Assembly: GCA_016879935.1 (NCBI GenBank)
Contig: JAACJQ010000090.1
Location: 1 to 33,753, forward strand
DNA: 33,753 bases
DNA from: Archangiaceae bacterium
GTDB lineage: Bacteria > Myxococcota > Myxococcia > Myxococcales > Myxococcaceae
Direction: 5' to 3'
Part shown: positions 1 to 33,753 of the stretch, in pieces
How positions within the stretch are numbered: the first letter of the stretch is position 1
Layout of the letters: each line of letters begins with the position of its first letter
Made by a program: the position numbers and the translations under genes
Notes under the pieces: generated by a model
What the model was told of the DNA's origin: nothing
Seen by the model: the letters and a program-made list of their open reading frames with translations, nothing else
Database searches by the model: none

Positions 1-568
1 GCTCGGCTCCGAGCGCGAGCTGAATGGGTTTGATGACGAGGTTCGCCTGCGCGCGGTGCGAGAACGTTCCATTGATGGTGGGCAGGGTGAGCCAGGTGCC
101 TTCGAGTGAGACGAAGTCGGGCACGACGCCGATGGCGAGGCGGCCGCCGCCGATGAGCGAGGTGCCGCTCCACAACGAGAAGCCGAAGCCGACCAGCACG
201 TGCAGTCGCACCACCACGGGCCCCAGCGCGTGATTGAAGAGGCCGACGTTGGCGAGCGCGTCGAGCTGGCCCCAGAAGTAGTTCTTCGTCGCGAGCGCGT
301 AGCCGATGGCGACGTTCGCCTCGACGCCGCCTCCGTTCCCCAGCAGCGTCTTGTGCGTGTACGCGCCGCCGTGGAGCCGTACGCCGATGAGCGTCGCGCT
401 CAGCCCGGTGTCGTCCTTCGAGAGCTGCGTGCCCGTCGTCTGCCAGGGGCCGGCGATGAGGCCGAGCTCCATCGGGTCGCCCACGCCGAGCACGCCGGTC
501 TCGCCCTCTTTCTCGGCGAACGCGAGCGACGCGAGCAACACCACCATCATCATCGCGACGCGGCTCAC
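1..568 (-). CDS. Outer-membrane beta-barrel-like protein, C-terminus cut by window edge
   Basis: Starts with GTG at 568 and runs off the left edge after 189 codons without a stop. The first residues (MSRVAMMMVVLLASLAFA) form a signal peptide ending in AFA, so the product is exported. The rest alternates Gly, aromatic and polar residues in short strands (GVRLHGGAYTH, EANVAIGYALA, VRLHVLVGFGFSLWSG), as in outer-membrane beta barrels, but I recognise no named family. The start overlaps the stop of the upstream gene as GTGA, so the two are probably translated together and act in the envelope. The function is unknown and the C-terminus is not visible. Confidence 0.7.
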   Translation of the reverse strand, partial: MSRVAMMMVVLLASLAFAEKEGETGVLGVGDPMELGLIAGPWQTTGTQLSKDDTGLSATLIGVRLHGGAYTHKTLLGNGGGVEANVAIGYALATKNYFWGQLDALANVGLFNHALGPVVVRLHVLVGFGFSLWSGTSLIGGGRLAIGVVPDFVSLEGTWLTLPTINGTFSHRAQANLVIKPIQLALGAE

Positions 569-1641
569 AGGCGCACCCCCGCTTCCAGCGCGAAGCCCAG
601 CGAGCCCAGGTCGAGCGTGTACCGATTCCACGAGCCGGTCGCGCGCACGAAGAGCCACCGCAGCGGGTGCGCCGACACGCTGAGGCTCAACGGTGAGTTG
701 TTGTAGAAAATCGGCTTGTCGGACGAGCCCTCGAGCGACTTGAGGTAGTTCTGCTCGACGTACTTCTGCTCGAAGCCGATGCCGCCGAAGAGGTTGGGCA
801 CCCACTGCAGCTGGAACGCGAAGAAGCGCCAGTTGGCCATGAATCGAATGGGCACGCCGAGGTTGTCGTAGACGCGCAGGCGGGAGCTGCCGGGCACCGG
901 GTCTTGGATTCGGGTGTACGAGAAGGCGACCTCCATGCCGACTTCACCGGAGTCGGCGAACTCGATGGTGAGTGGCGTGATTTCGGCGCTGATGCCGCTC
1001 GCCGTCGACTGGCCCTGAATCGGCAGGAACAGCTGCAGGTCGAGGCTCATGTTCGACGAGAGCATGCTGTCGCCCGTCGCCTCACGGCTGCGGCGCATGG
1101 CGGCGACCTCTTCGTCCGAGAAGCGCTGGTAGTAGTCGATGCGGTAGCCCGGGCCGTACGAGGTGCCGAGGTGCTTCTGCACCAGGCCCGAGCCCGCAGC
1201 CGCTTCGCCGAACGCCATGATGAGCTGCGTGACGAAGTAGACCGTCATCTTCCCGAGGCCCGAGTTGCGCTCGATGAAGCGAAGCCCGGTGAGCGTCATC
1301 GGCCCCTCGGCGAAGCCGAAGCCCTGACGCGAGTACACGGCCGAGAAGTCGTAGAAGAGCGACGATAGCGCTGGCGTGACGGGCAGCAGGAATGAGAGGT
1401 CGATGGGCGGCGAACTCGGTTTCTCGGGCTCCTCCGCCTTCTGCACGGGTACCAGCACCGCCTGCTGCACGACGGGCGCAGGCAGCACGGGCGTGACGAC
1501 GGCGGGAGCGCTCACGCCTGCATCGACCGGCTGCCCTGCATCGACCTCGACGAGCCCGCCGTCCAGCTCGGCGCCTGCGTCCACCTGACTCCACGCGCTC
1601 GTCGCGAACACGAGCGCCACCACAAGACTGACACGCCGCAC
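565..1641 (-). CDS. Exported outer-membrane-like protein with DAG-rich N-terminal linker
   Basis: 358 residues from the GTG at 1641. I chose this start because GGGGAGG lies just upstream and the product then opens with a clean signal peptide (MRRVSLVVALVFATSAWS). An in-frame GTG at 1668 would add nine residues before it and has no ribosome binding site. A linker with several D-A-G units and a Pro/Val-rich stretch (about residues 20-75) leads into a domain rich in beta strands (about 85-358) with aromatic-rich segments and a terminal AGVRL. This suggests an outer-membrane barrel or periplasmic beta protein. It is coupled to the next gene by a GTGA overlap. It may belong to the sigma/FecR/lipoprotein group upstream, although a hairpin lies between. 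No family is recognised. Confidence 0.75.
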   Translation of the reverse strand: MRRVSLVVALVFATSAWSQVDAGAELDGGLVEVDAGQPVDAGVSAPAVVTPVLPAPVVQQAVLVPVQKAEEPEKPSSPPIDLSFLLPVTPALSSLFYDFSAVYSRQGFGFAEGPMTLTGLRFIERNSGLGKMTVYFVTQLIMAFGEAAAGSGLVQKHLGTSYGPGYRIDYYQRFSDEEVAAMRRSREATGDSMLSSNMSLDLQLFLPIQGQSTASGISAEITPLTIEFADSGEVGMEVAFSYTRIQDPVPGSSRLRVYDNLGVPIRFMANWRFFAFQLQWVPNLFGGIGFEQKYVEQNYLKSLEGSSDKPIFYNNSPLSLSVSAHPLRWLFVRATGSWNRYTLDLGSLGFALEAGVRL

Positions 1642-1696
1642 GAAGCCTCCCCGAAACGTGGGAGGCACTTTACGTGGAGTTATGGGTGGGGCGGAA

Positions 1697-1716
1697 GATT
1701 CCAGTGATGTGGAATC
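1697..1716 (-). terminator. Perfect 7-bp hairpin just after the lipoprotein stop
   Basis: GATTCCA and TGGAATC flank a 6-base loop, three bases after the stop codon of the 1720-2247 gene. There is no proper U-run after the stem on the minus strand (TTCCGCC follows). It could therefore be a weak terminator, an attenuator that lowers expression of the next gene, or an mRNA-stabilising stem. Confidence 0.35.
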
Positions 1717-1719
1717 GGC

Positions 1720-2247
1720 TCAGCGGCAGTACAGCGCGTTCTGGGTCGAGAACCCGGTGACGGCGCAGATGCGTACGAGCTCACCGCAGCAGCCGCTCCA
1801 GGGGTGGGTGTTGAGCTGCACGTCGGTGCGGGGAATCACGCCGCCCTGGCAGTTCTGGTACGGCCCACCGGGAACGGCCTGCAGCTGCGGAGAGATGCCG
1901 CTCGGGGTGCAGGGCGTGCCAGCGTCGGTCTCGTCTCCGCTGCCTGCGTCGACGATGGGGTTTCCCGCGTCGGTGCCGGCGTCGACTCCCGCGTCGACCA
2001 CCAGGACTCCCGCATCGACGCCCGCGTCGAACCCCGCGTCGACGACGAGGCCTGCATCGACTCCTGCGTCGAGCGCTCCAGCGTCAACCGGGTGGCCGGC
2101 ATCGATGACGACTCCCGCGTCGGAGGCCCCGCCGTCACTCGAGGTCGGCACGCCCGAGTCGGGCATGTCAGCGTGCTGAAGGCGGTCGACCCCACAGGCA
2201 GAGGCGAGGACGAGGGCGGTGACGAGCAGGGTTCGGTACGTGTTCAT
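1720..2247 (-). CDS. DAG-repeat lipoprotein, likely target of the ECF sigma factor
   Basis: 175 residues from ATG 2247. The N-terminus MNTYRTLLVTALVLASAC is a lipoprotein signal with lipobox LASAC, so the product should be lipidated on Cys18. About residues 35-110 are a low-complexity linker of D-A-G units spaced by 1-5 residues, a frequent spacer in myxobacterial surface proteins. The last 65 residues form a small domain with five Cys (CTPSG, YQNCQGG, WSGCCGE, RICAV, ALYCR) that are probably disulfide-bonded. Longer in-frame extensions upstream have no coding character and would bury the signal peptide. A promoter-like element identical in layout to the one before the sigma gene ends about 10 bases before the ATG. 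Function unknown. Confidence 0.8.
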   Translation of the reverse strand: MNTYRTLLVTALVLASACGVDRLQHADMPDSGVPTSSDGGASDAGVVIDAGHPVDAGALDAGVDAGLVVDAGFDAGVDAGVLVVDAGVDAGTDAGNPIVDAGSGDETDAGTPCTPSGISPQLQAVPGGPYQNCQGGVIPRTDVQLNTHPWSGCCGELVRICAVTGFSTQNALYCR

Positions 2248-2256
2248 GTGAACGTC

Positions 2257-2286
2257 ATCACCCGCGAGCGGGCCGCCACTTTCCTC
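2257..2286 (-). promoter_or_regulatory. ECF-type promoter copy 2 (GAGGAAA-N16-GGGTGAT), before the lipoprotein
   Basis: Read on the minus strand, GAGGAAA (2286-2280) and GGGTGAT (2263-2257) are 16 bases apart. The element preceding the sigma gene at 3831-3860 has the same two blocks, the same spacing and the same CTCGC just before GGGTGAT. GGAA-type -35 boxes are typical for ECF sigma factors. The -10 block ends about 10 bases before the ATG, so the mRNA may be nearly leaderless. The -35 block starts right after the FecR stop codon. Confidence 0.6.
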
Positions 2287-2287
2287 A

Positions 2288-3283
2288 TCATTTCTCACAC
2301 CCGAGCGTGGCGACGGTCGAGGTGAGCTCTTCATCGTAGCGGCTGTGCGGGTGTTCGCGGCGGAACGAGCTCCAGAAGGCGCAGGCGCGCGGCACGTCGT
2401 GGAGTTGATGGGTGAGCAGCGAGCCCAGCTCGAAGCCGAGGCGCTCACGCGTCGCCGCGTTGGGAGCCTCGGACAGCGCGGCGTTCAGCACCTGCACGGC
2501 CTCTTCGTAGGCGCGCCGGCTGCGCAGCCCGGCCACGCGCGCGAGCACGGCCTCGCTCGAGAACGGCGGCGCTGGCTGCGTGACGGGCTCGATGGGCTTC
2601 GGCTCCACGGGTGCTGGAGTCGGGCGGGGCGCGATGCGTGGCTTCTCGATGGGCGGCTCGACGGGCGGCGGGGCCTCCACCGTCACCGGCGGGAGCGGCC
2701 ACTGCAAGGTGTCTCCCGGCGCGAGCTTCACGACGCGGCCGTCGGGGGCGATGAACCGAATCGAGCCTTCGAGCAGGTGCACGCTGCCCGAGTCAGCGCC
2801 CTGCTGAATGACGAACGAGGTGCCCATCACCTCGATGACGCCGTGCGAGACGCTCACCGAGTAGCCCGCCGTACGGCTCGACAGCCGCGCGACCTCGAAA
2901 TGCACGCGGCCGTGATGCACCTTCGCGCCCGAGGGGTAGCGCTCGAGCTCGACGCCGGGCTGAACGCTCATCGAGGCCGCGAGCTCGGTGTCTTTCAGCG
3001 TCGCCGTTCCCTCTTTCACCGAGATGACGCGGTCTTCGAAGCGCGCCGAGAAGCCGCTCGACTGCTCGACGACGAGGCCGCCGACCTTCGTGGGCGTCGA
3101 CAGCAACACGAACGCAATCAGCGCCGCGGCCGTGGTGGCGAGCACGAGGGGCACCCAGGGAACTCGACGGGCGGGCCGCTCCAACCGGGCGCGCAGGCGG
3201 GCATCGACGTCGGCCGGCATGCCGCGGGCTTCGAACTCCTGGTCGAGCGCGCGCAGCTCTTCGCCGAACTCATCGGGCTTCAT
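2288..3283 (-). CDS. FecR-domain membrane protein, putative regulator of the adjacent ECF sigma factor
   Basis: 331 residues. A charged cytoplasmic N-terminus (1-40) is followed by one transmembrane helix (about 42-63) and a FecR-type beta domain (about 85-190, containing VEVMGTSFVIQ and KLAPGDTLQW). Next come a Pro-rich spacer (about 190-235) and a helical tail with TPR-like pairs (about 240-331). FecR-type proteins commonly relay an envelope signal to an ECF sigma factor encoded next to them. Here the ATG overlaps the sigma stop codon as ATGA, with GGGAGGGCGC just upstream. The N-terminus lacks a recognisable zinc anti-sigma motif, so whether it inhibits or activates the sigma factor cannot be read from sequence. 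Confidence 0.85.
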   Translation of the reverse strand: MKPDEFGEELRALDQEFEARGMPADVDARLRARLERPARRVPWVPLVLATTAAALIAFVLLSTPTKVGGLVVEQSSGFSARFEDRVISVKEGTATLKDTELAASMSVQPGVELERYPSGAKVHHGRVHFEVARLSSRTAGYSVSVSHGVIEVMGTSFVIQQGADSGSVHLLEGSIRFIAPDGRVVKLAPGDTLQWPLPPVTVEAPPPVEPPIEKPRIAPRPTPAPVEPKPIEPVTQPAPPFSSEAVLARVAGLRSRRAYEEAVQVLNAALSEAPNAATRERLGFELGSLLTHQLHDVPRACAFWSSFRREHPHSRYDEELTSTVATLGCEK

Positions 3284-3792
3284 GCGCCCTCCCAGTCACT
3301 GCGTTCGACGAGCGCCCACGCTCGCGCGGCCACCTTCGACACATAGCCTTCCGAGAGGCCGAGCGTCTGGGCGATCTCCTGCTGCTCCTTGCCGTCGAGC
3401 ACCTTCATGCACAGCACCAGGTGTTCGCGCGGCGGCAACTTCGCCAGCGTCTTCATGAGCGCCTGACGGCGTGAGAGCTTCGTCTCTGGAGTCGGTGCAT
3501 CGTCGCGCTCCGGCTTGAGCAACGTCGAGAGCCGGCCGAGCCACGACTTCTCGTCACGCAGGCGGTTGAGCGCGAGGTTGGCGGTGGTGCGGTAGAGCCA
3601 GGGCGCGAGGTCGGTCTCGGCGTCGAGCTGCTCCAGGTGCGCGTGCAGTCGAACGAAGACGTCGTGGGTGAGGTCTTCGGCCCAGGCGGTGCGGCCCACG
3701 CCGTAGCGGAGCGCCCAGCGGTACACGTCGGCCCGATGCGCGCGGTAACAGCGGTCGAACACCGCCTGCCGGGGCGACGAACGAGCCGTCAT
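3280..3792 (-). CDS. ECF (sigma-70 family) RNA polymerase sigma factor
   Basis: 170 residues from ATG 3792; an in-frame GTG at 3822 would add ten. Region sigma-2 covers about residues 10-75 (FDRCYRAHRADVYRWALRYG, then DLTHDVFVRLHAHL and WLYRTTANLALNRLR). Region sigma-4 covers about 110-165 (LPPREHLVLCMKVLDGKEQQ, then LGLSEGYVSKVAARAW), the usual two-domain ECF layout. It overlaps the FecR-like gene downstream by four bases. A promoter-like element at 3831-3860 matches one before the lipoprotein gene, which points to autoregulation. If transcription starts 6-8 bases after the -10 block, the GTG at 3822 would lie almost at the 5' end, so that start remains possible as a leaderless one. Confidence 0.9.
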   Translation of the reverse strand: MTARSSPRQAVFDRCYRAHRADVYRWALRYGVGRTAWAEDLTHDVFVRLHAHLEQLDAETDLAPWLYRTTANLALNRLRDEKSWLGRLSTLLKPERDDAPTPETKLSRRQALMKTLAKLPPREHLVLCMKVLDGKEQQEIAQTLGLSEGYVSKVAARAWALVERSDWEGA

Positions 3793-3830
3793 ACGCGCTG
3801 AGAGACTGAGGCCTGCATCCACGTGGGCAT

Positions 3831-3860
3831 ATCACCCGCGAGTCGGCCCCCGGTTTCCTC
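3831..3860 (-). promoter_or_regulatory. ECF-type promoter copy 1 (GAGGAAA-N16-GGGTGAT), before the sigma gene
   Basis: On the minus strand GAGGAAA (3860-3854) is followed after 16 bases by GGGTGAT (3837-3831). The sequence around the second block, CTCGCGGGTGAT, is identical to that before the lipoprotein gene, while the spacer differs. This is the pattern expected of an autoregulated ECF sigma factor. It sits in the gap between the DUF3037 gene and the sigma gene. Confidence 0.6.
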
Positions 3861-3879
3861 GCAGCGGAAGCGGTTGGAA

Positions 3880-4272
3880 TCAGAGCGTCGGGAGCACGAA
3901 GCTGGCCATCAACTGGCCGACGACGTCGTCTGGCGCGTGCGCCATGCCGGCGTGCACGGGTGACGTCTGCAGCATCGTGCTGCGTGGCGCGACCAGCCAG
4001 TGGAAGCGCTGGCTGCGCGGGAGCTGGGCGATGGGCCCGGCCGTCACATCTCCCGCGGCGATGCGTGGAAACACCTCGAGGTGCGCGCGCACGTCGGCGA
4101 CGTCGATGGCCGGGAAGAGCGCTTTGAGTCGGGCCTCGTCGAGCCACACCCGCGCCTCGAGGAAGTCGCGTGTCGGGCAGTGCACGATGACGCCTGCGTT
4201 GATGAACTCGTCGCGCTCGACGCGGGGCACGACGCGAATGATGGCGTAGTCAAACGCGTTCGGAGCGGGCAC
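3880..4272 (-). CDS. DUF3037 family protein
   Basis: 130 residues from the GTG at 4272. This start is supported by TGGAGG nine bases upstream and lies inside the last 23 bases of the HipA-like gene. The protein opens with FDYAIIRVVPRVERDEFINA, then GVIVHCPTRDFLEARVWLDE, the characteristic start of DUF3037. Members are often encoded beside HipA-like kinase-fold proteins, as here. No catalytic motif is evident and no signal peptide is present, so it is probably cytoplasmic. The overlap suggests the two proteins are made in a fixed ratio and may interact. The biochemical role is unknown to me. Confidence 0.85.
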   Translation of the reverse strand: MPAPNAFDYAIIRVVPRVERDEFINAGVIVHCPTRDFLEARVWLDEARLKALFPAIDVADVRAHLEVFPRIAAGDVTAGPIAQLPRSQRFHWLVAPRSTMLQTSPVHAGMAHAPDDVVGQLMASFVLPTL

Positions 4273-5017
4273 GGTGCGCGGCCTCCATGAAGACGGTCTG
4301 GTTCGCGAGGCGGGTCTCGAAGAAGGCGACGTAGGCGGCGCGCACCTCGGCCGCGCTCGAGAAGCCGGGCTCGTCGGTGAGCCACGCGTCGGGCACGGTG
4401 GCGACGACGGCCTCGAGCTGGGCACGCGTCACCTCGAGCTTCACCTGCGGCAGCGCCTTCGCGAACGGGAGCAGCACGTGCTCACGAATGGCCGGGAAGG
4501 GTGAGAGCGCCGTCTGCTGCGGGTTGCTCCACGCGTGATGGAAGTAGAGCGACGCGCCGTGGTCGATGAGCCAGAGCTTCTGGTGCCACGTCAGCAGGTT
4601 CGGGTTCTTCGGCGTGCGGTCGACGTTCAGCGTGAGCGCGTCGAAGGCGACGATGCGCGAGGCGAGCGTCGGCGTCAGCGCTCCGGGCACCAGCGGGTCG
4701 AAGGTGATGGAGCCGGGCAGGTAGTCGAGCCCGACGTTGAGCCCGCTGCTCGCGTTGAGCAGGTCGCGAATCTCGTCGTGCGGCTCGTTGAGGCCGAAGC
4801 GCGGGTCGAGCTCGAGGAAGACGATTTCAGGCACGGGCAGGCCGAGCGCTCGGGCGAGCTCGCCGCTGATCAACTCGGCGATGAGCGCCTTGCGACCCTG
4901 ACCCGCGCCGCGGAACTTCATGACGTACAGGCCCTCGTCGTTCGCCTCGACGATGGCTGGCAACGAGCCGCCTTCCCGGAGCGGTCGCACGTAGCGCGTG
5001 ACCTGCAGGGTTCTCAT
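4250..5017 (-). CDS. HipA-like kinase-fold protein (HipA_2 type)
   Basis: 255 residues. The N-terminal lobe has SLPAIVEANDEGLYVMKFRG, whose Lys resembles the ATP-binding lysine of HipA kinases, followed by AELISGELARALGLPVPEIV. The catalytic-loop-like segment NVDRTPKNPNLL and the metal-binding-like WLIDHGASLYF come at about residues 130-155. This matches the shorter HipA_2 proteins rather than classical HipA, which is about 440 residues with a HipB partner. No HipB-type helix-turn-helix gene is adjacent. The partner here is the overlapping DUF3037 gene. The role may be phosphorylation of an unknown target; a toxin role is not shown. Confidence 0.8.
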   Translation of the reverse strand: MRTLQVTRYVRPLREGGSLPAIVEANDEGLYVMKFRGAGQGRKALIAELISGELARALGLPVPEIVFLELDPRFGLNEPHDEIRDLLNASSGLNVGLDYLPGSITFDPLVPGALTPTLASRIVAFDALTLNVDRTPKNPNLLTWHQKLWLIDHGASLYFHHAWSNPQQTALSPFPAIREHVLLPFAKALPQVKLEVTRAQLEAVVATVPDAWLTDEPGFSSAAEVRAAYVAFFETRLANQTVFMEAAHRARSERV

Positions 5018-5038
5018 GTGGTGCTGCCTAGCGCAGAT

Positions 5039-5914
5039 TCACCAGCGCAGCGCGACGACGCCAGCGGTCTCGAGCCGGAGCGGACCACGCGTCCACAACA
5101 CCGTGTCACCTGAGACGTGCTCGCGGGCGCCTGACCAGCCCGGCGCGAGACGTAGCCCGATGCTCACGAGCGGCGTGACCGCGAACGAGACCTGAAGCGG
5201 AACGTTCACGAGCGGGCTGACACGAACGCCGGAGGTCGAGGTGTCGAGACTCCACACGTGCAGCAACGCTCCGAGCACGACTGCCGCTTCGAGGTGCCAG
5301 CGGTCGAACTGCAGCGCGTACGCGATGCCGACGGCGAGCGTGGTCTCGATGATGCCGATGCCTGCACCGCGAGAGCCGCCGAGACCAAAGTCTGCAGCGA
5401 AGCGGAGCCGCTCTCCCCAGCGCAACGTCGCGACGCCGAGCCCATCGACCCCGCCTTCACGGAGCAGCACGCCGCCGCCTGCGCCGAGCTGCCAGCGGGG
5501 AGCTGTTCGTTCGACGACGGGCTCCACGACGGTAACGACCGGAGCGCGCGCCACGACTCGCGTGAGCTCGACCAGTTTCTGCGTCACTTCGAGGTGCAGC
5601 TCGGCCTGCGTCTCCGTGGCCCACGGAATCGAGCGCGTGCCGCTGCCTCCCGGCCCTTTTCCCGAGAGCACGATGGAGCGTGGCTCGGCGTTCACCGAGA
5701 CCGTGACCAGCACGTCGGGCGAGGCCGTCGGCGCGATGACCGCGAAGCCTTCCTGCACGAGTCGCACGGTGGCCGTCTTCTCGAGCGCGACGCCATCGAG
5801 TGCTTCGAAGGCCGCGGCGTCGACGGTCGACACGTCGAGCGCGACGGTGGTGGGCGCTGCGATGGCGAAGGAGGACACGACGAGCGCGAGCAACACGGCC
5901 TGGCGACTCGTCAT
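5039..5914 (-). CDS. Exported protein with beta-barrel-like C-terminal half
   Basis: 291 residues from ATG 5914, chosen because the product then begins with a clean signal peptide (MTSRQAVLLALVVSSFAIA). The N-terminal half (about 20-125) reads like a periplasmic domain (VRLVQEGFAVIAP, DVLVTVSVNAEPRSI). The C-terminal half (about 140-291) is Gly-rich with alternating strands (WQLGAGGGVLLREGG, LRFAADFGLGGSRGAG) and ends in VVALRW. A terminal aromatic is a hallmark of outer-membrane barrels. No named family recognised. It ends 21 bases before the HipA-like gene on the same strand, which may reflect simple proximity. Confidence 0.75.
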   Translation of the reverse strand: MTSRQAVLLALVVSSFAIAAPTTVALDVSTVDAAAFEALDGVALEKTATVRLVQEGFAVIAPTASPDVLVTVSVNAEPRSIVLSGKGPGGSGTRSIPWATETQAELHLEVTQKLVELTRVVARAPVVTVVEPVVERTAPRWQLGAGGGVLLREGGVDGLGVATLRWGERLRFAADFGLGGSRGAGIGIIETTLAVGIAYALQFDRWHLEAAVVLGALLHVWSLDTSTSGVRVSPLVNVPLQVSFAVTPLVSIGLRLAPGWSGAREHVSGDTVLWTRGPLRLETAGVVALRW

Positions 5915-6008
5915 GCCGCACACCTACTCGGGGCATGCCTCACAGGAAAGTGTCGAAGCCGAGGCTTCCGCAGTCAGCTGGCCGTCAGCGCGTGAGTCAG
6001 GAGCGGCC

Positions 6009-6456
6009 ATGACGGAAGCGGAGTTGCATCGAAGGACGCATCACAAGGCTCGTCGCATTCTGCGTGGGCTGGTTCGCGGCAAGACTGACCGGATCTTCCC
6101 CAGCTATCACTCGTTCGAACTGGGTGAAGCTCCGGCGTGGTGGCGTTCCGAGCTGGCGGCACCTGAGTGGGGGCCGGTGATTGGCGTGTTCGATCGAGGA
6201 TCCGAAATGCGAGGGGCGAGTCGTCGTCGCCCAGAACGGTCTCGCAGTTCTCATGAACGATGCGCCTCCCAGCTGGGTGGCCTACGCCGAGGTGGACAGG
6301 TTCCCGATTCTCTCCAAGGAACCACCGACGCCCTCGCTGCCAGTGTGGTTGAGCGACGGCCGACTCATCCACCTCCCGTTCACGGGAGGGCGCGCGTTCG
6401 TCATCATGAGCTTCCTCCTGTATGCCGAGTCGGTCCGCCGTGTTCACGCGCGCTGA
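6009..6456 (+). pseudogene. Small gene split by an apparent frameshift near 6195
   Basis: ATG 6009 has AGGAG five bases upstream, a strong ribosome binding site. It opens a frame reading MTEAELHRRTHHKARRILRG and on to EWGPVIGVFD. After about 6194 the coding character moves by +1 base: EDPKCEGRVVVAQNGLAVLM continues through LPFTGGRAFVIMSFLLYAES to the stop at 6454-6456. The original frame continues as Arg/Ser-rich sequence with no coding look. Joined, the product would be about 148 residues, cytoplasmic, family unknown. One extra or two missing bases, a sequencing error, or less likely programmed frameshifting would explain it. It converges on the 6461-8056 gene with a four-base gap. Confidence 0.55.
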
Positions 6457-6466
6457 CGCCTCAGCG
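6451..6466. terminator. Palindrome CGCTGA-CGCC-TCAGCG spanning two convergent stop codons
   Basis: A perfect 6-bp stem with a 4-base loop. The left arm holds the TGA of the plus-strand gene and the right arm holds the TGA of the minus-strand gene. Its inner 14 bases (GCTGACGCCTCAGC) recur at 29458-29471, also across convergent stops. A bidirectional terminator function is possible, but no U-run is present. Confidence 0.3.
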
Positions 6467-8056
6467 ATTGGTGACGCTCACGTTCACGGCATTCGGCCAC
6501 ACGCTCGACCTGAGCTGCGCCTGATTCTCCACCGACAGGTTCGTGTACGAATACGTGCCGCTCGGCGCGAAGTTGCTGATGGTCTCGGTGCGCGAGTACC
6601 GCCACGTGCCCGGGGAAATCTCGGTGAAGGTGACTCCGGAGCCACCGCCCCAGATGTTGCCGCTGGGCCCGCTGAAGCTGCCGTTGAACCAGTTCACCGG
6701 CGCCTGCGACGTCGCCACGACGGTCAGCGTGATGACACCACCATCGAAGAGCGCCGAGGGTGTCGCCGTCACGCTCGTGATGACGGGCGGGCCGCTCGTG
6801 CGGGTGTTCGTCACGCTCACGGTCACCGGGCTCGGCCAGACCGCCGAGGTGAGCTGCGCCTGATTCTCCACCGACAGGTTCGTGAACGAGTACGTGCCGC
6901 TTGGTGCGAAGGGGTTGATGGTCTCGGTGCGCGAGTAGCGCCAGGTGCCCGGTGAAATCTCGGTGAAGGTCACTCCGGAGCCGCCGCCCCAGATGTTGCC
7001 GTTGGGTCCACTGAAGCTGCCGTTGAACCAGTTCACCGGAGCCTGCGACGTCGCCACGACGGTGAGCGTGATGACGCCGCCATCGAAGAGCGCCGACGGC
7101 GTTGCCGTGACACTCGTGATGACGGGCGGGCCGCTCGTGCGCGTGTTCGTCACACTCACCGTCACCGGGTTCGGCCACACCGCCGAGGTGAGCTGTGCCT
7201 GATTCTCGACGCTCAGGTTCGTGAACGAGTACGTGCCGCTCGGCGCGAAGGGGTCGATGGTCTCGCTGCGCGAGTAGCGCCACGTGCCCGGTGAAATCTC
7301 GGTGAACGTCTCGCCCGAGCCGCCGCCCCAGATGTTGCCGCTGGGTCCACCGAAGCTGGCGTTGAGCCAGTTCACCGGAGACTGCGACGTCGCCACGATG
7401 GTGAGGGTGATGACGCCGCCGTCGAACAAGGCAGAAGGCGTCGCGGTGGCGCTGATGATGACGGGCCGCGCTCCGACGCCCGCGTCACAGCCGACCGTAC
7501 ACACGGCTGCGCCTCCCGCCGAACCGCCACCGGCCGAGCCTCCGCCAGCAGCTCCGCCGCCCGTTCCCGACAGACAACGCCCACCCAGTGAGCCGCCGTC
7601 CACCGCTTTTGGAAACGCGGAGCAGCGATCGACGCACGCGCCACAGACACTACCGTTGGTGCCGCACTCAGCATCGAACACACCGAGCTGACAGACGCCG
7701 TTGGCGCAGCAGCCGGGGCAGGTCGAAGGGCCGCACGCTCCACTCGCGCCCCCCGCGGTGACGAAGCCCCCGCCCGCCGCGCCACCAGCCCTCGCCGCTC
7801 CGCCCCCTGCTCCCGACGAACCGCCGCCAGCCGCGAAAGATTGAACGCACTGCCCCAGCTGACAGGTGAGCCCCGACAGCGTGCAGTTCGAACACGCGGA
7901 GCCGGCGGAACCACACGCGCCAGGCTCGATGCCGCTCACGCACTGCCCCGACGAGTTGCAGCAGCCGACGCAGCTTCCCGGGTCACAGCCGCCGGCCTGC
8001 ACCCCCACGTTGCAGCCCGCCGCCATCAACACCATCACCACCAGCAGTCCGCGCAT
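6461..8056 (-). CDS. Lipoprotein with two Cys-rich modules and three 113-residue repeats
   Basis: 531 residues from ATG 8056, with GGGAG seven bases upstream. MRGLLVVMVLMAAGC is a lipoprotein signal (lipobox MAAGC). Two Cys-rich modules follow (about residues 22-65 and 100-145; CDPGSCVGCCNSSGQC and CGPSTCPGCCANGVCQLG), joined by Gly/Ala/Ser spacers. The C-terminal two thirds consist of three near-identical 113-residue repeats containing TPSALFDGGVITLTVVATSQ and EISPGTWRYSRTETI, which look like immunoglobulin-like or other beta-sandwich domains. It is most likely exposed at the cell surface, with the spacers holding the repeats away from the membrane. Adhesion or binding is a guess. A longer in-frame extension upstream of 8056 is Arg-rich and not credible. 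Confidence 0.85.
   Translation of the reverse strand: MRGLLVVMVLMAAGCNVGVQAGGCDPGSCVGCCNSSGQCVSGIEPGACGSAGSACSNCTLSGLTCQLGQCVQSFAAGGGSSGAGGGAARAGGAAGGGFVTAGGASGACGPSTCPGCCANGVCQLGVFDAECGTNGSVCGACVDRCSAFPKAVDGGSLGGRCLSGTGGGAAGGGSAGGGSAGGAAVCTVGCDAGVGARPVIISATATPSALFDGGVITLTIVATSQSPVNWLNASFGGPSGNIWGGGSGETFTEISPGTWRYSRSETIDPFAPSGTYSFTNLSVENQAQLTSAVWPNPVTVSVTNTRTSGPPVITSVTATPSALFDGGVITLTVVATSQAPVNWFNGSFSGPNGNIWGGGSGVTFTEISPGTWRYSRTETINPFAPSGTYSFTNLSVENQAQLTSAVWPSPVTVSVTNTRTSGPPVITSVTATPSALFDGGVITLTVVATSQAPVNWFNGSFSGPSGNIWGGGSGVTFTEISPGTWRYSRTETISNFAPSGTYSYTNLSVENQAQLRSSVWPNAVNVSVTNR
6464..7465 (-). repeat. Three in-frame tandem repeats of 339 bp
   Basis: Identical landmarks recur exactly 339 bases apart: the complement of CCAGATGTTGCC near 6651, 6990 and 7329, and the P-V-I codons at 6787, 7126 and 7465. 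Units are 7127-7465, 6788-7126 and 6464-6787, the last ending 15 bases early at the gene's C-terminus. The two C-terminal units are closer to each other (WFNGSFSGP) than to the first (WLNASFGGP), suggesting a recent second duplication or gene conversion. Confidence 0.95.
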
Positions 8057-8172
8057 CGAGGTGCTCCCGAACCAGGCGCGTCGCGCGCCGTCGAGCACTC
8101 TTGGAACCAGCGGGTGGAGATTATTGCCGCGCATGTCGCCCCTCGTGCCAGAGGAGCAGGTGAGCGCACAAG

Positions 8173-8484
8173 TCAGCGACGCAACAGGCGCGACAGGCCG
8201 TACACGATGGGCCCCACGGCAATGATGAACTTCCCGCCACCGGCCGCCGCGGCGAACGTCACCACCGTCACCAGCACGCCGCCCACGAGCCACAACAGCG
8301 CGACACCGGAGTCGTCGGAGGCCGAGCCGTCTTCGTGTTCGGAGCTCTGCCAGTCGAGGTCGCGAACGCAGATGCGCGCGAGGCCGGGTGACGCGCCCTC
8401 CTTCACGAGCTGCGTGGCGATGTCGTCGGGGTCGTGACCCTGCTGCTGCAGGTCGAAGGCGCGGTCGGCGAAGGTGGCTGACAT
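8173..8484 (-). CDS. Small membrane protein, function unknown
   Basis: 103 residues, with CGGAG about eight bases before the ATG. The first half is a hydrophilic domain (MSATFADRAFDLQQQGHDPD, then VKEGASPGLARICVRDLDW) that looks like a short helical domain of the kind found in small membrane-associated proteins. The second half has one or two hydrophobic segments (about 62-80 VALLWLVGGVLVTVVTFAAA; 86-98 FIIAVGPIVYGL) and ends in an Arg-rich tail, so it is an inner-membrane protein. It lies 116 bases upstream of the repeat lipoprotein on the same strand and is divergent from the DUF1554-type lipoprotein gene. Confidence 0.75.
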   Translation of the reverse strand: MSATFADRAFDLQQQGHDPDDIATQLVKEGASPGLARICVRDLDWQSSEHEDGSASDDSGVALLWLVGGVLVTVVTFAAAAGGGKFIIAVGPIVYGLSRLLRR

Positions 8485-8583
8485 GGTGTGGCTCCGGGTG
8501 AAGGCCGGCTCGTCTCGTGCCGGGGTTGCCTGCTATTGGGGGCGACCCGAGTTCTTCCGTCACGGTCTGGAGCACTTTCTTCG

Positions 8584-9363
8584 ATGCGCACCTCACTTCT
8601 GCTCGTTCTGCTGTGCGCTGGCTGCGGAGGCGGCACCGTGAACCCGCCGCCGGTGAACTGCGACGCCACGACGTGCACGGGCTGCTGCAAGAACAACACG
8701 TGCCTCGGTGGCGCCGAGCTGAACGCGTGCGGCTCCGGTGGTGGTCAGTGCGTCGACTGCGGGTCGAACCGGTTCTGCATCAACGCGACCTGTCAGGTGG
8801 AGCCGCTGCCGGCAGGTGCGAAGCTCGCCTTCGTCACACGCACCACCTTCAAGGGAAACCTCGGTGGCCTCGCCGGAGCTGATCAGCTCTGCGACGCCGC
8901 GGCGCAGGCGGGAACGTTGCCGGGGCGCTTCAAGGCGTGGCTCTCGACGAACCGCTGGGACGACGTGCGCAGCGTCGCCGTCTACGTGCACGCGGTCGAC
9001 CGCTTCACGAGCAACGGGCCCTGGTACCTGCCGGGCGTCGGCTCCAATGGCAGGCGCCTGCAGGTGTTCTCGAGCCGCGCGGCGATGCGCTCCGCGCCGC
9101 TCGTCGCCATCGACCGCAACGAGCTGGGCCAGCCGGTGAGCTCGTCGGGCCGCAACGTGTACACCGGCACGCAGGCGACCGGGCTCTCGCTCACCGTCGC
9201 GCGCTTCGGTCAGCCGGTCAGCACCTGCGACAACTGGACCTCGGCGGCGACTGGAGACCAGGCCACCATCGGTACGGTCTACGGCCAGGGTGGCGATTGG
9301 ACGGCGCTGAGCGACTCGCAGCGCTGCGACGCCGACCTCTCGCTCTACTGCTTCGAAGACTGA
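8584..9363 (+). CDS. Lipoprotein with DUF1554-like (lectin-like fold) domain
   Basis: 259 residues. MRTSLLLVLLCAGC is a short lipoprotein signal. A Cys-rich module (about 22-70: CDATTCTGCCKNNTC, then CGSGGGQCVDCGSNRFC) closely resembles those of the divergent repeat lipoprotein. The C-terminal domain (about 78-259) has KLAFVTRTTFKGNLGG, LAGADQLCDAAAQAG, FKAWLSTN and a terminal C-D-A-D-L-S-L-Y-C-F. This is the pattern of DUF1554, which is found in Leptospira and myxobacterial surface proteins and resembles C-type-lectin folds. Ligand unknown. The stop is one base from the stop of the convergent SRPBCC gene. Confidence 0.85.
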   Translation: MRTSLLLVLLCAGCGGGTVNPPPVNCDATTCTGCCKNNTCLGGAELNACGSGGGQCVDCGSNRFCINATCQVEPLPAGAKLAFVTRTTFKGNLGGLAGADQLCDAAAQAGTLPGRFKAWLSTNRWDDVRSVAVYVHAVDRFTSNGPWYLPGVGSNGRRLQVFSSRAAMRSAPLVAIDRNELGQPVSSSGRNVYTGTQATGLSLTVARFGQPVSTCDNWTSAATGDQATIGTVYGQGGDWTALSDSQRCDADLSLYCFED

Positions 9364-9364
9364 C

Positions 9365-9811
9365 TCAGGCCGCTTCGTCGGGCTCGCCGGCTCCCGTCTC
9401 GATGAGCTGCTTGAGGCTCTTCGTCACGTACGTGCCCCACGCGCCCGAACACGCGTCGAAGCACTCGAACGCCGGCACGAGCCCACGGTGCGTGAACACG
9501 ACCTCGGTCTTCGCGCCCTGCTTCGCGATGTCGAAGACGATTTCGGTGTCGCTCCACTCGTGCTGGTCCTTCACGAACGAGAGCGTGGCCGAGAGCACCT
9601 TCCACACCATCCTCTTCCCGGGAATCACCTCGGTGAGCTTCTGCCGGCTCACGTGCATCTTCGGGTAGCGGTAGGTGAACTCGTCTCCGAGCTCGGCGGT
9701 CTGACCTTCGACGGTCTGCGACCACCAGCCGCGCACGTTCTGAATCGCCGCGAAGACGGCCTCGGGGCTCTGCGTGACGGTGAAGCGGGTGCTGAAGCTC
9801 TGGTCTTTCAT
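9365..9811 (-). CDS. SRPBCC/AHSA1-like ligand-binding domain protein
   Basis: 148 residues from ATG 9811. The protein has the START-like pattern of the AHSA1 group: FSTRFTVTQSPEAVFAAIQN, then VRGWWS, GDEFTYRYP, GKRMVWKVL, TEIVFDIAKQGAKTEVVFTH, and a C-terminal helix with GAWGTYVTKSLKQLIETG. Such proteins bind small hydrophobic ligands or help chaperones and are often co-encoded with regulators. The start overlaps the sigma factor's stop as ATGA, so it is the third gene of the SDR/sigma/SRPBCC unit. No signal peptide; cytoplasmic. Confidence 0.85.
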   Translation of the reverse strand: MKDQSFSTRFTVTQSPEAVFAAIQNVRGWWSQTVEGQTAELGDEFTYRYPKMHVSRQKLTEVIPGKRMVWKVLSATLSFVKDQHEWSDTEIVFDIAKQGAKTEVVFTHRGLVPAFECFDACSGAWGTYVTKSLKQLIETGAGEPDEAA

Positions 9812-10683
9812 GGCGTGCTCGTGAAGGTCGCCTCGAGGGCGATGGTGGGAACGTGGCGGTAGTCGCGCACGAGGGTGACGTGGTGGGGCCCGAACTCGAG
9901 CGTGACGAAGTACGCGGGCCGCGGGCTGGTGGAGGGGCGGAACATGGCGATGACGGGCCGGCCTTCGACGAAGCCGGCTTGCGCGCGCAGGTCTTCTTTC
10001 GGCGCCGCGTCGGCGTAGCGCGTGAAGTACTCGGCGGCACCGCGGCCTTTGCGTTGGTGTCGCGAGACCAGGTCGAGTCGTGTCTCTTCGCCGAACAAGG
10101 CGCGCAGGCCGTCCCAGTTCCGCTCGTTGAAGAGGTGCGCGTACGTTCGCAGCCGGTCGAGGTCGACGGGCGCTCTTGCCTGACTCGCCGCGGTCGTCGC
10201 CACCTTCGCGCGGGCACGCACGAGCGCGGCCTTCACGGCCAGCACGCTCACGCCCATGTTCTCGGCAGTCTGTTCGAGCGACAGGCCAAGCACGTCTTTG
10301 AAGGCGAGCGCGCTTCGCTGCAACGGCGGCAGCGAGGCGAACACCTGGAGCGCGGCTTCGACGCGCGCGCCGTCGGGTTCCACCGGGTCGGTCATGGGCA
10401 CCTCGAGCAAGTCGACGTCGGCGGTGTGAACTCCAGCGCGTCGCAGGAAGTCGAGCGCGGTGTTGTGCGCGATGCGGAAGAGCCACGGGCGGAGCGGCGG
10501 CGCCGACTCCATCTCGGCGAGCGCGTAGAAGGCCCTGGCGAGCGTGTCTTGCACGACGTCTTCGCCGTCGAACAGCGAGCCCGTCATGCGCGTGCAGTAG
10601 CGGTGCAGCTCGGGGCGCACGTCGGCCACCAGCTCCATGAAACGAAGGCGCGCCTCGGCCATGTCGTGAACGAGGTCGCTCAT
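9808..10683 (-). CDS. ECF sigma factor with SnoaL/NTF2-like C-terminal extension
   Basis: 291 residues. Sigma-2 covers about 12-80 (VRPELHRYCTRMTGSLFDGE, DVVQDTLARAFYAL, LRPWLFRIAHNTALDFLRR). Sigma-4 covers about 115-170 (LPPLQRSALAFKDVLGLS, LEQTAENMGVSVLAVKAALV). The extra 120 residues (about 180-291; RLRTYAHLFNERNWDGLRAL, then RPAYFVTLEFGPHHVTLVRD) resemble the SnoaL-like extension of ECF41 and SigJ-type sigma factors. In these the extension replaces a separate anti-sigma factor and tunes activity. The DGGGR and NPDKL motifs described for ECF41 are not visible, so subgroup assignment is open. It is coupled by ATGA overlaps to the SDR gene upstream and the SRPBCC gene downstream, a setting like that of ECF41 genes, which usually sit by small redox enzymes. 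Confidence 0.85.
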   Translation of the reverse strand: MSDLVHDMAEARLRFMELVADVRPELHRYCTRMTGSLFDGEDVVQDTLARAFYALAEMESAPPLRPWLFRIAHNTALDFLRRAGVHTADVDLLEVPMTDPVEPDGARVEAALQVFASLPPLQRSALAFKDVLGLSLEQTAENMGVSVLAVKAALVRARAKVATTAASQARAPVDLDRLRTYAHLFNERNWDGLRALFGEETRLDLVSRHQRKGRGAAEYFTRYADAAPKEDLRAQAGFVEGRPVIAMFRPSTSPRPAYFVTLEFGPHHVTLVRDYRHVPTIALEATFTSTP

Positions 10684-11384
10684 GGCAACGCTCGCAGGCC
10701 GGTGCCCTTGACGGCGACCGATGACGTTTCTCCCTCGAGCGCCTTCACGATGGCTGAAGCCACCATGTCGACGTCGAGCTGCACCTCGTAGCGCTGTTGC
10801 ATGAAGGCCTCCGCAGTCATCCCTGCCATCGCACCGTAGGCGGTCGCGGCGGTGGTGCCGATGGTCGTTCCGATGACGAGCTGGTCGGGCACGACGGTCG
10901 AGAAGCGCACGCCCAGGTCGCGCTCGTTCGAGACGCGCTGCGCGTAGTCGGCGAGCCACCACTGCATGCGTTTGGCGCCCGCGTAGCCGCCCGAGAAGGG
11001 AGAGCCGTTGAGCGCTGCGCCGCTCGAGACGACCACGACCGCCGAGCCGCGGGGCATCGAGAGCGCCTGCTTGAGGAAGTGAAACGTCGCCTGCAGGTCG
11101 ACGTTCCACGCCTCGGAGAAACTGGCCCAGTCGAGCTCGTCGAAGCGGCCCATGGTGGGCGTGACACCGGCCGAGAGCACGAGCAGGTCTGGCTTCACCT
11201 CGCGCATCACCTTCGCGGCGACCTCGGCAGACGTCACGTCACCCCGAATGGTGTCGGCGTTCGCGTCTCTGCGCGAGACGACCGTCACCTGCGCGCCCTT
11301 CGCCACGAGGGCCTTCACCGTTGCTTTGCCGATGCCCGAAGTGCCGCCCGTGACGACGGCCCGTTTGCCTCGAAGTGCGTTCAT
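10680..11384 (-). CDS. Short-chain dehydrogenase/reductase (SDR)
   Basis: 234 residues from ATG 11384. Rossmann glycine motif TGGTSGIGKA (about 13-22), with VSRRD at the end of strand 2 suggesting NADP preference. LSAG takes the place of NNAG, a catalytic Ser lies in VVSSGAALNG, and Tyr and Lys are in GGYAGAKRMQ. This is the classical SDR catalytic set at normal length. The substrate cannot be read from sequence. It is the first gene of the coupled SDR/sigma/SRPBCC unit and may be the enzyme whose supply that sigma factor controls. Confidence 0.9.
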   Translation of the reverse strand: MNALRGKRAVVTGGTSGIGKATVKALVAKGAQVTVVSRRDANADTIRGDVTSAEVAAKVMREVKPDLLVLSAGVTPTMGRFDELDWASFSEAWNVDLQATFHFLKQALSMPRGSAVVVVSSGAALNGSPFSGGYAGAKRMQWWLADYAQRVSNERDLGVRFSTVVPDQLVIGTTIGTTAATAYGAMAGMTAEAFMQQRYEVQLDVDMVASAIVKALEGETSSVAVKGTGLRALP

Positions 11385-11425
11385 GAGGCGAGAACGATTC
11401 AGCCCGGCGAAAAGATGCGGTGCCT

Positions 11426-11453
11426 CGTCGATTTTCGGCTCGGTCGAGTGACG
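11426..11453 (-). promoter_or_regulatory. Candidate ECF41-like promoter before the SDR/sigma operon
   Basis: On the minus strand CGTCACT (11453-11447) is followed after 16 bases by CGACG (11430-11426), about 42 bases before the SDR start codon. The published ECF41 consensus, from memory, is TGTCACA-N16-CGTC, so this is a partial match. It would place the operon under its own sigma factor. Confidence 0.3.
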
Positions 11454-11594
11454 AAGACGGCGGGGCTCGGCCACTCAGGGCATGCACTCCCAGTTTTTCG
11501 GGGCCGCCGCCGGCTGTTGCGGCAGGCCTCTCCCGCGGATTCTCCGCGGCTGCACCTGTGTGTCCGCGCTCACGCCGGCAGCCCTGCGGCGCCC

Positions 11595-13274
11595 ATGAAG
11601 TTCAGCCAGAAGACGGTCGCGACGGCAGCGGTGGCGCTGCTGGTCGGCGCTGCGTGGGTGGCGGTCTTTGCCCGTCTCTCGAACCCCTCGTTGCTGTTCC
11701 GTGGGTACAACTCCGACGACGCGATGCCGGTGTTGATGTCGAACGACGACACCTTTCACCTGGAGTCGCTCTACTACTGGGCGCAGGACCGCTTCTCGGG
11801 AACCCCGTTCTTCATCCTCTCGCTCGTCCACAAGGCCACGGGCTTCTTCTGGACGCCGAGTGGTCTGGCCATCGTGCAGGCGCTCTGGTGCGGGTCGTCG
11901 GCGCTCGTCATCTGGCGGTGGTCGGGCCGGGTCAGCATGGCGCTCGCGTGGGCCACGATGTTGCTCGTGGGTGGTGTGTGGACCGACCTGCTCTTCGAGC
12001 TCGCGCAGCCCTATGCGTGGCAGCTGACGTGGCTGTGCCTCGCGGCCTGGGTGATGAGCTGCCGGCTCGAGGAGACAGGCTTCGGTGGCTGGAAGGGTGG
12101 AGTGCTCTTCTTTCTGCTGACGTGGCAGGCGCAGGCCGCCAACGCGATGAGCGGCACCTGGCTGGGCGTGTTGGCGGTGGTCGAGCTGGCGCTCGCTCGG
12201 GGTCGAAGACTGCGCGCCATCGCCACGGTGGTGTTGCCCATCGCGCTGGCCATCACCGGAGAGTGGCTGCTGCGGCGGCTGTACTGGCTTCGGTACTGGC
12301 GCGAGCACCGGGTGAACGTCGCCAGCCCGCTCGGCATCAATCTCGAGGGCGCGCTCGATTCGTACGCCGTGATGCGCTCGTGGTTCGATTGGTGGCACCT
12401 CGGAGCGCTGGTCGCGTGCCTCCTGGTCGCGGTCGCTGCGTTGCGGTGGAGGACGATTCCCCGGTGGCTGGTCTACCCGGCCGCGTTCTTCGTGATGAAC
12501 GTGCTGCAGCCCTCGGTCGTCACGCACATTCAGATTTCGGGAACGGCCCAGAAGTACTTCACCCTGGCGGGCCTGCTTGGCCCTTGGGTGGTGGTCGCCG
12601 GGCTGGCGCTGGTGCTCGAGTCACGCGGCTGGTGGTGGCCCCTCGTTCCTTCGGTGGCGCTCGTGCCCTTCGGGCCGCTGGTGAGGCCGCTCCCGCCGCC
12701 CGACCTGGCGTTCGATGCCGCGCTCCGAACGGCGAACGAGCTCTCTCGAACCGTGAAGTCAGGCTTTCTCGCGTCTGGCTATTGGGAGACGTACGCGCTC
12801 GCCAGCCTCACTCCGAACGTCAAGCCGGTCTCGAGACACCGTCAGAGCCAGCGCACCCATCACCTCTTCGAGGAGATTTCTCGGACCGACTCGATGTGGC
12901 TGGGGTGCCGGGGAACCGACGGGAACCCCGAACGAGACCTCGAGTTCTGGCCACACGTGCTCGTGGGTCGAACGCTCTTCGTGCCTCAAGGCGAGCGCTT
13001 CGTCGGAGTCGGCGAGGCCGAGTTCCGTCGTTACCGGCGCGCGAAGGTGTCGTGGTCGAAGCGCAGCCGCGTGTGCCCTGACGAGCCGCTCGTCGTCGAT
13101 GGCCGGGGCACCCTCGTGCTCTTCGACCCCAGCGAGGTGGTCTTCACCGTCGACGAGCTCGAGGGCCCAGCGCCGACGCGTGAGGGCACGGCGTGGCTGT
13201 GGCAGCTCGACGGCCACCTCACCGTTCGCACCAACGAGTGCGTCGACACGTTCGCCTTCATCACCGACGAGTGA
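11595..13274 (+). CDS. Polytopic inner-membrane protein with C-terminal extracytoplasmic domain
   Basis: 559 residues. I chose ATG 11595 because the first transmembrane helix starts at once after MKFSQK (TVATAAVALLVGAAWVAVFA). About ten hydrophobic segments follow up to residue 365, many Trp-rich. The last 190 residues are hydrophilic with four Cys (GCRG, RVCPDEP, NECVDTF) and probably lie outside the membrane. The short loop after helix 1 contains YNSDDAMPVL. Acidic residues at this place are typical of GT-C glycosyltransferases, so a lipid-linked sugar transferase is possible but unproven. Divergent from the SDR gene. No close family is recognised. Confidence 0.75.
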   Translation: MKFSQKTVATAAVALLVGAAWVAVFARLSNPSLLFRGYNSDDAMPVLMSNDDTFHLESLYYWAQDRFSGTPFFILSLVHKATGFFWTPSGLAIVQALWCGSSALVIWRWSGRVSMALAWATMLLVGGVWTDLLFELAQPYAWQLTWLCLAAWVMSCRLEETGFGGWKGGVLFFLLTWQAQAANAMSGTWLGVLAVVELALARGRRLRAIATVVLPIALAITGEWLLRRLYWLRYWREHRVNVASPLGINLEGALDSYAVMRSWFDWWHLGALVACLLVAVAALRWRTIPRWLVYPAAFFVMNVLQPSVVTHIQISGTAQKYFTLAGLLGPWVVVAGLALVLESRGWWWPLVPSVALVPFGPLVRPLPPPDLAFDAALRTANELSRTVKSGFLASGYWETYALASLTPNVKPVSRHRQSQRTHHLFEEISRTDSMWLGCRGTDGNPERDLEFWPHVLVGRTLFVPQGERFVGVGEAEFRRYRRAKVSWSKRSRVCPDEPLVVDGRGTLVLFDPSEVVFTVDELEGPAPTREGTAWLWQLDGHLTVRTNECVDTFAFITDE

Positions 13275-13317
13275 CTGGTCGGGCTTGCGGACGAGGCCAG
13301 GGTGTCGACGTCGGCCC

Positions 13318-14061
13318 TTACCCGGTCTGCTTGGCGACGGCGGCGGCTCCAGCCTTCGCGGCGGCTTCGTCGAGGTAGCGCGGCGCTTCGGCGAACGAGA
13401 GGTCGTCCTTGAAGCGGTAGAGGCGCGGCATGCCCGTGGGGATGTTGAGCTCGACGATGTCGTTGTCGGAGATGTGCTCGAGGTACTTCACGAGCGCGCG
13501 GAGTGAGTTGCCGTGCGCGACGATGACGACGCTCTGACCGGCACGGAGCTGCGGCACCACGAAGTCGTGCCAGTACGGCAGCACGCGGGCGACGACGTCT
13601 TTGAGGCACTCCGAGGTGGGCAACGCGTCTGGCGCGATGGCGCGGTAGCGCTTGTCGTTGCCCGGGTGGAACTCGTGGCCCGGCTTCACGGCCGGCGGCG
13701 GCACGTCGTAGCTGCGCCGCCACAGCTGCACCTGCTCCTTGCCGAACTGGTTCACCATCTCGACCTTGTCCTTGCCCTGCAGGTCGCCGTAGTGCCGCTC
13801 GTTGAGGCGCCACGTGCGGTTCACCGGCAGCCACACCTGCCCGAGCTCTTGCAGCGCGAGGTTCGCCGTTCGCACCGCGCGCGAGAGCAGCGACGTGTGC
13901 CCCGTGTCGAACCAGAGGCCCTCTTTCTTCATCAAGGCTCCGGCGTTGCGCGCTTCGGCTTCGCCCTGGGCCGTCAGGTCGACGTCCACCCAACCAGTGA
14001 AGAGGTTCTTCTCGTTCCAGCTGCTCTGTCCGTGACGCACGATGCACAGGGTCGATGGCAT
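13318..14061 (-). CDS. gpmA: 2,3-bisphosphoglycerate-dependent phosphoglycerate mutase
   Basis: 247 residues, the usual GpmA length. It interconverts 2- and 3-phosphoglycerate in glycolysis and gluconeogenesis. The phosphohistidine motif LCIVRHGQSSWNEKNLFTGW lies at residues 5-24 (His about 10). SRAVRTA, RLNERHYGDLQG (catalytic Glu about 88), the second His in VIVAHGNSLRAL (about 183) and ELNIPTGMP near the C-terminus complete the active site. ATG 14061 gives the family N-terminus; in-frame codons further upstream add only non-conserved sequence. It is divergent from the coiled-coil protein gene and convergent with the polytopic membrane protein gene. Codon use matches its neighbours, as expected for a core gene. 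Confidence 0.97.
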   Translation of the reverse strand: MPSTLCIVRHGQSSWNEKNLFTGWVDVDLTAQGEAEARNAGALMKKEGLWFDTGHTSLLSRAVRTANLALQELGQVWLPVNRTWRLNERHYGDLQGKDKVEMVNQFGKEQVQLWRRSYDVPPPAVKPGHEFHPGNDKRYRAIAPDALPTSECLKDVVARVLPYWHDFVVPQLRAGQSVVIVAHGNSLRALVKYLEHISDNDIVELNIPTGMPRLYRFKDDLSFAEAPRYLDEAAAKAGAAAVAKQTG

Positions 14062-14168
14062 GGCGGCGTTGTAGCGAAGTGCCGCCACCTCGTCAGGCAG
14101 CTTCGTGTAATGCCCTGCGCCCGAACGCCACTTGTCGTGGCTCAAGGTCCACCTTCCCTGGAGTGCCC

Positions 14169-14963
14169 ATGTCGAACGAGACCGTTCAACGAGAACTCAC
14201 CGAACTGCGAGCCGAGCTCGAGCAGCTGCGCGCGAAGGTCGACCGCGCTCCCCGTCGGCGGTGGGTCTGGCCGGCGCTGGGCGTCGTGTTGATCAGCAGC
14301 TTCGCGTGGGCGCAGCTCGTCACCTTCAACGCAGACGAGCCGGCCTACGCGAGCGCGGTGAACGGCAATTTCAACCAGCTCAAGACGTGGCTCGAGCAGA
14401 AGGTCGGCACGGTCGGCACGAACACCATCACGACGGGGCAGGTCGTCATCGGGGCGGCGGCGAACCAGACGACGTTGTCGGTGAACGCGACGGGCCAGCT
14501 TCAGGCGACGGGAGGCCTCGCGCTTCCCGACGGCACGGGCATCACTTCGACGCGGTTCGGAGTCGCCGCGCCCGTCGTCAACGCCACGACCGCGAACTTC
14601 GCTTCCGGCTTCCTCGAGGGCACCTTCGTCGACGCGGGTGGCACCATCGTCATCATGGCCTCGGCCAGTGGCTTCTGCTCGACGTCGGGGCGAATCACCA
14701 TGCAGGTGAAGGTCGACGGCACGACGGTGGGGTCGATGCGGTTGACCTGCAACGTCATCAACCAGCACATGGCGTTTCCTGCGGCGTTCATTCGTTTGAA
14801 CCGCAACGTGCTGTCAGCGCCGGGCTTCAACCCGCCCGTCACCCGCACGGTTCGGCTCGAGCCCATCAACTGCACGACGGGCTGCTCGCCCGGGCTCGTC
14901 ACCACGATTGCCGACTTGAACGACTTCGGAGAGGTCACCGTGCTGCGTCTGCCGACGCCCTGA
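14169..14963 (+). CDS. Membrane-anchored protein with N-terminal coiled coil and beta-rich ectodomain
   Basis: 264 residues, with TGGAG seven bases before the ATG. Residues 3-27 form a short amphipathic coiled coil (VQRELTELRAELEQLRAKVD), and residues 33-49 a single transmembrane or uncleaved signal segment. There follows NADEPAYASAVNGNFNQLKT, a segment I have the impression is common in myxobacterial exported proteins. The remaining 190 residues are Thr/Gly/Val-rich beta sequence with four Cys (GFCST, LTCNV, INCTTGCS). The coiled coil suggests oligomerisation, perhaps a trimer. Function unknown. Confidence 0.8.
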   Translation: MSNETVQRELTELRAELEQLRAKVDRAPRRRWVWPALGVVLISSFAWAQLVTFNADEPAYASAVNGNFNQLKTWLEQKVGTVGTNTITTGQVVIGAAANQTTLSVNATGQLQATGGLALPDGTGITSTRFGVAAPVVNATTANFASGFLEGTFVDAGGTIVIMASASGFCSTSGRITMQVKVDGTTVGSMRLTCNVINQHMAFPAAFIRLNRNVLSAPGFNPPVTRTVRLEPINCTTGCSPGLVTTIADLNDFGEVTVLRLPTP

Positions 14964-14989
14964 GCTGTCGGGCTGCGACGGTCAGCTCA
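14961..14989. terminator. Hairpin between convergent genes
   Basis: TGAGCTG (14961-14967, including the stop codon of the plus-strand gene) pairs perfectly with CAGCTCA (14983-14989) across a 15-base loop. It lies in the 40-base gap between two convergent genes and could terminate the plus-strand transcript. No U-run follows, so the call is weak. Confidence 0.35.
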
Positions 14990-15003
14990 TCTGCAAGCGA
15001 GAC

Positions 15004-15798
15004 TCACCACTCGTGCCTGACGCGCGCGACGGAGCCGCAGGGCAGACACACGGCCGAGGGCACACCGGTGTTGCGCCGCGTTCGCCCTGCGGAGGCGCGC
15101 AGAATCGCCGCGCCTTCCTTCTCGTCGCACGCGAGGCACTCGTTCACTCCTCCGTCCGGCAGGTGGTACGCGGCATCGAGCAGGGTGAAGCACGTGCCCA
15201 GGCACTTTCCGCGCGTGAAGCGGGTGCTGTAGCCCCAGATGCGGGCGCAGGCGGGCGTGAAGCCGAGCTCCTGAAGACAGGTGACGTTCGCTTCGAGCCC
15301 GGCCGCGACGGTCTTCACGCCACAGTCCTGCACACGGCGGCCGAGGTCGGCTTCTCGGCCGAACACCGCGAGGTCAGCGAGGGTCGAGCACGCGCCGCAT
15401 GGGTCGAGGTGCGTCACCCGACCTCCCGCGGCCGTCGCTTCCGCCTGGGTCGCATGCGTCTTGAGCCGGTACGTCTTCGCGCCTTCGTCGACGACGTGCA
15501 CCGCGCAGACGCCTTCGACGCGGGCGGGGGGAGGTTGTGAGAACGGGTCGACGCTCACGTCGGGAGGCGTGTCGAGCAACGTCCACTGCGCCAGGCGCTC
15601 GAGGCGGTCGGGCGTGAACTCGGTCGGCGTGAAGGAGTCGGCGCCGCAACCGCACGAGGGCCGACATTGCGAGTCGGTGAGCCCGCTCTGCGTGACGATG
15701 CGGCCGAACATCGGCGCGCTGCAGGTCATCTCGGTGGTGGTGGCCGTGCGCGTGCCGCAGGCGACGAGCGTGAAGGCGAAGAGGACGATGACGCGCAC
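15004..15798 (-). CDS. Cys-rich lipoprotein, function unknown
   Basis: 264 residues from GTG 15798. The start MRVIVLFAFTLVAC gives a short lipoprotein signal (lipobox LVAC). GTG 15849 in the same frame would give a longer, also possible, signal with a basic N-terminus. Neither start has a strong ribosome binding site. The mature protein has at least 16 Cys, many in pairs (CRPSCGCG, DPCGACS, GKCLGTC, NECLACDEKE, VCLPCG), so it should be heavily disulfide-bonded outside the cytoplasm. The C-terminal CxxC pairs recall a zinc-ribbon-like or small disulfide domain. It is convergent with the coiled-coil protein gene. Confidence 0.7.
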   Translation of the reverse strand: MRVIVLFAFTLVACGTRTATTTEMTCSAPMFGRIVTQSGLTDSQCRPSCGCGADSFTPTEFTPDRLERLAQWTLLDTPPDVSVDPFSQPPPARVEGVCAVHVVDEGAKTYRLKTHATQAEATAAGGRVTHLDPCGACSTLADLAVFGREADLGRRVQDCGVKTVAAGLEANVTCLQELGFTPACARIWGYSTRFTRGKCLGTCFTLLDAAYHLPDGGVNECLACDEKEGAAILRASAGRTRRNTGVPSAVCLPCGSVARVRHEW

Positions 15799-16202
15799 CG
15801 GGCGCTGATAGTGGAGCCGGGCCGGTTCGCGAAGCGTGACGACTGTCACAGTGCGTCGCGCGGGTTTCAGCCCCACGAGTGGTTCATCTCGCGACCGGTG
15901 AAGTGCGCGACTCGGGTTGAGACGCCGACGGCTCAGTCGTGAGTCGGGCCGCTCGTGACAGGTGCCCTGACGAGAACCGCGTTCCCCGCTCGTCGCGCAA
16001 GCCTGCTCGGGAGCGCCGCGCGTCGTCCTGCGAGGGAGCGGAAGACCGGGAAGGCGCTGGTCCCCGCTCGAACGACCTCGGGCACGCCGGCGACGGTCTT
16101 GCGGACGCGGGTGACGGCGAGCGCGGACTTGCCGTTCGACGCCTGCTTCTTCGTGAGCTCGACGAGGCAGCTCGCTCAACTTCCTGGCTCGACGGCGGCT
16201 GT
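15799..16202. other. 404-base interval without a clear gene
   Basis: Lies between the Cys-rich lipoprotein start and the AraC-type gene's stop. The only coding signal is the start-less minus-strand frame listed separately. No tRNA, repeat or terminator with a U-run is visible. The stretch nearest the lipoprotein gene (15799-15930) presumably holds its promoter, but I cannot point to convincing boxes. Confidence 0.5.
15933..16175 (-). pseudogene. Start-less coding remnant (possible)
   Basis: An open minus-strand frame of 80 codons without ATG. For 29 consecutive codons (16160 down to 16074) every third base is G or C, reading ELTKKQASNGKSALAVTRVR and so on, as in real genes here. The bias then decays before the stop at 15935-15933. 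The only internal start is GTG 16085, which would give about 50 residues. It could be the tail of a decayed gene once in front of it, or chance. No family recognised. Confidence 0.25.
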
Positions 16203-16784
16203 TCAGTCGACGACCAGCACCACACCTGCTCCCAGCAACGTCGACGGCGCGAAGCCGAACATGCGGCGGAAGGTGCGGGTGAAGTGGGCTGCGTCAGAGA
16301 AGCCGGCTTCGTGTGCTGCCTCGGTGAGCGTGAACCGACGAGAGAGCGCCTTCGCGACGAGTCGCATCTGCAGCCACCAACGCACGCGCACGAGGGGAAC
16401 GCCGAGGTGCTCGAGCACGAGGTGACGAAGCCGCGACTCCGAGAGTTCCACGGTGCGCGCGAGTGACGCGGTGGTGAGTGACGGGTCGCTCCGGAGTGCT
16501 CCGACACAGCGCCGCACGCGCCGGTCGATCGTCTCGTGTGCATCGGGCTCGACGTACGAGAAGGTGACTGACGCTCCGGGCGGACCCGTGACCTCGTGCA
16601 CCACGCCGGCGGGAATCACGACGCGTCCGCGCTGGCGGGTTCGCTTCAGCGTGACCGTCACGCCGTCGGTCGCTTCGACGATGCAGGTAACGCCACACGC
16701 GTGCCGACCGACGCCGAGCAGTGGTCCTTCGTAGTGCGCCGAGTTGGCGCCGACGCGAAGAATGGGGCGGCTCCGGTTCTGCAC
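16203..16784 (-). CDS. AraC-family transcriptional regulator
   Basis: 193 residues from GTG 16784. The N-terminal half (about 1-85) has the beta pattern of a small cupin-like sensor (HYEGPLLGVGRHACGVTCIV, RVVIPAGVVHEVTGPPG), shorter than in classical AraC. The C-terminal half (about 90-185) is the double helix-turn-helix: SLARTVELSESRLRHLVLEH, LGVPLVRVRWWLQMRLVAKA, then EAAHEAGFSDAAHFTRTFRR and MFGFAPS. These are typical AraC-family signatures. The start is uncertain because an in-frame start at 16877 adds 31 residues without domain character. Regulated genes are unknown; the inverted repeat upstream at 16958-17007 could be its site. Confidence 0.85.
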   Translation of the reverse strand: MQNRSRPILRVGANSAHYEGPLLGVGRHACGVTCIVEATDGVTVTLKRTRQRGRVVIPAGVVHEVTGPPGASVTFSYVEPDAHETIDRRVRRCVGALRSDPSLTTASLARTVELSESRLRHLVLEHLGVPLVRVRWWLQMRLVAKALSRRFTLTEAAHEAGFSDAAHFTRTFRRMFGFAPSTLLGAGVVLVVD

Positions 16785-17196
16785 GGTGTCAGCTTGCCTC
16801 GCCAGGTTGCCAAGCGGCGAGGCTTTGGCGTCGAGACTCTGAGAGCGCGAGGGGTGGCAGAGGGCGCTCCGAAGCATCGAGTGAGAAGCGCAGGTTCATG
16901 GAATCAGCCAGGCGCTCGAGACCAACGGCCCAGAGCAGGGAGGCCGGTGCCCCTCCAGGGAGGTGTAAACCTGTGGTCGGCAAACCGTCACCTTGTTTAC
17001 ACCCCCCGGGAAGGCGCCCCACCTCCCGGAGGCCGTTTGACCTCGGCTCTCCGGCCATTCCTTCCATCGTTCTTCACTCGAGGCTTCGGAGGGCGACCTT
17101 CACCACTGCTCACCCAGAGGCAGCAGTTCCAACGCTGGCGCGAGTTCCAGCCGTTGCGTTCAAGCGCCTCGGCCCGACCGAGAGCACGGTGCGCTC
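16785..17196. other. 412-base interval between divergent genes
   Basis: Separates the AraC-type regulator from the small membrane protein gene. It contains the inverted repeat listed below. I see no convincing reading frame: candidate frames on both strands are Arg/Ser-rich and lack ribosome binding sites. Its length and position suggest a regulatory region for both flanking genes. Confidence 0.5.
16958..17007. promoter_or_regulatory. Inverted repeat GGTGTAAAC / GTTTACACC, possible operator or stem-loop
   Basis: The 9-base arms (16962-16970 and 16995-17003) are perfect complements. After one mismatch three more G-C pairs extend them to 16958-17007. Arm centres are 33 bases apart, about three turns of the helix. 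The TGTAAAC core is AT-rich compared with its surroundings. It could be a two-site operator, for instance for the AraC-type protein encoded just downstream on the minus strand, or a long-loop RNA stem. Confidence 0.35.
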
Positions 17197-17553
17197 ATGC
17201 TCTTTCGTCTCCTGGTCCTGTCGGTCTCATTGCTCAATCTCGTGCCGCTCGTCGTGGCTGTCGCTCCGCGCTTCAGCGTCACGCTCTACGGACTGTCGCT
17301 CGACCAACCCGTGCTCGAGATCGTGATGCGACATCGCGCGGTGCTGCTCGGCTGCGTCGGTGTCGGTCTCGCGCTCGCCGCGTTTCGTGACGACTGGTGG
17401 CTGCCCGCCCTCTCGTTCGCGCTCGTGAGCAAGCTCGCGTTCCTCGCCCTGTGTCTCGTGCACGTGAACGAACTCGGACCGCTTCGTCGCGTCGCAGGCT
17501 CCGACGTCATCGCGTTACTCCTGCTCGCCGTCGCCGCGTTCGTCAGGCGCTGA
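17197..17553 (+). CDS. Small membrane protein with four predicted helices
   Basis: 118 residues. Hydrophobic segments lie at about 3-23 (FRLLVLSVSLLNLVPLVVAV), 47-62 (AVLLGCVGVGLALAA), 70-90 (LPALSFALVSKLAFLALCLV) and 102-115 (VIALLLLAVAAFV), with short polar loops (HRA, FRDDWW, HVNELGPLRR). This resembles small four-helix membrane proteins of unknown function widespread in bacteria. I cannot name the family. The last 11 bases overlap the end of the convergent symporter gene. Confidence 0.75.
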   Translation: MLFRLLVLSVSLLNLVPLVVAVAPRFSVTLYGLSLDQPVLEIVMRHRAVLLGCVGVGLALAAFRDDWWLPALSFALVSKLAFLALCLVHVNELGPLRRVAGSDVIALLLLAVAAFVRR

Positions 17554-19216
17554 CGGGCTTCGGCATCACGCGGTCGAGCACCGCCGTGAACAGCGCCACG
17601 CCTGCGCACCCGATGACGTTGTACCAGAGAAAGCCGATGTCACTCGCGAGCCAGGTCACGATGACGACGGCCTGCGCGAGCACGACCGCGAGGAACACCG
17701 GCGTGCCGCGAGCGGCCTTGAAGAAGAACCCGACGAGAAAGACGCCCAGCATCGGCCCGTAGAAGATCGACCCGAGAATGTTCACGGCCTGAATGAGGTT
17801 GTCGACCTGCGACGCGAACGCCGCGAACGCCATCGCCACCACGCCCCACATCACGGTGAACACCTTGCCCGCGCGCACGCTCTCGACGTCGGTGGCCTTC
17901 GGCTTCCACGTGCGCCGATAGAAGTCGACGACCGTCGTGGTGCCCAGCGCGTTCAGCGCGCTCGCCGTCGCCGACATCGCCGCGCAGAGAATCACCGCGA
18001 GCAGCAGCCCGACCAACCCCGGTGGAAAGCGCGTCATCACGAAGGTGAGGAACACGTAGTCGGCGTCTTTCACGTTCGCGCGCGGGCTCACGTCCTTGAC
18101 CAGCTTGCGAGCGTCGGCCCGCACGGTGCGCGCCTCGGCCTCGAGCGCTCGCAGCTGCGTCACCGTCGCGTCGTCGTGCTTCTGGAGCCACGTGTCGAGG
18201 AGCGCCCGCTTCTGCGTGAAGAGCGTCTGGTGCTTCTGCTCCAGCACCGTGAGCTCCGACGCCCGGGGCGACGCCCGCACCGTCTCCAGCTCGGGCGCGT
18301 TGAAGAACACCGGCGGCGCCTGGAACTGGAACGCCACGAACACGAACACGCCGACGAGCAGAATGAGCAGCTGCATCGGCACCTTCAGCAGCCCGTTGAA
18401 CAGCAGGCCCCAGCGGCTCTGCTCGAGCGACTCTCCCGAGAGGTACCGCTGCACCTGCGACTGGTCGGTGCCGAAGTATGCGAGCGCGACGAAGGTGCCG
18501 CCCGTGATGCCGGACCAGAACGTGTACCGGGTCTCGAGCCGCGGCGTGAAGTCGATGGCCTTCAGCTTGCCGAACACGCCCGCGATGCCGAACGCGTCTC
18601 GCACCGAGACGGCTTCGGGAAGGCTCGACACGATGAAACCGAACGCGAGCGCCATGCCGCCGAGCATCACGGCCATCTGCAGCTGCTGCGTCTGATTCAC
18701 CGCACGCGTGCCGCCCGACACCGTGTACGCGATGACGACGACGCCGATGACGAGGTTCGTCCACATCAACGACCAGCCGAGCACCGTCGAGAGGATGATG
18801 GCCGGCGCGTAGATGGAGAGCCCCGCTCCGAGCCCACGCTGCAGGAGAAAGATGAGGGCCGTGAGCTGCCGCGTCTTCAGGTCGAAGCGCTGCTCGAGGT
18901 ACTCGTACGCCGTGAGCACGCGCGTGCGGTAGTAGATGGGCACGATGGTGGCCGAGAGCACCACCATCGCGATGGGCACGCCGAAGTAGAACTGCACGAA
19001 GCCCAGCCCGTCTTCGAAGCCCTGCCCCGGCGTCGAGAGGAACGTGATGGCGCTGGCCTGCGTCGCCATGATGCTGAGCCCAATCGTCCACCACTTCGCG
19101 TCGGAGCCACCTCGCAGGTACGCGCCCGCGTTCTGCGCACCACGCGTCTTCCACACGCCGTACGCCACGATGGCGCCGATGGTGCCGATGAGCACCGCCC
19201 AGTCGAGCGTGCTCAC
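17543..19216 (-). CDS. Sodium:solute symporter (SSS family) with a helical cytoplasmic-type insert
   Basis: 557 residues, about 13 transmembrane helices. The family core is clear: LRGGSDAKWWTIGLSIMATQ and ASAITFLSTPGQGFEDGLGF near the N-terminus, AYTVSGGTRAV, the ALAYFGTDQSQVQRYLSGES signature, and ILCAAMSATASALNALGTTT near helix 8-9. An unusual charged helical insert (about residues 319-378; ELTVLEQKHQTLFTQKRALL onward) sits between membrane helices and looks like a short coiled coil. Last gene of the bacillithiol-type operon; its GTG start overlaps the stop of a 33-residue membrane peptide. The substrate is unknown. Given the neighbours, a sugar, sugar-thiol or amino sugar is a guess. Confidence 0.92.
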   Translation of the reverse strand: MSTLDWAVLIGTIGAIVAYGVWKTRGAQNAGAYLRGGSDAKWWTIGLSIMATQASAITFLSTPGQGFEDGLGFVQFYFGVPIAMVVLSATIVPIYYRTRVLTAYEYLEQRFDLKTRQLTALIFLLQRGLGAGLSIYAPAIILSTVLGWSLMWTNLVIGVVVIAYTVSGGTRAVNQTQQLQMAVMLGGMALAFGFIVSSLPEAVSVRDAFGIAGVFGKLKAIDFTPRLETRYTFWSGITGGTFVALAYFGTDQSQVQRYLSGESLEQSRWGLLFNGLLKVPMQLLILLVGVFVFVAFQFQAPPVFFNAPELETVRASPRASELTVLEQKHQTLFTQKRALLDTWLQKHDDATVTQLRALEAEARTVRADARKLVKDVSPRANVKDADYVFLTFVMTRFPPGLVGLLLAVILCAAMSATASALNALGTTTVVDFYRRTWKPKATDVESVRAGKVFTVMWGVVAMAFAAFASQVDNLIQAVNILGSIFYGPMLGVFLVGFFFKAARGTPVFLAVVLAQAVVIVTWLASDIGFLWYNVIGCAGVALFTAVLDRVMPKPVSA

Positions 19217-19314
19217 GCGAAGCTCCAGCTCAACAGCGCGAGCAGCAGCACCTCGAGCGCGAGCGCGCCGAGCACCACGACGTACGCTGCACCCCAGCGC
19301 CGCTCAGCTTCCAT
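19213..19314 (-). CDS. 33-residue single-helix membrane peptide between deacetylase and symporter
   Basis: ATG 19314 to TGA 19213 reads MEAERRWGAAYVVVLGALAL and EVLLLALLSWSFA: a short charged N-terminus, then one hydrophobic helix of about 20 residues. It overlaps the end of the PIG-L gene by 11 bases and the GTG of the symporter by a GTGA junction, so translation through all three is probably coupled. No strong ribosome binding site of its own. Small one-helix proteins encoded directly before SSS transporters are known as accessory subunits, which is the likely role. A chance frame cannot be fully excluded at this length, but the double overlap and the hydrophobic segment argue for a gene. 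Confidence 0.6.
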   Translation of the reverse strand: MEAERRWGAAYVVVLGALALEVLLLALLSWSFA

Positions 19315-21751
19315 GGTCGAGCAGGTTCGCGAAGAGCCGGTACGCGCCGGGAACGCCCGCAGGCAGCTGACGGAAGAACGAGAGGCCCGTGTAGATGAAG
19401 CGCCCCTTGCCGTGCCGCAGGAAGAGCAGGCTGCCCTTCGAGGGCTTCTCTCCGCGGTCGTTCATCGTGAGCGGCGTCTCGTAGTGCGAGTCCCAGGTGT
19501 TGGCGAAGTACAGCCCGCGCTCCTGCACCCAGCCGCCGAAGTCGTCGTCGCTCAGCGCGTTCGGAGCCTTCAGGAGCACGTGTGCGTCGCGGGTGACGAC
19601 GGCGTCTTCGTCGGTGACGCGGTCTTGCGAGAGCTCGAACGGCAGCGGACCGATGGTGGCCGGCACCGAGCTGAGCCAGTTCTTCGTGTTGTACTGGGCG
19701 ACGAGCGTGCCGCCGTTCTTCACGTACGCCATCAGCCGCTCGTACACGGCCGGCAGCTTCGGGTTCACGTTGTACGCGCGCACACCCACGACGATGGCGT
19801 CGAAGCGCTCCAGGGCCGAGGTGCGCAGCGCTTCGTCGGTGAGCAACGTCACCTCGTAGCCGGCCTGCGTGAGCGCCGCGGGCACGTCGTCACCGGCGCC
19901 GACGATGTAGCCGACGCGCGTGGTCTTCCCTCGACGCAGGTCGACCCGCAGCAGCTTCACCTGCGCCGCCGTCAGCACCGTCTGAATCGGAATGTGCGCG
20001 TACTCGACGCGGGTGAGCGTCTTCGCCGGCGCTCCATCGAGCAGCACCGAGAAGCTCCCCGTCGTCGGAGCCGTCTTGCTCGCGGGCTTCACCTTGAAGG
20101 CGACCTTCGCCTCGGTGGTCTTCTTCTCGAGCGTGTACGGCGCGGCTGCCGGCTCGCAGACGAAGCCAGCGGGAACGTCGAGCTTCACCTCGCCACGCTG
20201 CGCATCGGCGTTCGCCGTGAGCGTCACCTCGACGGTCTTCGCGTTCAGGTCGGTGAAGACGAGCAGCTCGGCGTTCGCGCGGGCGACGACGGGCGGGAGC
20301 ACTTCGATGGGCCGATGACGTTCTCCAACGGTCGGGTCGACCCATCGAAACGTCGCGGGCCGACGCAGAGAGAACGTGTGGCCCGCCGACGAGAGCCGGT
20401 ACTCCACCATGAAGGGAGACGGCAGCTCGGGTGCGCCGATGGGCTGCGTCGAAGCGACGCCCCAGGTGCCCTTCTGCGGCGGCAGGTCGAGGAAATATGG
20501 ACTCGAAAGCGACGCAGCGACGTCGAGCTCCACCGACAGCTTCGCCGGCTTGCCACGCTCGAGCATCGTTCCCGGCGTGAGGGACGTCGCCGCAACGGTC
20601 ACTGCGTCGAGCGTGATGGGTGTTCCCGAACGTTCGAGCGCCATCACGTCGAGCTTCAGCTTCGCGCCCGGCACCACGCTCGTCGTCGCCGCGCTCGCCT
20701 GCACGAAGAGCCCCGCGCAGTTCGCGATGAGGTCGGTGAGCTGGGTCAGCTTGTGCTCCTTCCACGGGTTCGCCGGCATCGCGCGCAACGCCTCGAGCGC
20801 CAGCAGCAGCGTGGGAACCGACTTCGCCGGAGCGTCGACCTTGAACTCGGCCGTCGCCTTCTCGACGAGCTGCGCGAACTTCTCGGTGCCGGCGACGCGC
20901 TTCCAGCTCGTGTCGAGCCCTTCGAAGAGCGACTTCTTCGCGGGGTCTCCATCGAGTGGAGCGAAGTACTCGACGCTGCCTTCGTGCACGGGCGCGGCGC
21001 CGAAGCCCTGGCTCTTGTGCATGCTGCGGCTGGTCGCGGCGAGCTCTCCGTACGAGAAGCCGAGCAGCGGGCTGAACTGGCTCGAGTCCCACGTGACCGA
21101 ACCTTCGGGCGGCTTGAAGGCCGGGTCGGGCGCCCACGCGTTCCACACGATGCGCTTCGCCTGCCAGACCTGAACGCGGTCGAGCTGCTCGGGGTGAAAC
21201 GTCGGATCCGCCGCGGCGCGAAACGCGAGCACCGCCAACTTCGCCGAGGCCGTGTGGTGGCCGTGCGTGGTGCCCGGCTCGGGAGAGAAGCGCGTGATGA
21301 TGAGGTCGGGCCGCAGCGAACGAATGACGAACACCGCGTCGGCCAGCACGTCGTCGGGAATCGAGTCGGGCTTGCCCGCCCAGATGGCCATCGTCTCGTC
21401 GACGCTCTTCGAGTACCCGAAATCGCGCGCGCGCGTGAAGTACTGCTCCGCGCCGTCGACGCGGCGTGCGGCGAGCAGTTCCTGGGTGCGAATGACGCCG
21501 AGCAGCGGGCCGAGCTCGGAGCCGATGAGGTTCTGGCCGCCTTCGCCGCGCGTGAGCGAGAGGTACGCCGTGCGGAACTTCATCTCGTTCGCGAGCGAGC
21601 CGAGCAGCCGCGTGTTCTCGTCGTCTGGGTGCGCGGCGACGTAGAGCGCGGTGCCGACGACGGAGAGTCCCTTCAGGTCGTTGAGCAGCTGCGCACCATC
21701 GCGAGCCTGGGCCGGGGCAGAGAGGAGCAGGGAAATCATCAGGGCCTTCAT
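19304..21751 (-). CDS. Large exported PIG-L/LmbE-type deacetylase with C-terminal beta and amidotransferase-like domains
   Basis: 815 residues from ATG 21751, with GAGG five bases upstream. MKALMISLLLSAPAQA is a signal peptide. The PIG-L/LmbE domain (about 30-280) has the zinc motif AAHPDDEN (His 41, Asp 44) and the second motif THGHHTAS (about 163-170), so the active site looks intact. A middle beta-rich region (about 350-590) precedes a C-terminal domain with a class I amidotransferase-like fold (about 605-815; RVGYIVGAGDDVPAALTQAG, FDAIVVGVRAYN). PIG-L enzymes remove acetyl groups from GlcNAc conjugates; BshB does this in bacillithiol synthesis but is only about 230 residues and cytoplasmic. 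This one follows bshA with an ATGA overlap. It may process an exported GlcNAc compound, or replace BshB if the signal is not cleaved. Confidence 0.88.
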   Translation of the reverse strand: MKALMISLLLSAPAQARDGAQLLNDLKGLSVVGTALYVAAHPDDENTRLLGSLANEMKFRTAYLSLTRGEGGQNLIGSELGPLLGVIRTQELLAARRVDGAEQYFTRARDFGYSKSVDETMAIWAGKPDSIPDDVLADAVFVIRSLRPDLIITRFSPEPGTTHGHHTASAKLAVLAFRAAADPTFHPEQLDRVQVWQAKRIVWNAWAPDPAFKPPEGSVTWDSSQFSPLLGFSYGELAATSRSMHKSQGFGAAPVHEGSVEYFAPLDGDPAKKSLFEGLDTSWKRVAGTEKFAQLVEKATAEFKVDAPAKSVPTLLLALEALRAMPANPWKEHKLTQLTDLIANCAGLFVQASAATTSVVPGAKLKLDVMALERSGTPITLDAVTVAATSLTPGTMLERGKPAKLSVELDVAASLSSPYFLDLPPQKGTWGVASTQPIGAPELPSPFMVEYRLSSAGHTFSLRRPATFRWVDPTVGERHRPIEVLPPVVARANAELLVFTDLNAKTVEVTLTANADAQRGEVKLDVPAGFVCEPAAAPYTLEKKTTEAKVAFKVKPASKTAPTTGSFSVLLDGAPAKTLTRVEYAHIPIQTVLTAAQVKLLRVDLRRGKTTRVGYIVGAGDDVPAALTQAGYEVTLLTDEALRTSALERFDAIVVGVRAYNVNPKLPAVYERLMAYVKNGGTLVAQYNTKNWLSSVPATIGPLPFELSQDRVTDEDAVVTRDAHVLLKAPNALSDDDFGGWVQERGLYFANTWDSHYETPLTMNDRGEKPSKGSLLFLRHGKGRFIYTGLSFFRQLPAGVPGAYRLFANLLDHGS

Positions 21752-22818
21752 GGAGTCCTCGTGAGGCGGCGGTAGTGCGCCTCCCACTGGTCGACGATGG
21801 GCGACAGCTGGAAGCGGGAGACGGCGGCGTCGCGCGCGGCCTTCGACATGGTTCGGTGCAGCGGGGCGTCGTCGAGCAGCGTTCGTGCGCTCGCGGCCAT
21901 CGCCGCGACGTCTCCGACGGAGTGCAGAAAGCCGTTCACGCCATGGGTGACGACCTCGGGCAGCCCACCCACGTTCGACGCGATGACGGGAACGCCGCAG
22001 CTCATCGCTTCGAGCGCCGCCAGCCCGAAGCTCTCGAGCTCACTCGGCAGGAGGAACACCGCGCCGCGCTGGAGGTGTGGAGCGACGTCACGACACTCGC
22101 CGAGCAGCGTCACGCCACGCACGCCGTCGCGACGAATGACGTTCTCGACGTTCACGCGTTCGGGTCCATCGCCGAGCAGAAGCAGTTCGTCTGCACCGCT
22201 GCGCGCATGAATCGCGAGCACGTCTTCGATGCGCTTCACCGAGCGGAAGTTCGAGTTGTGCACGAGCACGCGGCCAGCCGGAGCACCCGGCGTGAAGCGC
22301 GTCGTGTCGACGAAGTTCGAGAGCACCTGCACGTCGACGTCGGCGAGCGAGGTCGCCTTCAGGGCGAGGAACTTCGATGGTGCGGTGACGAGCTGGGCGC
22401 GCCGAAGCGCGTGTCGAACCATCGGCGCGTAGGCCTGCTCAGCGCCGAGCGTCAGCACGTCGGTTCCATGCACCGTCACCACGAGCGCGGGAGCCTTCCG
22501 GCCCAGCACCTCGCCCGCGAGCGCCGCGCTGACCGCGAAGGGCAGGGCGTAGTGCACGTGCACCACGTCGAGCTCGAGTCGCGTCAATGTGGAAGCCAGC
22601 GCGAGGCCGAGATCGCCCGAGGGCAACACGGGATGCGTCGGAACGCCGACCTCGTGCACCGTCACGTTCTTCGCGTCGCCTAGCCGAGGCGGTCGCGCAG
22701 CAGCGATGAAGTGAACGTCGTGTCCGCGTTCGGCGAGCGAGAGCCCGAGCTCCGTCGCGATGACGCCGCTGCCGCCGTACGACGCGTGACACACGATGCC
22801 GATGCGAAGCCCGCTCAT
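21748..22818 (-). CDS. bshA: N-acetyl-alpha-D-glucosaminyl L-malate synthase
   Basis: 356 residues, family GT4. It joins GlcNAc from UDP-GlcNAc to L-malate, the first step of bacillithiol synthesis. The N-terminus LRIGIVCHASYGGSGVIATE, with VHVHYALPFAVSAAL (about 86-100) and LVVTVHGTDVLTLG (112-125), follows Bacillus BshA closely. LVHNSNFRSVKRIEDVLAIH (185-204), LLLLGDGPE (212-220) and the EX7E motif in ESFGLAALEAMSCGVPVIAS (Glu 262 and 270) form the UDP-sugar site. The ATG overlaps the bshC stop and the stop overlaps the PIG-L start, both as ATGA. Cytoplasmic. Confidence 0.95.
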   Translation of the reverse strand: MSGLRIGIVCHASYGGSGVIATELGLSLAERGHDVHFIAAARPPRLGDAKNVTVHEVGVPTHPVLPSGDLGLALASTLTRLELDVVHVHYALPFAVSAALAGEVLGRKAPALVVTVHGTDVLTLGAEQAYAPMVRHALRRAQLVTAPSKFLALKATSLADVDVQVLSNFVDTTRFTPGAPAGRVLVHNSNFRSVKRIEDVLAIHARSGADELLLLGDGPERVNVENVIRRDGVRGVTLLGECRDVAPHLQRGAVFLLPSELESFGLAALEAMSCGVPVIASNVGGLPEVVTHGVNGFLHSVGDVAAMAASARTLLDDAPLHRTMSKAARDAAVSRFQLSPIVDQWEAHYRRLTRTP

Positions 22819-24302
22819 GTGAACTCCGGCGAGAGCGTGATGACCTCGTGGCCGAACGGAACGACGCGCGACTCGACGAGCTTCACGAACGCCTCGATGC
22901 CGAACGACGCGAAGAACCCAGCGGCGCCGAGCACCCGCTCCTGCGGCTGACCGTTCGGAAACAGCGCGCGCTGCAGTCGATCGACCCGGCCCGCGAGCAC
23001 CTCGTCTTTCGTGAGCCGCTCCCGGTTCAGCCGGGCCCCCAGCCGATTCGCCGCCCGCGCGATGGTCTTGCGCGTTCGCTCCACCGCGTCGTCGACGCCT
23101 TGCACGCTCGAGAGCACCGGCTCGATGGCTGCGAGCAACTGCTGCTCCACGTCTTCGGTCGTGCCCCTGGGCGCCAGCTTTCGAAGCAGTGTCTCTCTCG
23201 GCACTTCCACTTCCGCGGGCGTGAGCCCCAACGTCTCGAGCAACGCCTTCGGCCGCGCCTCGACCACGCGAAACCGCGCGCGCGGCATCACCATCGGCAT
23301 CGAAAGCCCGAAGTGCGAATAGAGCGGAGCCAGCTGCGCGAAGTAGTTCAGCTCGCCCGGGCCTCCGACGATGGCCGCCGTCGGCAACAACGTGTCTTGA
23401 ATGATGGGCCGCAGCAGCGCCGAGCTGCTCACACAGAGTGGATCCTCCGGCAGCTTCGCCGACGCCTCCGCCCGAAACCGTGCGCCAGCTCGGCCATCGG
23501 GATGAATGAACGTGAGCGCCGAATCACGAACGCGCACCTGCACGTCGAAGCCCGCACGCTCGAGGTCGTCGCTGCGTTGCTGGAGCACTCGCGTGATGAC
23601 GTCACACTCCGCGAGCGCTCGTTCGTGCACGGAACGCGCGACCCTCGCGAGCACCTCGTCACGCGGGTCGAGAATGACGAGCGACGGGAACAGCTCCGAC
23701 AGCACGCCAGCAAACGCGGTCACCCAGGTGGCTTCGGGCCGGTAGTGCCGCGTGAACAGCGCCGAGACCTCGTCTGCGTGCGGCCACCCATCGAGGGCAG
23801 CTCCCAGCGTCGAGAGCGCTTCATCGACCCCCGCGCCCAACTGCACCGACGACATCGACGCGCGCTCGACGTGCGGCGAGGCGAGCGAGAGCTTCGTCAG
23901 CGCTCCGTCTCTGCCGTGCACGACCGTGTGAGCAATCTCGTCGAAGTCGTGGTCTTCACTCTGCAACCAGAAGACAGGCACGCACTCGAGCGCGCGCGCC
24001 GTCACGACCGCCGTGGCTGCTTTGTAGAGGGAATACAGCGGGCCGAGGAACAGCCCGACCTGCTGTCCCGTCACCACGACCGGCGCGCCACCCGCGAGCG
24101 CGTCGAGCGACGTCTCACGCGCTGACGTCAACGGTCGTCGCGCCGCCTGTGCCCTCAGCGCCGAGACGACCTCGGCCTTCACCCCGCGCGCACGGGCCTG
24201 CCGAACGAACTCCGCCCGTCTCGATGGGTGTCGAAACCCGTCATCGAGAAAGCGAAGGGCGCCCGGCTCGGCCTTCAGGAACGCGGGGGAAAAGGCCGAC
24301 AT
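22815..24302 (-). CDS. bshC: Bacillithiol biosynthesis cysteine-adding enzyme
   Basis: 495 residues, slightly under the usual 510-540. BshC adds cysteine to GlcN-malate in the last step of bacillithiol synthesis. Family hallmarks are VVVTGQQVGLFLGPLYSLYK (75-94) in the nucleotide-binding region and VPVFWLQSEDHDFDEIA (108-124). LLRPIIQDTLLPTAAIVGGP and GELNYFAQLAPLYSHFGLSM follow in the centre, then a C-terminal coiled coil (about 390-450) with a terminal FASFGIEAFVKLVESRV. It starts seven bases after the DUF2911 gene and overlaps bshA by four bases, so it belongs to one transcription unit with both. Confidence 0.95.
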   Translation of the reverse strand: MSAFSPAFLKAEPGALRFLDDGFRHPSRRAEFVRQARARGVKAEVVSALRAQAARRPLTSARETSLDALAGGAPVVVTGQQVGLFLGPLYSLYKAATAVVTARALECVPVFWLQSEDHDFDEIAHTVVHGRDGALTKLSLASPHVERASMSSVQLGAGVDEALSTLGAALDGWPHADEVSALFTRHYRPEATWVTAFAGVLSELFPSLVILDPRDEVLARVARSVHERALAECDVITRVLQQRSDDLERAGFDVQVRVRDSALTFIHPDGRAGARFRAEASAKLPEDPLCVSSSALLRPIIQDTLLPTAAIVGGPGELNYFAQLAPLYSHFGLSMPMVMPRARFRVVEARPKALLETLGLTPAEVEVPRETLLRKLAPRGTTEDVEQQLLAAIEPVLSSVQGVDDAVERTRKTIARAANRLGARLNRERLTKDEVLAGRVDRLQRALFPNGQPQERVLGAAGFFASFGIEAFVKLVESRVVPFGHEVITLSPEFT

Positions 24303-24309
24303 CGACGAC

Positions 24310-25140
24310 TTACTTGCCCTTCCAGTCGGTCAGCGCCTTCTTCACGTCGGCCGCGTAGAAGAAGCCCTCGGGCTTCACCTGGCCCAGCGTGTTCGCCTTC
24401 TCGGCGAGCGGCAGCGCCTCCTTGAACTTGCCCTGACCCGCGAGCGCCTGCGCCTTCACCCACGTGTTGAGCCACGTCTCGGCGATGGCGATGGACTTGT
24501 CGGCGAAGGCGAGCGCGTTCGCGAAGTCCTTCTCCTCGAGGTAGTAGCGCGCGGCCTGCGTCATCTGCGCCGACGGGTTCTCGGCCATGGCCTTGATGTT
24601 GGCGGCGGCCTGCTCGGCGGTCTTCAGCTTCACCGGCAACGAGACGCGAACCTTCTCCCACTCGAGGTCGACGCTCGCCGTGTCGTTGGTGAAGTTCGAC
24701 ACGAGGTACGCGAGGCGCTCCCGCGCGGCGATGGCCTGTGGCTTCACGGCGACTCGCACCAGGTCGTTGCCTCCTTTGTACTCGTCGCTGCCCCAGAGGT
24801 CGTTCACCTTGCTGAGAATGAGCGTCCACGACGAGGCGCCGGGAATCGTGAAGAAGCCGTACGTGCCCGCGGGCACCTGCGTCTCGCCGATGACGACCGG
24901 CATGCTGAACGTGATGGTGGTGTTCTTGTTCGCGCCCGCGCGCCAGACCTTGTCGAGCGGCACGAGCCCGCCCCAGATCTTGCGGCCCTTCACGGCGGGG
25001 CTGCTGTAGTCGACGGTGATGGTGGTGAGGCCCGCGGTCTGCACGACCTTCGCTTCAGGGCTGAGCGCCGGCAGCTTCAGCTGGGCGAAGGCAGAGACGG
25101 CAGAGAGACACGCGACGAGAACGACGAGACGAAAAGACAT
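24310..25140 (-). CDS. Exported DUF2911 protein with TPR-like tail
   Basis: 276 residues from ATG 25140, with GAGGGG upstream. Signal peptide MSFRLVVLVACLSAVSAFA. The DUF2911 domain (about 20-180) shows the usual run: VDYSSPAVKGRKIWGGLVPL, DKVWRAGANKNTTITFS, VPAGTYGFFTIPG, WTLILSK and WGSDEYKGGNDLVRV. The last 90 residues form helical TPR-like repeats (AARYYLEEKDFANALAFADK). DUF2911 has no settled biochemical role to my knowledge. It is the first gene of the run DUF2911-bshC-bshA-PIG-L-micropeptide-symporter, with a seven-base gap to bshC, so it shares their expression and may act in the periplasm with the exported deacetylase. Confidence 0.85.
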   Translation of the reverse strand: MSFRLVVLVACLSAVSAFAQLKLPALSPEAKVVQTAGLTTITVDYSSPAVKGRKIWGGLVPLDKVWRAGANKNTTITFSMPVVIGETQVPAGTYGFFTIPGASSWTLILSKVNDLWGSDEYKGGNDLVRVAVKPQAIAARERLAYLVSNFTNDTASVDLEWEKVRVSLPVKLKTAEQAAANIKAMAENPSAQMTQAARYYLEEKDFANALAFADKSIAIAETWLNTWVKAQALAGQGKFKEALPLAEKANTLGQVKPEGFFYAADVKKALTDWKGK

Positions 25141-25156
25141 GTGACCCCTCGGAGAG

Positions 25157-25174
25157 ATGTGACCGGGCCCACAT
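25157..25174. promoter_or_regulatory. Palindrome ATGTG-N8-CACAT, possible CRP/FNR-type site
   Basis: ATGTGACCGGGCCCACAT lies 17-34 bases upstream of the DUF2911 start codon. The TGTGA-N6-CCACA core differs from the CRP consensus TGTGA-N6-TCACA at one position. Placed here it could block or modulate transcription of the bacillithiol operon. Short palindromes also occur by chance in GC-rich DNA. Confidence 0.25.
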
Positions 25175-25218
25175 GACATGAGGCGGGCGCCGGTTTCACA
25201 TTTTCTCGAAGCAGTCCG

Positions 25219-27777
25219 TCAGAGTGCTGCCATCTGCTCACCACACAGGTGCGCGAGCGCCATGATGGTCCACTGCGGGTTGATGCCGGCGCAGTCGGGG
25301 AACAGCGACCCGTCGCACACGCGCAGGTTGTCCATGCCGCGCACGCGGAAGTCGGCGCCCACGGGGCCAATCGCGTCGTCGGTGCTCATGCCGTTGCCGC
25401 CCTGCGGGTGGCCGGTGCCGACGACGAGGTCACGCAGGTCTTTCAGCTGCGTCTCGTACGCCTTCAGCTCGTTCGCGTCGGAGACGACGATGCCGTGCGC
25501 CGTCGGCATGATGAGCTCGTTGATGGGCTCGGGGTTGCGGTCGTCCATCAGCGCGCGGGCAATCACGCCGTGGCCGTGGTGGAGGCGCGAGAGGTCGTCG
25601 AGGCCGATGGGCAGCTGCACCTTGCCGTCGGCGTCGACGGTGCCCGAGGCGAGCGTGGCGACGAGCGGCGCGACCACCGCGAAGTTGCGGTAGTTCTGCA
25701 TGCGCGCCTGGTGCACCTCGAGGTACCCGGGCAGCACCATCGCGTGCGCGGCCGGCGGGTTGAACCACGACTCGATGACGAAGCGCGGCCCCGGCTCGTT
25801 CGGCCAGAAGAAGTGCGAAATCTGAAGCGAGCCGTACGACTGAATCGGCTCCTGCAAAAACGCGAAGACGGGCGCGCCGATGTTCGCCGAGAGCCGCTTG
25901 CCGATGAGCCGGTGCGCGAGGCCCGAGCGCAGCAACGCCGCCGACGACTGAATCGGGCCGCACGAGACGACGTACTCCTTCGCCTTCACCGAGAGCGTCT
26001 GCGAGCCGTCGCCCACCGCCACCTGCGCGCCCGTCACCTTCGTGCCCGACAGCTCGAAGCGGTGCAGCCGCGCGAGCTCGATGACGTCGAGGTTGCCCGT
26101 CTCGAGCCCTTCTTTGAGGTGCACCTGCAGGCTGTTGCGCTTGGCCTCGTATGAGCAGCCGAGGTTGCAGTACCCGCAGCCGCGGCAGGTCGAGCGCTTG
26201 ATGTTCACGTTGCATTCGTAGAGCCCCGGCACGTTCGGCAGCGCGGGCGGGTGCTTCGCCACCGGGCCCCACGCCTGCTCGAGGTACGAGAGGGCCGGGT
26301 TCAACCGGGCTCCAGGCGCGAGCGCTTCACTCGCGGGAATGATGCCGAGCTCGGCTGCCACCGCGTCGTACGCGCGGTTGAGCTCGCTCTCGCTCACGGG
26401 GAAGCCGACGTTCGCCCAGCGCTGGAAGATGGGCTTCGGCAAGCGGAAGCACACCGCGTTGTTGTGCAAGCCACCACCACCGACGGCGCGCGCCTGCAGC
26501 ACGGTGATGTTGCGGTACTTCGCGGGGTCGACCTTCGGGCGGCCGACGTCGAGCGCGTTCTGCAGCCCGCCCATCGCGTACGTGCGTGAGAGGCCGTCGA
26601 TTTCGCCGCTCGAGAACGAGGGTTCGTGGTGGTACCGGCCCGCCTCGAGCAGACACACCTTCTTGCCCGCCTTGGCGAGGCGGTTGGCGAGCAGGCTGCC
26701 CGCGACGCCCGAGCCCGCGATGAGCACGTCGTACTGGCCCACCGGCTTCTGCTTGATGGCGAGCTTGAGGGAGCCGGGGCCAGGCGACGTCGGCGCGCGC
26801 ACGTACCCGATGGAGGTGTCGACGCTCGGGCACGAGTAGTACGTGGCCATCAACACCACGTGCAGCGAGTGCGCCGCAGAGCGCAGGTCGCGCTCGAGCA
26901 CCGTGTTCACCGGGTTGTTCAGCACGTCGCGAACCACCTGCCGCAGCTTCGTCGCGTCGAGCTGACCGAGCGCCTGACCGACGAGCGTGTCGACCGCCGC
27001 GCCGACGACGTTCTGCAGCAGCGCGCCCAGGTCGATGGAGGAGTTGGCGAGGTACTTCTCGAGCTGCTCGATGACCTCGGCCGGCGTCGCCACCTTCTGC
27101 CCGGGAATGTAGACGTCGAGCAGCAGGCTCACGAGCAGCTGCTGGTGCCAGAGAATCGAGCGGCTGCCGGAGAAGAAGAGCGGCACCACCGAGTACACCT
27201 CGGAGAGCCGCGCGTTCATGAAGCCCAGGAAGTCCTGCTGGGCGAGCTTCGTCTCGAACGGCGACGCCGAGCCCGGGAACTCGAGCGAGCCGAGCTGGTC
27301 CATCAGGTCGGGCAGCGCGACGTGCAGCTCTCCATCGGCGACGACTTCTCCGCGCGAGAGGTCGCTCACCGTCACGCTCAGCAGGGTCGAGAGGTCGCCG
27401 AGCGCGTCGAGCGCCTGCACGGCTCCGTCAGCGCGCAGCTGCTTGAAGCCCTTGAGCAGGTACGGCGCTCCGCCCGGGCCGGTGAACTCGATGTTGAACT
27501 CGAACTCCTGCTCGCGCCGGCTCGGCGTCGTGGGCCGGAACATCTCGATGGTGCCGCCGGTGATGCTGAAGCGCCGCGGAAACAACCCGTCTTTCCACTG
27601 CACCGTTCCGCCCGAGACCTGACAGACGTGGGCCGGGCCCGCGATGAAGGCGTTGAGCGAGCCGATGACCTGCGTCGTCGAGAACGCGAACGACTCGACC
27701 GAGCCATTGGAGCGGCGTGTCACCTGGCCGCGCATCGCTTCGAGAACACGAACTCCGACGGCGTTCGAGATGGGCAT
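25219..27777 (-). CDS. GMC-type FAD oxidoreductase fused to a large N-terminal domain
   Basis: 852 residues from ATG 27777. The first 340 residues form a separate region with no signal peptide; it has beta sequence near the start (CQVSGGTVQWKDGLFPRRFS) and a helical middle. I do not recognise it. The rest is a GMC oxidoreductase: FAD motif YDVLIAGSGVAGSLLANRLA (about 347-366), the ARAVGGGGLHNNAVC loop, GHPQGGNGMSTDDAIG and a C-terminal CAGINPQWTIMALAH. A cluster STCRGCGYCNLGCSYEAKRN near residue 530 (C-x2-C-x2-C-x3-C) is ferredoxin-like and also occurs in some alcohol- and sterol-oxidising GMC proteins. The substrate is probably a hydrophobic alcohol or sterol, by analogy only. It stops 78 bases before the DUF2911 gene. 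Confidence 0.88.
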   Translation of the reverse strand: MPISNAVGVRVLEAMRGQVTRRSNGSVESFAFSTTQVIGSLNAFIAGPAHVCQVSGGTVQWKDGLFPRRFSITGGTIEMFRPTTPSRREQEFEFNIEFTGPGGAPYLLKGFKQLRADGAVQALDALGDLSTLLSVTVSDLSRGEVVADGELHVALPDLMDQLGSLEFPGSASPFETKLAQQDFLGFMNARLSEVYSVVPLFFSGSRSILWHQQLLVSLLLDVYIPGQKVATPAEVIEQLEKYLANSSIDLGALLQNVVGAAVDTLVGQALGQLDATKLRQVVRDVLNNPVNTVLERDLRSAAHSLHVVLMATYYSCPSVDTSIGYVRAPTSPGPGSLKLAIKQKPVGQYDVLIAGSGVAGSLLANRLAKAGKKVCLLEAGRYHHEPSFSSGEIDGLSRTYAMGGLQNALDVGRPKVDPAKYRNITVLQARAVGGGGLHNNAVCFRLPKPIFQRWANVGFPVSESELNRAYDAVAAELGIIPASEALAPGARLNPALSYLEQAWGPVAKHPPALPNVPGLYECNVNIKRSTCRGCGYCNLGCSYEAKRNSLQVHLKEGLETGNLDVIELARLHRFELSGTKVTGAQVAVGDGSQTLSVKAKEYVVSCGPIQSSAALLRSGLAHRLIGKRLSANIGAPVFAFLQEPIQSYGSLQISHFFWPNEPGPRFVIESWFNPPAAHAMVLPGYLEVHQARMQNYRNFAVVAPLVATLASGTVDADGKVQLPIGLDDLSRLHHGHGVIARALMDDRNPEPINELIMPTAHGIVVSDANELKAYETQLKDLRDLVVGTGHPQGGNGMSTDDAIGPVGADFRVRGMDNLRVCDGSLFPDCAGINPQWTIMALAHLCGEQMAAL

Positions 27778-27873
27778 GTGTGTTTTCCCCCGCGTGAAGA
27801 GGCGCGAACCGTACCGCGCGGCGTGCCCACCCGAACGGAGGAAACGGCAGACGAAGGTCAGGTCAGTGCAGAA

Positions 27874-27898
27874 GTGCCTCGGCGTCTTCGAGGGGCAC
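27874..27898 (+). other. Hairpin upstream of the tRNA-like unit
   Basis: GTGCCTCG and CGAGGGGCAC enclose GCGTCTT. Eight pairs form if two G of the right arm bulge out. It lies 34 bases before the tRNA-like 3' half on the same strand and could be part of a larger structured RNA. Read on the minus strand it would be in the leader of the GMC oxidoreductase gene. Confidence 0.4.
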
Positions 27899-27932
27899 GA
27901 CACGCCCGGCCGAGCAGGCCCCACACGCACTT

Positions 27933-28010
27933 CGGATGCCGCAGGTTCGACTCCTGCCGACCCGACTCATCGGGTCGTAGCTCAGACGGTAGAGCACCGC
28001 CTTGAAACGG
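27933..28010 (+). tRNA. Circularly permuted tRNA-like unit (3' half, CTCAT, 5' half), anticodon GAA
   Basis: 27933-27965 reads as a tRNA 3' half: CGG (end of anticodon stem), ATGCC (variable loop), GCAGG-TTCGACT-CCTGC (T arm), CGACCCG (acceptor strand) and A73. After CTCAT, 27971-28010 is a 5' half: CGGGTCG (acceptor), TA, GCTC-AGACGGTA-GAGC (D arm), A, CCGCC (anticodon stem), TTGAAAC (loop with U33 and GAA), GG. Joining 28010 to 27933 gives a 73-base tRNA with every stem perfect (7, 4, 5 and 5 pairs), with no base missing or duplicated. CCA is not encoded. The acceptor and T arm resemble tRNA-Lys, while the anticodon would read Phe codons. No second copy of either half lies nearby. It may be a functional permuted tRNA, a tRNA-derived RNA, or an inserted circle of a tandem tRNA unit. 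Confidence 0.5.
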
Positions 28011-28012
28011 AA

Positions 28013-28028
28013 GAGAACGCGAGTTCTC
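28013..28028 (+). other. Stem-loop with GCGA (GNRA) tetraloop next to the tRNA-like 5' half
   Basis: GAGAAC and GTTCTC form six perfect pairs closed by GCGA, two bases after the tRNA-like unit. GNRA loops are a mark of structured RNA, so the transcript of this region may extend beyond the tRNA halves. It could also act as a 3' end stabiliser. No U-run follows (CCTGTGG), so it is not a standard terminator. Confidence 0.45.
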
Positions 28029-28149
28029 CCTGTGGCTTTCTCACTCGGGCGTGTCGTGCATTCCCACCTTCAGGAATCGGAGTCTCACCGTTGCGCAGGG
28101 CGCTGATTGCGCCGGGCGCTACATCGAACGGCCACTCCCGGAGGTCGCG

Positions 28150-28350
28150 ATGCCGCTGATGACGAAGAAGGTGAAGCTTCACGATGGAATCGTCGGCGCG
28201 CTGGTGCTCGCGAGCGTCGGGCTTGGGCAGGCGTTCGACCCGCGGTGGTACGCGCTCACGGGCCTCGTGGCGGTCGTGATGATCAGCAGCGCCTTCACCG
28301 GCTTCTGCCCGGTGCACTTCCTCGTGAGCAAAGTCGTCAAAGAGCCCTGA
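28150..28350 (+). CDS. DUF2892 small membrane protein
   Basis: 66 residues from ATG 28150, with CGGAGG about five bases upstream. A further in-frame start upstream would run back into the tRNA-like region and adds non-hydrophobic sequence, so it is rejected. The protein has two hydrophobic helices (about 12-28 and 34-50), and ALTGLVAVVMISSAFTGFCP is the family signature, as in the membrane tail of YgaP. Members are inner-membrane proteins of unclear role, sometimes fused to rhodanese domains or encoded near sulfur metabolism genes. Confidence 0.85.
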   Translation: MPLMTKKVKLHDGIVGALVLASVGLGQAFDPRWYALTGLVAVVMISSAFTGFCPVHFLVSKVVKEP

Positions 28351-28398
28351 GTCTGCTGGACGAGGTGGCAGTGCTGGGGTCAGGTGCGCCAAGGGCCG

Positions 28399-28965
28399 AT
28401 GGCAGCGAGTCGTTCGATGCGGTTGGTGCTTCTCCTTCTCTTGTGTGGCTGTGGGCGCTCGGGGCTGCTCGACGAGCTCGGTCTGGCTCCATTCGACGCA
28501 GGCACGAGCCGTGACGCGGGCGTCGATGCCGGTGTCGGTGTCGACGCGGGACTTCGTCTCGATGCCGGCGTGCGAGCGGGCCCGAGCTTCGTGTTCAAGA
28601 GCTCGAACACCTGCCCCGGCACGGGCTCCGAGATGGACCTGATTCCCCGCCCGGGTGAACGGCTCGTGCTGGTGAAGACGACGGTGCAGACCGAGTGCAG
28701 CGGCGCGGGCGGAGACTGGCTCATCGGCACGCTGCTCGACAGCACCAGCATCGCCTTCGGAGCGCACGCCTGTTTCTTCGTGCCGTCACGCCTGCAGGAC
28801 ACGTCGTGGTTCGGCCTCGCGCGCATCGACCCGAACGGACCGCTGCTCATGACGCAGACCGGGTGGTGCATTCTGCCCGTGACGACGAACGCGAAGGTGC
28901 TCGCGTGGGGGCTGTACCCGAGCGAGCAAGACGCCGTCGCCGCACGTGCTGCGCTGACGCCCTGA
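28399..28965 (+). CDS. DAG-rich lipoprotein, function unknown
   Basis: 188 residues from ATG 28399, with AAGGG just upstream; ATG 28417 is an alternative that keeps the lipobox. The signal MRLVLLLLLCGC leads to a lipidated Cys. A DAG linker (about 38-62: FDAGTSRDAGVDAGVG and VDAGLRLDAG) precedes a beta-rich domain of about 120 residues. That domain has Cys pairs (NTCPG, QTECSG, HACFF, GWCIL) and a repeated theme of W-L/F-G segments. It resembles no family I can name. It stops 14 bases before the DUF3592 gene, so the two may be co-transcribed. Confidence 0.75.
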   Translation: MAASRSMRLVLLLLLCGCGRSGLLDELGLAPFDAGTSRDAGVDAGVGVDAGLRLDAGVRAGPSFVFKSSNTCPGTGSEMDLIPRPGERLVLVKTTVQTECSGAGGDWLIGTLLDSTSIAFGAHACFFVPSRLQDTSWFGLARIDPNGPLLMTQTGWCILPVTTNAKVLAWGLYPSEQDAVAARAALTP

Positions 28966-28979
28966 ACTACGCTGCGCCG

Positions 28980-29462
28980 ATGCTCGCTGGCCTCGCTGCC
29001 GTCGTCGTCTTCTTCATCGTCGGCGCGCTCACCGCCGGCATGGGCGTGAAGCACATCGTCACCCGGCGACGCATTCGTCAGTGGCCGAAGGCGAAGGGCA
29101 CCATGCTCGAGGCGAAGCTGTCGTCGGGCGAGTCGATGTCGCAAGACGAAGACGGCGAGTGGGAGTCGTCGAGCTGGTTCGGCATCGCGGTGCGGTTTCG
29201 CTACGAGGTCGCGGGCGTTTCGTACGTGAGCACCACGCTCTCGCCGAAGCCGTTCCAGACCAACGACGCGCGTGAAGCCGACCTGCGCATGAAGAAGTAT
29301 CGCGCAGGCTCCGAGGTCGAGGTGCTCTACGACGCGAAGGACCCGAAGACGGCGTACCTCGAGAGCCCGATGAGCGGCGGTGCCATCGTGCTGCTCATTC
29401 TCGGTTCGGTCTTTCTCGTCGCGTCGCTCGGGACGATGGCCATCATGCTCGCGTCGAGCTGA
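28980..29462 (+). CDS. DUF3592-type membrane protein
   Basis: 160 residues. Two transmembrane helices (about 3-23 and 136-157) flank a soluble domain with the family pattern: RRRIRQWPKAKGTMLEAKLS, then AVRFRYEVAGVSYVSTTLSP, KKYRAGSEVEVLYDAKDPKT and AYLESP. In DUF3592 proteins the domain between the helices lies outside the membrane. No enzymatic role is known to me. The stop codon is part of the GCTGACGCCTCAGC palindrome shared with the convergent gene. Confidence 0.85.
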   Translation: MLAGLAAVVVFFIVGALTAGMGVKHIVTRRRIRQWPKAKGTMLEAKLSSGESMSQDEDGEWESSSWFGIAVRFRYEVAGVSYVSTTLSPKPFQTNDAREADLRMKKYRAGSEVEVLYDAKDPKTAYLESPMSGGAIVLLILGSVFLVASLGTMAIMLASS

Positions 29463-29471
29463 CGCCTCAGC
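29458..29471. terminator. Palindrome GCTGA-CGCC-TCAGC across two convergent stop codons
   Basis: A 5-bp stem with a 4-base loop, holding the TGA of the DUF3592 gene and the TGA of the GST-like gene. The 14 bases are identical to 6452-6465, which has the same position between convergent genes. Possible bidirectional stop for transcripts; there is no U-run. Confidence 0.3.
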
Positions 29472-30078
29472 CCTTCGGGCCGAAGCGTGCTCGCAACGCC
29501 TTCACCGTCAGCTCGAGGTCAGGGCTCGTCGCCACCACGCAGGGCAACGCGGCCGCCGCGTTCAAGAACTCGCCGACGCTCTCACCGAGGGCCTGCACCA
29601 CCGCATTCTCGGGGAACGCGACCTTCGTGCGCAGCCAGTGCGTCGCCATGTGCAGCCCGAGCAGGCTCTCGACGGGGCTCTGCTTCACCGTGCGCGCGAG
29701 AAACTCCACCTCCTTGCGCCACAGCGGCTTGCTCTCGAGCGACGCCGGGTTCGAGAAGCTCGCGAACGCCACCGGAATCAACACGTCGTCGAAGCGCTTC
29801 ATCGCCAATCGCTCGAGCGCGCGCTGCGAGAGACTCGACGAGAACGCGTCACGCCACGGCAGTCGCTCCGCCAGGTACTCGTTGATGACGGCCGACTCGT
29901 AGAGCACCAGCCCATCGTCTTCGAGCAGCGGCACCGCCTGCGTCGGTGAGAGCGCGAGCAGCTCAGCCGGCTTGTTCGCCAGGTCGACCTCGCGCAGCTC
30001 GAACGGCGCCTTCATCAACGTGAGCAGTGCGCGGCTGCGGTGCGCATAGGGACAGCCCGCCGCCGAGAAGAGCCTCAC
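29467..30078 (-). CDS. Glutathione S-transferase-like protein
   Basis: 203 residues from GTG 30078. The thioredoxin-fold N-terminal domain (1-75) has MRLFSAAGCPYAHRSRALLT, with Cys 9 in CPYAHR as in Cys-type (omega/beta-like) GSTs. It continues PFELREVDLANKP, SPTQAVPLLEDDGLVLYESA and VINEYLAERLP. The helical C-terminal domain (about 85-203) is normal in length. If bacillithiol replaces glutathione in this organism, this could be a thiol transferase acting on another cofactor, but nothing in the sequence shows it. The start overlaps the DUF4139 gene's stop as GTGA. Confidence 0.9.
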   Translation of the reverse strand: MRLFSAAGCPYAHRSRALLTLMKAPFELREVDLANKPAELLALSPTQAVPLLEDDGLVLYESAVINEYLAERLPWRDAFSSSLSQRALERLAMKRFDDVLIPVAFASFSNPASLESKPLWRKEVEFLARTVKQSPVESLLGLHMATHWLRTKVAFPENAVVQALGESVGEFLNAAAALPCVVATSPDLELTVKALRARFGPKG

Positions 30079-31643
30079 AGCCCGCCCATGTCGTAGCTGG
30101 TGGGCACGTCGACGCGGAACCCGAAGTCGACCGTCTTCTTCTCCTGCGGCTTGAGCGCCACCTTCCAGCTCGCCACGCCCGACGCCTTGTTCACCTGCGC
30201 GCCGGCCGTCGTCTTCTCGGTGAGCGCCACGTCGATGTCGTTCACCTCGGCCACGGGCAGATGGTCGGCCACCGTCAGCTCCACCGGCGCCTTGCCGTAG
30301 TTCGCGAGGTCGAACTTGTAGACGTAGGTGAAGCGCTTCTTCGAGTTGAACAGCCCCGAGTCCTTCTTCAGCTCTTCGACGACGGTGCGTTTCACGCGAA
30401 TCGTGTCGTCGATGCCGAAGGTGAGCGAGAACGCCGCGCCCTGCGCCACGCGCTCGAGGTCGTAACGCCCGACGAGGCCGGTGGAGCGGAACGCATCGAC
30501 CCGCCCCGCCAGCAACGGCCAGCCGCCGGTGTTCGACAGCTCGGCCACGCGGAACGCCACCGGGTACAGCTTCGGCATCACCTTGAGCTCGAACGTCGCC
30601 GCCAACTTCGTCTCGCCGACGAACAGCCGCACCGGCGCGCCGTCACCCGGCACCTTCGCGGGCTCCTTCACCTCGAGCTGCACCGACAGGCCCTGGCTCT
30701 TCGCCACCAGGCCCGACTCGTTCTTCACGCCGCTGCCGGGAGCCACCGCCACCGACGCCGTCTCGACGAACTCGTCACGCCGCGTGAGCACCTTCTTCTC
30801 TGGCGCGCGCTCCGTCGCCCCGACGTACAGCTTGTTCATGGTCGGTGGCGTCGCGTTCTGCGCGGGCACGGCCGTCGAGAGCGAGAGCTTCACGTTGCTC
30901 CAGTCTTCGCCCGTCACCTGCGTCACCGTCGCGAACGTCGCGAAGTCGACCGTCTTGTTCGCCTCCGACGCGCGCGCTTCGTACGCCGGCGTCCACGAGG
31001 CGCCGCCGACGAGGTAGTTGAGCGAGAGCTGCGCCGACTTGCCCTGCGTGCAGGTGACGAGCACCTCGACCCGCCACGCCTGCTTCTGCGCGCCGACGCG
31101 CACCTCGTCGAGCTGACGGCGCACGTCCTCCATCACGCGGTTCAGGTCGCGCCGCTTCGCCTGCAAGTCGGCCACCTGCTTCGCCACGCTCAGGTTCGTC
31201 GCCAGCGGCGTGTCGAGTGACGCCTGCCACGTCTTCACGTCGGGCTTCTCTGCGGCGAGCTCCTTCGACAGGCCCTGCTCGGCGACTTCACGCAGCCGCA
31301 TTGCCAGCGCGCGTTGCCCTTCGGCGCGGGAGACCTGGTCGTCGATGACGCGGCCGTCGTCGGCGAGCTGCTCGAGCTTCTTCTCGAGCGCTTCGGCCTT
31401 CTCGCTGAACACCTTCTCCTGCTTCACCAGCTCGGCGCGCAGGCCATCGACGGTGCCGTCCGACATGCGCGCGCGAAAGGAGTCTCCGACGGCCGCGGGC
31501 GGCACGTTCTCGAACACGATGGCCGTGCGCGAACCACACGTCACCGGCGTCACCCGCGTCACCTGCGCGCGGTCTGGGTACACCACCACTTCGTCAGGAG
31601 CGCCCGTCGAAGCGAGCAGCACCAACACGAGCGTCGTCATCAT
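30075..31643 (-). CDS. DUF4139 (MuiA-like) exported protein, second copy
   Basis: 522 residues from ATG 31643, with AGGAGG seven bases upstream. Short signal MMTTLVLVLLASTGA. The N-terminal DUF4140 region starts with DEVVVYPDRAQVTRVTPVTC. A coiled coil spans about 60-185 (AELVKQEKVFSEKAEALEKK, then LQAKRRDLNRVMEDVRRQLD). The DUF4139 core begins with LSLNYLVGGASWTPAYEARA (about 205-225) and VTGEDWSNVKLSLSTAVPAQ, and ends with WKVALKPQEKKTVDFGFRVD. It is a paralogue of the gene upstream, which has the same order of domains, and overlaps it as ATGA. The role of MuiA-type proteins is unclear (mucoidy inhibition, protein-protein contact). Confidence 0.88.
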   Translation of the reverse strand: MMTTLVLVLLASTGAPDEVVVYPDRAQVTRVTPVTCGSRTAIVFENVPPAAVGDSFRARMSDGTVDGLRAELVKQEKVFSEKAEALEKKLEQLADDGRVIDDQVSRAEGQRALAMRLREVAEQGLSKELAAEKPDVKTWQASLDTPLATNLSVAKQVADLQAKRRDLNRVMEDVRRQLDEVRVGAQKQAWRVEVLVTCTQGKSAQLSLNYLVGGASWTPAYEARASEANKTVDFATFATVTQVTGEDWSNVKLSLSTAVPAQNATPPTMNKLYVGATERAPEKKVLTRRDEFVETASVAVAPGSGVKNESGLVAKSQGLSVQLEVKEPAKVPGDGAPVRLFVGETKLAATFELKVMPKLYPVAFRVAELSNTGGWPLLAGRVDAFRSTGLVGRYDLERVAQGAAFSLTFGIDDTIRVKRTVVEELKKDSGLFNSKKRFTYVYKFDLANYGKAPVELTVADHLPVAEVNDIDVALTEKTTAGAQVNKASGVASWKVALKPQEKKTVDFGFRVDVPTSYDMGGL

Positions 31644-33604
31644 GGCCGCACCTCCTGCTGGTACAGCTTCCATCCTCTGGGGCGTTTGACCTGGTAGCTG
31701 AAGGTGAGCGTGCGCTTCTCGTTCGGCGCCAGCGTGAGCCGCCACTCGAGCTTGCCCGTCGTGGTGTCTTGAATCGCGCCCGGCTTCGAGTCGAGCAGCT
31801 TCGTCTCGAGGTCCTTCTGGTTCGCCTGCGGCAGCGGCCACTGGTCGAACACGCGCAACGCGACGGGCGTGCGGTACGGGTTCACCAGCTCGATGCTGAC
31901 GGCGTAGGTCGAGAGGTCGTCCTTCGAGACGACGCCTTCGGTCGCGTCGACGACCTGCACGTTGCGAACGGTCTTGATGGCGCGGTCGAGGCCGAGCGGC
32001 AGCGTGAAGGCTTCGTTCGGCGAGACGAGCTTGAGCTGCGCAGTGCCGGCCGGGTCTGCGCCCACCGACAACGTCGCGGGGCCTCCGGGCAGCACCTGCT
32101 GCGAGGGGTTCTTCAGCTCGGCCGACAGGTAGGCCTCCTTTGCGAGCGCCGGGTACACCTTGCGCTCCACCGACACGGGCCACTGCTGGCTCCAGAGCGC
32201 GACGCGGCGGGCGCCCTGCGACGAGGGAATGGTCTCTTTCTGGCGAGACGCGAAGCTCAGGTCGTAGCCACCGGCCAGCGTGACGGGGCTGTCGGAGCCG
32301 TAGCTCGGCGCGCGATAGCCCGGCGGCGGCGCGAGCGAGAAGCCACTCGTCGGCTGCATCGGGTAGCCCGAGGCGCTGACCGTCGAACGCGTGCGAGAGA
32401 GCTCGGCTTTCGCCATGGGCATCGGCCGCGACTCCTCCAGCTCCATGGACTCAGGCTGAGCGAGGTCGCCATCAATCTCTTCACCCGAGAACTCCATGGC
32501 CTTGTCGGCCATCGGCATCGGCATGGCCTGCACCGATGGCGGCGGAGGCGGCGGCGCGGCGGGCATCGGCCGCTCCTTCACCTTCTTCCGGTCGACGGCG
32601 TACGCAGGGTCGGGCCGGCGAAGGCCGTCGACCTCGTCGCGCTCGGTGCTGATGGCGCGGCCCACCGCCTGCGAGAGCCAACCACGCACGAGCGACTCCT
32701 CGTTTCGCACGGGCACCGTGCGCGCAGGCGTCGGCACGGGCCGCACGTATTCCTGCACGGGGGTCGGCGTCGGAATGAAGCGCTCAGTGGTGCCAATCTT
32801 CCAGGTGAGCAGCTTCGGCGCCTTCACCGCCGACGAGGGAATCGCGGTCGACAAGGTGAGTTGCGCGTCGTCCCAGTCTTCGCCCGAGCTCTGCGAGACG
32901 ATGCCGGCGAGCGAGACGGTGACGAGGTTCTTCTCGGGGTCGAGCTGCACGTCCCACGTGGGCGTCCACCGCGCCTGATGCACGAGGTAGGTGAGTGACA
33001 CCGTGGCCTGGCCGCCACCGGCGAGCACCGCCGTCACGCGCCAGCCGCTGCGGAACTCGGGGTTGCCCAGGCGCTCGGCCTTGTTCACCAGCGTCTCGCG
33101 TTTGCGGCTCGCTGCACGTTGCGCGAGCTCGACGTCACGCAGCTTCTTCTGGGCGGCTTCGAGCTGCGCCGTCTGGAACTGGAGCGCCGCGGTCCACCCC
33201 TGCGGTGACAGCTTCGGCGCGGGCCGCACGTTGTCGTTCGCGGGCAGGGCAGGGTGCAGCCGTAGCAGCGCGTCGCGGTGTTCACGAAGCGCCTGTGCCT
33301 CGCGGGAGAGACGAGTCAGCTCGGTGTCGAGGCCGTCGAGCTCGGTGAGCAGCTGTTTCGCTTCGGCGGTGCGGAACGCTTCGGGCGTCAGACGCTCGAG
33401 GTCGACACGACGCACCTCGGCGCCCTGCGCTTCGACGCGCACCGACGAAGCGTCGATGGTGTCGGGCAGCGGCGGAAACTCGACCGTGCCGGGAGCCGCC
33501 ACCGTCGCCGAACGAACGATGCGAGCCTGGTCGGTGAAGACGGTCACCTGAGAGATGGGCGATGGCACGGCGCCCACCAGCAGCACGACGGAAAGCGGGA
33601 GCAT
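31640..33604 (-). CDS. DUF4139 (MuiA-like) exported protein, first copy, with Met/Pro-rich insert
   Basis: 654 residues from ATG 33604, with GGAGG five bases upstream. Signal MLPLSVVLLVGAVPS. DUF4140-like start ISQVTVFTDQARIVRSATVA, coiled coil about 85-180, then VSLTYLVHQARWTPTWDVQL and SSGEDWDDAQLTLSTAIPSS of DUF4139, and a terminal WRLTLAPNEKRTLTFSYQVK. Compared with the second copy it has an extra low-complexity segment (about 270-460): Pro/Thr repeats, a run of Pro, and M-P-M-P units (VQAMPMPMADKAMEF, RPMPMAKAEL). This insert, between the halves of DUF4139, may reach out of the fold. The gene is first in the operon with the second copy and the GST-like gene. Confidence 0.88.
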   Translation of the reverse strand: MLPLSVVLLVGAVPSPISQVTVFTDQARIVRSATVAAPGTVEFPPLPDTIDASSVRVEAQGAEVRRVDLERLTPEAFRTAEAKQLLTELDGLDTELTRLSREAQALREHRDALLRLHPALPANDNVRPAPKLSPQGWTAALQFQTAQLEAAQKKLRDVELAQRAASRKRETLVNKAERLGNPEFRSGWRVTAVLAGGGQATVSLTYLVHQARWTPTWDVQLDPEKNLVTVSLAGIVSQSSGEDWDDAQLTLSTAIPSSAVKAPKLLTWKIGTTERFIPTPTPVQEYVRPVPTPARTVPVRNEESLVRGWLSQAVGRAISTERDEVDGLRRPDPAYAVDRKKVKERPMPAAPPPPPPSVQAMPMPMADKAMEFSGEEIDGDLAQPESMELEESRPMPMAKAELSRTRSTVSASGYPMQPTSGFSLAPPPGYRAPSYGSDSPVTLAGGYDLSFASRQKETIPSSQGARRVALWSQQWPVSVERKVYPALAKEAYLSAELKNPSQQVLPGGPATLSVGADPAGTAQLKLVSPNEAFTLPLGLDRAIKTVRNVQVVDATEGVVSKDDLSTYAVSIELVNPYRTPVALRVFDQWPLPQANQKDLETKLLDSKPGAIQDTTTGKLEWRLTLAPNEKRTLTFSYQVKRPRGWKLYQQEVRP

Positions 33605-33753
33605 GGAGTCCTCCGAAGGAACGCGCTCGAACGCGCGGAGCGGGCGCAGTGTTCCATACTTCCGCGTGAGATGGAGCCGAAAGCGAAGACGCGAGCGAGG
33701 CGCGCAGACTGCGAGCACCGGACATCAACGGCGCGGAGCGAGGTCTGAGCGAA
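33605..33753 (-). promoter_or_regulatory. Upstream region of the DUF4139 operon
   Basis: 149 bases to the window edge without a credible gene. It should carry the promoter of the 33604 gene on the minus strand. A TATGGAAC box about 45 bases before the ATG could be a -10 region, but a matching -35 is not obvious. Confidence 0.25.

Follow-up and report, generated by a model that had tools for sequence, protein, structure and literature searches.

Bacillithiol biosynthesis genes share one unit with an exported PIG-L protein, a membrane micropeptide and an SSS symporter in an Archangiaceae bacterium

Main finding

We analysed a window of 33,753 nucleotides (the whole stretch of DNA under study) from an Archangiaceae bacterium. 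It carries a tight minus-strand unit of six genes, encoding a DUF2911 protein, BshC, BshA, an exported PIG-L protein, a 33-aa peptide and an SSS symporter. We propose that the unit combines bacillithiol biosynthesis with an exported, periplasmic branch of the same metabolism, and we estimate the probability of this reading at about 0.5. Among the low-molecular-weight thiols of bacteria, bacillithiol has been described as the predominant one (PMC12719100). Little work has addressed how it is turned over, exported and recovered outside Firmicutes, and in several of the lineages analysed here BshA and BshC occur without a recognisable BshB. The conserved module of enzyme, micropeptide and symporter is a testable candidate for the deacetylase that is missing there and for a step in the periplasm. 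In our search of largely open-access literature, no report was found linking bacillithiol, BshB or PIG-L to a symporter or to Bacteroidetes, and the results suggest an exported step of thiol metabolism which has not been described.

Organization of the unit

The six genes of the original prediction were all found at or very near the same positions, on the minus strand. The features are as follows.

24310..25140, minus strand: DUF2911 protein, 276 aa (PF11138, 170 bits)
22815..24302, minus strand: bshC, cysteine-adding enzyme, 495 aa (TIGR03998, PF10079, PF24850)
21748..22818, minus strand: bshA, GlcNAc-malate synthase, 356 aa (TIGR03999)
19304..21751, minus strand: putative exported PIG-L amidohydrolase, 815 aa (PF02585)
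21704..21751, minus strand: predicted signal peptide of the PIG-L protein, MKALMISLLLSAPAQA (from sequence; hydrophobic N-terminus)
21620..21634, minus strand: AHPDD motif of the PIG-L protein, residues 40-44 (invariant in 46 homologues)
21254..21265, minus strand: HGHH motif of the PIG-L protein, residues 163-166 (H163, G164 and H166 invariant in 46 homologues)
19213..19314, minus strand: single-helix membrane peptide, 33 aa (equivalent ORF in 94/99 loci)
17543..19216, minus strand: SSS-family Na+/solute symporter, 557 aa, GTG start (TIGR00813)
18059..18310, minus strand: helical insertion of the SSS protein, about residues 303-386 (alignment of 60 homologues)

The DUF2911 gene, probably the first of the unit, is separated from bshC by a 7-nt gap. 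All further junctions are overlaps: 4 nt (ATGA) for bshC/bshA and again for bshA/PIG-L, 11 nt for PIG-L/peptide and 4 nt (GTGA) for peptide/SSS. The genes had been called fused; they do form one operon with overlaps, but there is no gene fusion. No sigma-70-like promoters were found in the region, terminator-like matches there were close to the shuffle mean, and the window gave no match in Rfam.

BshA (367.3 bits, cut-off 273.7, NCBIfam TIGR03999) and BshC (344.5 bits, cut-off 265.8, NCBIfam TIGR03998) both passed the equivalog cut-offs. The locus shares co-directional BshA and BshC equivalogs with the BshA-BshB-BshC pathway of B. subtilis, S. aureus and Chlorobaculum. It differs from this pathway in that the genome has no BshB1 or BshB2 equivalog and that the operon also contains PIG-L, micropeptide, SSS and DUF2911 genes. 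A genome-wide search found no separate bshB: there was no BshB1 above cut-off in this genome (95% complete), and its PIG-L proteins were far under the cut-offs for BshB1 (182.5 bits) and BshB2 (195.25 bits). The genome holds two further PIG-L proteins, and orthologues of both are found in congeners without bsh genes. One of them, a cytoplasmic PIG-L protein of 258 aa and not of the BshB type, is encoded on contig C67. We judged it unlikely to be a dedicated BshB, because congeners without bshA and bshC also carry it.

The PIG-L protein

The 815-aa protein matched PF02585 with 44.4 bits (gathering cut-off 28.2). Its AF2 model (pLDDT 90.6, pTM 0.89) has the Rossmann-like fold required of PIG-L proteins, with predicted domains of PIG-L type (residues about 30-282), Ig-like beta type (about 348-602) and GATase1/ThuA-like type (609-815). 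Modelled residues 30-282 were similar to MshB 4ewl (Z = 20.9, rmsd 3.0 over 231 residues), and the modelled domain also to B. subtilis BshB (Z = 17.2) and to diacetylchitobiose deacetylases (Z about 18); the modelled C-terminal domain resembled GATase1-like structures (about Z 16). The Ig-like domains account for Foldseek matches to transglutaminases and to ciliary proteins, which were set aside.

The AHPDD and HGHH motifs were invariant across the 46 homologues except for H165. The HXDD + H rule for the metal site of LmbE-like enzymes (PMC4101496) is matched by H41, D43, D44 and H166, and from sequence we predict H41, D44 and, as the third, H166 to be the ligands and D43 the base. A signal-peptide-like N-terminus, called by a hydrophobicity heuristic and not by SignalP, was present in 107/108 homologues. 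The prediction of an exported PIG-L protein with intact zinc motifs was borne out, and the export signal and the metal site, like the gene content, overlaps and bsh linkage, were computed directly.

The protein stayed below every BshB, Mca and MshB cut-off (BshB2, 18.8 bits against 195.25; Mca, 34.3 bits against 277.15; BshB1 unlisted at E 0.001). With MshB and BshB it shares the metal site and the fold, but its identity to them over the aligned domain is about 20%, it carries further domains and a signal peptide, and it coexists with BshB1 in many genomes. LmbE-like enzymes hydrolyse N-acyl-glucosamines, and Mca and Bca release the amino sugar for recycling (PMC4101496). Like Mca and Bca, our protein is an LmbE-like metallohydrolase that would act on N-acyl-glucosamine thiols and allow reuse of the amino sugar; unlike them, it is exported, 815 aa long and equipped with Ig-like and GATase-like domains.

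Viral contigs held no relatives of the exported protein, and plasmids only distant homologues (about 30% identity, full-length, Alphaproteobacteria, near sugar ABC importers). The latter served as a contrast and were not counted as module members.

The micropeptide and the symporter

The predicted 33-residue membrane peptide proved to be real. A one-helix ORF precedes the SSS gene in 94/99 PIG-L/SSS pairs, W7 and Y11 are invariant, and pN/pS was 0.09-0.66 (0.09-0.15 in two Flavobacteriaceae groups). The peptide is under purifying selection, and its recurrence, the invariant W and Y and pN/pS ruled out a chance ORF. Small proteins are known to be encoded beside SSS symporters, namely DUF4212/TIGR03647 and DUF485. 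The micropeptide is likewise a short membrane protein beside an SSS gene, but it has about 30-60 aa and one helix. Searches of 30 members against Pfam and NCBIfam gave no consistent match to those or other families, but peptides so short score poorly. It is probably a small subunit of this SSS subfamily.

The symporter (TIGR00813, 229.8 bits, cut-off 184; PF00474) belongs to the same family as SiaT, PutP and vSGLT-type symporters; SMVT and 5nv9, a symporter of SiaT type, are among the solved structures closest to it. It differs from them in a helical insertion in the TM7-TM8 loop and in the upstream one-helix peptide. The insertion is conserved, being seen in 60 aligned homologues with segment lengths of 96-147, and is, by homology, periplasmic. 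In PutP the loop that connects core TMs 7 and 8 acts as a gate at the outer entrance (PMC7918813).

Linkage of PIG-L to bacillithiol genes

Among 155 Myxococcota genomes, 52 had both the exported PIG-L and BshC, one had PIG-L alone, none had BshC alone and 102 had neither (Fisher p = 9e-41, uncorrected for phylogeny). In four mixed genera (g1, g5, g11, g14) some species had both and others neither. Among 199 Acidobacteriota genomes, BshC was found in 90 of the 102 with PIG-L (p = 2e-21). The module was present and BshC undetected in 12 genomes; BshA was above cut-off in 11 of these and absent from four control genomes that had neither PIG-L nor BshC. A divergent BshC may have been missed in Acidobacteriota, given that one genome reached no more than 182 bits. 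Nearly all Bacteroidota genomes carry BshC (216/218), and 83/218 carry PIG-L, so that the module is optional there and its co-occurrence with BshC uninformative.

PIG-L and SSS genes were adjacent in 69/80 loci from several phyla, and the pair was found outside Myxococcota too, with Acidobacteriota and Bacteroidota among the phyla that have it. A single cluster, with shuffled gene order, unites bsh genes and the PIG-L module in Myxococcota and in Acidobacteriota L253 and L254. In Myxococcus xanthus, L116 contains bshA, bshB1 and bshC together with DUF2911, PIG-L and SSS. The original prediction pointed to similar neighbourhoods in Bacteroidota; PIG-L/SSS/DUF2911 neighbourhoods do exist there, but bshA and bshC are located elsewhere. 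The linkage of PIG-L to bsh genes is not a local accident, and the view that PIG-L, peptide and SSS belong with the bacillithiol genes held in two phyla, by coincidence with BshC and by shared clusters. On the two points which were to decide the original prediction, no bshB was found and the PIG-L/SSS link was conserved. The linkage shows pathway membership, not chemistry.

Proposed function and alternatives

We infer the substrate and product of PIG-L, the direction of transport and the role of the micropeptide as follows. BshA would form GlcNAc-malate and BshC would join cysteine to GlcN-malate, both in the cytoplasm. In the periplasm, the exported PIG-L may hydrolyse a GlcN-malate conjugate at its N-acyl bond, with bacillithiol, bacillithiol disulfide, S-conjugates and GlcNAc-malate as candidate substrates. 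The product would most likely be GlcN-malate, which the SSS protein, with its putative one-helix small subunit, would take up so that BshC could use it again. Such action would be akin to the conjugate-amidase and recycling step of Mca/Bca, but outside the cytoplasm. Against this reading stand the PIG-L scores below all BshB, Mca and MshB cut-offs, the 12 Acidobacteriota genomes with the module and undetected BshC, the optional module of Bacteroidota, and the cluster itself, in which no exporter was recognised. A wider reading, to which we give rather worse than even odds, is that a periplasmic thiol cycle carries part of bacillithiol metabolism in at least three phyla, with an exported amidohydrolase for N-acyl-GlcN-malate working alongside a two-part Na+ symporter; in BshB-free lineages this cycle would be the only PIG-L-type route to GlcN-malate.

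The original prediction saw PIG-L in the place of BshB. This fits the present genome, in which no BshB1 was found, but it does not hold generally, since BshB1 stands beside the exported PIG-L in 41 Myxococcota genomes. In a related scheme, GlcNAc-malate would be exported and deacetylated by PIG-L acting as BshB, and GlcN-malate returned through SSS to BshC. BshB1 above cut-off is missing in 11 BshC-bearing Myxococcota genomes, the source genome included; in G012, G127, G140 and G148 (92-98% complete) the exported protein was the sole PIG-L found, and G152 has no bshB1 between bshC and bshA, unlike other BshC-bearing species of genus g3. The module also tracks BshA where BshC is undetected. We nevertheless regard such a detour as quite unlikely, given that BshB1 is retained beside PIG-L in the 41 genomes and in L253 and L254, that no dedicated exporter, one for GlcNAc-malate included, was recognised in the cluster, and that the C67 protein could moonlight as deacetylase.

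PIG-L might instead trim environmental GlcNAc saccharides of chitobiose-like type for import of the amino sugar by SSS, the bsh link reflecting only shared GlcNAc metabolism or regulation. The fold match to diacetylchitobiose deacetylases is consistent with this, as are the bshA and bshC genes of Bacteroidota, which do not adjoin the module, and the alphaproteobacterial homologues, which are cytoplasmic and lie beside sugar ABC importers and kinases with no bsh genes in the regions seen. In two phyla, mixed genera included, PIG-L coincides with BshC or BshA and has operons in common with bsh genes, which is hard to account for in this way, and no chitinase or glycosidase was recognised in the cluster; we consider scavenging unlikely. 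It is highly unlikely that enzyme and symporter act on an envelope or secreted GlcN-malate derivative of the BshA product, not on bacillithiol itself. The 11 Acidobacteriota genomes with BshA, PIG-L and SSS in which BshC was undetected point that way, but nearly all Myxococcota carriers of the module and most Acidobacteriota carriers also have BshC, and the BshC of the others may have escaped detection.

The DUF2911 protein

Besides the probable SSS small subunit, the module tied to bshA and bshC offers a functional lead for DUF2911. The protein has a signal-peptide-like N-terminus and a beta-sandwich followed by a TPR-like domain (residues 186-276, Z = 15; AF2 pLDDT 90.2). A sequence search of solved structures gave nothing useful for it. 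Nearly all Myxococcota that were sampled have DUF2911 in the cluster, and in 50/80 loci from several phyla it lies no more than about 10 kb away from PIG-L.

Structure of the gene unit

We mapped all six genes of the predicted unit at 17543-25140 of the window (contig C441 of a 9.53 Mb genome in 445 contigs, 95.1% complete), with tight junctions and all on the minus strand:

24310-25140, minus strand, DUF2911 protein
22815-24302, minus strand, bshC (BshC above NCBIfam cut-off)
21748-22818, minus strand, bshA (BshA above NCBIfam cut-off)
19304-21751, minus strand, 815-aa PIG-L protein (far under BshB1, BshB2, MshB and Mca cut-offs)
19213-19314, minus strand, 33-aa peptide, ORF preceding SSS
17543-19216, minus strand, SSS symporter (above TIGR00813 cut-off)

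In transcription order, a 7-nt gap is followed by overlaps of 4, 4, 11 and 4 nt, which indicates that the last five genes, bshC to SSS, are almost certainly translated from a single message. The DUF2911 protein combines a beta-sandwich with TPR-like helices in its predicted structure. On the same strand, the DUF2911 gene is preceded at a distance of 78 nt by the gene of a GMC-type oxidoreductase (25219-27930) whose N-terminus is extended by ~390 aa, and an AraC-type regulator (16203-16877) lies just downstream of SSS. The minus-strand gene at 6461-8596 encodes a protein in which near-identical repeats (about 100 aa, 'ITSVTATPSALFDGGVITLTVVATSQAPVNW') occur in tandem.

The AlphaFold2 model of the PIG-L protein was confident (pLDDT 90.6, pTM 0.89). 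Its residues 30-282 matched MshB (Z 20.9), diacetylchitobiose deacetylases (Z about 18) and B. subtilis BshB (Z 17.2), its middle part was Ig-like beta, and residues 609-815 matched GATase1/ThuA-like domains (Z about 16). The protein has the complete metal motif of LmbE-like enzymes, HXDD + H (PMC4101496), which is invariant across 46 homologues. A signal-peptide-like N-terminus was present in 107 of 108 homologues by a hydrophobicity heuristic, which supports an exported location.

A short one-helix peptide ORF was found just ahead of SSS in 94 of 99 PIG-L/SSS pairs. Its W and Y are invariant, pN/pS ranged from 0.09 to 0.66 depending on the group, and it matched no Pfam or NCBIfam family. The SSS proteins of this PIG-L/micropeptide/SSS module have a helical insertion (about 75 residues) in common; it lies between TM7 and TM8, in the loop which gates the periplasmic entrance of PutP (PMC7918813). 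We infer that the micropeptide may be a subunit of SSS and that the insertion may contact the PIG-L protein. Six loci of some Chitinophagales (L119, L123, L131, L136, L139, L145) encode an extra glycine-rich hydrophobic peptide of ~50-70 aa between PIG-L and the micropeptide.

Relation to BshB

The original prediction that a small cytoplasmic BshB is missing held in a genome-wide search. Only two further PIG-L proteins were detected, a 258-aa cytoplasmic one (contig C67) and a lipoprotein-like one (C161), neither approaching BshB cut-offs in this draft. Both have orthologues (65-68% and 52-54%, respectively) in congeners G110 and G128, from which BshA, BshC and the exported PIG-L are all absent; we therefore judged them unlikely to be dedicated bacillithiol enzymes.

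The further proposal, that the exported PIG-L stands in place of BshB, fits the 11 BshC-bearing Myxococcota genomes without BshB1, the window's included, but not the other 41 of 52, in which BshB1 scores above its cut-off and both are kept. A simple substitution was therefore rejected as a general rule. In every mapped cluster of BshB1 genomes bshB1 adjoins bshC and the exported PIG-L is still kept; it thus usually comes on top of BshB, and in some lineages may be the sole deacetylase of PIG-L type. In genome G152 (locus L090) just 18 nt separate bshC from bshA at the bshB1 site of its relatives; its other sampled congeners with BshC have bshB1.

Distribution

Among 155 Myxococcota genomes, we found the exported PIG-L in 53, BshC in 52 and both in 52 (Fisher p 9e-41; here and below genomes are drafts and p values are uncorrected for phylogeny). 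The sole exception, G140, has a contig ending just past bshA. Each of four genera (g1, g5, g11, g14) includes species that carry both genes alongside others that carry neither, therefore the two were gained or lost as a pair. In 29 further mapped Myxococcota genomes both genes lie in one cluster with SSS, contig breaks excepted. DUF2911 occurs in nearly all of these clusters, with varying gene order and orientation, and is a regular companion of the module.

We scanned genome contigs with PIG-L and took the best 80 relatives, mostly from Bacteroidota, with some from Acidobacteriota, Myxococcota, Ignavibacteria and Eisenbacteria. SSS followed PIG-L in 69 of these loci, so the predicted link is conserved across genomes, and DUF2911 was nearby in 50. 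Similar neighbourhoods had been expected in Bacteroidota; the PIG-L/SSS pair with DUF2911 was indeed seen there, but bshA and bshC adjoined PIG-L only in the Myxococcota loci among these 80. BshC was present somewhere in 24/24 tested genomes of such loci, one score being under cut-off. Since a Bacteroidota sample had BshC in 216/218 genomes and PIG-L in 83/218, co-occurrence there is little informative and the module is optional.

In 199 Acidobacteriota, PIG-L was found in 102, BshC in 113 and both in 90 (p 2e-21). Two loci (L253, L254) cluster DUF2911, bshC, bshB1, bshA, PIG-L and SSS. BshA was above cut-off in 11 of the 12 PIG-L genomes where BshC was not detected, and absent from four control genomes without PIG-L and BshC (G396, G397, G110, G128). 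Thus the module follows BshA, the GlcNAc-malate maker, even more closely than BshC. A group of genomes of this phylum (loci L262-L265, L270 and L277-L280) encodes BshA and an SSS/PIG-L pair without detectable BshC, and BshA is isolated there.

Possible function

Our results support the view that the PIG-L/SSS module belongs to bacillithiol metabolism. On the most economical reading, the exported PIG-L would be an amidohydrolase acting in the periplasm on putative substrates, bacillithiol-type N-acyl-GlcN-malate compounds, and SSS would recover the product by Na+-driven uptake, analogous to Mca/Bca recycling. A biosynthetic detour through the periplasm is possible in BshB1-free lineages, and is favoured by four genomes (G012, G127, G140, G148) in which the exported protein is the sole PIG-L found. 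Nutrient scavenging by PIG-L/SSS remains a rival to the recycling-like reading.

Distant full-length PIG-L homologues (about 30%) occur on alphaproteobacterial plasmids (loci L110, L111, L112), lack a signal peptide and are cytoplasmic. No bsh genes were present in the annotated stretch of these loci. The argininosuccinate-lyase-like protein encoded there might, in principle, cleave a malyl glycoside to yield the sugar and fumarate; it is possible that the cluster serves catabolism of a GlcN-malate-type compound and, more speculatively, the lyase hints that the wider PIG-L family acts on such compounds. The cluster is conserved and also encodes a sugar ABC importer and a ROK regulator, with a sugar kinase in two of the three loci.

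What the first reader, a model, noticed from the sequence alone, without database searches (positions are those of the whole stretch)
27933..28010. Circularly permuted tRNA: 3' half upstream of 5' half, one exact unit
Seen directly: a T arm plus acceptor 3' strand, five bases (CTCAT), then acceptor 5' strand, D arm and 5' side of an anticodon arm. Joined end to start, the halves make a 73-base cloverleaf in which every stem is perfect, with no overlap or gap. Such permuted tRNA genes are known in some algae and archaea; I know of no described bacterial case. The unit length (73 + 5) also fits a circle excised from a tandem tRNA array and inserted here. The halves lie between a hairpin and a GNRA stem-loop, so a larger structured RNA or a permuted intron/exon arrangement giving circular RNA is also conceivable.
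Basis: partly seen in the sequence, partly recalled or inferred. Interest (0 to 1): 0.85.

Follow-up and report, generated by a model that had tools for sequence, protein, structure and literature searches.

The report
Y RNA displaying a tRNA anticodon
The supposed 'permuted tRNA gene' is the tRNA-mimicking part of a bacterial Y RNA (the RNA partner of the Ro60 protein) in a Myxococcaceae bacterium, and in this family the mimic unusually keeps a whole anticodon arm whose three anticodon letters change from species to species while the rest stays nearly fixed.

Summary
It is not a processed permuted tRNA gene. It is the tRNA-like domain of a 165-nt structured RNA (27895-28059) closed by a 14-bp terminal stem. 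A covariance model of this RNA finds it in 78 of 96 Myxococcaceae genomes, 1-9 copies each, with strong covariation. Where linked, it lies just upstream of a divergent Ro60/Rsr gene (a Foldseek and VIA-align match to solved Ro60). Element and gene co-occur across genomes (37 both, 20 neither, 2 discordant). So it is a bacterial Y RNA, a divergent relative of YrlA (RF02553, below gathering score), whose tRNA domain is known to be circularly permuted. The new part: YrlA lacks an anticodon arm, but 71 of 121 myxobacterial elements carry one at the canonical offset, usually with U33, and the anticodon triplet is hypervariable (33 triplets in 71 elements). The triplet changes faster than intergenic DNA, in an otherwise conserved RNA. 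In the window the arm is split across the permutation (CCGCC-TTGAAAC-GG + CGG). I favour a Ro60-bound anticodon decoy or bait; that function is inferred, not shown.

The parts
27895..28059 (+). whole Y RNA element (tRNA-mimicking, Ro60-type)
   Evidence: CM R1 matches 27903-28051 at 114.5 bits, E 5.5e-20, though the window is one of the 25 sequences in R1; fold z -5.1; relatives in 78 of 96 family genomes
27895..27908 (+). terminal stem P1, 5' strand GCACGACACGCCCG
   Evidence: pairs perfectly with 28046-28059; inner 6 bp 100% paired with 3 double-changed pairs in 25 sequences
28046..28059 (+). terminal stem P1, 3' strand CGGGCGTGTCGTGC
   Evidence: as above
27912..27920 (+). P2 of the Ro-type stem, 5' strand GAGCAGGCC
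   Evidence: pairs with 28034-28042 across an internal loop; covaries in relatives, 92.9% of cells paired
28034..28045 (+). P2 3' strand GGCTTTCTC plus conserved ACT of the internal loop (motif CACTCGG)
   Evidence: invariant columns GGC.T and ACTCGG in 25 sequences
27921..27930 (+). conserved linker CCACACGCAC between Ro stem and tRNA-like domain
   Evidence: ACA.GC invariant in 25 relatives
27933..27935 (+). CGG, tRNA positions 41-43: upstream part of the split anticodon stem, which also closes the multiloop as in YrlA
   Evidence: pairs with CCG 27997-27999; homologous link stem covaries in relatives
27941..27957 (+). T arm GCAGG TTCGACT CCTGC
   Evidence: 100% paired with 2 double-changed pairs; RF02553 match
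27958..27965 (+). acceptor 3' strand CGACCCG and discriminator A
   Evidence: all 7 acceptor pairs change on both sides in relatives
27966..27970 (+). CTCAT loop that closes the acceptor stem (no CCA encoded)
   Evidence: variable in length and sequence in relatives
27971..27977 (+). acceptor 5' strand CGGGTCG
   Evidence: as for the acceptor 3' strand
27980..27995 (+). D arm GCTC AGACGGTA GAGC
   Evidence: 93% of cells paired
27997..28010 (+). anticodon arm: CCGCC, loop TT[GAA]AC, GG (stem completed by 27933-27935); GAA = hypervariable triplet position
   Evidence: canonical offset and U33; stem and loop equal host tRNA-Val(CAC) except the triplet; triplet variability in relatives
28013..28028 (+). 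GAGAAC GCGA GTTCTC hairpin with GNRA loop
   Evidence: present in the MFE fold; a hairpin at this place in L052, L053, L054

Best explanation
The element is a Y RNA of the bacterial (YrlA-like) kind. Its 5' and 3' ends pair into a stem with a conserved internal loop that a divergent Ro60/Rsr protein binds; this genome encodes one such protein at G000:C196:10157-11899. The other end is a tRNA mimic in circularly permuted order: the acceptor stem is capped by a short loop, and the chain enters and leaves at the anticodon end, so no cutting or ligation is needed. Shown here: structure, covariation, phylogenetic range, linkage and co-occurrence with the Ro60-like gene, presence of a full anticodon arm in most members, and hypervariability of its three anticodon letters. 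Inferred: binding by the Ro60-like protein, and function. My preferred mechanism is that the Ro60-held mimic displays a changing anticodon loop as bait or decoy for enzymes that recognise or cut anticodon loops (anticodon nucleases, toxins), which would select for rapid change of the triplet and for several copies per genome. I give the identity about 0.9 and the decoy step about 0.35.
For: Rfam's best match is YrlA over 27933-27999 (37.1 bits, E 6.7e-7), and the same model hits 39 of 99 relatives. Bacterial Y RNA 6CU1 superposes on tRNA by circular permutation (PMC11472068). On alignment A3, 97% of cells pair with 104 double changes against 30 shuffled. CM R1 finds the element in 78 of 96 family genomes, 1-9 per genome. 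The Ro60-like protein's AlphaFold model (mean pLDDT 61.5, pTM 0.46) has Ro60, TROVE and Rsr as its ten best Foldseek hits (2e-8 to 1.5e-5); the Ro60/Rsr rows are the only VIA-align hits shown that cover the helical and vWA parts together (2nvo Z 14.1, 345 residues). All 27 named-genome loci carrying this gene have an element upstream on the same strand. Presence agrees in 57 of 59 genomes. Anticodon arm at canonical offset: 65 autonomous (53 with U33) and 6 split (5 with U33), against 2.0/0.4 and 0.9/0.1 in shuffles. Triplet: 9, 10 and 10 changes on the Ro60-gene tree against 1.7 per column elsewhere and 2.75 at four-fold sites; in Corallococcus faster than intergenic flank, P 0.0015. Orthologues in the window's genus read TCA, GCA, TGA, TTG, TGA in a conserved arm.
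Against: No transcript or binding data. The score is below the RF02553 gathering threshold. The Ro60-like protein is not adjacent to the window copy and has no TROVE match by sequence, and its model is of modest confidence. The window's anticodon arm is weaker than most: only 2 bp close the loop locally, and the other 3 come from the upstream strand. 50 of 121 elements were not scored as having an anticodon arm, so the arm is not required of every Y RNA. High variability of a loop could also be relaxed constraint. No anticodon nuclease is linked.
Confidence: 0.85

Rival explanations
1. Y RNA as above, but the anticodon arm is only structural. Its three central letters are free to drift, while U33 and purines are kept for a stable loop, and the RNA works as in RYPER (Ro60 tethered to an exonuclease).
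For: Many elements have only the YrlA-type link stem or no scored arm. Known YrlA function does not need an anticodon (PMC8394870).
Against: The triplet changes about 3.5 times more per site than the intergenic flank in Corallococcus (random triples P 0.0015) and more than codon-biased four-fold sites. 61 of 71 triplets are anticodons that the own genome uses, and A34 is rare, as in real tRNA.
Confidence: 0.4
2. A circularly permuted tRNA gene whose precursor is circularised and cut in CTCAT to give tRNA-Phe, as in algae and archaea.
For: The rejoined 73-mer is a perfect cloverleaf and ARAGORN calls tRNA-Phe(gaa).
Against: The conserved Ro stem encloses it. Members have 33 different triplets, including readers of stop codons, and some lack the tRNA part. 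The host already has tRNA-Phe. C1-G72 at the acceptor end and no CCA.
Confidence: 0.03
3. A tRNA circle or fragment inserted at random, or an assembly join.
For: The window copy is not syntenic in its genus: the neighbouring GMC gene occurs elsewhere without it.
Against: 78 of 96 family genomes carry the element, including single-contig assemblies.
Confidence: 0.01
4. A permuted intron-exon (group I) arrangement that yields circular RNA.
Against: No group I or other intron family match in Rfam at E up to 1. The enclosing structure is only a two-part stem of about 23 bp.
Confidence: 0.01

Closest known systems
YrlA, bacterial Y RNA (Rfam RF02553; PDB 6CU1)
   Same: Terminal stem for Ro60/Rsr plus a circularly permuted tRNA-like domain with T, acceptor and D arms in the same order; Rfam's best match.
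   Different: The terminal-stem sequence differs and the score is below gathering (37 against 69 bits). Most members add a complete anticodon arm, autonomous or split, that the RF02553 consensus lacks. Multi-copy, with some members without a tRNA part.
Rsr-Y RNA and RNA-repair operons (rsr-yrlBA-rtcBA in Salmonella)
   Same: Y RNA genes beside a Ro60-type gene; here just upstream on the same strand. The idea that the tRNA-like domain may inhibit an anticodon nuclease was proposed there (PMC7790460).
   Different: Here the partners are a 337-aa protein, a JAB-like protein, a ThiF/E1-like protein and a small protein, with a Pnkp/ApaH-like phosphatase gene between Y RNA copies in several genera. 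Salmonella YrlA is not cut by the anticodon nuclease, according to that paper.
Circularly permuted tRNA genes of algae and archaea
   Same: 3' half encoded upstream of the 5' half, here broken in the anticodon stem.
   Different: Embedded in a conserved non-tRNA stem, with anticodons that do not track any isotype; no sign of processing.
Permuted (two-piece) tmRNA
   Same: From general knowledge: tRNA-like end with the natural 5' and 3' ends facing each other inside the gene.
   Different: No tmRNA match for this element and no tag reading frame expected in so short an RNA.

Membership tests
bacterial Y RNA / YrlA | 5' and 3' ends pair into a long stem with a conserved internal loop | tested here: met
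   P1 (100% paired, 3 double-changed pairs) and P2 (92.9%) in 25 sequences
bacterial Y RNA / YrlA | tRNA-like T, acceptor and D arms in permuted order | tested here: met
bacterial Y RNA / YrlA | Rfam RF02553 gathering score (69 bits) | tested here: not met
   37.1 bits for the window; at most 65.9 in 99 relatives. So it is not filed as an RF02553 member, but as a divergent Y RNA of the same kind
bacterial Y RNA / YrlA | genome encodes a Ro60/Rsr-type protein | tested here: met
   orthologue at G000:C196:10157-11899, 71% identical to a protein whose close homologue's model matches Ro60/Rsr; no TROVE hit by sequence
bacterial Y RNA / YrlA | Y RNA gene beside the Ro60/Rsr gene | tested here: inconclusive
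   true for 27 of 27 named-genome loci, not for the window copy or its genus
bacterial Y RNA / YrlA | RNA binds Ro60/Rsr | not testable with these tools
   needs co-purification
bacterial Y RNA / YrlA | no anticodon arm in the tRNA-like domain | tested here: not met
   71 of 121 elements have an anticodon arm; RF02553 consensus has none. This is the variant feature
circularly permuted tRNA gene | halves joined and matured to a functional tRNA | not testable with these tools
   no RNA data; conservation of an enclosing stem argues against
Ro60/Rsr (for the associated protein) | TROVE fold followed by a vWA domain | tested here: met
   Foldseek best hits Ro60/Rsr over about 510 columns; VIA-align 2nvo Z 14.1 over 345 residues; residues 1-156 poorly modelled

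The most novel reading that the evidence does not exclude
A Ro60-bound Y RNA family in Myxococcaceae displays a complete, diversifying anticodon loop on a permuted tRNA scaffold: a library of anticodon decoys or sensors kept in arms races with anticodon-cutting toxins or nucleases of rivals, phages or the cell itself.
Probability: 0.35. Interest if true: 0.9.

Novelty: new variant of a known kind. Interest (0 to 1): 0.7.

Why it matters
Why Y RNAs mimic tRNA is an open question. A branch of the family in which the anticodon is present and evolves faster than neutral-looking DNA points to the anticodon loop as the contested surface. It makes the decoy idea testable in Myxococcus xanthus and Corallococcus, which are cultivable predators. 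It also shows that permuted tRNA-like sequences in bacteria can be Y RNAs that Rfam cut-offs and tRNA finders both miss, and it gives a covariance model that finds 1-9 copies per genome.

Tried and rejected
Rfam at gathering and ARAGORN on the linear window: nothing. Pfam TROVE search: no hit in this genome, so sequence profiles alone would have hidden the Ro60 partner; PDB sequence searches matched only vWA domains and a profile comparison with the canonical Rsr of G065 gave only the vWA metal-binding motif. A plain GGCC...GGCC hairpin upstream: rejected, because that strand covaries with the 3' end. Direct copying of host tRNA loops as the source of variation: only 13 of 71 loops equal a loop of the own genome's tRNAs. 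Assembly artefact or random insertion: rejected by conservation. Promoter and terminator scan: nothing. Structure prediction of the protein was of modest confidence, so fold claims rest on which hits rank first and how far they align. Papers on Y RNA with anticodon or Myxococcus: none relevant; the 2018 Structure paper, the 2020 review and a 2016 Nucleic Acids Research paper were not held.

Full report
What is there. The window is a contig of a 9.5-Mb draft genome. Its named relatives, from a search with the associated Ro60-like protein, are nearly all Myxococcaceae: Myxococcus, Corallococcus, Pyxidicoccus, Archangium, Hyalangium, Citreicoccus. Rejoined, ARAGORN calls it tRNA-Phe(gaa). In linear form no tool reports it. 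The unit lies in an intergenic stretch between a GMC oxidoreductase gene (25219-27777, minus strand) and a short YgaP-like membrane gene (28150-28350).

It is larger than reported. Bases 27895-27908 pair perfectly with 28046-28059, and 27912-27920 pair with 28034-28042 across a small internal loop. The predicted fold of 27895-28059 contains this stem, the T, acceptor and D arms and a GNRA hairpin, at z = -5.1.

Relatives. A blastn-type search of relatives returned loci with the same frame around different tRNA bodies. On 25 aligned members the stem, T, acceptor and D helices pair in 97% of cells, with 104 double-sided changes against 30 in shuffles; sliding the partners by one base drops pairing to 53% or less. 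The structure was written from the window sequence, which helps the pairing percentage but not the compensatory changes. A covariance model finds the element in 78 of 96 genomes of the family, up to nine per genome, and it is rare outside (7 of the other 99 genomes of the phylum at E 1e-5, one strongly). The own genome has four clear copies, on C441 (the window), C62, C159 and C120.

Identity. The best Rfam match is YrlA, a bacterial Y RNA. YrlA's tRNA-like domain is known to be circularly permuted relative to tRNA (PMC11472068), and its stem holds the Ro60-type protein Rsr (PMC8394870). In several genera the element sits just upstream of a gene for a protein of about 587 aa that Pfam sees only as vWA. 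Its AlphaFold model is of middling confidence (pLDDT 61.5), but the ten best Foldseek hits in the PDB are Ro60, TROVE and Rsr. In VIA-align only Ro60/Rsr entries match helical and vWA parts together: 2nvo, Z 14.1, 345 residues, rmsd 8.4. All 27 named-genome loci with this gene have an element upstream on the same strand, nearly all within 180 nt. Element and gene agree in 57 of 59 genomes (Fisher P 1.5e-13, not corrected for relatedness). The own genome has one copy of the gene, at C196, unlinked. A canonical Rsr next to a 65-bit YrlA in a genome of the same order serves as a positive control for the known arrangement. I therefore call the element a Y RNA of the YrlA kind, divergent enough to miss the Rfam cut-off.

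What is new. The RF02553 consensus goes from the D arm straight into the stem, and a review describes only D, T and acceptor arms (PMC8394870). Of 121 distinct myxobacterial elements, 65 have an autonomous 5-bp, 7-nt anticodon hairpin at the exact tRNA offset, 53 of them with U33; shuffling gives 2.0 and 0.4. Six more, the window among them, have a split arm: the 3' strand of the anticodon stem is two bases from downstream and three from upstream. When rejoined, 64 of 71 are called tRNA with the expected anticodon, against 25 after shuffling the arm. The window's arm equals that of the host tRNA-Val(CAC) except for the triplet.

The triplet is hypervariable: 33 triplets in 71 elements. In 27 operon-linked elements placed on the tree of the adjacent Ro60-like gene, positions 34-36 changed 9, 10 and 10 times; position 33 three times; the rest of the element 1.7 times per column; four-fold sites 2.75. 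Four-fold sites are codon-biased, so I compared intergenic flanks within Corallococcus: triplet 12 changes, flank about 1.1 per column, P 0.0015 for random triples. Positions 37 and 38 also vary in that clade. In the window's own genus one orthologous copy reads TCA, GCA, TGA, TTG and TGA in an otherwise nearly fixed arm.

How it may work. Shown: structure, range, linkage, anticodon arm, hypervariability. Inferred: the Ro60-like protein binds the stem; the mimic is displayed; its anticodon is contested. Authors of the Salmonella work suggested that YrlA's tRNA-like domain could inhibit an anticodon nuclease, though YrlA itself was not cut (PMC7790460). A family with a real and changing anticodon would suit that idea better. 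The alternative, that the loop is structural and its centre drifts, remains about as likely. No anticodon nuclease was found linked to the element.

Verdict.

Noticed in passing
L153:7951-10733 (G000:C196): In the own genome a UvrD-type helicase and a DUF2290 protein (both PADLOC defence models) sit between the Ro60-like gene and the 339-aa-type gene that normally follows it.
   Followed up: partly
L117, L128, L131, L132: The Ro60-like gene heads a conserved set: a 337-aa protein without Pfam match, a JAB-like protein, a ThiF/E1-like protein and an 81-aa protein, which looks like a small ubiquitin-type conjugation set; a Pnkp/ApaH-like phosphatase gene lies between two Y RNA copies in several genera, with a sigma factor gene nearby.
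   Followed up: partly
L232:3009-4060, L234, L235: The own-genus Y RNA copy with hypervariable triplet lies next to a PP-loop ATPase gene resembling tRNA 2-thiocytidine (C32) synthetase TtcA; all five orthologues have C32.
   Followed up: partly
L247:42-185, L254:51-197: Elements with a Ser/Leu-like D arm and anticodon TCA; three rejoined elements with TCA are called tRNA-SeC by ARAGORN.
   Followed up: no
L060:1388-1472, L070:1412-1473, L135:3295-3383, L138:3283-3356: Copies with the Ro-type stem but a short unrelated insert in place of the tRNA part, some in tandem with a tRNA-bearing copy.
   Followed up: no
L028 and L041 (G000:C214:34195-35408): A cluster of low-scoring, odd tRNA genes (a second Phe(GAA), Leu, Ile, Lys, Gly), perhaps a phage or mobile tRNA array.
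   Followed up: no
window 21748-24302: A glycosyltransferase gene next to a BshC gene: probable bacillithiol synthesis genes.
   Followed up: no
window 27400-28420: The GMC gene beside the window copy occurs in four genomes of the genus with no Y RNA match extending from it, so Y RNA copies seem to change place between close relatives.
   Followed up: partly
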